From IMG/VR virus record IMGVR_UViG_3300050821_008081, positions 1 through 45,128 of that record: a stretch of DNA of 45,128 nucleotides, one strand, 5' to 3'. The position numbers and the translations under genes are program-made. This document shows, piece after piece, positions 1-45,128 of the stretch (position 1 is its first letter; each line of letters opens with the position of its first letter). Below the pieces are notes generated by a model. The model searched no databases. It was not told where the DNA came from and saw only the letters and a program-made list of their open reading frames with translations. The stretch comes from a virus.

Positions 1-98
1 CGGCCACCCCGCCATGTTCGCGCGCTGGATGGAACTGGAAGCGGATCGCGCGCGGCTGGATGCGATGATCGATAATCTCTGGCGCATTGAGGTTGCGA
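1..98. repeat. Terminal direct repeat, left copy
   Basis: Bases 1-98 are identical to 45031-45128. An exact overlap this short at the two ends is what an assembler leaves when it closes a circular or circularly permuted molecule. A true 98-bp terminal repeat is possible but less likely, because the repeat lies inside a coding region rather than beside a packaging site. Confidence 0.95.
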
Positions 99-217
99 GA
101 AGCAGATTGTTTTGGGTCAAGGATCGCATGTTGCGCTACGTAACCAACGGGAATACTCCTCGCGAAGCCATCGACGCAGCTCGCGCGGCCATGGAGAAAG
201 GAACAGAAGATGAGTAA
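1..217 (+). CDS. Zinc-ribbon protein, C-terminal part (gene crosses the circular junction)
   Basis: This is the 3' part of a gene whose start is at 44903; joined across the repeat it encodes 114 residues. The N-terminal part carries two Cys-x2-Cys pairs (CEWC and CSGCHGTGH), resembling a DnaJ-type zinc knuckle. The part here is a charged, mostly helical tail that starts in frame at base 2. The last 8 bp overlap the next gene (ATG at 210), suggesting translational coupling. It is GC-rich, unlike most of the genome. Function unknown; a nucleic-acid or protein-binding role is only a guess from the zinc motif. Confidence 0.75.
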   Translation, partial: GHPAMFARWMELEADRARLDAMIDNLWRIEVARSRLFWVKDRMLRYVTNGNTPREAIDAARAAMEKGTEDE

Positions 218-518
218 AGCCGATCTCGACGATACAATTTCTAAATTAGTGGACGCCTGCGCCGCGAAGGACGCGGAAATCGAGCGGCTGATGAAAGAGC
301 GGGACGGGAACGAGAAATACAAGGTCTCCTGGGAATCAAAAGTTGAGCTTATCAATGAGGCCGCACGGCTGCGGGAGGCGCTGGAATTGTGCGAATGGTC
401 GAACGGGAAATGCCCCGTTTGTGGGAGGGCCATCAATGAAGGCCACAACAAAATTTGTAGGCTCAGCGCCGCACTCGCCGATTCCGCAGAGCCACCGCAG
501 GAGAAAAAAGCGGAATGA
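210..518 (+). CDS. Small coiled-coil protein with a CxxC zinc motif
   Basis: 102 residues. The first two thirds are rich in Glu, Lys and Ala with heptad-like spacing (probable coiled coil); the C-terminal third holds C-x6-CPVC and a later H-x3-C, consistent with one zinc site. It overlaps the preceding stop by 8 bp and the next gene by ATGA, so it belongs to the same operon. Family not recognised. GC-rich composition matches the surrounding cassette. Confidence 0.75.
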   Translation: MSKADLDDTISKLVDACAAKDAEIERLMKERDGNEKYKVSWESKVELINEAARLREALELCEWSNGKCPVCGRAINEGHNKICRLSAALADSAEPPQEKKAE

Positions 519-1039
519 AGTCGGAGGCCTATTTTTCAGAGTGTCGAGCGTTTCGTTACTGGTTGCTGCGTGTATGGGACGACCGTCTTCCGATTCTCGG
601 AGTCATCGGCGTTAATCCTTCAACTGCGGACGAGACGAAGAACGATCCCACTATTCGCAAGGATATGGGCTTTGCGTCGCGACTTGGGTTCGGCGGAATC
701 CTCAAGTTGAATGTTGGGGCATTTAGAGCTACCGATCCCCGCGACTGGCGTAGGGCCACAGACCCAATAGGACCGGAAAACACGGCGCTCCATTTGAAGA
801 TTTACGCCGAGCGATTCCACGTAGAGTCGATGATAGCGGCATGGGGAAAGAACGGAGTTTACGCCCAGGAGCAATGCTCTGCGATTGCGAAGGAGTTTCC
901 GTCTTTACAATGCTGGGGATTCAATGGGGACGGCACGCCGAAGCACCCGTTGATGCTGTCGTACACGACTAAGCTGCAACCATTCGCACAGCCCACGAAA
1001 TCTGATTTGACTCCGTCGAAGGATGATGTGCCCGCGTAG
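515..1039 (+). CDS. DUF1643 family protein
   Basis: 174 residues. The segment NPSTADETKNDPTIRK (about residues 34-49) followed by a Gly-rich stretch and an Asn-Val-Gly-Ala-Phe-Arg-Ala-Thr-Asp-Pro run is the recognisable signature of DUF1643, a family common in phages and mobile elements. Its biochemical role is not established to my knowledge. The start overlaps the upstream stop (ATGA). A long antisense frame exists here but is a composition effect. Family assignment is fairly sure; function is open. Confidence 0.85.
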   Translation: MKSEAYFSECRAFRYWLLRVWDDRLPILGVIGVNPSTADETKNDPTIRKDMGFASRLGFGGILKLNVGAFRATDPRDWRRATDPIGPENTALHLKIYAERFHVESMIAAWGKNGVYAQEQCSAIAKEFPSLQCWGFNGDGTPKHPLMLSYTTKLQPFAQPTKSDLTPSKDDVPA

Positions 1040-1066
1040 ACTGCGTGGGCGGAAAAGAGGATTTTT

Positions 1067-1225
1067 GTGCTGGCATCGGCGTGGACAGAGACACGCATCC
1101 TATGGGATTTAACGGAGAACCTCCGACCAGAAGCGTCTCGGTGTTCGACGGCGCTGCGGTTCAGTGCGGTGCAATTCCGACATGCCAGATTAGAAAGATT
1201 TGAGATGGAATGGGAGATTTTATGA
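1067..1225 (+). CDS. Possible small protein, GTG start
   Basis: An uninterrupted 52-codon frame fills the only gap in this cassette. AGAGG (1056-1060) lies 6 nt before a GTG at 1067, and the stop overlaps the ATG of the next gene at 1222 (ATGA). The product is Arg- and Leu-rich with no motif I recognise. Support is positional only: ribosome site, open frame and coupled stop. A later ATG at 1205 could start a 6-residue leader peptide instead. Confidence 0.45.
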   Translation: MLASAWTETRILWDLTENLRPEASRCSTALRFSAVQFRHARLERFEMEWEIL

Positions 1226-1839
1226 TCGAGAATGACGGATGGAACTACCGAAGCAAACCTACCGACTATGGCGACTGCCGCAAGTTGGTAACTCTCGAAG
1301 ACCAGGGAATGATCTGGATAGGTATCCGCGCATGGCACAACATTGAAAAGCGCTGGTACAACGGGAACGAGCCAGAGCGCTGCAATGTCCGGGCGTGGCG
1401 GGAAATGCCGGAGATTGCTGGTGGTTGGTGGGAGCGCGGGAAATTGCAGATTCCCGCCCCCGCGGCACTCGGTAGCGGAGCCGAGCACGGCGGAGTCAAT
1501 AGCAGCGGATGGCGTCCGATTGAGAGCGCACCGAAAGACCGCGATAGTTTTGTTGACATCTGGTGCGTGAGTGACGACCGCGCAGATGAATGGCGCGAAA
1601 CCGGGTGCTGGTGGAACGCCGATAGGAAGCTCTGGTGCAACCATCACATTAGGATTTCTCCGTCGAATGTCACCCACTGGATGCCGCGGCCCGATCCGCC
1701 CACGAGCGCGGACCAGCCTACGCCGGAGGCAAAGCAGGAGCGATGCAATCACGTGACCTGCCAGCTTGCGGGAATGCACATCGGAAACTGTAAATTTGCA
1801 AAGCAGGGCAGCGGCGCGGGAGAGGAGAGCGGAAAGTGA
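1222..1839 (+). CDS. DUF551-domain protein
   Basis: 205 residues from the ATG at 1222, chosen over 1210 because GGGAG sits 5 nt upstream and the preceding small frame ends in ATGA here. The middle contains WRPIESAPKDRD and, about 60 residues on, THWMPRPDPP, the two ends of the DUF551 domain common in phage early regions. A Trp-rich N-terminal part precedes it, and a short C-terminal part has Cys and His residues (C-x4-C-x6-H-x3-C) that may bind metal. Function unknown. Overlaps the next gene by GTGA. Confidence 0.75.
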   Translation: MIENDGWNYRSKPTDYGDCRKLVTLEDQGMIWIGIRAWHNIEKRWYNGNEPERCNVRAWREMPEIAGGWWERGKLQIPAPAALGSGAEHGGVNSSGWRPIESAPKDRDSFVDIWCVSDDRADEWRETGCWWNADRKLWCNHHIRISPSNVTHWMPRPDPPTSADQPTPEAKQERCNHVTCQLAGMHIGNCKFAKQGSGAGEESGK

Positions 1840-2126
1840 GCCTCGATCCTAATAAAATCGGGATAGCTGTTTATTGTGGAACTTGCGGTCAGAGGAAAGC
1901 CCCGATAGGGCGCAGTGTTCCATTTGCGATGTCTATGTGCGAGCGAGAGTGTCCAGGATATGAACAAGAGCCTAAGCCGGGAAGCTTGTGGCCTCAGGAG
2001 TCTGAAGAGGATTTCGGATATCCGGTCTTTAGCAATGACGGTACCACGCTATCCGCCCACGCAGTCTACGAGAGCCAGAAAGAGTGCGGTGGAGTTAACG
2101 GCAGGGAAAATCAATCAAAGGGGTGA
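1836..2126 (+). CDS. Small zinc-binding protein
   Basis: 96 residues from a GTG that overlaps the upstream stop (GTGA). The N-terminal half has CGTCG and CERECPGY, consistent with one zinc site; the rest is polar and probably loosely folded. Not assigned to a family. It is the last gene of the GC-rich cassette: composition drops sharply just downstream, at about 2130. Confidence 0.65.
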   Translation: MSLDPNKIGIAVYCGTCGQRKAPIGRSVPFAMSMCERECPGYEQEPKPGSLWPQESEEDFGYPVFSNDGTTLSAHAVYESQKECGGVNGRENQSKG

Positions 2127-2153
2127 ATTCAATTGAGATGAAGAGAGGAAACA

Positions 2154-2456
2154 ATGTCTACGGATAGTGACCACGTCCATAAATATAAAAAAATCCTTAT
2201 TGGAAAAAAGGATTATTATGTGTATAAATGCGTCCAGAATGGCTGTGCCCATTACTTGCCTTTGAAAGCAGCTATTGGTCGACAGACAGTATGTTGGGGT
2301 CAAGGACCGGATTGCAAAGGATTCACGTTCATTACTGAAAAGAATGTTGAATTGAAGACATTGCATCCCATGTGTGAGCCTTGCCGTGAATGGCGTAAGG
2401 AACAGAGAGAATCTTTGCAGACTATTCCAATGATTGAAGGAGAGATTGAAGAATGA
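2154..2456 (+). CDS. Cysteine-rich small protein, possible zinc binder
   Basis: 100 residues with AGAGG upstream of the ATG. Cysteines occur as C-x4-C-x-H, a central pair, and CEPC near the C terminus, suggesting one or two zinc sites. The N terminus is Lys- and Tyr-rich, the C terminus acidic. It is the first AT-rich gene after the GC-rich cassette and overlaps the next gene by ATGA. Not recognised. Confidence 0.7.
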   Translation: MSTDSDHVHKYKKILIGKKDYYVYKCVQNGCAHYLPLKAAIGRQTVCWGQGPDCKGFTFITEKNVELKTLHPMCEPCREWRKEQRESLQTIPMIEGEIEE

Positions 2457-2713
2457 GGCATCCTGCATTTTGCGCTTTTGTTGATGAAGAGGACAGAATT
2501 GATTTTTCTGATCGTATCAATGATAGATATAATTTACGGTTTAGTTATGTCTCTTTACTAGGCCTAAGCCAAACTCAAATTCTTGATATTGCATTAAAGA
2601 GCCAAGAAATTGTCAGTTTGATTGATCGAGAAAACAAAGAAAGAAAACAGCAAGCATTAGATCAACTTGAAGTCATTGCAAAGACTGCTCAGGAGGAGGT
2701 AAGTAATGATTGA
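2453..2713 (+). CDS. Hypothetical helical protein
   Basis: 86 residues, coupled to its neighbours by ATGA upstream and an 8-bp overlap downstream. The C-terminal half is rich in Glu, Lys and Gln and likely forms a long helix. No motif recognised. Its place directly before the recombinase ATPase cluster suggests early expression only. Confidence 0.7.
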   Translation: MRHPAFCAFVDEEDRIDFSDRINDRYNLRFSYVSLLGLSQTQILDIALKSQEIVSLIDRENKERKQQALDQLEVIAKTAQEEVSND

Positions 2714-2915
2714 AGTACAAATCAGACGCCCCTATCAAGAGCTGGAAGAGAATCTAAGCGTTGTTTATGGCAGCGGCTTAGAAGGAGTAGGATGTACTGA
2801 GTGTGGAGAGTACACATATCGAAAAGATAGAAAAATCTATCACGAAAAAGCTTTAGTTTGGATAAGTCTTGATGAGTTAAAAGACCTACTAAAAAACAAA
2901 AATGCCAACGACTAA
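2706..2915 (+). CDS. Hypothetical small protein with a CxxC motif
   Basis: 69 residues. A CTECG motif in the middle could supply half of a zinc site. The gene overlaps the previous one by 8 bp and the ATPase gene that follows by 14 bp. Family not recognised. Confidence 0.65.
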   Translation: MIEVQIRRPYQELEENLSVVYGSGLEGVGCTECGEYTYRKDRKIYHEKALVWISLDELKDLLKNKNAND

Positions 2916-3723
2916 CGATCAACAACCTAAAAGGGGAGTCTTTGCATTATTCAAGGGCGCGCCCAACAGTGGTAAATCAGTAGGCTCACTCTCCTTCCCG
3001 AATCCTTTTGTACTTGACTTTGACAGGAAAATGCCGACAATTGGTGAGAAACATTTTCCTGGAAAGTTATTCAGTTGGGAACATTTTGATGATGTATTTC
3101 AACTGTCTGATTTCTTACGCCCCTGGATGCAAGCAACTCCTGACTCAGCCCTAGCTTGTCCCTATGAAACACTCATTGTCGACACGTTAACCTCCCTTTC
3201 CACAACAGTACTAAGGAGCGTCGACAAAACTAAAGGGACAAATGCCGTGGAATTAATGGGCAAGTTATCTAAAGATAAAGATGGAACTAAAACAGTAGAA
3301 GTCATGGGAATGGATTACTACAACGCCGAGGCTAACTTCTTTGAGCGTTATTTCATTGATAATTTGAAGATCCTTTGGGCACGACCAGGGAATCCTAGGC
3401 ACGTAATAGTTATTGCTCATGAAATTACTGTTGAGTCTGCACCTGATTTACGCACAAAACTAGTTACGCGCACAAAATCTATTTTGACCGCAGGCAGGAA
3501 GCCGGCAGCTCAGATCCCTAAGTCATTTGATGAAGAGTATGTATTCAGACTAGAACGACCGTCACTTGGTGACTCTTTGAATAAAAGTAAGCGGTTCTGC
3601 ATTACAACCCCTGATTTAGATGAAGATGCAAGGACTGCTTACAATTTTCCTGATAAAATAGACTTTACGAATAAGTCTTTGTATGATGAGTTGAATAAAG
3701 TTGGCAGATGGGAGGAGAAATGA
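2902..3723 (+). CDS. AAA ATPase, Sak4-like single-strand recombinase
   Basis: 273 residues. Walker A is GAPNSGKS (residues 19-26), followed by a short strand with an acidic loop (FVLDFDRK) and a Walker B-like TLIVDTLTSL near residue 90. This short RecA-like core with little else is the layout of the AAA_24/Sak4 group of phage recombinases, which pair single strands during recombination-dependent replication. Its neighbours, a MazG-like enzyme and further on the polymerase, support a DNA-metabolism role. The alternative is another small P-loop ATPase; a search against Sak4 profiles would decide. Confidence 0.75.
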   Translation: MPTTNDQQPKRGVFALFKGAPNSGKSVGSLSFPNPFVLDFDRKMPTIGEKHFPGKLFSWEHFDDVFQLSDFLRPWMQATPDSALACPYETLIVDTLTSLSTTVLRSVDKTKGTNAVELMGKLSKDKDGTKTVEVMGMDYYNAEANFFERYFIDNLKILWARPGNPRHVIVIAHEITVESAPDLRTKLVTRTKSILTAGRKPAAQIPKSFDEEYVFRLERPSLGDSLNKSKRFCITTPDLDEDARTAYNFPDKIDFTNKSLYDELNKVGRWEEK

Positions 3724-4055
3724 ATCAAGCTTTTTCAGCTAGAAACCTAAAGCGTTGTGAGTCCCCAGAAGGGTTTAACCACCCCCTAAATAGTTGGTCA
3801 CTATCAGACTGGATGACAGCCTTTGTCGGAGAAGTAGGAGAGGCAGCTAATGTAATTAAAAAGTTAAATCGAGTACGTGATGGGATTCCTGGAAATAAAG
3901 AAACCCCAGAACAGTTAAGAAATAATTTAGCTGAGGAGCTTGCAGATGCTTACATCTACTTAGATCTTCTATGCCAAGCGGCGGAAATTAACTTAGAAAG
4001 TGCTGTTGAGCAAAAGTTTTTTGATACCTCAATAAGAATTGGGTATGAGAAATAG
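3720..4055 (+). CDS. MazG-like nucleotide pyrophosphohydrolase
   Basis: 111 residues from ATG 3720, chosen because GGAGG lies just upstream and the start overlaps the previous stop (ATGA). The metal-binding signature of the all-alpha NTP pyrophosphatase fold is visible as EVGEAAN and, after a loop, EELADAYIYLDLL (ExxE...ExxD). Such phage enzymes hydrolyse NTPs or dNTPs to monophosphates and may lower stress nucleotides or clean the pool before replication. Substrate cannot be read from sequence. Confidence 0.85.
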   Translation: MNQAFSARNLKRCESPEGFNHPLNSWSLSDWMTAFVGEVGEAANVIKKLNRVRDGIPGNKETPEQLRNNLAEELADAYIYLDLLCQAAEINLESAVEQKFFDTSIRIGYEK

Positions 4056-4134
4056 CTTTTACTGCCTAGGACCGAGAACCTAAGCAAATATTAACAAGAA
4101 ACCTCTAACAAATAAAAAGGATAAAAGAAAAAGT

Positions 4135-4500
4135 ATGCCCGATGTAACGTTCACACAAGAAGATATTGTCTCCTCCGTAGCAATGGAGGCAGGATGGCAA
4201 CCACTCGCATTAAAAGACATTAATGAAGGTCCTGGAGGAAAAGATCCCTCTTCAACTACTTGGACTTGTGATTTCGTAGTCCTAGATGGCCCTTATAAGG
4301 GAGCGATGATCAGAACCTTCTTTAGCAGTAAGAGAATGCGAGATGTAATTAACTATGTATCTTGCTTCGTAGCGAAGCCGGTAGCTGGTCAGTCCTATCC
4401 TCTTGAAAGTACAAAGGATAAACCGGTCATGGGTTATTGTCAACACGACCCCTCATTTAACAATAACAAGGTTGTATCATTCAAGCCCGTTGGGAAGTAG
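4135..4500 (+). CDS. Hypothetical protein, possible replication accessory
   Basis: 121 residues, preceded by a purine-rich leader (AAGGATAAAAGAAAAAGT). It has beta-strand-like blocks: a WTCDFVVLDGPYKGA stretch and an RTFF strand. I do not recognise a family. Its place between the MazG/ATPase pair and the polymerase invites comparison with small phage ssDNA-binding proteins, but that is inference from position. A hairpin follows its stop. Confidence 0.6.
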   Translation: MPDVTFTQEDIVSSVAMEAGWQPLALKDINEGPGGKDPSSTTWTCDFVVLDGPYKGAMIRTFFSSKRMRDVINYVSCFVAKPVAGQSYPLESTKDKPVMGYCQHDPSFNNNKVVSFKPVGK

Positions 4501-4508
4501 AATTTCTT

Positions 4509-4546
4509 TAGCGCGCTTGTCCTGTTAATTCAAGATGGGCGTGCTA
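4509..4546 (+). terminator. Possible weak terminator or attenuator hairpin
   Basis: TAGCGCGC (4509-4516) can pair with GCGTGCTA (4539-4546) with one G-U pair, followed by ATTTTCT. It lies between two same-strand genes, so it may partly stop transcription or stabilise the upstream mRNA end. The T tract is short. Confidence 0.4.
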
Positions 4547-4588
4547 ATTTTCTGAGTAATAAAGAAATAGCAAACTAAGGAGAAGGAA

Positions 4589-4750
4589 ATGCCAACTTTT
4601 AATTTCAGACTGACTGCAACAGTCTATGCAACTGACGAACAAGCGGCGAGAGATGCAATCAATAACTTAGCCGGCATTGACAATATTGATATTGAAGATG
4701 GGCCGGATGAAGAAATTGCTGTTGATGAAGATGATTCTTCAGAAGAATAA
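4589..4750 (+). CDS. Small acidic protein
   Basis: 53 residues with a near-ideal ribosome site (AAGGAGAAGG) just upstream. The N-terminal half looks like a small alpha/beta fold (FNFRLTATVYATDEQAARDA), the C-terminal half is almost all Asp and Glu. Such acidic tails occur in DNA-mimic and SSB-like phage proteins, but nothing here proves either. It is followed directly by the structured non-coding region. Confidence 0.75.
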   Translation: MPTFNFRLTATVYATDEQAARDAINNLAGIDNIDIEDGPDEEIAVDEDDSSEE

Positions 4751-4760
4751 ATAAAAACAA

Positions 4761-4814
4761 TATTCACTGGTTAGCTCAAGGAGCTAAATAACGCTGCCGC
4801 CGCAGCAGTGAATA
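4761..4814 (+). ncRNA. Structured RNA candidate (multi-branch fold)
   Basis: TATTCACTG (4761-4769) pairs perfectly with CAGTGAATA (4806-4814), enclosing a perfect 7-bp hairpin TTAGCTC-AAG-GAGCTAA (4771-4787) and a second short hairpin CTGC-CGCC-GCAG (about 4794-4805). Together these give a three-way junction. An intrinsic terminator begins 3 nt later, so transcripts from upstream would end in this fold. No coding frame with a ribosome site occupies it. It could be a stable mRNA 3' end, a small RNA or a regulatory element. Confidence 0.55.
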
Positions 4815-4816
4815 AT

Positions 4817-4861
4817 CTCGGGGAATGTGGCTGAGTGTGCATTCCCCGAGAGTTTTCTTTT
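4817..4861 (+). terminator. Intrinsic terminator
   Basis: CTCGGGGAATG (4817-4827) and its exact complement CATTCCCCGAG (4840-4850) form an 11-bp stem with a 12-nt loop, followed by AGTTTTCTTTT. It would end the rightward transcript coming from the recombinase/MazG genes and separates it from the methyltransferase-polymerase group. Confidence 0.85.
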
Positions 4862-4940
4862 GGCCTGTTTTGATCTTGGGAACTTGGTAGCCTCCGACAA
4901 GGTAATCCTTATCAAGATAGAATGCAAGCAAGACAGGCCA
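4861..4940 (+). other. Second folded non-coding segment, possible leader or promoter region
   Basis: TGGCCTGT (4861-4868) is the exact complement of ACAGGCCA (4933-4940). Inside lie ATCTTG/CAAGAT (4873-4878/4913-4918) and AAGG-TAAT-CCTT (4899-4910). The size is tRNA-like but there is no T-loop or anticodon arm. A weak promoter match (CCGACA, 18 nt, TAGAAT at 4918-4923) overlaps it and could serve the methyltransferase gene. Role uncertain. Confidence 0.4.
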
Positions 4941-4985
4941 AATGAAAAGCAATATTCAGAAAACGAACATTGAAAGAGGAAATCC

Positions 4986-6233
4986 TTGCCTGAAATTGAC
5001 ATTAACTTAATTGTTCATGATGAGCTGAATTTTCCTGAAGAAGTTATTCAACCTATTAGGGAGTCTATTGCTGAAAAAGGTTTATTTCATCCTGTCTTGG
5101 TTCAGCGTGTTGGATATGATCCTGATGGTGGAGGGGCAATTGAAGAATATAAGCTTATTGCAGGCAAGAAACGTTTGCGCGCGCTGCAACAGTTAGGTAT
5201 AAAAGTAGTCGATGTTAAAACTTATCCCTCAGACTTAACTACAGACCAGATCTTAGAGCTAAACCTTCATGAAAACCTAAAGCGCGACAATGCAACCTGG
5301 TACGAACAAGTTGAAATGCGGAAGCAACTTCACGAACTACGTCGAAGAATGCACGGCGGCGCGCAAACTCGCGGGGGCTCCATTTACAGGGAAAAAGGCT
5401 GGACACAAGCAGATACAGCTCGTGAACTAGGCATTGCCGTTGGCGTTTTGAACGAGGACATTCAACTTGCCAATGCAGTAGCAACTGATCCCAGCCTTTC
5501 TAAAGTCAAGGATAAAATTACAGCATTAAGGCTAATTAAAAACAGAGCCAAACGTGAGGAATCACAAGCTTTTGCGCTTTTGCCTTCTGATTTTGAAATG
5601 AATCAAGTATTCTTAGGAGGGGCTGAAGAAATTCTGAAGCAAATACCTGCTAGGACCTTCGATGCTTGTATAACTGATCCTCCCTGGTCGCAGTATGCTA
5701 GAAATGAAGAACTAACTTCAGACCAAGTTGATTTAATTCCAGTCTTCAAAGAAGTATTTAGAGTTCTCAAGGACGATAGCTTCCTATTTGTAATCACATC
5801 GAGTACAGACCAACCTCATTACATGGCTGAACTTCCCAAGTTAGGATTTGCTGTTCAGCAGTATCCACTTATCTGGCAAAAGAACAGAACTATAACGCAC
5901 GGTCGACGCAATTGGGAATTTGCACGTGACTATGAGCCTATCATTCTTGCAGTCAAGGGGAATCCAATTTTGAATTCAGCAACTGAAATTAGCAGCATAT
6001 TGAATCATCCAAATCTCCATTACAGCAAGATGATACATCCACACGAGAAGCCACCTGAACTGTTACGTCAGTTAATTAAGAATTGTTCCTACGATGGAAG
6101 TTGCATTTTGGACCCCTTCGCTGGAAGTGGCGTAACTTTAAGTACTGCAAAGGAATGCAATAGACAGTTCATTGGCATTGAAAAGGATTTAGCTTTCTAT
6201 AATCAAATTGTTAAGAGGCTTTATGGAAGGTAA
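4986..6233 (+). CDS. ParB-domain / DNA methyltransferase fusion
   Basis: 415 residues from a TTG start with GAAAGAGGAAA upstream. Residues about 1-105 match the ParB/Sulfiredoxin N-terminal domain (GLFHPVLV, then a YKLIAGKKRLRA box and a conserved ENLKR segment); a helix-turn-helix-like region follows. Residues about 200-415 are a beta-class amino-methyltransferase: catalytic DPPW near 231, then the SAM site DPFAGSG near 376-382. The product would methylate adenine N6 or cytosine N4. Such fusions occur in phages and mobile elements, where they may protect phage DNA or mark it for timing. No restriction partner is present. Confidence 0.9.
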   Translation: MPEIDINLIVHDELNFPEEVIQPIRESIAEKGLFHPVLVQRVGYDPDGGGAIEEYKLIAGKKRLRALQQLGIKVVDVKTYPSDLTTDQILELNLHENLKRDNATWYEQVEMRKQLHELRRRMHGGAQTRGGSIYREKGWTQADTARELGIAVGVLNEDIQLANAVATDPSLSKVKDKITALRLIKNRAKREESQAFALLPSDFEMNQVFLGGAEEILKQIPARTFDACITDPPWSQYARNEELTSDQVDLIPVFKEVFRVLKDDSFLFVITSSTDQPHYMAELPKLGFAVQQYPLIWQKNRTITHGRRNWEFARDYEPIILAVKGNPILNSATEISSILNHPNLHYSKMIHPHEKPPELLRQLIKNCSYDGSCILDPFAGSGVTLSTAKECNRQFIGIEKDLAFYNQIVKRLYGR

Positions 6234-6408
6234 ATTTAATCATTATCAGAAACAACGAGAAGAAGATGATATGGGATCTCCAATGTATGAAGTTACAGTG
6301 TCTCAGTGTTTCTTTTGTGAAAAAGACTCTGTCTGTTTAGCTATAATTGAAATGGTTCCTGGCAGTGCTGGAATAATTCGTCTTGTCTGTGAAGACCATA
6401 GAAAATAG
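6223..6408 (+). CDS. Small zinc-binding protein
   Basis: 61 residues from ATG 6223, chosen for AAGAGG 4 nt upstream; the start overlaps the methyltransferase end by 11 bp. A later ATG at 6271 is an alternative. CFFC and CEDH about 25 residues apart suggest one zinc site. No family recognised. It sits just before the polymerase gene, whose ATG follows its stop by one base. Confidence 0.65.
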   Translation: MEGKFNHYQKQREEDDMGSPMYEVTVSQCFFCEKDSVCLAIIEMVPGSAGIIRLVCEDHRK

Positions 6409-6409
6409 A

Positions 6410-8920
6410 ATGCCAAACTACGTAAAAGGCCATGGACCTAACTCAGCAAAGTTGATGGTAGTAGGCGAAGCTCCAGGAGCTGAAGAAGAACGACAAGGTA
6501 GAAACTTCGTAGGAGCTACAGGTAAAATTGTTCGCGAGTCTCTTCGATCCACAGGCATTGATCCAGAGTCAGTTTACTACACTAACGTAGTAAAGATTCG
6601 TCCGCCATCGAACAGTATTAAAAGATTAAAGGAGTATGGTCAAGAAATTAAAGATTTTATTCCTCAACTCTGGGAAGAGATAGATTCACTTCAGCCAAAT
6701 TGCATATTAGCTTTTGGAAATACAGCATTGACTGCATTAACTGGCCTTGAAGGCATTGAGTCCTACCGAGGAAGTATCCTTCCCTCTTGCTACGGAAGCA
6801 GAAAGGTAGTCCCCACTATTCATCCAGCCTCTTTAATGCATGGTGAGGGTGATGGAAAGCTAAGGTCTTGGGCCGATTTAACTTTCATTAAGTGGGACAT
6901 TGCTCGCGCTGTTAAGCAAAGTGCTTTCCCCGATATTCATACCCCTAAAAGAAACTTAATAGCCTGCAAATCCAACCTTGAACTTTATAGATTCTTGAAT
7001 AAAAATGCTGATAAGAAATTAGTAGCCACTGACATCGAGACATTTAAGACAATTCCAGTTTGCATTTCCTTTGCATTTTCAGCAAATGAGGCAATTAGCG
7101 TTCCTCTTTTCTCCAACTTGGCAAACAATGAAGATTTTCCATTAACAAGAAGCGACGTAGTTCAAAACTGGAAAGATATTGCAGAATTCTTAGGAGATAA
7201 TCATGTTCAGAAAATCGGCCAGAATTTTAAATTTGATGAGTTCCTTTTGGCCTTGTCGCTTAACGACACTCTCCCAATTGGTCTTGTTACCCGAGGTTTT
7301 TACTTTGATAATCTTCTGGCATTCCGTACCTTATATCCTGAACTTCCGGGCTCGCTTGCTTTCCAGACTTCAGTCCTAACAGAAGAACCTTATTACAAAG
7401 AAGAGGGAAAAGGCTATAATCCAAAAAAAGACAAAATAGAAAGGTTATTACTTTACAATGCAAAAGACTCAGCAATCAGTTACGAATGCTACGAACGCGA
7501 GCTTGAGGAGTTACGAGCTAGAAATCTTGAGTCATTTTTCTTCGAGCGAGTTATGCCTCTGCATCCTTTTTATTCACGTATGGAGAGAAGAGGAATTAAA
7601 AGGGATGCCTTTGCTAAGGCGTTCCTTGATGAAAAGTATAAAGATCTCCAACAAGAGAGACAAATCGAGCTTAATGGACTTTGTGAACCCTACGGAGTCA
7701 CAAATCTCAACGTCAACTCCAACGGAATGAACAATCAAGTTGGCAAGCTTTTGTTCGTTCAAATGCAATTGCCAATTAGAAAAGGAACAGATGAGAAGAC
7801 TATTGACGCCATTAGAAGAAATGTCCTCAAAGGTACTTCTACGGAAACTTCCGCGAAACGGAGAATCCTGGAACTTATCTTACAAATCAGAAAAATCAGA
7901 AAAACCAGAGGAACTTATATTGACGCTAAACCTCACAGTGACGGCAAACTGCGAACGAGTGTCAGAATTATGCTCGAAAGTGGTCGCACTGCTACTGGAA
8001 TTCTTCAGCCACCAGTAACTACTGAGAAGATGGGAATTGCATTTCAGACTATAACTAAGCATGGAGAGTTTGGTTCTGATTTGAGAAGCATGTTCGTTCC
8101 TGATTCCGGCTATGTTTTCATTGAACCTGATCTTTCACAAGCGGAAGCAAGAGTAGTAGCAGTTCTTGCAAGAGATGAAAAGTTAGTGAAAATGTTTGAG
8201 TACCAAGTTGATATTCACCGGGTAACTTCCTCCTGGGTTAAAGGTTTGCGCGTTTGCTTTCTTGACGAGTTTTTCACAGAACAGAATCCTCACGAATGCC
8301 AATCACTAGCAAAGAAAATCAATAAAACATTGAAAGAAACTACAACTGATGATGAACGGCAAACAGGTAAGAAATTCAGGCACGCAGGGCATTATGACAT
8401 GGGCAAGCATGAAGCAAGCGAACAGATAGGCATACCTGAGTTTGTTGCAGGGCAGATTTTACAAAAGTTTCATGCGACTAATCCGAATATCAAAGGGGTC
8501 TTTCATGCTGAAATTAAGGACTTCTTGAATAAGAATAATAGGATGCTAACTAATCCATTTGGTAGGACTCGTCAGTTTCTTAACAAGTGGGGAGAAGATT
8601 TATGGAAAGAGGCGTATGCTCAGATACCACAATCGACAGTATCGGACCAAGTTAAGTTTGCTATGATTAGAATCGAGAAACGAGCACCTTGGTTAGAAAT
8701 TTTACAGGAGAGTCATGATTCATTCCTTGCTCAGTGCCCTTTGCTTATTGGTAGCTTATCTCCTTTTGCTCTGGTCGATAGAACTTATCCAATTATTAAA
8801 GAGGAGTTGGAGATGCCTATTAATTTTACTAATTGCTCTCTTGGCACAGGCAATCTGGTTATTCCTTCAGAAATAAAGATGGGCAGTAAATCATGGCTTG
8901 AAATGGAAAGGGTAATGTGA
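6410..8920 (+). CDS. Uracil-DNA-glycosylase-like domain fused to family A DNA polymerase
   Basis: 836 residues from ATG 6410. Residues about 10-160 resemble family 4 uracil-DNA glycosylase: GEAPGAEEE (19-27), an FVGATGK segment and HPASL near 138. The Cys usually seen in the CRPP-type motif is Ile here and no N-terminal Cys pair exists, so the iron-sulfur cluster is probably absent. Then comes a DEDD 3'-5' exonuclease (DIET near 208, NFKFD near 272, YNAKD near 348) and a Pol I-type core: motif A DLSQAEAR near 574, motif B R650-x3-K654-x3-H658-x3-Y662, motif C SHDS near 769. His replaces the usual Phe or Tyr in motif B and Ser the usual Glu in motif C. This is the replicative polymerase. Confidence 0.93.
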   Translation: MPNYVKGHGPNSAKLMVVGEAPGAEEERQGRNFVGATGKIVRESLRSTGIDPESVYYTNVVKIRPPSNSIKRLKEYGQEIKDFIPQLWEEIDSLQPNCILAFGNTALTALTGLEGIESYRGSILPSCYGSRKVVPTIHPASLMHGEGDGKLRSWADLTFIKWDIARAVKQSAFPDIHTPKRNLIACKSNLELYRFLNKNADKKLVATDIETFKTIPVCISFAFSANEAISVPLFSNLANNEDFPLTRSDVVQNWKDIAEFLGDNHVQKIGQNFKFDEFLLALSLNDTLPIGLVTRGFYFDNLLAFRTLYPELPGSLAFQTSVLTEEPYYKEEGKGYNPKKDKIERLLLYNAKDSAISYECYERELEELRARNLESFFFERVMPLHPFYSRMERRGIKRDAFAKAFLDEKYKDLQQERQIELNGLCEPYGVTNLNVNSNGMNNQVGKLLFVQMQLPIRKGTDEKTIDAIRRNVLKGTSTETSAKRRILELILQIRKIRKTRGTYIDAKPHSDGKLRTSVRIMLESGRTATGILQPPVTTEKMGIAFQTITKHGEFGSDLRSMFVPDSGYVFIEPDLSQAEARVVAVLARDEKLVKMFEYQVDIHRVTSSWVKGLRVCFLDEFFTEQNPHECQSLAKKINKTLKETTTDDERQTGKKFRHAGHYDMGKHEASEQIGIPEFVAGQILQKFHATNPNIKGVFHAEIKDFLNKNNRMLTNPFGRTRQFLNKWGEDLWKEAYAQIPQSTVSDQVKFAMIRIEKRAPWLEILQESHDSFLAQCPLLIGSLSPFALVDRTYPIIKEELEMPINFTNCSLGTGNLVIPSEIKMGSKSWLEMERVM

Positions 8921-8927
8921 GCCTTCA

Positions 8928-10148
8928 ATGCTCCCAAGCGAAGCTTCTGAAAGAAATTCTTGGCTGGACATTTTAGTAAAATCGACAGACGAACTTGAGC
9001 CTCCATCGAGGTTTTTCTGGTGGGCAGGCATTGCAGCTATATCTGCTATAGTTAAAAAGAATGTCTGGCTTGATCGTTTTTCTTATGTACTTTATCCTAA
9101 TGTCTACGTCTTACTAGTTTCAGCACGAAGTGGACTAAGAAAAGGAATTCCAGTTAGTTATGCAAATAGCATTGTGAAAAAAGTAGGCGTCAGTAGGGTT
9201 ATTTCAGGACGAAATTCAGTCCAGGGAGTCGTGAAATCTCTATCTGAACAACATACTTTAGAAAACGGAAAAGTAATTAGTGACGCCCAGGCATTTCTTT
9301 GCGCGCCTGAGCTTGATGCATTCATGGTTAAAGATGACCAAGGGCTGAGTATTCTAACTGATTTGTACAATACTCATGAGCATCAAGATGGCTGGAAAAA
9401 TACCTTAAAAGGAAGCCCCGTTGAAGCATTAAAAAATCCCTGCATAACTTTCCTTGCTGCAAGTAATGAAGCATTGCTTGAAAATGTAGTAATGGCTAAG
9501 GATATGGAAGGAGGATTCGTTGCTCGTACTTTTATTATTCATGAAAAGAAGCGTAGACGAATCAATTCTCTCATGTACGCGCCTGAGAATCTAATTAGTC
9601 GAACTGACCTGGCTGAACGTTTGTTTTACTTGCGCGACGTAAAAGGGAAGTTTAAAATTATGCCTTCTGTCAGAGAAACTTATGATAAATGGTATACTGA
9701 CTTAGGTGAGAATGATGATAAAACAGGGACAATGGAAAGAATTGGGGATCATGTTCTTAAGGTAGCTATGATTATTTCCTTATCCAAGGATACTAGTCTG
9801 ATAATTGGCAAAGATGACATGGACGAGGCAATTGAAAAATGTGAAGGCTTCTTACCAGGGACTAGGAAAGTTTCAATGGGTCAAGGACGTTCAGAACTTG
9901 CACCTTATCAGGCTATGGTCATTAAGCTTCTTTTAGAAGCTCCTGAGAATGAATTAGAACGGCAAAAGGCACTTCTTAAATTACATGGAAACGTTGATAG
10001 TATGATGTTCAATCGAGTCATGGATGACTTGGGAGACATTACAGGTCAGGGTATAATAGCTGTTTATCGAAAGTCTGATAAGAAAATCTATTATAAACTG
10101 AAGGCTGATGTTGTTGAAAAGTATAGAAATTTTGGAGGTCAGGTTTGA
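8928..10148 (+). CDS. DUF3987-like replicative helicase / ATPase
   Basis: 406 residues. The layout (WWAGIAAISA near 31-40, a loop SARSGLRKG at 65-73 where Walker A should be, CAPELDAF as Walker B, and FLAASN as sensor) matches the DUF3987 group of phage and plasmid helicase-like proteins. The P loop has Arg-Lys-Gly instead of Gly-Lys-Thr/Ser, so ATP binding may be altered or lost. No separate DnaB-type helicase or DnaG primase is visible, so this is the best replicative helicase candidate. No strong ribosome site; the start is the first ATG after the polymerase. Confidence 0.7.
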   Translation: MLPSEASERNSWLDILVKSTDELEPPSRFFWWAGIAAISAIVKKNVWLDRFSYVLYPNVYVLLVSARSGLRKGIPVSYANSIVKKVGVSRVISGRNSVQGVVKSLSEQHTLENGKVISDAQAFLCAPELDAFMVKDDQGLSILTDLYNTHEHQDGWKNTLKGSPVEALKNPCITFLAASNEALLENVVMAKDMEGGFVARTFIIHEKKRRRINSLMYAPENLISRTDLAERLFYLRDVKGKFKIMPSVRETYDKWYTDLGENDDKTGTMERIGDHVLKVAMIISLSKDTSLIIGKDDMDEAIEKCEGFLPGTRKVSMGQGRSELAPYQAMVIKLLLEAPENELERQKALLKLHGNVDSMMFNRVMDDLGDITGQGIIAVYRKSDKKIYYKLKADVVEKYRNFGGQV

Positions 10149-10324
10149 TGTCTGATTATGTTCATCCAGGACGATGCTTAAAATGTGGGTCAGGTAATGT
10201 TGTTCATTTAGAGAATGGCCTTTGGGAATGTACTGAATGTTTTGCCTATGGACAAGCTGAAACTAAAGAAGAGTGGGAAGCTGTAATGAAGGGAGAGCGA
10301 GAAAGAAATGAGCCAAGTAACTGA
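10148..10324 (+). CDS. Small zinc-ribbon protein
   Basis: 58 residues, start overlapping the preceding stop (TGATG). Two knuckles, CLKCG and CTEC, are 20 residues apart, a typical zinc ribbon, followed by an acidic helix. The reading frame overlaps the next gene by 17 bp. No specific family recognised. Confidence 0.75.
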   Translation: MSDYVHPGRCLKCGSGNVVHLENGLWECTECFAYGQAETKEEWEAVMKGERERNEPSN

Positions 10325-10589
10325 AACGATATGTGACCAATGCGGCGCGCGCAAGGGTAGTACTAATCATTGGTGGAAGATCTATATTTCTAAGGATGAA
10401 TTCTCTGTTTATCGTGAAGCCCCATTAAATGAAAAGCTGAAAGACATGTGCGGAGAAAACTGCGTAGCTAAGGCTTTAGATGAGTGGCTTAGCTCTAGGA
10501 CTGATAAGAAAGATCAACAAGTAGAAGATGTAGTTCAAGAATTTGAAGAAAGCCTAAACAGAAATCAGCCAATGAAGGATTATAGATAA
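10308..10589 (+). CDS. Small zinc-binding protein
   Basis: 93 residues. CDQCG near the N terminus and CGENC near residue 50 likely bind one zinc. A HWWKIYIS strand lies between them and the C-terminal third is an acidic helix. It overlaps the gene before by 17 bp and the endolysin by TAATG. Not recognised; similar CxxC-W-CxxC proteins are frequent in phage early operons. Confidence 0.75.
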   Translation: MSQVTETICDQCGARKGSTNHWWKIYISKDEFSVYREAPLNEKLKDMCGENCVAKALDEWLSSRTDKKDQQVEDVVQEFEESLNRNQPMKDYR

Positions 10590-11104
10590 TGTCAAGCTTT
10601 GACAATTGCATTAGTTTCCTTCTAAATAATGAAGGAGGAATTCTCAATGATCCACAGACAGGAGAAGATTCCAACTTTGGAGTAACAAAGGGCTTACTTA
10701 AACAAGTAAACTGGTATCCTAAAGACCCCAAGCAATTGAATCAAGACGGAGCCAAGAATATATACTATATTTTCTTCTGGCAAAAGTATACTCTTAACTC
10801 TATTACTTCTGAAGTAATAGCAGCTAAGATTCTTGATATGATTGTAAATATGGGACCTAGACAGGCAGGCTTACTTTTGCAAAGAGCACTAAACTTCACA
10901 CCTGACAGAACAGACGGAATAATTGGCTACTGGACAATTGCAGACTTAAATCAATGGTCTGAGGCTACAGTAATGCCAAAGCTAATTGAACAGTGTCTTG
11001 ATTTTTATACAAAACTTGCGGCTTCTGATGCTAAGTATGAAAAGTATTTAGCTGGATGGCTAACAAGGGCAAAGAAAGTTCCTGTTATTTCCTCAGCCTC
11101 TTAA
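10589..11104 (+). CDS. Endolysin, GH108-type muramidase with PG-binding domain
   Basis: 171 residues. NNEGGILNDPQTGEDSNFGVT at the N terminus is the GH108 signature, with Glu 15 as the probable catalytic acid. Residues about 90-165 (DGIIGYWTIADLN, then FYTKLA and a Leu/Ala-rich end) match the C-terminal PG_binding_3 region common in this family. No signal peptide or SAR anchor is visible, so release should need a holin. It is the last gene of the rightward block, far from the holin-like genes of the late block, and its 3' end overlaps the oppositely oriented gene by 20 bp. Confidence 0.88.
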   Translation: MSSFDNCISFLLNNEGGILNDPQTGEDSNFGVTKGLLKQVNWYPKDPKQLNQDGAKNIYYIFFWQKYTLNSITSEVIAAKILDMIVNMGPRQAGLLLQRALNFTPDRTDGIIGYWTIADLNQWSEATVMPKLIEQCLDFYTKLAASDAKYEKYLAGWLTRAKKVPVISSAS

Positions 11105-12863
11105 TAGTCTCAGCAAGCCCGTCAACAGAGATTGCCTTATAAGGATCTTTAGGGACGGGCTTTCCTTCCTTTTTAGCCCACTGATAAACTTCTTTTCCCA
11201 TCTGTTTTAATTCAGTAATTGCAGCATGATATTTTTCAGGATCTTCAGCCTGAGTTGCATCTTCATGAAGCTTTTCTAAGTCTTCAATTGGCGTTTTTTG
11301 GAACTCATGGTAAGCTGCTGTATTACTATCTCTACCTTCAATTGAGTTCAAATGTTTCTGAACGCTTTGCCTATTAACTCTAGGGTCTTGAACTACAGGT
11401 TTATTCTGAGGTCCTTGAGGTAAGACTTCAGACATAGTTTCACCAGGAGGAGCAGTTCCGGGTTTAATTACTTCAGTTGCCTGTTCAGTAGGAGATCCTC
11501 CTGGAGAGGTATTTCCTCCTTTTGGTTGAAGGTTAGTAGGAGGAATTCTTGGATTCTGAACTTGAGGCTGTATTGGTCCACTAGGCTGCTGAGTGGGAGG
11601 CTGAGAAGGTAAGAATTCATTTGCCTGAGTAACTCCAGCAGGATGAGTATCTTGAGCAGCTGCTGCTTGTGGAGTTTGGTTCTGTATTCCTCCAGGAACT
11701 CTTCCAGAAGGCAAATTTGCAGGAGGTAATGCTCCAGTTTCAGGAGGCTGAATTGGAGGAACTTCGGGTAAACTTTGCCATGCAGGACTTCTAGGGTTAG
11801 TCACCTGAGAAGTTGGCTGTCCGGGCACCCTTCCACTAGGTAATTGTCCAGGAGTGCCTGAGAATTCAGCTGGGGTAGGAGGAGTAATTGGAGCTACTGC
11901 ATTAGGTGGTCGTACTACTGGAACTTTTTGATTTTGAATACCACCAACTTTTCTACCCGAAGAGAGATCTCCAGGAATAGCTGATAGGTCTACTAGTGGT
12001 TGATGTGGAATAGGATTAACTACTCTAGCACTTCTAGGAACCTCAACTATTGGAGCAGGACCAACAACTCTACCAGAAGGAAGAACTGGCTTAGAGACAG
12101 GCCCAACAACAGTATCACCAGAATCAGGAGCAATAGGTCCTTGCCATTTAGGGCTAGGTCCAGTTGGTCGACTTGTAGCAGTTTTTGCAGCAGCAGTATC
12201 TGCTAGCGATGCTTTAGCTGCTCCATAACCTTCTTGTAAGCCACTAGCAATTTGACGCGCCCCAGGATAACCTAATCCAATTCTAGCTGGCCATTCCATC
12301 CCAGGAACATGAGCAAGGCCTTCACCAGCGCCAATCATTGCTCCACCGCCAATTACTTTTGGTCCTGCTGCTTTTACACCCGCAAGTGCAGCAGAGTCAA
12401 GACCAGCAGGAGCAAAATGAGCAGCAGCACCGCCAGCGCCTAATCCTGCTACGTCTTCACCGAGATTCTGAACGCCTTCAGACGCGCCCATTGCGCCTAG
12501 GCCTAGCTTAGCAGCGCCTCCGGCCACTGCGCCTGTTCCTAAGCCTAATGCTGCCGTAACGGGATTTGCTGCCATCGCCGGTATTGCGGTCGGCAAAGCC
12601 ATGCGCCCAGCGCCACGAATCACATCAGAAGCACCCTGCGCCCTATTTCCTGGGCTGAACAGTTCACGCGCACCATGAACTATTTGCCTTGCGCCAGTAC
12701 GAATTAACCCATGAGGCGAAGTTACAAAGTTATCATCACCTCCTGTTGGAGATATTTTTTCTTCCAGGGCATTAGGTTTGACTCCCTGAGTCGTAGGAGT
12801 AGCATCTTCAGTTTCAACCTGATAAGAATGTCCGTCTTCAGTATCAACTTGGAATTTAGGCAT
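11085..12863 (-). CDS. Probable internal virion protein with proline-rich repeats
   Basis: 592 residues, last gene of the leftward late block. The first third is Gly/Ala-rich and hydrophobic in blocks (about residues 90-200), like membrane-interacting ejection proteins. Residues about 255-420 contain at least five copies of a motif close to PSGRVxG, two followed by GIQNQ. The C-terminal 110 residues are charged and helical. Podovirus proteins of this size at the end of the late block usually leave the capsid to form the DNA-ejection channel. That role is inferred from position and composition, not from homology I can name. Confidence 0.6.
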   Translation of the reverse strand: MPKFQVDTEDGHSYQVETEDATPTTQGVKPNALEEKISPTGGDDNFVTSPHGLIRTGARQIVHGARELFSPGNRAQGASDVIRGAGRMALPTAIPAMAANPVTAALGLGTGAVAGGAAKLGLGAMGASEGVQNLGEDVAGLGAGGAAAHFAPAGLDSAALAGVKAAGPKVIGGGAMIGAGEGLAHVPGMEWPARIGLGYPGARQIASGLQEGYGAAKASLADTAAAKTATSRPTGPSPKWQGPIAPDSGDTVVGPVSKPVLPSGRVVGPAPIVEVPRSARVVNPIPHQPLVDLSAIPGDLSSGRKVGGIQNQKVPVVRPPNAVAPITPPTPAEFSGTPGQLPSGRVPGQPTSQVTNPRSPAWQSLPEVPPIQPPETGALPPANLPSGRVPGGIQNQTPQAAAAQDTHPAGVTQANEFLPSQPPTQQPSGPIQPQVQNPRIPPTNLQPKGGNTSPGGSPTEQATEVIKPGTAPPGETMSEVLPQGPQNKPVVQDPRVNRQSVQKHLNSIEGRDSNTAAYHEFQKTPIEDLEKLHEDATQAEDPEKYHAAITELKQMGKEVYQWAKKEGKPVPKDPYKAISVDGLAETIKRLRK

Positions 12864-14366
12864 CTATTTGATCTGCTTTACAGACTTGACTTTACTGCCA
12901 TTAAAAGTTTCGCCTACTTTTGGTACTACATGTTGAACTTCAGGCGACGCTCCACCTGACTTTGAAGAAACTAAGGCACGCATTGTATCGACAATTTCCT
13001 GTCTCTGTTTAGGAGGAAACCACTGTCCAGTTTGCGCGTGATAGGCTAGTCCCTCAGCACTGTCCATCCAACTTCTAGAACTCATTAACATGTTCATTTG
13101 AGGAGAACTCATGCGAAATCCGCTGCTAGGTTTCGCTAGCTCAAAGAATTTTTCTTGCAGTGCCTCATCTCCGGGACCAGTAAACTTGCCAGAAGCTAAA
13201 TAAGATTCACCATAATTCAATGCATCTTTTCCAGCTTGCTGGCCTTGTTCCTGTTTAGCTGCTGCTGTTTTCTCTGCATTACTAACTTGAGACGATTGAA
13301 AATCTGACGGAACAGTATCACCAGGATGCAGCCCAACTACCCTTCCTCCCGAATAGCCAGAAATAATCGGAGCACGCTGTGGAGCTTCATGAGTCGCTGA
13401 ATAAGCCGCGACTACTTCAGTACTATTTGCTCCTGGATGTTTCTGTAAGTAACCTTGACGAAAATCAGCATACTCATTGACATTCTTACTTAATCCTGGA
13501 TACTCTTCTGCTTTAGCTTGAGGATTCTGTTGATGCCAAAGTTCAAATTCATTAGTTGGACTAATTTCCTTAGGATTAGTTGCTAATTCCTTGCCAGTTG
13601 CGTCGATAGCTTTTCCACCAGGAGGAACAATTAATGGCCTAGGAGGAACAGAAGGATGCTGTACTTTCAACTGTTCCATTTTATAAGCCTGCGAAGTAGG
13701 ACCAGTCAGCCAATCATACCTTCGACCTCTAGCTTCCTCAGCTCCACGCCTAGCCAATTCAGCTTGCCGTCTTGCTTCTTCCTCTCGCATTTTAGAAGCA
13801 GCAGCAGTTGCCCCAGTTTCAATCCCTGCACCTAATTGCTTATTCTGAAGATTTCGTTGATAATCAGATTGTGCTCGGTTAAATGCAGCATCCTGAGTAT
13901 TCTGACCTACTTCAGCGCCTTCTTTAGGACCGTAGGCAATTCCAGTACTAATACCAGCAAGAGTTCCCAAAATCTTACGAAAGGTCGATGGTTGATAATT
14001 AGAACGCTGTGGCGCGCCATGAATTGTGTCCATGAGCGATTGAGTTTCAGGGCCATATTTTGGAGCCTGAACTTGAGGTCCTTTTCCAGTCTGAGGCAGA
14101 GGAATAGTTGAGGTTTTCTGGTCAGGAGAAGCAGCAGAAGGCTCAACTGAAGAGTTAGAACCAACTAAAGGATCAGAAGGTCGAGTATCTTCATCAGGAA
14201 CTTCTGCTTCTTCTGGGCTTACTTCACTTTCATCTGTTGAAGTTTCAGATTCTTCAGGTAAAGCTTCGTCTTCAGATGAGTCATCCGCAACACCAACGCC
14301 TGCAATCTGATCCTGAAGTCTCTTACGACGAAGATACTCACCAATATCTGCATTAAAGTCAGGCAT
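12864..14366 (-). CDS. Probable internal virion / ejection protein
   Basis: 500 residues from ATG at 14366, chosen because GGAGG lies 8 nt upstream; an in-frame GTG 5 codons earlier is less likely. Residues about 25-75 are strongly acidic with Ser and Pro, followed by a low-complexity linker, and residues about 165-215 form a Glu/Arg/Ala-rich coiled coil. No enzymatic motif is visible. Its neighbours at the end of the late block support an internal virion role. Confidence 0.55.
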   Translation of the reverse strand: MPDFNADIGEYLRRKRLQDQIAGVGVADDSSEDEALPEESETSTDESEVSPEEAEVPDEDTRPSDPLVGSNSSVEPSAASPDQKTSTIPLPQTGKGPQVQAPKYGPETQSLMDTIHGAPQRSNYQPSTFRKILGTLAGISTGIAYGPKEGAEVGQNTQDAAFNRAQSDYQRNLQNKQLGAGIETGATAAASKMREEEARRQAELARRGAEEARGRRYDWLTGPTSQAYKMEQLKVQHPSVPPRPLIVPPGGKAIDATGKELATNPKEISPTNEFELWHQQNPQAKAEEYPGLSKNVNEYADFRQGYLQKHPGANSTEVVAAYSATHEAPQRAPIISGYSGGRVVGLHPGDTVPSDFQSSQVSNAEKTAAAKQEQGQQAGKDALNYGESYLASGKFTGPGDEALQEKFFELAKPSSGFRMSSPQMNMLMSSRSWMDSAEGLAYHAQTGQWFPPKQRQEIVDTMRALVSSKSGGASPEVQHVVPKVGETFNGSKVKSVKQIK

Positions 14367-14370
14367 AGCT

Positions 14371-15183
14371 CTAGCCTCCACCTACCGAAGCACCAGCAAC
14401 TCCACCACCGCCGCCTCCGCCGCCAGTAGGAATTCCTCCAGCAATACCAGCAGCCGTCCCAGCAGCTCCACCAATTGCAGACAACCACTGTTGAAAAGTA
14501 GTAGGATCTTTAGATAATTGTCCAAGAATCTGGGCACCATTTTCGTCAGTTCCATACTGAATTCCAAGGGCGTTAAGAATTTGCTGCCCTTGTGTAGTAA
14601 GCTGATTAGTTGATGTATTATAATATCCAGCATCAACTGCTGCACTTGTGTTCTCTTGACCTGCTAGCCCACCTTCAGTAGCTGCCGTATTAACAAGTCC
14701 CTGAGCTCCAGCTAACTTATTAGCATTAATTTGTTGATTCAAGTCAGCCTGAGCATTCTCAGTTGCACTTGCTTGCGCCTGGGTGCCTTGACGGGCCATT
14801 TGAGAGATATCACCACCAGTACCAAGGCCACCAGTTGCAGCTTCTCTATTCTTAGCTGCCTGACCTAAAACATCATAAGTGCCAGCGACTCCCTGAGTTG
14901 CCCTGTTTAGGTAAGTTGTCTGTTGGTCTGGAGTAAATCCTCCAGTTTCAGCCATAGACGAATAGGTGGGAACAGCAGACTCAGCATTAGTTCCAGCAGT
15001 CTGAACTATTCCTCCAGCAGTTCCCAATGCAGCTTGTCCGCCGTTGAATGAGCCCTGCTGATTTTGATTAGCTTGTCCCTGAGAAGCTTGAGTACCAGCA
15101 ATTACTCCTGGAATAGTTCCATTTGCAGAGTTAATTGCATTATTAGCCGCATTCGTTCCATAACTAGTTTGACCCTTAGCCAT
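14371..15183 (-). CDS. Probable internal virion protein, Ala/Gly/Gln-rich
   Basis: 270 residues dominated by Ala, Gly, Gln, Asn and Thr. The C terminus has a hydrophobic Ala/Gly/Ile stretch (about 235-250) followed by a run of eight glycines. Such composition is typical of small podovirus ejection proteins. The start overlaps the preceding gene by 8 bp. Assignment rests on composition and gene order. Confidence 0.55.
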   Translation of the reverse strand: MAKGQTSYGTNAANNAINSANGTIPGVIAGTQASQGQANQNQQGSFNGGQAALGTAGGIVQTAGTNAESAVPTYSSMAETGGFTPDQQTTYLNRATQGVAGTYDVLGQAAKNREAATGGLGTGGDISQMARQGTQAQASATENAQADLNQQINANKLAGAQGLVNTAATEGGLAGQENTSAAVDAGYYNTSTNQLTTQGQQILNALGIQYGTDENGAQILGQLSKDPTTFQQWLSAIGGAAGTAAGIAGGIPTGGGGGGGGVAGASVGGG

Positions 15184-15556
15184 TTTTTGTATAAACTAAA
15201 GGTATCCCTTTAGCCCTTTCAAACTTAAAGTGCTTCTGGAGTATTCCTGCATAAGTTTCATCACTCTCAGGTAGAACAAATACATGAACTTGGTCCAAAC
15301 CGAACTTTTTCATTTCTTCTGGAACTTGATCGAAAGCTTCAATGATCAAAGCTCCCTTAGTTATATTGGACAATTTAGGATCAAGAATGATAAGCGCTTC
15401 AGCAGTCAACTTCAACATTGCTGTTCCTACACATCTGTTTCCGTCTAACAGAGCTTTTTGTGAACAGTACAGTCCTGTTGACAGGTCGGGAAAAGGAAAA
15501 GTAATAGGAATGGACTGAAGTTTAGGCAAGTCACCAAATTGAAGTTCTCTTATCAT
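15176..15556 (-). CDS. GNAT-like acyltransferase-fold virion-associated protein
   Basis: 126 residues. The order of strands and helices (a middle strand AEALIILDP, then TKGALIIEAFDQVPEEMKKF, VHVFVLPE, and a final HFKFERAKGIPLVY) fits a compact N-acetyltransferase fold. The usual acetyl-CoA loop RxxGxG is not obvious, so it may not be catalytic. A GNAT-fold protein beside the internal virion genes recalls T7 gp13, an accessory of the ejection module. The fold call is moderate. Confidence 0.55.
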   Translation of the reverse strand: MIRELQFGDLPKLQSIPITFPFPDLSTGLYCSQKALLDGNRCVGTAMLKLTAEALIILDPKLSNITKGALIIEAFDQVPEEMKKFGLDQVHVFVLPESDETYAGILQKHFKFERAKGIPLVYTKNG

Positions 15557-15563
15557 TTAATCC

Positions 15564-16070
15564 TTAATTAGAAATAGTCGATGAAATTACAATTCTTATT
15601 TGCTGTCCACTTGCATAGATTATTGGCGAAGGAGCACTTGCTGCACCAATCAAATTACCCGAAGTTCCAGCCTTAACATTTGAAGTAGAAATAAAAGCTC
15701 CATTAAGTGTAAATCCTGAATTGCAAGTGAAAATGGCCGTTGCTAAAGTATTGTCCAGTTGACCAGAAGTTGCAGTTCCCATTGTTAAAGTCTGTCGAAC
15801 TGTTTCAGAATAATGAGAGGACTCTAGCCAGCCATTTGTTCCATTAATTTGAGCGGCTGTATCCGTCAATGCAATAGCTGAGAACGATGCATTATCAATT
15901 AATCCAATATAGAAAGCAGCAGTATAGGCTGAGCCCTTCCAGAAGTTAGTTTGCCAGTAGTTTAAACCTTGAGTAACTACAAGATTTTTCTTTTCTGACT
16001 TATGGGAATTTACCCAGAGTCCGTTGACTTTTTCCCACCGTTCAAAGTGATAGAGATTAGAAATAATCAT
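15564..16070 (-). CDS. Tail-associated structural protein
   Basis: 168 residues from ATG 16070, which overlaps the upstream stop (ATGA). The segment NLVVTQGLNYWQTNFWKG followed by YTAAFYIGLID and a later SHYSETVRQ resembles a group of small phage structural proteins usually next to tail-fibre or baseplate genes. The C-terminal half is beta-rich. Exact place in the particle is unknown. Confidence 0.6.
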   Translation of the reverse strand: MIISNLYHFERWEKVNGLWVNSHKSEKKNLVVTQGLNYWQTNFWKGSAYTAAFYIGLIDNASFSAIALTDTAAQINGTNGWLESSHYSETVRQTLTMGTATSGQLDNTLATAIFTCNSGFTLNGAFISTSNVKAGTSGNLIGAASAPSPIIYASGQQIRIVISSTISN

Positions 16071-17602
16071 TGTTGATACACACATTCTGAAGGATCTGAC
16101 GGAGGTCCTGGGGGGATTACTCCACTTGGGTTTGATGCAAGTAAGGCTGCTGATGGTAAAGGCATCCCACTATGAACATTAAAATCCAAGGTTACTACAG
16201 GAGGAAGTAAAGAGTATCCATTTGGGTACATCATGTAGGCGCATGATGGAGCTTTGGGACTCAAAGACTGGACATCTACGGTAAACCCGCTCCCGCTTCC
16301 AGGCTGAGTCCCACCTTTGGATGTGGTAGCTGCCCCAAGAGAATAGCCGCCTCCTAAATTGACCGTGTTGAAGTTGGTTACGACTCCGCCGGAATTGCCA
16401 GTGATTTGGTAAATAAGAGGATTGACGACCGTTCCTCCGTTGTCGATGAGTCCGGTGTCTCCGTTGGCATATCCAGTTCCTCCCGACAAAAGTGAACCTC
16501 CATAGGCATTCGTCTCGCCCGCAGGAACGGGAAGCGCTTCTTTGCTGAATGAACCTCCTGAGAGAAAGGCGACCCATACTGAATTGTCGAAGTCCGCCTT
16601 GTCGTCTCGAGGGACAAACAGCATTCCGCCCTGAATTGAAGGGTGCCCAACTCCATCAGCTAGGCTTGGACTAACCGTCGCCGGAATAGTGGATATCGTA
16701 GTAACCGTCCCATTATGTGTAACCGTAGACCACGTAACTTGTGAATTAACCTCAGTGGCGTTATGGGTTGCGTATGTCAGGCAGTGAATTACCTCCAAAT
16801 TAGGGTCAATGACAGAATTTGCATATGCTGCTCCAGGAAGAGATATTTCATTACTCCAAGTCGATGTAGTCTTCGTCCAAAGAAGATAGACGGGATCGCG
16901 GGATTCGTTGTTATAAAAGATTCCTAAATCACCATTAAGAAACACAAAAAGGCCGTTAGTAAACGGAGACTGGTCGGAGAACGCCTTAATGTTTGCCCCA
17001 GTAAGAAAAGCAAAGGGAGCTTCGTAGAGGCCAGTCGCCATATTGAATGAATAGCACGCCCAGTTATTATCCGTGTCGTCAGATGGAACGAAGAAATAGA
17101 AATAATTATCAACTCGCTGGATTGCGCCGAAAGACGTATCTCCTGCTGGGGCATGTGATGCATCCGCCTCAGTAGCCGAACTTGCTCCTCCTGTTGTCCA
17201 CTTGAGAACTTTGAGTTGATTTAGATTTCCGTCGATAACTGGAAGGTACGTCACGCCCGCGTAGGTCACTGCCCCTTGCGATGTATTCCAATAATCGGCA
17301 GGAAGAATACCGCTCCCTGTGATCCCCGGATATGTGATGTTTTGTGGGGCGGCCGGTCTGCCATTTCCGACGAACGCGAATTGCGAGGCATTCCCTGATT
17401 GCCCAACGATCCCAAAGACATCTGATGGTAGTAGACCTCCCGCACTAAATGTACTGAGCTTGTCGTAAGTGAGATACTCCTGCGTCCCGTCGAAAATAAT
17501 TACCGGATCACTCCAAGTTCCACTTCCAGGTGGGGCAAGATCCCTCATTGAAAGATACACCCGAACAAAATCGAAAGTGTGCGCTACAAGTGGAGAAGTC
17601 AT
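16067..17602 (-). CDS. Probable tail fibre / receptor-binding protein, propeller-like
   Basis: 511 residues, coupled to both neighbours by ATGA. The N-terminal two thirds have repeated beta blocks with aromatic strands (for example YFYFFVP and NGLFVFLNGDLGIF), as in beta-propeller lectin or sialidase folds, though classic Asp-box motifs are not clear. Residues about 375-450 hold Gly-rich repeats of the type SGGTGYANGDTG and NLGGGYS, common in phage tail proteins. The gene is clearly GC-richer than its neighbours, suggesting replacement by exchange, as expected of a host-range gene. Confidence 0.6.
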   Translation of the reverse strand: MTSPLVAHTFDFVRVYLSMRDLAPPGSGTWSDPVIIFDGTQEYLTYDKLSTFSAGGLLPSDVFGIVGQSGNASQFAFVGNGRPAAPQNITYPGITGSGILPADYWNTSQGAVTYAGVTYLPVIDGNLNQLKVLKWTTGGASSATEADASHAPAGDTSFGAIQRVDNYFYFFVPSDDTDNNWACYSFNMATGLYEAPFAFLTGANIKAFSDQSPFTNGLFVFLNGDLGIFYNNESRDPVYLLWTKTTSTWSNEISLPGAAYANSVIDPNLEVIHCLTYATHNATEVNSQVTWSTVTHNGTVTTISTIPATVSPSLADGVGHPSIQGGMLFVPRDDKADFDNSVWVAFLSGGSFSKEALPVPAGETNAYGGSLLSGGTGYANGDTGLIDNGGTVVNPLIYQITGNSGGVVTNFNTVNLGGGYSLGAATTSKGGTQPGSGSGFTVDVQSLSPKAPSCAYMMYPNGYSLLPPVVTLDFNVHSGMPLPSAALLASNPSGVIPPGPPSDPSECVYQQ

Positions 17603-18150
17603 ATAACCAAGCTTCCTCGAAGGACCATCTCACAACCGCTGGCTACGCCATCAGTAGTTATCACATCAACTCGAAACCACCAGCCATCTTGAAGAATATT
17701 TCCACCAGTGAATAATTGACGGCCAAATTTAATCCAAGTCAGTCCGACTGGAAGAATAATCTTTTGGGCAGCTGTTGGGCCTAGGATTGAATTAAACGTA
17801 ACTCCTCTGTCCTTTGAAATAAGAAGGTCTACGACAAGAGAACCAGAACTTGTAGGTACTTTAACATTAATATCTAACCGACTAATCTGAAAAGCACCTA
17901 TTACATTGTTCGACGAATCCAAAGGTAAGCAAATTTGCTGCCACGTTGGAAGTACATCTGTTCCTTCAACCAGGACTCCAAGAATTCTAAAAGTGTATTT
18001 TTCATTAAGTAAAATGGTTTCATCAGAGTTAACTGTTGTAATAAGGCTAACTACTTGATTATTTAAGCCAGTTAAAACCTTCCAAAGGTTAAAGTTAGAA
18101 GATTTAAAAGTATCAATTAAGAAACTTAATGTTTTTTGAGTTAGACTCAT
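17599..18150 (-). CDS. Tail-associated structural protein, function unknown
   Basis: 183 residues, mostly alternating hydrophobic and polar positions typical of beta sandwiches. It lies between the nozzle gene and a putative receptor-binding gene and overlaps both by ATGA. A structural or adaptor role is inferred from position. No family recognised. Confidence 0.6.
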   Translation of the reverse strand: MSLTQKTLSFLIDTFKSSNFNLWKVLTGLNNQVVSLITTVNSDETILLNEKYTFRILGVLVEGTDVLPTWQQICLPLDSSNNVIGAFQISRLDINVKVPTSSGSLVVDLLISKDRGVTFNSILGPTAAQKIILPVGLTWIKFGRQLFTGGNILQDGWWFRVDVITTDGVASGCEMVLRGSLVI

Positions 18151-20063
18151 TGAGGCCTAGCTGCAAAGATTCTTTTTGCAAAAATATCAATTCTATCAAC
18201 GGTCATTTGCTCATCAATATTGGCATTTGAGACCTGAACTGTTAACTTCTCATTCATGAAATTGATTTGTCTTACGTATTCCTGAGCTGGATTTAATGGA
18301 ATTGTTAGGCTATTTGGAGTCTGTTGCAATGCCGTTGAAAAGTCTTCAGAATTCAGCCTAACAGACATTGTTCCGTTTCCCCTAGCACGGAAACGAAGCG
18401 CTCTAAACAGATTAATTGCCCCTTGCTGAACAGTAGCAAGGTAACAACAATAACGAGTATCAATTGCATCTCCATCATCATTAAGTAACCCAGGAACTAA
18501 CTTATACAGATTATTATCACTAGCTGAACCAATTCTTAGAAAATAGTCAGAAGCAGAAATTCCATCCTGGTCAGTAAAGAAGGCCATGCCTATTGACAAT
18601 GGAATGAAGGGGAAAAAGTGATAGGTCCATTTAATGTTATTCTTATCAATACTAGCTGGAGAAGTCAAGGAAGCAGTATTCATTTCTGAATAATCAGCCA
18701 TAAGCATTACATTTGGGACAAGTGAATTATTTACTGGAAGTAAGACGTAAATTAGTTTTCTGTAGAAGTCGACGCTTACCATAATGTTACGGTACTGACC
18801 AACAGTAATCGTATCCCAAATATCTTTAATCTTCCAGCTTAGTTCCGGCCGTTGAGCATTTCCATTGAAGATAAATAATCCTTCTCTATGTGCAAGAAGG
18901 ACAGTCTCACTTACCCCTAATGCCGGTGATGCAGAAGAAATAGTTGAAATTCCATTTTTATACGCCGTAATTGCACCATCTACAATTACAACATCCCAAG
19001 TACCTGGATCTCCTAAGTTATCCTGTGTACTGTAAATACCAATGAGACAAGTAAAATACAGTACATCAAGCAAGACGAAGACACCAATTGCTACATTATT
19101 AGCCGCAAGAGCAGGCACATTAATAAAACCAACTACATTATCAAAAGCCTCAGGCTCTTGATCAATTGAAACCCAAACTTGTTTTCCTGTAGCTACTACT
19201 ACTCGACCATTATAAGTAGCTAACATGCCTGACCCAGTGCCAGTAGGAGCCTGGCAAGGAAGAAATTCAAGAAGGTCAAAAAGAGAATCAGCACTAATTG
19301 CAAGAGAAGTATCAAAGAAATCTAATGTTAAAGTAGTTGTCGTATTATCATTAATCTGGCCACCTGGAACGTAGAAAAACTCAGTTTCATTTGCCTTAGT
19401 AGCAAGAATGATACGGCCTACAGTTTGAGGAGAAGGACCAGTTGGAATTCCAGATAAGTTAACCTGAACAAGACCAGGAGCAGTATAACTTACTGCCGTG
19501 AAAACCCCCATAATCTTAGGCCCAGGCTGAGTTGTAAATCCAGTATTTGTTAAATAGCAAACTGCGAAAAGATGAACTCCGGGATCTAGGCCTCCTGTGG
19601 GATCAGAAGCTCCATCAGCTGCTGAGAAAGTCGTCGTTGGCGCAAATCCTAAAGCTTGCCTAACTGGATTCACTCCGTCCCAGACTAGAAGGTTAGGAGC
19701 TGGAAATAAGTTTGTAATCGGAAGAATGTAGACTCTACCGTATACATTAAGCAGATGAAAATCAAACATTCCTGTTAAGGAATAGATTGGAGTAGGATTA
19801 TTTCCTGAGTATAGATTACCAGAAACGTCTAAGGTAACTAAAGTAGAATAAGAAGGAAAAGTAGCAAGATATTGCTGAACTACTTGCCAAGAAAGAACTA
19901 ATGAAACGGCAACTCCAGGACGCTTAGAGAACTGTCCTGGATTCGTAAAGTCACAATTTTGACAGCAAATTGCATGGTCAGAGGGGCACTGGTCCGCGAT
20001 TCCACGTTTATATAGTCCTTTAAACGTATCGATTGTGACTTTGCTAAACTCTTCCAGATTCAT
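18147..20063 (-). CDS. Tail nozzle / tubular protein B-like
   Basis: 638 residues. The N-terminal signature FKGLYKRGIADQCPSDHAICC with NCDFTNPGQFSKRPG (a glycine turn, then an Asn-phase and a KRPG turn) is typical of the podovirus tail nozzle or stabilisation protein, which extends the portal channel. Long beta-rich blocks follow, as expected for its propeller-like body. With the adaptor at 23559-24239 it would form the short tail tube. It overlaps the small membrane-protein gene upstream by 20 bp. Confidence 0.72.
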   Translation of the reverse strand: MNLEEFSKVTIDTFKGLYKRGIADQCPSDHAICCQNCDFTNPGQFSKRPGVAVSLVLSWQVVQQYLATFPSYSTLVTLDVSGNLYSGNNPTPIYSLTGMFDFHLLNVYGRVYILPITNLFPAPNLLVWDGVNPVRQALGFAPTTTFSAADGASDPTGGLDPGVHLFAVCYLTNTGFTTQPGPKIMGVFTAVSYTAPGLVQVNLSGIPTGPSPQTVGRIILATKANETEFFYVPGGQINDNTTTTLTLDFFDTSLAISADSLFDLLEFLPCQAPTGTGSGMLATYNGRVVVATGKQVWVSIDQEPEAFDNVVGFINVPALAANNVAIGVFVLLDVLYFTCLIGIYSTQDNLGDPGTWDVVIVDGAITAYKNGISTISSASPALGVSETVLLAHREGLFIFNGNAQRPELSWKIKDIWDTITVGQYRNIMVSVDFYRKLIYVLLPVNNSLVPNVMLMADYSEMNTASLTSPASIDKNNIKWTYHFFPFIPLSIGMAFFTDQDGISASDYFLRIGSASDNNLYKLVPGLLNDDGDAIDTRYCCYLATVQQGAINLFRALRFRARGNGTMSVRLNSEDFSTALQQTPNSLTIPLNPAQEYVRQINFMNEKLTVQVSNANIDEQMTVDRIDIFAKRIFAARPQ

Positions 20064-20283
20064 TTTCTTTTTTCTGTTCTGCCCGACCTTCTAATTTCCC
20101 TTTAGCTAAAGCTGCTTCTGCAATCACTCTATTCATTTCAGTCATCTTACTGTTAACATCTTTTCTAACTACTTCAGTTGCAACAAGATTCTCCCTATGG
20201 TTCTTATTTTGTAGATAAGTAATGATTGCTAATACAATAGCCTGTGAACCCGTAACTATAGAAATAATTACAGGATCACTCAT
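20044..20283 (-). CDS. Small membrane protein with coiled coil, holin- or spanin-like
   Basis: 79 residues. A single hydrophobic segment (about residues 4-23, VIISIVTGSQAIVLAIITYL) is followed by a charged helical tail rich in Glu, Lys and Arg. This fits an inner-membrane spanin or a one-segment holin. Its neighbour upstream is another small membrane protein, so the pair may serve lysis. The endolysin is elsewhere, so this is inference. Confidence 0.5.
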   Translation of the reverse strand: MSDPVIISIVTGSQAIVLAIITYLQNKNHRENLVATEVVRKDVNSKMTEMNRVIAEAALAKGKLEGRAEQKKENESGRV

Positions 20284-20597
20284 TTTATAAGCGGCTCATT
20301 TGCAGTTACAGGCTTCAACATTCCTTCAGGGGTCTTGACTACTCGCATAGAACTCCCATTTGATAATGCCTCTTTTTGTTCACTAGTCACTGCTGTAACT
20401 TCTGCCTGTAAACCTCTAAATGCAATATCAGCCGTTACTCTCTGACCAACAATATATTTAATTACTCCTAATAGCCATTGTCCATAAATATTCTTAGGTG
20501 TTGGAAAAGTGGTAACTGCATGAGCTACGATGCCAGTAACTGTTGCACCCGCAAGGACGTGTACAATAGTTGCTGCTGTTGCAGGGCTGATTTGCAT
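20280..20597 (-). CDS. Holin-like membrane protein
   Basis: 105 residues with a hydrophobic segment at about 10-30 (TIVHVLAGATVTGIVAHAV) and a second, weaker one around YGQWLLGVIKYIVGQ, then a polar tail. Two short segments and a hydrophilic C terminus fit a holin. The start of the next small membrane gene overlaps its stop by ATGA. No catalytic motif. Could also be a virion membrane protein. Confidence 0.5.
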   Translation of the reverse strand: MQISPATAATIVHVLAGATVTGIVAHAVTTFPTPKNIYGQWLLGVIKYIVGQRVTADIAFRGLQAEVTAVTSEQKEALSNGSSMRVVKTPEGMLKPVTANEPLIK

Positions 20598-20628
20598 GTA
20601 TTAGTCTCTTTCAAAAACATAATAAAAA

Positions 20629-21450
20629 TTAGATCACAATATTTCCACGAGCAATAGCTCCAACAGGCGCGCCTAGAGTGGCTCCAACTACTATATTATC
20701 ATCAACCGTAATTGCGGGGGAAGAAAATCCTACAGTTGTTAATGCACTACTGTTTGGACTAATAAACTTATTTTTCCTAATAGAGACAACGCCGGCCGCA
20801 TTCCAAAGCATAATTTGACCAGGCTTTTGATCATAATGATTAGACCCACTGAAAGTATTACCTTCAATTTCCCCGCTAAATCCTTGAGCAGTCTGAACGT
20901 GCCAACCACAAAACATGTTAGTTAAGAAAGAGTTACGGAGATGCAAAGTTCCATGAGTATAAATTCCATGATCATAACTATTTCCTGCATCATTAGTTCG
21001 ACCAATATCATGAATTAGACAATCTTCAACCGTAAAATTGGCTGCTGTATCAGTATAAATCCCGTCATTTCCATACTGAGTAGTATCAACCATTCGAGAA
21101 ATGAAGGCAATTTCACAATTTTTGATTAGTAAGTCTTGGCCTCCTAAACTATTAGACCAAATGCCTCCATGGATTCCATTGATAATCTTAAGCCCGTCAA
21201 TAGTGGTTCCAGCTGAATTCTGTCCTAATGAAATTAAACTGTGACATTGAAATAAGCCATTCAGGACAGCAAGATTTTTAACGGCTGAAATAAGTCTTAA
21301 TCCCGGAGTATTAATGTTTATCATCATACTTCCAGGATTATTAAAACTTGGTGAGTAAGTTCCAGGCAGTAATAGAATTGTATCTCCTGGTAAAGCATTA
21401 GAAACAGCAGAGGTAAGTTGAGATGTATTTGAGACTGTAAAAAGGCTCAT
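20629..21450 (-). CDS. Parallel beta-helix tailspike / depolymerase-like protein
   Basis: 273 residues. The N terminus VSNTSQLTSAVSNALPGDTI followed by LLPGTY is the standard entry into a right-handed parallel beta-helix (pectin-lyase-like) fold, and repeated turns such as GTTIDGLKIINGIHGG, NFTVEDCLIHDIG and GTLHLRNSFLTN continue it. Such proteins bind or cut surface polysaccharides. Unlike many tailspikes it lacks an obvious virion-binding head domain, so it may attach through a neighbour or act free. Catalytic residues cannot be named. Confidence 0.75.
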   Translation of the reverse strand: MSLFTVSNTSQLTSAVSNALPGDTILLLPGTYSPSFNNPGSMMININTPGLRLISAVKNLAVLNGLFQCHSLISLGQNSAGTTIDGLKIINGIHGGIWSNSLGGQDLLIKNCEIAFISRMVDTTQYGNDGIYTDTAANFTVEDCLIHDIGRTNDAGNSYDHGIYTHGTLHLRNSFLTNMFCGWHVQTAQGFSGEIEGNTFSGSNHYDQKPGQIMLWNAAGVVSIRKNKFISPNSSALTTVGFSSPAITVDDNIVVGATLGAPVGAIARGNIVI

Positions 21451-21460
21451 AAAGTCCTCT

Positions 21461-21769
21461 CTATTTAGGTTGTTCAGGTCCTCTACCGGGACGCATTTGG
21501 CGCTGCGGTTGCGCTGGAGCGGATGGCACGGGAGTCCCCGTCAGTCGATCCATCGCCTGAAAGCAATTACTCACGGCCTGCGAGAGCACCGACAGCTTGG
21601 CATCATCCTTCGCCTTCAGCATAGCGATCTCGGCATCCTTCGCGGCGAGCTGCGCGCCTAGCTCCGCCTTGACGCGATCATAGACCTCCTGCTCAGTTTT
21701 GTCGGTTGGTTTCGGCGCATCCTGCGCGAGAAGCGGAAGAGCGAGAATCAAAAATAGAAAAATTTTCAT
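21461..21769 (-). CDS. Small exported protein with coiled coil
   Basis: 102 residues from ATG 21769, chosen because it overlaps the upstream stop (ATGA) and starts a clean signal peptide (MKIFLFLILALPLLAQ, likely cut after Ala). A predicted coiled coil (residues about 27-70, with AAKDAEIAMLKAKDD) and a Pro/Arg-rich tail follow. GC-rich, like the 3' part of the gene before it. An outer spanin is possible but the lipobox is missing. It may have travelled with the tail gene as a unit. Confidence 0.65.
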   Translation of the reverse strand: MKIFLFLILALPLLAQDAPKPTDKTEQEVYDRVKAELGAQLAAKDAEIAMLKAKDDAKLSVLSQAVSNCFQAMDRLTGTPVPSAPAQPQRQMRPGRGPEQPK

Positions 21770-23562
21770 TGGATCACCGCGACATTGTAGGCCGTTGAGT
21801 TTGGCGTAACGATACCAAGCCCACACTCTCGAACAGTTACCGTATTCGCAGAACTCACATAGCCATCCCAGCGCGTGAGCCCCGCTGAGCCAGTATCTGG
21901 ATTAGTTACTGGTGTAACTACTACGTCCATCGAAGTTGTAGCTCCAGTGATGGCAACAGTGGTTGTATTGCAAGTCCCAATTGTCAAAGCACCGCTAAGC
22001 GCCGAGGACGTTCCGCGTAACACCGGAGCCTCGAATAAAGTAGAACCTCCAAAAATCATCACCCCATTACCACTCTCATCGCTGATCACACCGCGCAGTT
22101 GTGCAGAAGTTGTGGACGCGAACTGCGAGAGTGGGTTGGCCGTCATGGCTACACCAGTGGGAATGCAGGCTCCTCCAGCAGTCGTACACAGACCATTTTT
22201 GAATCCGTTACCAGTCGTGCCAGCCGTGCCGTCTGCCGCATTGTACGCGCTCGGTTGAAACGTGCCTCCGGGGATCACTTTTGCAACCACCGCTCCCGAC
22301 GAATTTTTAATCTCCCAATCGTTCGCGCTCTGTGATGCGGCCTCGTTGATGATCTGTCCGATGTCGGTCGCATGGACGTTGTAAATATCCCACGTGGCAA
22401 GCACAAGGCCCAATGGCGAGTTGATTGCACCCCTTCCGCCATCGCTAGGAAACCCCGCAGAATCGTTATTTCCGCCTGACACAATCTCAAATGGGCAAGG
22501 CTGCGTTCCACAGCTAAAGTCCACACCGAACGATACGATAACCTCTCCGTCATGTAATGGATCAGAGTGATCTCGCTGGGCATTAAATGCAAATGCTGGA
22601 ATCGTAGGGGGCAGCGACGCCGTACCATCTATCGTTGCACCGAAAATCATACCAGCAGCATTCGGATCGGAAAATCCGGAAACGCCCAATCCTCCATGCG
22701 TTGGACCTGCTGCGCCAAAGCCAAGTTGGCCATACAACCCAAACCCTGGGGTTTGTAGCGTAAGAAGACCAATGACATTAGTTGCCGGAACTCCCCAATA
22801 CCCATCGTTAGTAATGTTGAACGAAAGTTGACCATCCGGAGAGTAAATGGTTGCCGATGTGGTATCGATGTCCTGAAAGGCGCAGGCCCCGAGAGACGCA
22901 TCGGCCACATTATCCGCAAACGTTGTTGTCGTGTTGTCGCTGAGCGTCGCCAATAGTTGCTCGCAGGCAATTGTGTACGGACCTAGATAAGCAGGCGTTC
23001 GGTACAGCTTCCGTGCTGTGGTTCCTGTAGGGCCAGTCGCAATAGCGCTGACAGCAACCTGCCCATTCATGGTGTTATCGAAAACCGTCACTGTATTGAT
23101 ATTAGCTGCTGAGGATTCTCCGCGAGGGCTCACGAAGGTCACGTAATAGTCGTGCTTCCCGTTGTTGACATTGCCCGCTCCGAGACCCGCAAGCGCCACT
23201 GTTGGAGCCGCTGCTGTCCCGACTGCCGCAATTGGTGTGATGTTTCCGAGCGTCAACGCATCCGTGGAAACAGTAAAGAGGAAATTCAGCGTACATCCAA
23301 ACGTCGTCGGCGACGCATACAACTGCACTTCACCTACGGTTGAGCCACAAGGGGAAGATCCACTTCCACCATCAAGAATTGTCCAAGTGTTAACTTCAGT
23401 ACAGTTATACTGACCTTGACTTCCAGTAGTTAAGTAAATTGCCTGACCCACTGAACAAGTAGTTGGAAGAGTAGTTACTGCCCTAAAAACAGGCGTAGCC
23501 GGTTGAGCCTTAACCTCTTTACAAGTTAAAATAAGAAAGAAAAGAAGAACAATCTTTTTCAT
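21766..23562 (-). CDS. Mosaic tail fibre-like protein with signal peptide
   Basis: 598 residues. MKKIVLLFFLILTCKEVKAQ at the N terminus looks like a Sec signal peptide with cleavage after KA, which is unusual for a virion protein. Next come a TTLPTTCSVGQAIY/YNCTEVNTW module and long beta-rich, Gly/Thr/Ala-rich stretches. The last 80 residues (AITGATTSMDVVVTP, then GYVSSANTVTVREC) form a C-terminal domain often seen on phage tail and adhesin proteins. Roughly the first 220 bp are AT-rich like the phage; the rest is GC-rich, marking an exchange inside the gene. Likely involved in host recognition. Confidence 0.6.
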   Translation of the reverse strand: MKKIVLLFFLILTCKEVKAQPATPVFRAVTTLPTTCSVGQAIYLTTGSQGQYNCTEVNTWTILDGGSGSSPCGSTVGEVQLYASPTTFGCTLNFLFTVSTDALTLGNITPIAAVGTAAAPTVALAGLGAGNVNNGKHDYYVTFVSPRGESSAANINTVTVFDNTMNGQVAVSAIATGPTGTTARKLYRTPAYLGPYTIACEQLLATLSDNTTTTFADNVADASLGACAFQDIDTTSATIYSPDGQLSFNITNDGYWGVPATNVIGLLTLQTPGFGLYGQLGFGAAGPTHGGLGVSGFSDPNAAGMIFGATIDGTASLPPTIPAFAFNAQRDHSDPLHDGEVIVSFGVDFSCGTQPCPFEIVSGGNNDSAGFPSDGGRGAINSPLGLVLATWDIYNVHATDIGQIINEAASQSANDWEIKNSSGAVVAKVIPGGTFQPSAYNAADGTAGTTGNGFKNGLCTTAGGACIPTGVAMTANPLSQFASTTSAQLRGVISDESGNGVMIFGGSTLFEAPVLRGTSSALSGALTIGTCNTTTVAITGATTSMDVVVTPVTNPDTGSAGLTRWDGYVSSANTVTVRECGLGIVTPNSTAYNVAVIQ

Positions 23563-24239
23563 ATTCCCCTAACGATAGTATTATTTGCATAACGACGATG
23601 ATAAGGCCTCTTTCGAGCAGGCATAGTTTGTACCTGTTTGATATTTAGTCTGATTACCATGTCGAGATTAATATTAGCTTGATTCGTAAGCATTTCACCC
23701 TTTTGAATTTCACCGATTGAATTACAAGCTAATGCTGCTGTTCTATAGCTTAGATAGTTTTCGGCTTGAAGCCATCCTAGGCTATCTCCACTTGCCTGAG
23801 GAGTGGGAATCTGTCTTCTATAACGAAGAAGAACATTTTCTTCATTCAAACTTCCAATGAGCAAAATAGTTTCTCTTCTCCAACACCACCAGTATAACCA
23901 AACATCTTGATCAACAGTTGGCAAGAAATCCCTAGGAGACATGTCAACATAATCTTCATAATCGTCATTAATCTGTTTTTCCTTCATCCAGATTGGAACG
24001 ATCATGTCAGTAGGATAGCCGCTCACAGTAGATAAATCAGTTGTATTGATCGGAACAGTTAGTTGAGCAGTTTCCTCATTAATAACAGGAATACCATTTA
24101 GAATTACTTGAGCACGCAATTCCCTATGAGCTTCTTGAAGGAAGGGCAACAAGACATTAAAGTTCCATATACTCTGACCCATATCATTTAAGTGAGCCAA
24201 AGCTGAAGTTACGGCCTGTCCTGCTGTTGCGTCGGCCAA
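23559..24239 (-). CDS. Head-tail adaptor / tail tubular protein A-like
   Basis: 226 residues from a TTG directly after the upstream stop. The helical start (ATAGQAVTSALAHLNDMGQS...FLQEAHRELRAQ), a beta-rich middle and a Trp-rich block (VWLYWWCWRRE) followed by YRTAALACNSIG fit the adaptor that joins the portal to the nozzle in podoviruses. The gene lies between the capsid cluster and the tail genes, where adaptors usually are. Confidence is moderate as motifs are weak. Confidence 0.6.
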   Translation of the reverse strand: MADATAGQAVTSALAHLNDMGQSIWNFNVLLPFLQEAHRELRAQVILNGIPVINEETAQLTVPINTTDLSTVSGYPTDMIVPIWMKEKQINDDYEDYVDMSPRDFLPTVDQDVWLYWWCWRRETILLIGSLNEENVLLRYRRQIPTPQASGDSLGWLQAENYLSYRTAALACNSIGEIQKGEMLTNQANINLDMVIRLNIKQVQTMPARKRPYHRRYANNTIVRGI

Positions 24240-24617
24240 TTAAAGCATTCCTCTCCACTTAGCTTCATAGTTGATTTTGTCGCTGCTAACACCTGCTGGA
24301 ATAGCAGATGCAGCGAGTTCAGCCAAGGGATTACCACTGACTCCGTCTTGAACTAGAATCTTCAATAGGCCATTAGATGCATCAGTTCCAGGAATATACT
24401 CATAAGTATAGCCTGATTGACCTGTTACACTAACATTCAATGGCTTTCTTTGTGCTTTAATTCCTGACTGAAGAAAATTAAGAGCAATACCACCAGTAAC
24501 ATAAACAGCAGGAGAAACTGAGATTGCTAAGCTTCCAATGGAACGATAAAAGCCATCTCCTGCCTGTCCAGTAGGAAGCGAGGAGTCAGGAGTAGGAACA
24601 GCAACAGCATTTGCCAT
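24240..24617 (-). CDS. Possible capsid decoration or head-associated protein
   Basis: 125 residues, beta-rich, with YVTGGIALNF and GYTYEYIPGT segments. Small proteins of this type sit close to the coat gene in many phages and decorate or stabilise the head. No specific family recognised; role inferred from position. Confidence 0.5.
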   Translation of the reverse strand: MANAVAVPTPDSSLPTGQAGDGFYRSIGSLAISVSPAVYVTGGIALNFLQSGIKAQRKPLNVSVTGQSGYTYEYIPGTDASNGLLKILVQDGVSGNPLAELAASAIPAGVSSDKINYEAKWRGML

Positions 24618-24621
24618 TTAA

Positions 24622-25257
24622 TTAACCTTTCTTTGCGAATACTAAAGTCTTATACTTCTCTGCATCCAGAACACAATGACAGTTAGGACAAATCACAACT
24701 TTTGCAGGAACTTGTTGAGAACATGCAGGGCATGACTGATTGGACATTACTAGATGAGGTGCCATCCATTCATGACTCTCTCTTGTATAGCCAAGCAATT
24801 CAGCAGCTTTACGTTGAAAATCAGAAATTACATTATGCTGATGATACCGATTCCAGTCATTATCAGCAATTTTACAAATTTCAATAAACCATTTCTGCTG
24901 AGCAATTCGAGCTTCTAGTAACTCAGTTGAATACTTATCTTTAATCTGAGCAGAAGTCCATTCGCCTACTACCCAAAATAGGCCAGGTCGAGCACCTTCA
25001 TTTGCTCCAAGCTGACCTTCAACGAAGTCACTGACAATCGATCTTGCTACGCCATCAGCAGCCTCTCTAACAGGCAAGGAGCCTCTAGTATCGTCAATGT
25101 AAACATTGTACTTTGAGTCATAGACTACAAGGCAAAGAGGTTCCTTACCGTCAGAGGCAGGAAGTTTAAAGAGTCCAGGAATCAAACCAGGCTTACGAGA
25201 TTCCAAAGGAATCGGCATGATACTTACAACTGTACAACCAAAGGTCTGTGTAGCCAT
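24622..25257 (-). CDS. Late-block protein with C-terminal zinc ribbon
   Basis: 211 residues. The last 45 residues contain CPAC-x10-CPNCHC, a clear zinc ribbon; the part before it is mixed alpha/beta with Trp-rich segments. It lies between the coat and head-associated genes, overlapping the upstream gene by one base. A zinc ribbon in a late structural block is unusual. It may be a minor virion protein or an assembly helper. Confidence 0.6.
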   Translation of the reverse strand: MATQTFGCTVVSIMPIPLESRKPGLIPGLFKLPASDGKEPLCLVVYDSKYNVYIDDTRGSLPVREAADGVARSIVSDFVEGQLGANEGARPGLFWVVGEWTSAQIKDKYSTELLEARIAQQKWFIEICKIADNDWNRYHQHNVISDFQRKAAELLGYTRESHEWMAPHLVMSNQSCPACSQQVPAKVVICPNCHCVLDAEKYKTLVFAKKG

Positions 25258-25814
25258 TAATTCTCACTTTCAATATTCGATTCCCGAACTTTGGGGCTAT
25301 AGCCTACTGCCTCTTTCATATGAAGAGCATTAGTTATTGGGCTAATTTCAAGACTTTCAAGATACTCATTAATTTCAGCCTCTTCTTTAGCAAGACTTTC
25401 AGCAAGTCGCTCTTCAGGAGTAACTCTAGTTTTCTTTTCAGCTAGAGTAATTATGAAATAGACTACCTTTTCACTAAATGGTAAAGAATTACCATTTTTA
25501 TCCTGAAAAACATAAATAGGCTCATAAGATCCCCATTGCGAATTAGGAATCTCAGGATTATAACAAGCATCTGGCGGAATCCAGCGTTCCAAAATCCACC
25601 GTGCCTTAATATAGCTGTATTTTGGAACTTGCTTTACTCCGACTGTCTCACGAACGAAAATATTACCAACAAACTCCCGAAAAATGCCTCGACGAAATTC
25701 TAGTTCATTGTCAGACCAAACTAATCTGTATAATGGCTGATCAGTTAGATTAGTTCCACTATCTTTCAGCCTAAGGTTAATAGTATCAGCGTAACTTTGT
25801 TGAGAAATGTCCAT
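25257..25814 (-). CDS. Hypothetical late protein
   Basis: 185 residues. A beta-rich N-terminal two thirds with many Arg, Trp and Tyr is followed by a Glu-rich helical stretch (about 130-160). It is the first gene after the coat terminator and so is probably expressed at a lower level than the coat. Family not recognised; a minor head or connector role is inferred from position. Confidence 0.6.
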   Translation of the reverse strand: MDISQQSYADTINLRLKDSGTNLTDQPLYRLVWSDNELEFRRGIFREFVGNIFVRETVGVKQVPKYSYIKARWILERWIPPDACYNPEIPNSQWGSYEPIYVFQDKNGNSLPFSEKVVYFIITLAEKKTRVTPEERLAESLAKEEAEINEYLESLEISPITNALHMKEAVGYSPKVRESNIESEN

Positions 25815-25819
25815 AACTT

Positions 25820-25849
25820 TAAAAATAGGGGGAATCTTACAATTCCCCC
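25820..25849 (-). terminator. Intrinsic terminator after the coat gene
   Basis: GGGGGAAT (25828-25835) and ATTCCCCC (25842-25849) pair perfectly with a 6-nt loop. Read on the minus strand the stem is followed by TATTTTTA. It lies just after the coat stop and would reduce read-through, keeping coat mRNA in excess. Confidence 0.85.
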
Positions 25850-25876
25850 AAGGTGAAGGAGGAAAATCAGTACTTT

Positions 25877-27148
25877 CTAATAACCCGAAGGGACAACTAG
25901 GCTGCTGATGTAGCTGGCTCCAGCCGGCTGGTTCATAAATAGGTTAAACGAAGCGATAATATAGAAAATCCAAGCCGTAGCGACGCCGCCAGAAGGCCCA
26001 CGAATTTCAAACACTTTACGCCCATCATCAGGATTCTGATAAAACCCAGGAGGATGCATTTCAGCGCGGCCCCAAACGTCTTGATCAATGAAATCAATAC
26101 GAGTTCGATTCCAACTGTAGCTCGTTTTCAAGGGAGCTCCAGCAATCTGCATATTGTCATTGAAGTAAAGGTCAAGACCTTCTTCTTTAGCCTGTTTGTC
26201 AATGCGGGTCACATTGAAACCAAGCTCTTCATAAGCTTGCTGCTGAGCAGGATGAGTCCAAGCAGTGCATCGACGCTTAGTGTCCATGCCTACACGGTCA
26301 CCAATTTTATTGATTGCAAGTCTAGGCAAAGGCAAAGTCAACGCGCCAGAATTTGCATTAACATTGTTCGCGCGAATTTCAGGGGTCGTTGCTCGATTGA
26401 ATCCAAGCCAAGTACCAGTACTGGCATTATTGTCATGATATTCAACTCCAAGCAGGCCGATAGGAGGAGTAGACTGTAGACCGGATGAAATAATCAGATC
26501 TCCCGCAGTAACTCCAGGGACAGAAGGAGAAACTGAAATGGTAGAGTTAGCCAAATCGTAAAAAGTTACAACGGGCTCATTATTCGGCCCACCAGCAGTT
26601 CGGCAAGTCGTCAGAGCAGCATTGAATACGTTAATATTCTGCCCTTTTCGAATCAAACGAGCACGGAAGCCATCCGTGGTCATTGTATAAGTATCAGTTC
26701 CACCAGAAGTGCTAATCGTCGTAATCGTACCAAGCAATCCAGTGCCATCCTGCATACACTGAGAATCTACGTTACGACGAAACTCTTTCATACTAACAGA
26801 AAGAGAGTAACGGAAAGCTTGCAATACGGCTTTACGGTTAGTATCCGTCGCCCAGTTGGTTTTAGCAGTGAACTCAACCTTCTGAGCCATATTGACCGTA
26901 TTGATAATTCCCTTATCGAACACAGGAATATCACCACGACCAAGATCACCACCATCAATATCAACATAACCGAATTTAGAATTCGGGCTGATTTCAAGAG
27001 GAATACGCATGTCACGCGCAGAGATTACTTCTACGGGACGCTTTTCAATCGTCGAATAGAAAGTATCGTCCCGGTCAAAAAGAACCGGAACTTTTGGCAG
27101 AACACGTTCTAGTTCAGCCCCTACTACCTGAGTCTCATTGCCAGCCAT
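25877..27148 (-). CDS. Major capsid protein candidate
   Basis: 423 residues. The pattern (N-terminal helix, EVISARDMRIPLEISPNSKFGYVD, NTVNMAQKVEFTAK, a CMQDGTG turn and a C-terminal IYYIIASFNLF-like strand region) and the order portal, scaffold, coat, adaptor support a HK97-fold coat. No N-terminal delta domain is evident, so a separate scaffold is expected and is present upstream. A strong terminator follows. Nearest known group unclear from sequence alone. Confidence 0.8.
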   Translation of the reverse strand: MAGNETQVVGAELERVLPKVPVLFDRDDTFYSTIEKRPVEVISARDMRIPLEISPNSKFGYVDIDGGDLGRGDIPVFDKGIINTVNMAQKVEFTAKTNWATDTNRKAVLQAFRYSLSVSMKEFRRNVDSQCMQDGTGLLGTITTISTSGGTDTYTMTTDGFRARLIRKGQNINVFNAALTTCRTAGGPNNEPVVTFYDLANSTISVSPSVPGVTAGDLIISSGLQSTPPIGLLGVEYHDNNASTGTWLGFNRATTPEIRANNVNANSGALTLPLPRLAINKIGDRVGMDTKRRCTAWTHPAQQQAYEELGFNVTRIDKQAKEEGLDLYFNDNMQIAGAPLKTSYSWNRTRIDFIDQDVWGRAEMHPPGFYQNPDDGRKVFEIRGPSGGVATAWIFYIIASFNLFMNQPAGASYISSLVVPSGY

Positions 27149-27154
27149 AAGTTA

Positions 27155-28414
27155 TTAAGTCCTTTTTAATGTAATCCGATCATTCAGAATGTCCATATCA
27201 CTTGTTCTACGGAAGTCAACACGTTTTGCACTAACTGGTCGTTGAACTTGTGAATTAGGACGTCCTGAACTACCTGGTTCCATACGCTGTTGTTGCCTCT
27301 GGATAGTCTCATTCTTCTTCTTAATTTCAGTAGGAGAAGAACCGAGTGCCTCAGCAATCATTTGACGTCGCAGGGTTGGGATTAAGGACTTAGCGCGCGC
27401 CAGCCACGCGTTAGTTAATCTGGCTCTGTCCTCACTTCGATACCCGTTAGACTTCGCTTCTTGCCACAACCGATCAATATGCCTCATGTGAAGCTTATCA
27501 CTTCGCATGACTTTTTCAGCTTTTGCAATTACTTCTTTACGAATGGATTCACGCATGAACTTTGTGAGTCCATCAGTTTCACTAAAACCTTTACTAATTT
27601 CCTTATTAAGACTTCCAAAATAAGACTCATTCGTATCAATAAGAAAATTATTGTAACGATCGCGTTCAAAAGCAGCGCGTTCATCAGAAACCTTCTTATC
27701 TGGAACAGTATCTTTTTCTACAAAAGTCTTCTTTCCTTCTGCAACGTCCATATCTGCAAAAAGAAAGTTACTTAGGACTAAAGCCGCATTTTTAAGGTTA
27801 TCATCACTCAACCGACGACCTTCACGAAATGCAGCACGGACGCTGTCTTCAAGAACTGGAAGAATAGTCTTCCAATGAAGATCCTTATCTGCTTTGTATA
27901 GATTTCCGAGGAAGTTCTTACTGTATTTCTCTAAGGAACCTGATTCCTTAAGAGCAGGAATAATCTTTTCACCTGTTCCGTTGACTACATCAGAAATTAG
28001 ATCCTTATAAGCATTTGCAGACTCAGCAGCTTCTTTTGCTTCAGTAGGAGTATGAAAGACTTCAGAAAATTGTTTTTCTCTAAAGAAGGCATCTTTCAAG
28101 TTAGGGAAAGTTTTAAAGAAATCAGGAAACTTAGCTTGAATTTGTTTGACTGTTGGTCGTTGGAAGGGAAGAATTTCTTGACTAGCATCACCTTCCTCAG
28201 GCTCACTATCGGACTCTTCTTCACCGCTGTCCAGCGAAGAAAGAAGTTCATCAACATCATCAGTCTCAGGCCCTGCCTTTTTACGTTCAGGCTTAGTCTC
28301 TTTAACTTCAGGCTTAGAAGGCTCAGCCTCAACAACAGGAGAATTACCTTCATCGGATGCAAGTAGAGCTACATCGTCCGAAATATTAGCATTATTATCA
28401 GTTTCAACTGGCAT
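27155..28414 (-). CDS. Head scaffolding protein
   Basis: 419 residues, directly before the coat gene. The first 110 residues are very acidic (runs of Glu, Asp, Ser), the rest is charged and helical with several long amphipathic stretches, and the end is basic with Arg-rich segments. This acidic-to-basic layout is typical of scaffolds, whose basic C terminus binds the coat inside the procapsid. No protease motif seen. Confidence 0.7.
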   Translation of the reverse strand: MPVETDNNANISDDVALLASDEGNSPVVEAEPSKPEVKETKPERKKAGPETDDVDELLSSLDSGEEESDSEPEEGDASQEILPFQRPTVKQIQAKFPDFFKTFPNLKDAFFREKQFSEVFHTPTEAKEAAESANAYKDLISDVVNGTGEKIIPALKESGSLEKYSKNFLGNLYKADKDLHWKTILPVLEDSVRAAFREGRRLSDDNLKNAALVLSNFLFADMDVAEGKKTFVEKDTVPDKKVSDERAAFERDRYNNFLIDTNESYFGSLNKEISKGFSETDGLTKFMRESIRKEVIAKAEKVMRSDKLHMRHIDRLWQEAKSNGYRSEDRARLTNAWLARAKSLIPTLRRQMIAEALGSSPTEIKKKNETIQRQQQRMEPGSSGRPNSQVQRPVSAKRVDFRRTSDMDILNDRITLKRT

Positions 28415-28415
28415 A

Positions 28416-28775
28416 TTAAACGCTTTCTACCGTTAAAGTTAAAGTTTCGCCACCTGCTGCGCCTGTCAATACTCGATCTTGAAGATTAATCGTGTTTCTT
28501 GCGCTTCGCCAAGTATAACCTAAGCCCTGAGTGTAAGACTGCCCGCTACCGCCAGCTCCCCAATTGTCAGAAACTGTAATTGTGCCAGAATTCACGGTAA
28601 TATTCACTTCTTGACATTGATGATTAAGAATTCCACCATCTTTTTTACCTGAACTTCCACCAGAGGTAAACAGTGTATTACCTAAATTGTCAACGAAGCC
28701 TGCATTAACAAGCAAGGTCCAAAGGTTAATTGGATTAGTTCCAGAAGGCAAAGTAAGATTGAATGATCTGAACAT
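28416..28775 (-). CDS. Small beta-rich head protein, function unknown
   Basis: 119 residues from ATG 28775 (MFRSFNLTLPSG), the most plausible start: an in-frame upstream extension overlaps the portal end and has unlikely Leu/Arg-rich composition. AGG lies upstream. Regular beta pattern with LYSIN-like signal absent. It lies between portal and scaffold and may be a head decoration or connector accessory. Not recognised. Confidence 0.6.
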   Translation of the reverse strand: MFRSFNLTLPSGTNPINLWTLLVNAGFVDNLGNTLFTSGGSSGKKDGGILNHQCQEVNITVNSGTITVSDNWGAGGSGQSYTQGLGYTWRSARNTINLQDRVLTGAAGGETLTLTVESV

Positions 28776-28776
28776 A

Positions 28777-30996
28777 TTAAGAACCTGAAGCTCCAGTATT
28801 AGCTGCAATTCCAGGAGCCACTTGAGGCGCTGGAGGATGAATCTGTTGAGGAGGACCTTTCTGACCTGGTGCCTGACCTGGCATAGGTGGAGGTTGCTGA
28901 GCTGCAAGATTATTTTGATGCATTACAATATGCTGAATGACAAATGCATATCCCTCAGGATTCGTAACCTTAGAGTCTAAGCCACCCTCAGAAACAGCCC
29001 AGTCTTTTGCCGCTGAAATATGCGTTGCATCGTCATCAACTTCAGGTTCAATAGGTACAAACTGCCCTGGATTATCGCCAGTACCTAACATAACCTGAAT
29101 TTCACGCATTTGCTTGATTCTCTGATCTTCATCAGGGATATGGAGTTCAGGGAATGCTAATGCATCAGCAATAATTTTCCGATTTTCAGGATCAAACAGA
29201 GCAGAATTCACAAACGCATTATTCAGTTGCATTAATTGCATTAGCAAAGCTTGCTTTTGAGCCGTCGATGTTGGAAAAGTCTCAGCTCCTTCAGGCTCAA
29301 CTTCACCAACTTTGCCCCGCAATTCAGACTGACGAATCCAGACATTGACATAGTTATTCTTTTCCATTGTAACGTAGCGTTCATCAGAAACTACATTTTC
29401 AACGTAAAGTCTAACGCATTTATCCATCAACTTGGCCCACCAGTGAGTCAGGAAAGTCCAAGTTATCGACAAACGCTGAAGAGCCATTTGCCGGCTCATA
29501 TTATATTCTGAAGCTGTTCGAGAGCTTGCCTCAGAAGGACCACCATAAATTGACGGAAAAGAGCCTACAACAAATTGAGCATCACTACCAATTTGCTGCT
29601 CAAATTCAGTTACGTCCTTTGAGAGTGTTGCTTTAGGACCTTCGTAGAAGGAGTCTCCGATACGCTGACCCGGTTTAGCTTTAACTGGATAAAGCATTCC
29701 AGGGCGAATCTCATGCCTAGAATAGTCTTCGAAGTCAATTACTTCAGTGTCTGCATAAACAGTTGAAATTCCCTGTTCAATAGTTTCTAAGGTCAAGTTA
29801 ACCATTACATTCTTCATTTCCTGCTCAGGAATTAAAGATTGACCTATGGGATCAGAATGAATGTAAGTAGACAAACCTGCTTTGCCAATAGTCCAGTATT
29901 TATCTAAGTCTTCATTGCGACTTTCAACATAGACATCGCCTACGAAGGCGCAATAACAGCCATCTGGGAATAATTTATAAAGTTGAGCTTTCTCGGCTTC
30001 GTATGCATCAGATAGTTCTTCAAAAGCCCAAGGACGCATCCAGACTCGTTTTAGAGTTCCTAGATAAGTGTCATCATTTATTGAAAAGGCAAAGGATGAA
30101 GGACTACGAGCGACTCTTTCATAAGTATCAGCTGTTGCATTAGTATTATCAATTTTATCAGCAACTTGAGGATACAAACTCTTCAGCAATGCAAGAGGCT
30201 GATCAACAGTTAAATGAAGATACTCAAAGTCTTTTTGCGCTTTTGCGAAGTAAGGGACTCGAACGAATAACGGACCGTAAAGGTCAATAAGAACACGAGA
30301 TTTAGGAGCTTCTGAGAATCCGGTAATATTCACTTGCAACGGAGAAGCCATCGGCTCAGCTTCAGGATTCTCGGGATCAGCCATTGGGGGGCAATTCGGA
30401 CAAGTTTCTTCACCGTCAGAAGTTGGAGTGTAGCCACAAGATGCACAACTTTTGCCATAAGTAGGTATCTTTACATTTCCAAATGCTTTATCTGCTCTAG
30501 GAGCATGATATGCTGCAACTAAGCCCTGATTCCAAAGGGCAAGCAATGCAGCAAGAAGGACCATTTTAGACTGATTATGCCGCTGAATCAAGTCTGCAAT
30601 CTTAGCGTAAACTTTAGAAGTGACTAAATCATCTTCATTATCAGCATCATCAGGAGGAAACCTAACCGTAGGAATTTGAGCAGCTAACGCCGCAATAATA
30701 CTTTCCCCGTGCGCTTTATAAATATTAACAACATAATCATAAAACGGCCCTTCTGCACCTTCGCGATTTGACGAATCTGAATTATCCCACCTGGTATCAA
30801 GAGGAGAAAGCCAATCTTGTTGTGTTTCAGACCACCAAATATACTGAACACCATGCCAAAAACGGTCATACTTCTTCCAAAGGCGAATCTGCTGTTTCCT
30901 GATGTAGGCGTCCTGTTCCTCTTGTTTATGAACAATGTCAAGAAGAGCCCTCTGAAGTTCATCAGGTAGCTTTTCGTTATTTGGACCGTATGTCAT
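28777..30996 (-). CDS. Portal protein with an inserted zinc ribbon
   Basis: 739 residues, a size usual for podovirus portals. The N-terminal region (YDRFWHGVQYIWWSE, then a DYVVNIYKAHGESIIAALAA helix) and the order terminase, portal, scaffold, coat support the call. Near residues 180-203 it carries CASCG and CPNCPP about 14 residues apart, an apparent zinc ribbon not usual in portals. The C terminus is Pro/Gln-rich and probably disordered. It forms the dodecameric DNA channel. Confidence 0.85.
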   Translation of the reverse strand: MTYGPNNEKLPDELQRALLDIVHKQEEQDAYIRKQQIRLWKKYDRFWHGVQYIWWSETQQDWLSPLDTRWDNSDSSNREGAEGPFYDYVVNIYKAHGESIIAALAAQIPTVRFPPDDADNEDDLVTSKVYAKIADLIQRHNQSKMVLLAALLALWNQGLVAAYHAPRADKAFGNVKIPTYGKSCASCGYTPTSDGEETCPNCPPMADPENPEAEPMASPLQVNITGFSEAPKSRVLIDLYGPLFVRVPYFAKAQKDFEYLHLTVDQPLALLKSLYPQVADKIDNTNATADTYERVARSPSSFAFSINDDTYLGTLKRVWMRPWAFEELSDAYEAEKAQLYKLFPDGCYCAFVGDVYVESRNEDLDKYWTIGKAGLSTYIHSDPIGQSLIPEQEMKNVMVNLTLETIEQGISTVYADTEVIDFEDYSRHEIRPGMLYPVKAKPGQRIGDSFYEGPKATLSKDVTEFEQQIGSDAQFVVGSFPSIYGGPSEASSRTASEYNMSRQMALQRLSITWTFLTHWWAKLMDKCVRLYVENVVSDERYVTMEKNNYVNVWIRQSELRGKVGEVEPEGAETFPTSTAQKQALLMQLMQLNNAFVNSALFDPENRKIIADALAFPELHIPDEDQRIKQMREIQVMLGTGDNPGQFVPIEPEVDDDATHISAAKDWAVSEGGLDSKVTNPEGYAFVIQHIVMHQNNLAAQQPPPMPGQAPGQKGPPQQIHPPAPQVAPGIAANTGASGS

Positions 30997-31023
30997 TATT
31001 TTATTTGCTATGGTCTTCGTTAC

Positions 31024-31107
31024 AGTGTCACATAGCTATATTGCTATAGCAGCTAATTGTCCCCTAGCCACGAGATGTATCGAAAGTTACCATGTGACCT
31101 CGACACT
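31024..31107 (-). other. Folded non-coding segment before the portal gene
   Basis: AGTGTCACAT (31024-31033) can pair with ATGTGA (31092-31097) and CACT (31104-31107), with a 6-nt bulge, enclosing the perfect hairpin GCTATA-TTGC-TATAGC (31035-31050). No gene covers it. It would form the 5' leader of the portal transcript; it also overlaps a weak minus-strand promoter-like GGGACA / TATAGC pair. Role unproven. Confidence 0.35.
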
Positions 31108-31141
31108 AGCAAAAACTTAAAAATTAAAACCAAAATTTAGT

Positions 31142-31177
31142 TGGGGCCTTGTGTTTGGCAGAAAAACCAAGACCCCA
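31142..31177 (-). terminator. Possible intrinsic terminator upstream of the portal gene
   Basis: On the minus strand TGGGGTCTTG (31177-31168) pairs with CAAGGCCCCA (31151-31142) with one G-U pair and a 16-nt loop, and an interrupted T-rich stretch follows. On the plus strand the same pairing has a C-A mismatch, so the leftward direction fits better. It could partly separate the terminase group from the portal group. Confidence 0.55.
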
Positions 31178-31219
31178 CACTAACTCACAGCATCAGTGAC
31201 CCACCATGTTACAGGACCT

Positions 31220-31963
31220 TTACGGATTAATTCCCATTACGTAGTAAATGAGAATATCCATAACTCCAGCCGTCAAAGCTGCAACAGTTGAAGTAATAGT
31301 TACAGTTCCCGCAGCCGTCATATGTACAGGAGCAGCAAAAGTCACAGAGCCATTAACTGCTCCGGTAAGAGAAGCAATGGCAGTACTAGCTTTAATAGAC
31401 GTCGCCGAAGATCCAGCAGATGTTCCAACGCCAACGTTAGTCGCACCAGCAAAAGCAGTACTTGTGTAAAGAGTAGCTCCGACAATAATTGCACCGTTCG
31501 GAATTGTATCCGAATTCGCAAGGGTGATCAAACCGGGAGCAAGAGGATCACCATCAATGTCAAATTCATACCTCGCACGCGCAACACGAAAGCCATCAAA
31601 GACTACAAATCCAGCTGCCGGGCTATTCGAAATTCCTTTGTCAGTAAAATTAGGTGCAGTGACAGATGCTAGGAAAGTCGTTGCAAGAGCAGCTCCAGTC
31701 GGAGGAGTAGAGGTTGTAGTATAATAAATGTTATAACCAATCGCAAGAGCTGAAGGATACCACTCAACTAAAACTCGATTATTCGTGTCTAGACTTGCAG
31801 GAGTTGATGCAAGAGCAGGAGCTTGAGAAAGAAGAGACTTTCCACCTTGATAAATAGCCTGAATCCAATAATAACGAGTCGTAGTTCCGTTAGTTACTGA
31901 ACCGAAGTAAGTAGCTGTTACACCTGAAGGTGCTGGATTGTATTGAGTTAGATTCTGAGCCAT
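31220..31963 (-). CDS. Ig/FN3-like structural protein, possible head decoration
   Basis: 247 residues. Residues about 10-110 look like a fibronectin type III-like domain (RYYWIQAIYQGGKSLLS, LVEWYPSALAIGYNIYYT); the remainder is Ala/Thr/Gly-rich beta structure. Such domains decorate phage heads or tails and may bind carbohydrates weakly. The gene lies between small proteins and the portal. Confidence 0.6.
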   Translation of the reverse strand: MAQNLTQYNPAPSGVTATYFGSVTNGTTTRYYWIQAIYQGGKSLLSQAPALASTPASLDTNNRVLVEWYPSALAIGYNIYYTTTSTPPTGAALATTFLASVTAPNFTDKGISNSPAAGFVVFDGFRVARARYEFDIDGDPLAPGLITLANSDTIPNGAIIVGATLYTSTAFAGATNVGVGTSAGSSATSIKASTAIASLTGAVNGSVTFAAPVHMTAAGTVTITSTVAALTAGVMDILIYYVMGINP

Positions 31964-32005
31964 ATTGTCCTTTAGTTTTTAAGATGGAAAAACTATTGAA
32001 ACCAG

Positions 32006-32191
32006 TTACCTTGACTTTACTTTCCTCATTGCAGAAGTGAAACGCTTTTCCTTTGCGAATGAAGATTTGGTCTTTTCAGGAGTCTTGCTTAGAAAGTCTT
32101 GCGCTACTGAAGCTGAAGGGCCAGTTCCTCGAAGGCCTCCATGAGCAGCTGCTTCCATTAGCCTGAATTGTTTTCCTGACCTAATTGGCAA
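32006..32191 (-). CDS. Small conserved-looking late protein
   Basis: 61 residues from a TTG at 32191. The pattern KQFRLMEAAAHGG and PSASVAQDFLSKTP resembles a small basic protein seen close to head genes in many tailed phages (function unknown). The C terminus is Lys/Arg-rich. The TTG start overlaps the end of a possible tiny frame. Confidence 0.6.
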   Translation of the reverse strand: MPIRSGKQFRLMEAAAHGGLRGTGPSASVAQDFLSKTPEKTKSSFAKEKRFTSAMRKVKSR

Positions 32192-32270
32192 GAATTAACT
32201 CCATTTCAACTTCCCAATCAACCTCACCTACGCCAAAGAATAAACGATCAGGCAAGCTCAGCGAGGTCAC
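32181..32270 (-). CDS. Possible 29-residue protein
   Basis: A GTG at 32270 with AGGA 7 nt upstream opens a 29-codon frame (SLPDRLFFGVGEVDWEVEME in its middle) that bridges the otherwise empty gap between two genes and overlaps both. It is acidic at the end. Support is positional only; it could also be the result of an extended frame of the gene at 32248. Confidence 0.3.
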   Translation of the reverse strand: MTSLSLPDRLFFGVGEVDWEVEMELILAN

Positions 32271-32655
32271 GTTGAATTCCTGCATCTGCTGAAGTTCCAT
32301 CTTGCATCTGTTCAGTTGCTTGTCTTTGCTCGAATCGCTTTTTAAGCTCTGCTGCATGACGTTCTCCATCAGCCTTTTCAAGCTCTTTTTGCTTCACTGG
32401 CCAAGGAACTCGATTGTTCAAGGGAATAGGATGAGAGTCTTTTTTAGGTTCAGTAGACAAACCGACTAAATAACCAGACTTTGTAAGGAAAAGATCAGTT
32501 AGCCGTCGTACTTCCTTTTCACGACTGTCCAAAAGTTCATGCCAAGACTGAATCTGTTCATCAAAGGCTTCAGCGCGCGCGTCGGCTTTAATTCCAGCAG
32601 CCTCAAATTCTGCTTGGGTATATCCGCCGAGTAGTTTAATTAAGAACTGCTTCAT
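32248..32655 (-). CDS. Hypothetical coiled-coil protein
   Basis: 135 residues. Long charged helices (WHELLDSREKEVRRLTDLF and KQKELEKADGERHAAELKKR) indicate a coiled coil. The ATG follows the stop of the tiny membrane protein directly (TAAATG). It lies between terminase and portal. Function unknown. Confidence 0.65.
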   Translation of the reverse strand: MKQFLIKLLGGYTQAEFEAAGIKADARAEAFDEQIQSWHELLDSREKEVRRLTDLFLTKSGYLVGLSTEPKKDSHPIPLNNRVPWPVKQKELEKADGERHAAELKKRFEQRQATEQMQDGTSADAGIQRDLAELA

Positions 32656-32748
32656 TTAATCTTCTGGGAAATTAATAAGCCAGTCTTTTTTAATTACCCA
32701 AGCCCCCACAAAAACAAAAATCATTAAAAGGATAAAAAGAAAGAACAT
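32656..32748 (-). CDS. 30-residue single-span membrane protein
   Basis: ATG at 32748 to TAA at 32656. Residues 2-19 (FFLFILLMIFVFVGAWVI) are one hydrophobic segment, followed by KKDWLINFPED. It starts 4 nt after the terminase stop and abuts the next ATG, filling the gap exactly. It might be a small holin-type or host-membrane effector. Ribosome site not clear, so coupling to the terminase is likely. Confidence 0.55.
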   Translation of the reverse strand: MFFLFILLMIFVFVGAWVIKKDWLINFPED

Positions 32749-32752
32749 AATA

Positions 32753-34354
32753 CTAGCGAGAAGCATGATGCATTCTCCTTATTCCCCTTGTTGGCCTAGG
32801 AGCCTTACGTTCAAGAGCTTCGAGTTTCCTGTAGAACGATGTATAATCGCCATTCTTTTCCAAGTCAGTAATAACACCTGCAAGTTTCTGAAGATGATCT
32901 GATTTACCTTGTAAGCGACCAAAGTTATAACGATCAACAGCCATTCCTAAATATCTAGCCGTATCATAAGGATCATCACCATCGAACTCAGCGACGTCTT
33001 CTTTATGATCTTCATCATAGACGCAAAGTGGAATAGCTTTGCGTAATATTGGCAAGGAACGGAAAATCTGAAGCTTAGGAAGATTTAATTCAGGTTCTTC
33101 AGGCTCAAAAGAAATAACGTAATTCTTATACGCGTCCATTCCTTTTGTTCTAAGGATTATTGCAGCTTGTTCATTACTGTAAGTTTCTGACGGAGCAGTC
33201 TTCCTTACAGGCTTAGGTTTCCAACGGAAAAGCTCCTGTAAACAAAGTTTACCAGAAATTCGATTATTATCAGCAAGACGTGGACGAATGCCTGAATACT
33301 TGGCAAATTTATCAGCAATGAGCATGTCCTCACCGCGATCCTGCCAAGCAGATCGACACATTACTGCATCAGTATAAGTTTCTCCGTCCGAAAGTTTACC
33401 AATATCAGTTGCCCACTCACTGATTTTTGCACCTTTGCGAGAATATTCTCTGTACAAGTAAAGGCGACCCTCTGGAGATAATGCTCCCCAAAGGGAATAA
33501 GTCATTGCAGTGAATCCCCAGTCGGTTGAGTTAAACTTAGGCCACCATTGAGGGATAGTAAAATCATCAATTACATGAACTGCATTAGCCGGTTCGCCCG
33601 GAAAGTTTTCTTCTCGATAATCATCAAAGACCTGACCTGAGAAAGTATACCAATCACCGTCGAGTTTTGCGCGCCGATCCTTCTCTGCCATTCCTTGCAG
33701 AGTTGTTAGGTAGTTTGGAGAATTGTCCAGAAGGTAAGGATTATCAGTTGCTTTTGACTGAATGAAAATACGATCTAAGAAAGAACCATTAGGGAACATT
33801 GCTCTAATACGAGTTCCATAAGGAGCAGGCTCAACGAAACGTGCACGGACCCAACCGTGACCAATTCCACCAGGATTCGTTCCAGAGCGAACAATTGCAG
33901 GAAGATTTTTTGATGCTGAACGACAACGAGAAAACATGTAAGTGTACATGTATTCTGTAAAGGAAGTTAATTCATCAAAGGCAATATAAGAATACTCAGC
34001 TGAGTCATACTTTCTAACATCAGAGTCATATTCTAAATGACCAAACTGAATAATTGATCCAGAAGGAAAGACCCAACGCCGCTTTTCTTTATTATACCGA
34101 CCACCAACGCCAGAATAAATACCTTGATTTTCAGAGCGATTAATTAGTTCAGCTTCAAGTTCAGGATAAGTACGACGAAAGAGAATGCCCTTAAATCTTG
34201 GATGGCTGTAAAATCCACGAACAATCGGTAAATTGAGCAGCGCCTCAGATTTTCCACCACCAGCCGCGCCTCCGTAAAGGGCCTCAAAGAAAGTATCTGG
34301 GAGGCTCAGGAATGCAGCTTGTCGAGGATGTGGTTTCCAGACTACGTCGGGCAC
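32753..34354 (-). CDS. terL: Terminase large subunit
   Basis: 533 residues from GTG 34354 with AAGG upstream. ATPase: Walker A GGAAGGGKS (28-36), Walker B YIAFDEL (about 123-129), coupling motif SGTNPG (about 157-162). Nuclease: TDWGF near 270 and a late Asp in DDPYDTARYLG near 475, as in RNase H-like terminase nucleases. It pumps DNA into the procapsid and cuts it. Comparison with TerL families of known packaging type would tell whether packaging is headful or cos. Confidence 0.95.
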   Translation of the reverse strand: MPDVVWKPHPRQAAFLSLPDTFFEALYGGAAGGGKSEALLNLPIVRGFYSHPRFKGILFRRTYPELEAELINRSENQGIYSGVGGRYNKEKRRWVFPSGSIIQFGHLEYDSDVRKYDSAEYSYIAFDELTSFTEYMYTYMFSRCRSASKNLPAIVRSGTNPGGIGHGWVRARFVEPAPYGTRIRAMFPNGSFLDRIFIQSKATDNPYLLDNSPNYLTTLQGMAEKDRRAKLDGDWYTFSGQVFDDYREENFPGEPANAVHVIDDFTIPQWWPKFNSTDWGFTAMTYSLWGALSPEGRLYLYREYSRKGAKISEWATDIGKLSDGETYTDAVMCRSAWQDRGEDMLIADKFAKYSGIRPRLADNNRISGKLCLQELFRWKPKPVRKTAPSETYSNEQAAIILRTKGMDAYKNYVISFEPEEPELNLPKLQIFRSLPILRKAIPLCVYDEDHKEDVAEFDGDDPYDTARYLGMAVDRYNFGRLQGKSDHLQKLAGVITDLEKNGDYTSFYRKLEALERKAPRPTRGIRRMHHASR

Positions 34355-34365
34355 TGCTTGACCTT

Positions 34366-34527
34366 TTACGGCTTACCCAGCTGTCCAGCTAAGAGCTGCT
34401 GGAGAAAATCAATCGCCGCCGTAATAGCAGCAAGTTCAACTGCATTAGTCAGCTTTGATTTGAGCAAAGAAAGCAGACTAAGAGCTGCCGTGACGATAAA
34501 CTGTTCCCACCAACTAAGTGTAATCAT
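34366..34527 (-). CDS. Small amphipathic protein upstream of terminase
   Basis: 53 residues, ATG overlapping the upstream stop (ATGA). WWEQFIVTAALSLLSLL is a hydrophobic N-terminal segment, then an Ala/Leu-rich helix (ELAAITAAIDFLQQLLAG). It has the look of a small membrane-active phage protein; holin is possible but unproven. It was missed by length-limited gene calling but fits tightly between its neighbours. Confidence 0.6.
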   Translation of the reverse strand: MITLSWWEQFIVTAALSLLSLLKSKLTNAVELAAITAAIDFLQQLLAGQLGKP

Positions 34528-34985
34528 ACTTTCCAATTTTCCTTCACTAAAGTATATAAATCACCAGGAGAAATTAACCAAGGATCTCTTGGGAGTATCT
34601 TTCCCCAGCACTTTGCTGCAATTTCAGCCCAGACCTCTGAACAGAAAACCTTACTATAATCATGAATTGCGGGATCTTTAAGAGCATAACCAATAAGACC
34701 TACTCCATCATATCCCTTACCATCACTACCTTGACAGAATGCTTGCGTTCGTGAAATTTGGTCAAAAGTTAAGTCGATAGGAACTATTTCCCAAAGGGAA
34801 GAATCAGTTAAGTCTAAAAACTTAAAGCCTGCACCATAAATTTCTCTTGATGAAAAACAAAAAGCCTTATTTTGCGCGCCACTTAACCAACCCTCAACAT
34901 GCGAATATGGTGAATTCGATTCACGTGCAATTAGTTTAGACCATTCACTGTCAGAGTTAGCTGCAATTTTGAATGCTAGGACCAC
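34524..34985 (-). CDS. NlpC/P60-like (permuted) cysteine peptidase
   Basis: 153 residues from GTG 34985, overlapping the upstream stop by one base (TAGTG). Residues SHVEGWL (His 29) early and KVFCSEVW (Cys 115) late match the circularly permuted NlpC/P60 group, in which His comes before Cys. Such phage proteins may cut peptidoglycan peptides or modify other substrates. Its neighbour upstream is another putative cysteine peptidase. Catalytic pair visible; substrate unknown. Confidence 0.7.
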   Translation of the reverse strand: MVLAFKIAANSDSEWSKLIARESNSPYSHVEGWLSGAQNKAFCFSSREIYGAGFKFLDLTDSSLWEIVPIDLTFDQISRTQAFCQGSDGKGYDGVGLIGYALKDPAIHDYSKVFCSEVWAEIAAKCWGKILPRDPWLISPGDLYTLVKENWKV

Positions 34986-35803
34986 TAAGCTGTTCCACCT
35001 GCGCCGTCAAAATCCGCAATCAACTGATTCCAGTTAAGGCCATTAGGAGCTTTATTCATAGCTTTATTAAGAGAATCAGTACTAATAACTACGCTTACGT
35101 CACCTCCAGCATAGGCTACACAGTACTGCGCAATGGCCCTGTAAGTCAAAGTACCAATCATTCCCCAAGTATCAAACGTAATCCCTTGAAGAGTAGTTCC
35201 GACGCCAACCACAAAATGCCCATTAGAAGGATCAGGATTACCAACTGAATCCCAGACGAAACCAGAACCAGAAGGAACCGGATTAATCCATGCATCAGGA
35301 AGTTCAATTCCAAAGCAGAGATTTTCAAAGAGCCAAAGAGCCGAGCGAAGTTCTTCCTCAGAAGTTGCATCAACTGCTAGGACTCCTGCAATCTTATGAG
35401 TTCCGTCATTTAAAAGTCCATTAGATTTCCAGTAGGCAAACGCAGTCTGCTCGTCTGTTCCATTGTCTGTAGAAGGATCTCCGCTTACATAGCCCCCCTC
35501 AGCAGAGTACAAAGAAACTACTTGAGTATCAGTTGGCGCAAAAGGAACTCCTGTGTTGCCTGTCATTAAACTAGCAATGTGAAACTGCCCTGCTTCTACA
35601 CAGCAACCGAGTGTATCGTTCATATTGATTTGCTGTAAAGAGTTTAGCGCTTTTGCACTGTAGTCAGTTGTAAGAGGAACTCCAGGCATCTTTGCAACGG
35701 CTAAGTAGTCACGCAGGGAAAGTCTTCGAGCAGGCCAATGAGGACGACGACGTCCAAGTTTAACTGTGCCATGGGTGGGATGAGCAAGTTGTTTAATTGG
35801 CAT
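34985..35803 (-). CDS. Papain-like cysteine peptidase family protein
   Basis: 272 residues with AAGGA upstream of ATG. The NDTLGCCVEAGQFH segment (Cys 67/68) heads a helix as in papain-like enzymes; GHFVVGVG (His 196) and a following DTWG (near 211) could complete a Cys-His-Asp set. Proteins of this type occur next to terminase genes in several phages. Whether it matures the head, acts on the host or is inactive is not known. The segment GEVTG-like repeats are absent. Confidence 0.6.
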   Translation of the reverse strand: MPIKQLAHPTHGTVKLGRRRPHWPARRLSLRDYLAVAKMPGVPLTTDYSAKALNSLQQINMNDTLGCCVEAGQFHIASLMTGNTGVPFAPTDTQVVSLYSAEGGYVSGDPSTDNGTDEQTAFAYWKSNGLLNDGTHKIAGVLAVDATSEEELRSALWLFENLCFGIELPDAWINPVPSGSGFVWDSVGNPDPSNGHFVVGVGTTLQGITFDTWGMIGTLTYRAIAQYCVAYAGGDVSVVISTDSLNKAMNKAPNGLNWNQLIADFDGAGGTA

Positions 35804-35814
35804 TGTCGTCGTCC

Positions 35815-35928
35815 TTAGTTTGCCGTTAAATTTAAGCCCTCAATACGGCAACTATGAGGAGCTTCCTGGATAAGGCCAGATCCACTATGCACAGGGCAAG
35901 GAAGATTAGAATGGCCACAATCACACAT
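35815..35928 (-). CDS. 37-residue Cys/His-rich protein
   Basis: ATG at 35928 with AGGTG upstream. Cys and His are arranged CDCGHSNLPCPVHSG and later HSC, compatible with one zinc site. It fills part of the 218-bp gap between the peptidase and the Ig-like gene. No homologue recognised. Real but tiny proteins of this type are frequent in this genome, which raises its credibility. Confidence 0.45.
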   Translation of the reverse strand: MCDCGHSNLPCPVHSGSGLIQEAPHSCRIEGLNLTAN

Positions 35929-35953
35929 TTCGCATCACCTACCTTTATTAAAA

Positions 35954-35983
35954 TGGTGGAGTCCCCAAGCTGAACTTCCACCA
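35954..35983 (-). terminator. Possible weak terminator
   Basis: TGGTGGA and TCCACCA (35954-35960 and 35977-35983) pair with a 16-nt loop, followed on the minus strand by TTTTAATAAAG. It lies after the Ig-like gene and may lower expression of the following genes. Confidence 0.45.
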
Positions 35984-36021
35984 CTCATCTACTCATTAGC
36001 TCCTCTAAGAACTAATGAAAA

Positions 36022-36663
36022 CTATTTCTTCTTCGCAGGCGTTCCCCACGTGATGGCGAGGCTGGCCGCGACAGGAGGGGGAGGAGGCGGGGGAGGAACA
36101 GTAACTACGGTAACAGTGTCAGTACCAGAAATAGATTCCGTCGTAACACCATCAGGTTCAGTGGCCAGGGCCGTCGCCGTAAGAGCAGCAGCGTCAGGAG
36201 TCACAGCCGGAGTAAGCGCAGTGACGATTCCACCAAGAGCATTGTTAGGGTCAGATGCAACAGTAAAGACAGTCGGATCGGAAGAAGTGAAAATAAGGTT
36301 GCTAAGTGTAGCCGACGAAGGACCACCTTGAGCATTCAAAGGCGAAACTGAAAAAGTAACAGTTTGGCCGGGATTAAGAGTCACTGGCATTTCGGTCTCC
36401 TGGAATAATATGTTTCTTGAATACGATTGTGATACATAACTTGGAGAAGGAATTCCCCAAGTAAACTTTAAATACGTTGCAGGTGATGGCCTAAGCTCAT
36501 TTAGAATCTCTTTTAACAGTCGACGAAGGACTAAGTTGTCCTCATGAAGAATATCAAGTCGAGATTCAATTCCATGAAAAGGACTTCCTAAAGACATTGG
36601 TTTAATAAGCCGCTCAGTTTTAGACTTCCATTTAGCAAGTCTTGCATGGATTGACAGGCGCAA
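36022..36663 (-). CDS. Ig-like domain protein with possible internal start
   Basis: 213 residues from a TTG at 36663. Residues 1-60 are basic and helical. From Met 92 (ATG at 36390, with AGGAG 7 nt upstream) the sequence is a bacterial Ig-like domain (MPVTLNPGQTVTFSVSPL...LIFTSSDPTVFTV), then a run of eight prolines. Both halves end in a similar motif: KFTWGIP and AITWGTP. The strong internal ribosome site suggests a second, shorter product or two separate genes. Likely a surface-exposed head protein. Confidence 0.55.
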   Translation of the reverse strand: MRLSIHARLAKWKSKTERLIKPMSLGSPFHGIESRLDILHEDNLVLRRLLKEILNELRPSPATYLKFTWGIPSPSYVSQSYSRNILFQETEMPVTLNPGQTVTFSVSPLNAQGGPSSATLSNLIFTSSDPTVFTVASDPNNALGGIVTALTPAVTPDAAALTATALATEPDGVTTESISGTDTVTVVTVPPPPPPPPVAASLAITWGTPAKKK

Positions 36664-36665
36664 AC

Positions 36666-36914
36666 TTAACGGGCTCCACGACCGAAAGACATTGGCATTT
36701 CGGACTCAGCAGTCTCTCCGCCTTCATCGTCCAGACCTTCAGCCCCCCCTTCAGAGCCACCGGCCATTTGACTATGATGAGCAGCGGCCATTTCATGCAT
36801 TTTTCCGATGCCGTGATGAAGTTTAGCCATCTTAGTATGATGAGCGGCCATGAAACCGTGATGCTCAGGTTTAACTGCTTCCTCTTCCATGGGCTCTTGC
36901 ATTCCAAAGGACAT
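36666..36914 (-). CDS. His/Met-rich small protein
   Basis: 82 residues. Residues about 18-50 hold five HH or MH pairs (AAHHTKMAKLHHG, GKMHEMAAAHHSQM) on an apparently helical background, followed by a Gly/Glu-rich acidic tail. N and C termini share MSFG. Such spacing could bind metal or line a helix bundle. Family not recognised. The start overlaps a possible tiny gene by TAATG. Confidence 0.65.
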   Translation of the reverse strand: MSFGMQEPMEEEAVKPEHHGFMAAHHTKMAKLHHGIGKMHEMAAAHHSQMAGGSEGGAEGLDDEGGETAESEMPMSFGRGAR

Positions 36915-36988
36915 TATTGTTTTCCTCTTTTTACAGACTTAACGTATTCATACATTTGCGCGCCACGCTTCGCGTGCTGACTAATCAA
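36914..36988 (-). CDS. Possible 24-residue basic peptide
   Basis: A TTG at 36988 opens a frame of 24 codons (ISQHAKRGAQMYEYVKSVKR) that ends in TAATG with the next gene. It fills the gap between two late genes. No clear ribosome site, so this is a weak call. Confidence 0.3.
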   Translation of the reverse strand: MISQHAKRGAQMYEYVKSVKRGKQ

Positions 36989-36996
36989 TGAACAAA

Positions 36997-37560
36997 CTAC
37001 GAACCACGAACTTCAATAGTTTTAAAGGACGACTCAGACCGCAATTCAGGTGCGTATATATGAATTTGAACCTTTGCTTCGTTATCGTCCTTTTGAGTTG
37101 TATTAGAAATAACCTTACTCATGCTAGATGCAAAGTTACCTAAGTCCTTTGCACCTAGCTTGGACAGTTTAGTTTCATCAATCAAGTCCAAACTCTGCAT
37201 GAGTTTAAGAAGAGCAACATCCTGAACTCCCTTGACTTTTTCTTCAACTGCAAGTTTATCAACCTTAGTTCGGCCGATGTCAATATTACGGACTACACTT
37301 GCCGTTGTTTCCTGTGACCTAGCAACGTCAGAGTAAGATTCGCCTAAGGCAGTTCGAGTTGCGATATTAATTTTTTCTTCCGGAGTAAAATTAGGGGACC
37401 CATCAGTACGGCCTGGTCTATGAAGGGGGATTATGGTTACTTCAGTTTGCGGGCTGGAAGGAGTTGAAGATGAATCGGGCGCGCGCCTAAAACGGTTTAC
37501 CAAGTTAGAACCAGACTGTAAACGCTCATTAGCCTGTTCTGGAGTTAAGATTGTTGGCAT
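36997..37560 (-). CDS. Putative small terminase subunit
   Basis: 187 residues, first gene of the leftward block. Residues about 60-95 (FTPEEKINIATRTALGESYSDVARSQETTASVVRNI) form a helix-turn-helix; long helices follow, and the end is a beta-like stretch. A DNA-binding N terminus plus oligomerising helices at the head of the packaging operon fits a small terminase. A late-gene regulator is the alternative. Confidence 0.55.
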   Translation of the reverse strand: MPTILTPEQANERLQSGSNLVNRFRRAPDSSSTPSSPQTEVTIIPLHRPGRTDGSPNFTPEEKINIATRTALGESYSDVARSQETTASVVRNIDIGRTKVDKLAVEEKVKGVQDVALLKLMQSLDLIDETKLSKLGAKDLGNFASSMSKVISNTTQKDDNEAKVQIHIYAPELRSESSFKTIEVRGS

Positions 37561-37582
37561 ATTAAGTCTTCATTATGATACA

Positions 37583-37610
37583 ATAATACTTGGTCGGCTT
37601 CATGGGTCAG
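37583..37610 (-). promoter_or_regulatory. Candidate leftward late promoter
   Basis: On the minus strand CTGACC (37610-37605) is followed after 16 nt by TATTAT (37588-37583). Both boxes are close to the sigma70 consensus. It lies just upstream of the first late gene. A regulator may control it; the lone LuxR-type protein encoded on the other side is a candidate. Confidence 0.5.
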
Positions 37611-37698
37611 TACTAGGCTAGCATGTGCTTAGGGGGCTGCCAAGGAAAATAATCCCAATAACCCCTTTGTTTTCAGTGCCGTTCAAGTAAAATAAGGC

Positions 37699-37727
37699 TT
37701 GCACCATTTGGCCAGGTATGCTATATT
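37699..37727 (+). promoter_or_regulatory. Candidate rightward promoter with extended -10
   Basis: TTGCAC (37699-37704), 17 nt, then TATATT (37722-37727), with TG just before the -10 box (TATGC-TATATT). It would drive the genes starting at 37768. The region 37561-37767 holds no gene; it is the divergent control region. Confidence 0.6.
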
Positions 37728-37767
37728 GTCTTATCCAGTAGTAAAATCAATAGGAGGGTTGTATCTT

Positions 37768-38040
37768 ATGAGTGTGACTGTCAAGACTTTTTTAGAGGAA
37801 GGTAGTAATTTACCTCCAAATATTAGGTTCCTTGAATTTGAGGGGCGAAGAATATTTGGCAATTCTAATGGAGGCACTGATTCTTGGTATGAAGCAATGC
37901 TTATTTATGTTAAAGATGAAAAGGTTATTGAATCGTATCCTTTGCGCTTTGAGTTAGATGATAATATATTTACTGTCAAGGAAAAAATTATAGTTGGAGT
38001 TAAATACTTACAGGAAAAAGTTGAGGGGATAAAAGGGTGA
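37768..38040 (+). CDS. Hypothetical early protein
   Basis: 90 residues from ATG 37768, chosen for AGGAGGG upstream; an earlier in-frame ATG lies inside the promoter. Beta-rich (an RFLEFEGRRIFGN segment, a YEAMLIYVKD strand) with a Lys/Val-rich end. Overlaps the next gene by GTGA. First gene of the rightward block. Not recognised. Confidence 0.7.
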   Translation: MSVTVKTFLEEGSNLPPNIRFLEFEGRRIFGNSNGGTDSWYEAMLIYVKDEKVIESYPLRFELDDNIFTVKEKIIVGVKYLQEKVEGIKG

Positions 38041-38300
38041 CCGAAAAGTATCAGAAGTTAACACCAACTGAATTGAAAATAGCGAAGTTAAGAGTATTAG
38101 GACTAGCCTATAAGGAAATTGCTCATGATTTGAATATAGTTCCTAAGACTGTTCAGTTCCATATTAGACAGATTCATACTAAATTAAACGTGGACTCTTT
38201 TGGGAAGTTAATTTGGAGAATGACTGAGTTGGGTTTGTCTCCTTATAATTTTAAGGAAGAAGTTAAGTGGAATGAATTAAGGGAAAGGATATTGTTATGA
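38037..38300 (+). CDS. LuxR/GerE-type helix-turn-helix protein without sensor domain
   Basis: 87 residues from GTG overlapping the preceding stop. LTPTELKIAKLRVLGLAYKE followed by IAHDLNIVPKTVQFHIRQIH and TKLNV is a complete GerE-type DNA-binding domain. There is no receiver or ligand domain, as in short GerE-like regulators. As second gene after the divergent promoters it is a good candidate for control of early-to-late switching or of host genes. Confidence 0.8.
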   Translation: MTEKYQKLTPTELKIAKLRVLGLAYKEIAHDLNIVPKTVQFHIRQIHTKLNVDSFGKLIWRMTELGLSPYNFKEEVKWNELRERILL

Positions 38301-38497
38301 GATATGAATACATTAGAGTGCCATTTGATTTAGGAGATTTATCTAAACTTAATAACTATAGCATGATTGGCTGGAGAGTTATTCAGGTCATTAAGGATCC
38401 TTTGAATCAAGAGTATGCACTACTTGAAAGACCAATCCCAGGAGGATATTATATCCTCCCAGCTGGGATTAGTAAAAGCTACAATAAAAAGAAATAA
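38297..38497 (+). CDS. DUF4177-like small protein
   Basis: 66 residues, coupled by ATGA. YEYIRVPFDLGDLSKLNNYS followed by GWRVIQV and YALLERP has the pattern of DUF4177 (YEY.. LN..G..GWel...ll.R). Function unknown. Its ribosome site lies within a 15-bp sequence repeated before the next gene. Confidence 0.6.
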   Translation: MRYEYIRVPFDLGDLSKLNNYSMIGWRVIQVIKDPLNQEYALLERPIPGGYYILPAGISKSYNKKK

Positions 38498-38529
38498 AGG
38501 GACCCTAAAATAAGGGAAAGGATATTACT

Positions 38530-38796
38530 ATGAAACTTGTGAAAGTTGTCATGACACTTGATGAGAAAAGTAAAACCTATTACGTTGCTAATGTCATTCA
38601 AGGACCTGGATTTCCGATGGTTGTCTGTGCTCATTGTGGTAAAGGGATTGCTCTTCCGGCAGTGTTACAGCAATGTAGTAACTGTTGTGGAGCTTATGTG
38701 GCTGAAGTTATATTTGAAGGATATCAAGAGGAAACAACTAAACAAATTAAGTCCAATGAAATCAATAGGTTGCAATCTTCGAAAAGTGAATTTTGA
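38530..38796 (+). CDS. Small zinc-ribbon protein
   Basis: 88 residues with AAGGGAAAGG upstream. CAHCGKG and CSNCCG about 17 residues apart form a likely zinc ribbon between two beta-rich parts. The C-terminal 25 residues are polar. Not recognised. Confidence 0.75.
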   Translation: MKLVKVVMTLDEKSKTYYVANVIQGPGFPMVVCAHCGKGIALPAVLQQCSNCCGAYVAEVIFEGYQEETTKQIKSNEINRLQSSKSEF

Positions 38797-38831
38797 AAGG
38801 AAAGTTACTTGAGAAAAAGGGGACCCTTATT

Positions 38832-39011
38832 ATGAGATTTAAATGTACTTGCAATATTTGCGGCGCTTCAAGTTGGGTTGATGGCTGGGAAGAGGCTGAT
38901 ACTAATTCAGCAGGTGTAGATGAAGATAGCCTAATAGAAGATGCATGTGAACATATTAAGACAGGGGGAGACTACACCCTTACGGATGGAGAGTACTATG
39001 ACGAAGATTAA
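38832..39011 (+). CDS. Small zinc-binding acidic protein
   Basis: 59 residues from ATG 38832 (AGGGG 9 nt upstream); a longer form from a TTG at 38793 is possible. CTCNICG at the N terminus and a later C-x2-H may bind zinc; the C-terminal 30 residues are Asp/Glu-rich. Not recognised. Confidence 0.6.
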   Translation: MRFKCTCNICGASSWVDGWEEADTNSAGVDEDSLIEDACEHIKTGGDYTLTDGEYYDED

Positions 39012-39128
39012 ATAATCACAAATATCACCAGCTGTCAATAGCGCCCCTCTCGTGGCGACAAGGGACCCGTGTGTGGGGGGTGTACGGGGGGTGTCTATTA
39101 CGTTGCTGTAGTTCCTTAAAGAAATATC
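39012..39128. other. Non-coding region with G runs
   Basis: No gene. It holds AAGGGACCC and two runs of six G (39075-39080 and 39086-39091) separated by TGTAC. It may act as spacer or regulatory DNA upstream of the promoter at 39129. Confidence 0.4.
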
Positions 39129-39158
39129 TTGACAAATTGTTCTCAGGTGAGTTAGTAT
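39129..39158 (+). promoter_or_regulatory. Strong promoter candidate
   Basis: TTGACA (39129-39134), 18 nt, TAGTAT (39153-39158). The -35 box is perfect. It lies about 50 bp before the small gene at 39211. Confidence 0.7.
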
Positions 39159-39210
39159 CCTTTATGTAAGGTGCAAGACACCTAACCCCAAACTAAAAGG
39201 AATAGACAAT

Positions 39211-39360
39211 ATGAAACAACTAACCTATAAAACTCAGTGGCGCGCATTTGAACGGCTTTCCCACTTTGCCCAGGCTGGCATTCTTGAAACCTGGTGGTTC
39301 ACGCTGAACGGCGAAGTAGTAATTGTGGTCCGCCGCGAACGCAAGCGCAAAAAACTTTGA
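39211..39360 (+). CDS. Small basic protein
   Basis: 49 residues with AAAAGG upstream, right after a strong promoter. It contains an aromatic stretch (LETWWFTLNG), a VVIVVRR strand and a Lys/Arg-rich end, which suggests nucleic-acid or membrane-surface contact. Not recognised. Less AT-rich than its neighbours. Confidence 0.65.
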   Translation: MKQLTYKTQWRAFERLSHFAQAGILETWWFTLNGEVVIVVRRERKRKKL

Positions 39361-39370
39361 GTTTTTTCGG

Positions 39371-39444
39371 CTCGCCTATTGACATAGGTAGGCGAGTCTG
39401 CTAGAATTGCTTCAGTGGTTCAGTAGGGCAAGCGATTCTAGCAG
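39371..39444 (+). promoter_or_regulatory. Promoter embedded in two inverted repeats
   Basis: TTGACA (39379-39384), 17 nt, TAGAAT (39402-39407) is a near-consensus promoter. The -35 box lies in the loop of CTCGCCTA/TAGGCGAG (39371-39378/39389-39396), and the -10 box is part of CTGCTAGAAT, repeated inverted as ATTCTAGCAG at 39435-39444. These are likely operator sites. The promoter serves the gene at 39505. Confidence 0.7.
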
Positions 39445-39504
39445 GCGCAATGCCTAAATTCGGGTGGCAACCGTAAACAGCCGGAAAAGGAAAGTGACCC
39501 AAAA

Positions 39505-39882
39505 ATGACTACGAAAAGCATCACAGTCGAAAAGACGTTTGGCAGCGGAGACAACTCCAAGACTGTCAATAAGGCCGGTACTTGTGTTGTGGCTGAGACT
39601 GCCGAGGACATTCTTTCTCTTCTTCAAGAAGACGCGACTTCGCCTGTTGGAAAAGATGCGACCGAGACGGAAATCAAACGGCAACGTAACCGCGTGATCG
39701 ACTATTTCAACTACGCGTCCGACTTGAAGGCACGCGCAAAACTGACTGCCGCATTGAACAGTGAAAACGTCGATCCTGATAAGGCGAACGAAAAGGCCCT
39801 TGAGCAGTTCAATAAGGCGCGTTTGGCCAATGGGAAAGCCGCTGTTGACATGGATAAGTTTCTGCTTATCATGGGTTCGTAA
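39505..39882 (+). CDS. Hypothetical early protein
   Basis: 125 residues with AAAAGGAAAG upstream, expressed from the promoter at 39379. Mostly helical and charged (for example TETEIKRQRNRVIDYFNYAS, then DLKARAKLTAALN). A strong terminator follows 19 nt after the stop, so this is a single-gene transcript, probably highly expressed. Family not recognised. Confidence 0.75.
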   Translation: MTTKSITVEKTFGSGDNSKTVNKAGTCVVAETAEDILSLLQEDATSPVGKDATETEIKRQRNRVIDYFNYASDLKARAKLTAALNSENVDPDKANEKALEQFNKARLANGKAAVDMDKFLLIMGS

Positions 39883-39901
39883 GATTTTCGCCTGTTATTC
39901 T

Positions 39902-39933
39902 GGCCCTGAGTCGAAAGACTTGGGGCCTTTTTT
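39902..39933 (+). terminator. Intrinsic terminator
   Basis: GGCCCTGAGTC (39902-39912), a GAAA tetraloop, and GACTTGGGGCC (39917-39927) form an 11-bp stem with two G-U pairs, followed by six T. Ends the transcript of the gene at 39505. Confidence 0.92.
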
Positions 39934-39944
39934 GCGTCTAGGTG

Positions 39945-40112
39945 ATGAAAAGACACGTGGAAGAAAAGGCGAAGGCGCTTCGAATGGCTGGCCTATATAA
40001 GGAAGGGCGGGCGAACGGCAGAATAGGCCTTGCAGGGCCGGAAAGTGGCCAAGGTTCGTTCAAAAGCAAACAACCGTGGGTAAGTGCAGGCCAGTTTCAC
40101 AAACGAACCTAG
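39945..40112 (+). CDS. Possible 55-residue basic protein
   Basis: An open frame from ATG 39945 to TAG 40110-40112 encodes a Lys/Arg/Gly-rich sequence (EEKAKALRMAGLYKEGRANG). It starts just after a terminator and has only AGGTG next to the ATG, so it may not be translated. Could instead be part of a non-coding control region. Confidence 0.3.
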   Translation: MKRHVEEKAKALRMAGLYKEGRANGRIGLAGPESGQGSFKSKQPWVSAGQFHKRT

Positions 40113-40299
40113 AACGTTTAAAGACCCCCCTCACCCTCTACCCCCTAGGGGCGAAAGGGGGGACGCAAGTGAATTGCCAAAGTTAAGTTGTTTGTTTTCT
40201 TCTATTTTTTCTTTTTTTTTTTTTAATCTTTTTAGACTTTTAATCCCGTTTTAGGCCCGCAATTCGAAGTTTGCCCTCAGTTTGCCTTCTCTCTGCTCA

Positions 40300-40336
40300 G
40301 TAAAATTTACCGGTAAAATTTACACGTAATAATTAC
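40300..40336. repeat. Three tandem 11-bp near-palindromes (iteron-like)
   Basis: GTAAAATTTAC at 40300-40310 and 40313-40323, and GTAATAATTAC at 40326-40336. Starts are exactly 13 bp apart. Regular spacing suggests binding of several protein copies, either an initiator or a repressor. Confidence 0.75.
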
Positions 40337-40363
40337 CGATTTCATTAAAATCCATTAATGTAC

Positions 40364-40392
40364 TTGCTTGGGAGAGAGAGGGGGTGTATGCT
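40364..40392 (+). promoter_or_regulatory. Possible promoter downstream of the iterons
   Basis: TTGCTT (40364-40369), 17 nt, TATGCT (40387-40392). It starts 27 bp after the tandem repeats, so a protein bound there could control it. It would drive the genes from 40547. Confidence 0.4.
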
Positions 40393-40546
40393 TATGTAGT
40401 GAGGCGCCTTCCCTGTAGAATCAACGTTGTAACAAGGCGTAGCAAGCCCATTCGCTACTAGCAGGTTGGCAGCTAGCGGCATGGTAGCGTTAGGCAAGCT
40501 GGCAGGGAAGCGGCTTGGCAGACATGAATAACCGAGGAAAATTTGA

Positions 40547-40738
40547 ATGTCAAACAGCAAAAATGACAAGCAAAAACAGTTTGTCCTAGTAATAAGCACT
40601 AAAAAAGTCAAAATTTACTGGAATATGATACTAGGACGTTGGGTAGATTACCTAGCTAACGCAAGTCGGTTCAGTGAAGAGGATTTGCGCGACTATGATT
40701 TGCCATTCGCAGTTACTATACAAGAGGTAGCAGAATGA
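40547..40738 (+). CDS. Hypothetical early protein
   Basis: 63 residues with GAGG 10 nt before the ATG. Basic N terminus (KNDKQKQFVLVISTKKVKIYW), acidic C terminus. Overlaps the next gene by ATGA. First gene of the operon that runs to the helicase. Not recognised. Confidence 0.65.
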   Translation: MSNSKNDKQKQFVLVISTKKVKIYWNMILGRWVDYLANASRFSEEDLRDYDLPFAVTIQEVAE

Positions 40739-41277
40739 GCGACAGTTACGCACGTTGCCACTACATTTCACCAGATGGACTCGAATGTGAACAATGGTTC
40801 AAGTCTAATGGTGAATTGTCCCTTTGTCCTGTTCATGCTGGGTCTGTGTCTGCGTCTATGGCGTCTAACGGCATAAACAAAGACCCATACATTGAAAAGC
40901 GCAACGCTGCTCAATTCTCACTCTTAACAGCAACAGAAGGCATGTCGACCGTAGCAGAGAAACTAGCCTACTACGATCAACACATTGCAGGCATTGAAAG
41001 AGTAATCGAAGAACAGAAAATCCTAGTCCTAACAGCTAGAGCAGTGCGTCAGAATGAACTAGAAAAATTATCGGACACTGAGCGCGAAGCGCGCAGGAAA
41101 ATTCGGACTCCGAAGATTGAAACTGCTGCACGTGTGAAGCGGTCAAGCTCAGCAAATGACATGGGCAAGGAATTGAAGGCCCGTGAAAAGGCAATTGCTT
41201 CCATCATTAGCATGAGAAGCGCACAAGGGAAATCTACAACTCGTGAACAGGCAATTGCTTTGATGGAGATGGATTAA
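40735..41277 (+). CDS. Hypothetical protein with N-terminal Cys/His motif
   Basis: 180 residues. The first 35 residues hold CHYISPDGLEC and CPVH, a probable zinc site. From about residue 70 the sequence is a long charged helix region with many Arg and Glu, likely a coiled coil, and the end (KSTTREQAIALMEMD) is again helical. Next gene starts directly after the stop (TAAATG). Not recognised. Confidence 0.7.
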   Translation: MSDSYARCHYISPDGLECEQWFKSNGELSLCPVHAGSVSASMASNGINKDPYIEKRNAAQFSLLTATEGMSTVAEKLAYYDQHIAGIERVIEEQKILVLTARAVRQNELEKLSDTEREARRKIRTPKIETAARVKRSSSANDMGKELKAREKAIASIISMRSAQGKSTTREQAIALMEMD

Positions 41278-41448
41278 ATGTTTCCTTCTGAAAATGATTG
41301 GTATGAGGATTGTGAGCGTCCAATTGACCAAATTAATTGTCATGATTGTGGACGTCCTATGATTATTTGGGCTGATATTGAATTATCTCCACCAGACTTT
41401 ATTTGTGCGCGTTGCAAACGAGGTGTGCCTCCGGAGTGGGAGTACTAG
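41278..41448 (+). CDS. Small zinc-ribbon protein
   Basis: 56 residues, ATG abutting the previous stop. CHDCGRPM and CARCKRGVPPEW are 20 residues apart, a clear zinc ribbon. It is too short for many gene callers. Role unknown. A small CGTGC-GTAA-GCACG hairpin follows (41452-41465). Confidence 0.75.
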   Translation: MFPSENDWYEDCERPIDQINCHDCGRPMIIWADIELSPPDFICARCKRGVPPEWEY

Positions 41449-41503
41449 TCCCGTGCGTAAGCACGCGCAAAACCGTATGGTTACATTAAGCTCAAAGGAA
41501 AAA

Positions 41504-41647
41504 ATGCAAAATTCAAATGAATGTTTCTTTTGTAAAGAGCCATTAACTTCTGATGACTACAAAGAAGACAAAGTTGAAGTCACTGCGAGCTATATTGCAC
41601 ATAAAAAGTGCGTCGATAAAGCTCTAGCTGAATACTGGTTACATTAA
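41504..41647 (+). CDS. Small zinc-binding protein
   Basis: 47 residues from ATG 41504 with AAAGGA upstream; an earlier in-frame ATG (41477) lacks a site. CFFCKEPL and HKKC suggest one zinc. Just before the helicase gene. Not recognised. Confidence 0.65.
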   Translation: MQNSNECFFCKEPLTSDDYKEDKVEVTASYIAHKKCVDKALAEYWLH

Positions 41648-41666
41648 ACTTTTAAAAAATAAGACA

Positions 41667-43241
41667 ATGCCATTCCTTAAAACAACCTGCCCAACTTGCA
41701 AGAAAGTCTTCGAGTCTTCTCGGGAGTTCTTACTCTCAGGAGTAACCGTTCAAGTCGGCAAGTGTGGCCACTTTCTCAAGTCTGAACAACTTGTAAAGAA
41801 GGACGCTTCGGCCATAGTCTCCCTTAAAGGAAAGAAATTATTCCCTTTCCAAGCTGAAACGGTCGATTTCCTTGAAAAGAATAATGCTCGTGCACTTGTA
41901 TCCCATGAAATGGGCTTAGGTAAAACAGTTTGCGCTTTAGGTTTCCTCGCCCTGCATCCCGAGGCCCTGCCAGTACTTGCAGTCGTTAAGAAAAGCCTAA
42001 CAACTCAATGGCAGCATATGACAATGGAGTGGATAGGTGAAGATGAGTTTGCCCAAGTTATAAGCACATCCAAAGACACTTTCATTCCAGGCTGTAAGTA
42101 TTACATTATCAGCTATGACATGGTCCCAAGGATTAAAGATTTGAAAGAGCAAGTTGAGAAAAGAGGAATTAAGACACTCATTCTCGACGAATGCCAACAG
42201 ATTAAAAATCCTGAAGCTAATCGAACCATAGCTATTAGAGAAATCAGCAAGCTGAAAACTATTGAGCACGTAATAGCCCTCAGCGGCACGCCAATTAAGA
42301 ACAATGCTCAAGAGTACTTCCCTGTTCTTAACATCCTTCACCCTGAGATCTTCCCAAAGTATGCAGAGTTCGTAAGATGGTGGTGTGATTCATATTGGGA
42401 CGGTCGAAAGTATAAAACAGGCGGTTTAGCGCGACCTGAAGTTTTTCGTGCAAAGACGGAAAGCTTTATCATGCGACGTGAATACATGCAAGTCCGTGAT
42501 CAATTGCCTACTTCGGCAGACCCTATCGTTAGAAACTTCAGTTTTCACGAATTGGGCAAGGACGTTGAAGCTAAGTACAAAGAGGCCATGAAGCAATTCA
42601 TGGATGAAGAGCAATCTGACGGGCCAGCGTTTGCGAAGGAAGCAAATATTCTGAAGTACCTGTCAATCATGAGACATTTAGCAGGCTTGTCACTGATAGA
42701 CCCCTGCATTGACCACGTAATGGAATTTCTTGGATCAAACGACAGGAAACTAATCATTTTCACTCACCACAATGACGTAGCAGCAGTTCTTTGCGCGCGT
42801 TTGGCCAGTTTAATGCAGGAGCTTGAATTAGCCGCACCGATTCGTTTCCAAGCGGGAGACAACGGACCTGCTTTTGTTGAAAAATTCAAAACTGGCCCCC
42901 GCGTAGCCATAATCAGCACACTTGCAGGAGGCGAAGGCATGGACGGAATGCAACATTTCTGCCATGACTTAATAATGCTAGAAAGGCAATGGAATCCAAG
43001 TAATGAGGAACAAGCAGAAAAAAGGATCTCGCAACGTATTGGACAGACTCACAACGTTACAGCAACTTATTTTATAGCTGTTGGAACTGTTGTAGAGTTT
43101 TTCTCAGAAATCGTTGAACGTAAACGTCAAATTGTAACTGAAACACTAGGTGGTCGAGCAGTTGCGTGGGACCAATCCAGCTTAATGAAAGAACTATCAG
43201 AAACGCTTGCAACTAGTGGCGCAAGGCGTTGGGGACTATGA
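41667..43241 (+). CDS. SNF2-family DNA translocase/helicase
   Basis: 524 residues. An N-terminal zinc ribbon (CPTC, then KCGH, residues 8-35) precedes the SF2 core: motif I HEMGLGKT (80-87), motif II DECQ (near 174), motif III SGTPIKN, and C-terminal LAGGEGMDG and QAEKRISQRIGQ (near 450-461). The RIGQ ending is typical of SNF2 proteins, which move along double-stranded DNA and remodel protein-DNA complexes. It likely helps replication or recombination. Its gene is coupled to an HNH nuclease by ATGA. Confidence 0.92.
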   Translation: MPFLKTTCPTCKKVFESSREFLLSGVTVQVGKCGHFLKSEQLVKKDASAIVSLKGKKLFPFQAETVDFLEKNNARALVSHEMGLGKTVCALGFLALHPEALPVLAVVKKSLTTQWQHMTMEWIGEDEFAQVISTSKDTFIPGCKYYIISYDMVPRIKDLKEQVEKRGIKTLILDECQQIKNPEANRTIAIREISKLKTIEHVIALSGTPIKNNAQEYFPVLNILHPEIFPKYAEFVRWWCDSYWDGRKYKTGGLARPEVFRAKTESFIMRREYMQVRDQLPTSADPIVRNFSFHELGKDVEAKYKEAMKQFMDEEQSDGPAFAKEANILKYLSIMRHLAGLSLIDPCIDHVMEFLGSNDRKLIIFTHHNDVAAVLCARLASLMQELELAAPIRFQAGDNGPAFVEKFKTGPRVAIISTLAGGEGMDGMQHFCHDLIMLERQWNPSNEEQAEKRISQRIGQTHNVTATYFIAVGTVVEFFSEIVERKRQIVTETLGGRAVAWDQSSLMKELSETLATSGARRWGL

Positions 43242-43603
43242 GAAAAACAAGATCAAAACAACAACTTCAGAATCTATTGAAGCGCAAGATGGTTATAGAT
43301 GACAACGAATGCTGGTTATGGACAGGTAAATTAGATACTCATGGGTATGGAAATATAATGATTAGAAGAGTAAGACATTCGGTAAGTAGAGTATCCTTAC
43401 ATGTATTTAAAGACTTTGATTTAAAGTCATCATTAGATGTCTGTCATACTATAAATTGCAAGTCACGACGTTGCCACAATCCAGATCATTTATATGCTGG
43501 AACAAGATCTCAAAATATTCAAGATGCAGTAAAAGCAGGAACGCACAGGTCAGGATTTAGCCCCACGATGAAAATAACAATCACAGAAGGGAACAAAAAA
43601 TGA
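43238..43603 (+). CDS. HNH homing-type endonuclease
   Basis: 121 residues from ATG 43238 (ATGA overlap with the helicase stop). CWLWTGKLDTHGYG and SRVSLHVFK, then CHTINCKSRRCHNPDHLYAG followed by NIQDAV, match HNH_3-type phage endonucleases; the H-N-H set and the Cys residues binding zinc are present. Could be a selfish element or have a DNA-processing function. Its tight coupling to both neighbours argues that it is settled. Confidence 0.9.
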   Translation: MRKTRSKQQLQNLLKRKMVIDDNECWLWTGKLDTHGYGNIMIRRVRHSVSRVSLHVFKDFDLKSSLDVCHTINCKSRRCHNPDHLYAGTRSQNIQDAVKAGTHRSGFSPTMKITITEGNKK

Positions 43604-43761
43604 GAGAACAAAAATTCACAAACACAATTGACTTAGGTGAAAGATGGATTGCATTGCCTAGAAGGAGGAGAAAGAATATGAAAGAATGGCTTAGTGAGTT
43701 TGCAATGGTCTTGGTCATTATTGGCCTTGTTTATCTTTTCCTTAGGGTAGGTGCTTGGTAA
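43600..43761 (+). CDS. Single-span membrane protein with two possible starts
   Basis: 53 residues from ATG 43600 (ATGA overlap), or 27 residues from ATG 43678, which has AGGAGG 10 nt upstream. The long form adds an N-terminal tail with RRRRKN before the hydrophobic segment (FAMVLVIIGLVYLFL). Two starts differing in positive charge recall the holin/antiholin pairs of lambda-like phages, but this is a guess. Next gene starts within the stop (TAATG). Confidence 0.55.
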   Translation: MREQKFTNTIDLGERWIALPRRRRKNMKEWLSEFAMVLVIIGLVYLFLRVGAW

Positions 43762-43937
43762 TGTTTGTTTACATTGTTTGGAGAAAATCGAAAATTGTAG
43801 ACACAATACAGTCTGTTTGGGACTCGGAAGAGGAAGCAAGTAAAGAAGTCATTCAACTTCAAGAGGAGAGACCTTTATCAGGTGGATTTTATTCAGAGAA
43901 ATGGAAACTAAATGGAAAAAATGATCCTATCATTTGA
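43761..43937 (+). CDS. Hypothetical small protein
   Basis: 58 residues starting in TAATG with the previous stop. An N-terminal strand MFVYIVWRKSK is followed by an acidic helix (SEEEASKEVIQLQEERP). Overlaps the nuclease gene by 26 bp. Not recognised. Confidence 0.6.
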   Translation: MFVYIVWRKSKIVDTIQSVWDSEEEASKEVIQLQEERPLSGGFYSEKWKLNGKNDPII

Positions 43938-44835
43938 CAGCCAAAACCTAAACGCAATCCAAGCTTGCCCACGTAAAGCCCAATTGCAATTCATTGAGAA
44001 CCTTCAGCCTCAAACCAAAGCTCCTGCACTTGAAAAAGGCTCATTGCTCCATAACGTAATGGAAATTGCCGATGGACTAATTGGCAACTGTGCAAATTTT
44101 GAGTCTGATACTTGGATTGCTCTGTCTGAAGCTGGTTTGTTCAACCTAAGCTCTTCCAATGACCTTACACAAGGAATTCGAGAAGAAAAAGTTAATTTTG
44201 CGCTTGAGGCAGGTAAATTCTTCGCTTCAAAACTAGCTATTGACTCTGAAACGGCTAGTTCAGTTCTCTACCAAGCAAAAGAGTACTATGAATTTTACAA
44301 AAGTGATCCTTGGTCAACTCTCTGCGTTGAAGAAGTAGCAACTCGAATAATCTACGAAACAGATGAAGTTCAAGTACTTTACAGCGGAAAGATTGACCGA
44401 GTAGTCGAACAAGGTATGATCCATGCTCCTATGGATCATAAGTCTAGTGAGCGAAGACAAGATCCATCGTCGCTATCTAACCAATTCATAGGTTATTGCT
44501 GGCTACTTGGAATGAATCACATTATTATTGACAAGATTGGATTCCAAAAGACCCTAAAGCCAGTTGAGCGTTTTCAGCGTTATATTCTCACTATTGATGA
44601 CCAAAGAATTAAAGAGTGGGAAGAAAATACAATTTGGTGGATTAAGTCTTATTGGGAAAATCACCTTAAGACAGGACACTTTCCAATGAACTTAACCTCT
44701 TGTGATAAATATGGAAGTTGCACCTATTCATCTATTTGCGAAAGCAATCCTGAAGGTCGTGAATGGAAAAAGGAACGAGACTTTATTATTGGTGAGGTAT
44801 GGGACGTTGCCTCTGTCCTTGAAGGATCAAAATAA
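43912..44835 (+). CDS. RecB/Cas4-like PD-(D/E)xK nuclease
   Basis: 307 residues. Motifs of the RecB-type nuclease are in order: CPRKAQ (Cys 19), GSLLHN (His 47), GKIDRV (near 160), MDHKSS with Asp/Lys (near 176-178) and QFIGYCWLL. Three more Cys near the C terminus (C-x4-5-C-x5-C within residues about 264-275) with Cys 19 could hold an iron-sulfur cluster, as in Cas4 and AddB. No CRISPR is present, so the role is probably in phage DNA recombination. A second ATG at 43921 is an alternative start. Confidence 0.88.
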   Translation: MEKMILSFDSQNLNAIQACPRKAQLQFIENLQPQTKAPALEKGSLLHNVMEIADGLIGNCANFESDTWIALSEAGLFNLSSSNDLTQGIREEKVNFALEAGKFFASKLAIDSETASSVLYQAKEYYEFYKSDPWSTLCVEEVATRIIYETDEVQVLYSGKIDRVVEQGMIHAPMDHKSSERRQDPSSLSNQFIGYCWLLGMNHIIIDKIGFQKTLKPVERFQRYILTIDDQRIKEWEENTIWWIKSYWENHLKTGHFPMNLTSCDKYGSCTYSSICESNPEGREWKKERDFIIGEVWDVASVLEGSK

Positions 44836-44909
44836 TGCTACCTTTCTTTTGTTTTGGTGTAATGTTTGGGGTAATATTAGGAATTGCTATAGGAATAAGG
44901 ATATGCTAA
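44835..44909 (+). CDS. 24-residue hydrophobic peptide
   Basis: ATG in TAATG with the nuclease stop. Nearly all of LPFFCFGVMFGVILGIAIGI is a single membrane segment with Gly spacing. The stop overlaps the ATG of the next gene. Tight coupling on both sides supports translation; function unknown. Confidence 0.5.
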   Translation: MLPFFCFGVMFGVILGIAIGIRIC

Positions 44910-45128
44910 AAGAAAGTCCTACTCCCGAGCAGTTGGCGCGCTTCCAGGAATTGATGCGGCCGTGCGAATGGTGTGGAGGAAGAGTAGTGCGACGTGAATC
45001 ATCTGATGACTGCTCTGGATGCCACGGCACCGGCCACCCCGCCATGTTCGCGCGCTGGATGGAACTGGAAGCGGATCGCGCGCGGCTGGATGCGATGATC
45101 GATAATCTCTGGCGCATTGAGGTTGCGA
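44903..45128 (+). CDS. Zinc-ribbon protein, N-terminal part (continues at base 1)
   Basis: Starts at ATG 44903 and continues over the circular junction to 217, total 114 residues. CEWCGG and CSGCHGTGH (residues about 19-42) form a four-cysteine zinc site similar to DnaJ knuckles. Composition rises in GC within the first 25 codons, marking the left edge of the GC-rich cassette. Confidence 0.75.
   Translation, partial: MLKESPTPEQLARFQELMRPCEWCGGRVVRRESSDDCSGCHGTGHPAMFARWMELEADRARLDAMIDNLWRIEVA
45031..45128. repeat. Terminal direct repeat, right copy
   Basis: Exact copy of bases 1-98; see the left copy. It shows that the sequence closes on itself. Confidence 0.95.

Follow-up and report, generated by a model that had tools for sequence, protein, structure and literature searches.

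A predicted intrinsic terminator behind a three-way junction at a likely transcript end in an uncultured phage

A three-way junction RNA running into a predicted intrinsic terminator probably forms the end of the transcript that carries the genes for an SSB-like protein and a small acidic protein in the virus record IMGVR_UViG_3300050821_008081. The entire record (45,128 bases, positions 1 to 45,128) was analyzed and is called the window here. The junction lies at positions 4761-4814 and the terminator at 4816-4861, both on the + strand. Overall, the likeliest reading of the arrangement is a transcript end of an ordinary kind that may also be protective.

The structured gap and its genes

The replication module of the window is encoded on the + strand and comprises, in order, genes for a Sak4-like annealing protein (2902-3723), a MazG-like protein (3708-4055), a 121-aa protein (4135-4500) and a 53-aa acidic protein (4589-4750), then a gap of 235 nt (4751-4985), a ParB-like/DNA N6/N4-methylase fusion with a TTG start (4986-6233) and a UDG/PolA polymerase (6383-8920). 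The likeliest assignment for the 121-aa product of the upstream cistron, made by fold and not by sequence, is a single-stranded-DNA-binding protein with an OB-fold. Its structure model (pLDDT 86.8) has the OB-fold DNA-binding protein PrgE as its top PDB fold match, with SsbA lower down the list, and its homologues give weak DUF669/SSB profile matches. The acidic gene was called as an open reading frame, and an acidic reading frame is found at the equivalent place in relatives. Between these two genes, a hairpin at 4508-4547 (+ strand; dG -20.9, z -4.85) begins 8 nt 3' of the SSB-like stop codon and is followed by TTTTCT, making it weakly terminator-like.

The three-way junction begins 10 nt past the stop codon of the acidic gene. 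As the original prediction described it, a 9-bp stem encloses a perfect 7-bp hairpin and a second short hairpin, and all three elements proved perfect when checked letter by letter. In P1, TATTCACTG (4761-4769) pairs with CAGTGAATA (4806-4814) at 9/9 positions. The enclosed hairpins are P2 (TTAGCTC-AAG-GAGCTAA, 4771-4787), pairing 4771-4777 with 4781-4787 at 7/7 positions, and P3 (GCTGC-CGCC-GCAGC, 4793-4806), pairing 4793-4797 with 4802-4806 at 5/5. P1 and P3 both claim C4806, and because P3 competes for this nucleotide, the minimum-energy fold retains 8 bp of P1 together with 7 of P2 and 5 of P3.

Two nucleotides past P1, the terminator stem begins. It has 14 pairs (4816-4829/4838-4851), comprising 12 Watson-Crick and two G-U pairs and including seven G-C pairs, and its end at 4851 is directly followed by the U-rich tail GTTTTCTTTT (4852-4861). 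Thus, both hallmarks of an intrinsic terminator, a stable GC-rich stem-loop and a U-tract immediately after it, are present. A terminator had been anticipated here with an 11-bp stem starting after 3 nt; the terminator itself stands, and the stem length and spacing are corrected to the values above. The broader description, of a compact structure that probably lies at the end of a transcript and runs into an intrinsic terminator, was borne out.

Both structures are more stable than expected from composition. None of 200 dinucleotide shuffles matched the junction alone (z = -3.9), the terminator alone (dG -23.8, z = -5.0) or the two combined (4740-4870, 131 nt, z = -6.0). Among 3002 genome windows, after correction for GC content, 4741-4860 on the + strand ranks second among fold outliers, behind 39331-39450. 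Furthermore, a perfect 9-bp stem around a perfect 7-bp hairpin occurs once on the + strand of the window and is absent from 20 mononucleotide-shuffled genomes of 45 kb.

The genome's strongest fold, at 39320-39505, consists of stacked hairpins in a gap. Two of these hairpins are spanned by a promoter-like sequence, TTGACA-17-TAGAAT, which suggests a promoter accompanied by operator dyads.

The fold belongs to no RNA class that could be recognized, in agreement with the original prediction. Covariance models from Rfam 15 gave no match in the window at the gathering score, and a relaxed search returned only hits far below it; ARAGORN identified no tRNA or tmRNA, and literature keyword searches recovered no paper on such an element. 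None of the three short open reading frames that cross the structured stretch matches a family convincingly (best E 0.08). The accompanying statement that the genome has almost no free space is only partly right: the 235-nt gap holds a third strong structure in addition to the junction and terminator, and at least one more long region, at about 39.9-40.5 kb, has short reading frames only. That region (39883-40546) also has a T-rich run near 40.2 kb.

The same position in related phages

Searches with blastn against phage records yielded no nucleotide relatives among named phages and no junction homologues. Protein searches were more productive, giving three loci via the methylase and 80 via the polymerase; in the genomes of cellular organisms they gave only remote polymerase matches of at most 29% identity. 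The order Sak4, SSB-like gene, small acidic gene, slot, ParB/methylase and UDG/PolA is kept in many relatives, including most of the closer ones.

None of these loci yielded the junction itself. BLASTN and nhmmer searches with 4751-4985 against all relative loci gave chance-level hits only, and when 66 sources (1.06 Mb) were scanned with a single-sequence, structure-aware covariance model of the junction, the window was the sole match. A search of all viral contigs for the P1 pattern returned 14 stretches whose interiors are unrelated. As far as can be seen from these sequences, the junction appears private to this phage, which indicates that the phages of this group, taken together, do not need the fold. 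The proposal of a functional RNA is therefore left unsupported, since the junction was found in no relative by these searches and the slot there holds other hairpins or terminators. On balance, a structured transcript end is now the likelier reading, ahead of an unproven distinct functional RNA, and the fold may be a 3'-UTR feature private to this phage that has no separate RNA function.

Specifically, the junction and terminator might together be a separate trans-acting small RNA, arising by 3'-UTR processing or from a promoter of its own, that targets phage or host RNAs. Small RNAs derived from 3' UTRs typically have compact, terminator-ended folds, and the fold here is indeed compact, stable and terminator-ended. 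However, this possibility is unlikely given that no homologue of the junction in which covariation could be scored was found in the 66 sources, that Rfam has no match, and that a promoter scan detected no promoter-like site immediately upstream.

The terminator has a different distribution. The slot was compared in 33 non-identical loci, the window included, that have a small acidic reading frame after the SSB-like gene, although this frame is probably mis-called in a few of them (L060, L062, L065 and L103). Terminators were counted when a stem of at least seven pairs, at least five of them G-C, with a T-rich tail, lay no more than 130 nt past the stop codon. Such a terminator follows the acidic gene in 17 of the 33 loci (again counting the window), compared with 3/31 for Sak4, 7/33 for the SSB-like gene and 0/31 for the methylase in the same loci, and with 0/33 when the 3' flanks of the acidic gene were shuffled. 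These counts are descriptive, since the criterion was fixed after the sequences had been seen and the loci are related rather than independent. Even so, the contrast between genes in the same loci is clear, and the predicted terminator is, on the sequences compared, a feature of conserved position.

The shape of the RNA at this position varies. Other hairpins or terminators, usually simpler, occupy the slot of relatives, and its fold has a z below -2 in 16 of the 33 loci. In several relatives the stem begins roughly 7-15 nt past the stop codon. In several, L026, L027, L041 and L045 among them, the loop of the terminator stem is long or branched, and thus an elaborate fold at such a transcript end is not unusual. 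One of these, L027, is among the closest relatives (61% polymerase identity) and has a multibranched slot fold, CTGGTGG..CCACCAG, of different sequence. Other slots have only a GC-rich hairpin that lacks a T-run, as in L034, L036 and L039, or contain the CGCG element described below.

Repeats in the gap and an RNA element of relatives

The third structure of the gap, an inverted repeat (4853-4948, unstranded), lies past the terminator stem and ahead of the methylase gene and overlaps the terminator tail. Its 20-nt arms, TTTTCTTTTGGCCTGTTTTG and CAAGACAGGCCAAATGAAAA (4853-4872/4929-4948), are 90% complementary and flank a 56-nt interior. This repeat was not found in relatives. A candidate promoter behind the terminator, CCGACA-18-TAGAAT within the inverted repeat, scores 9/12 and was rejected, as similar scores occur with similar frequency in shuffled sequence.

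The structured stretch is bounded by an imperfect direct repeat (unstranded) with its left copy, AAATAAAAACAATATTCA, at 4749-4766 and its right copy at 4940-4958. The copies are 18 and 19 nt long (AAAT-AAAAACAATATTCA and AAATGAAAAGCAATATTCA), and the repeat has a shuffle p of about 0.001 that is post hoc. It possibly marks an insertion. If so, the region of about 4749-4958 might be an inserted palindromic element with no phage role, as would fit the repeat copies at both borders, the restriction of CAATATTCA to these two sites within the window, and the absence of the sequence from relatives. Still, such an origin is quite improbable: a slot terminator is common in relatives that lack the insert, the window has no second copy of the junction, the terminator or the inverted-repeat core, and the repeat is imperfect and was spotted after the fact.

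The three consecutive dyads within 190 bp, adjoining replication genes, might instead act as DNA, with the stacked inverted repeats serving as a replication origin or operator. This is very unlikely. No iterons are present, the U-tract behind one of the dyads, on the coding strand, indicates termination, and the extremes of cumulative GC skew fall at switches in gene direction near 11-12 kb and 34-36 kb rather than at 4.8 kb.

Several relatives carry a different candidate RNA, CGCG-NGAAUNAAAUAUCGGA...CCACCGA-CGCG, in the slot or behind another gene, about 5-55 nt behind the stop codon on the coding strand. Its carriers are L001/L028 (L001:5611-5708), L022/L037, with two copies (L022:4740-4836 and 5037-5128), L030/L031 (L030:6289-6457), L035 (6352-6430), L038 (4662-4733), L048 (1488-1595), L144 (12685-12785, - strand), L146 (8551-8630), L149 (12114-12255), L150 (8310-8438, - strand) and L169 (355-450, - strand). 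P1 is closed by CGCG/CGCG and is followed by an 11-nt A-rich bulge and then UCGGA, whose first four bases, UCGG, pair with CCGA in ..CCACCGA. The interior is of variable length, and L022a and L048 have a small hairpin within the bulge. The CGCG core was partly set by the search design, and a search blind to P1 found L169, whose P1 is AAUCCUCGCG/CGCGGGGAUU.

P1 and P2 of this element show compensatory changes. Across ten sequences, 15 cells are changed on both sides, a number reached in 0 of 500 shuffles, and 90.8% of cells are paired, versus 23-49% in slid versions. Rfam has no match. The element is thus a candidate RNA with compensatory changes that is missing from Rfam and can be tested directly; our guess is that it acts in cis as an intercistronic mRNA element. 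In one carrier (L150:6598-9813, - strand), the UDG/exonuclease-like and polymerase parts of the PolA-like protein are separate reading frames, and the CGCG element and small reading frames lie between them.

The idea that the window junction is a divergent CGCG..CGCG element was discarded, because the element model has no match anywhere in the window record. It is conceivable, though doubtful, that the slot is an exchange site for functional RNA elements at transcript ends, with the junction as a version specific to one lineage and the covarying CGCG element as another, each controlling the same mRNA.

A structured transcript end and its possible role

If the stem and tail at 4816-4861 act as predicted, termination there would end, either fully or partly, the mRNA that covers the SSB-like gene and the small acidic gene, and would limit transcription into the downstream methylase and polymerase genes. 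The SSB-like and acidic proteins may be needed in quantity and would in this way be made in excess of the methylase and polymerase. The junction, as 3' untranslated region, would most likely either slow 3'-5' decay from the mRNA 3' end or stop upstream RNA from disturbing the folding of the terminator.

Several known systems offer parallels. Intrinsic (Rho-independent) terminators share the GC-rich stem and U-tract, here on the coding strand after the second gene of a pair, whereas the stem in the window is preceded by a private three-way junction that makes the 3' end more structured than usual. Similarly, 3'-UTR-derived small RNAs and REP-like stabilizing structures at the 3' ends of bacterial mRNAs are stable folds between the stop codon and the transcript end, but the fold in the window has no repeated or conserved sequence. 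Flaviviruses likewise carry, in a 3' untranslated region, exonuclease-resistant RNAs (xrRNAs) built on a three-way junction. This likeness is one of topology only, as no pseudoknot or homology was seen in the window's junction, and xrRNAs block eukaryotic 5'-3' enzymes.

For uncultured phages with such a replication module, the comparison indicates that the predicted transcription stop stays in place while the shape of the RNA around it is free to change.
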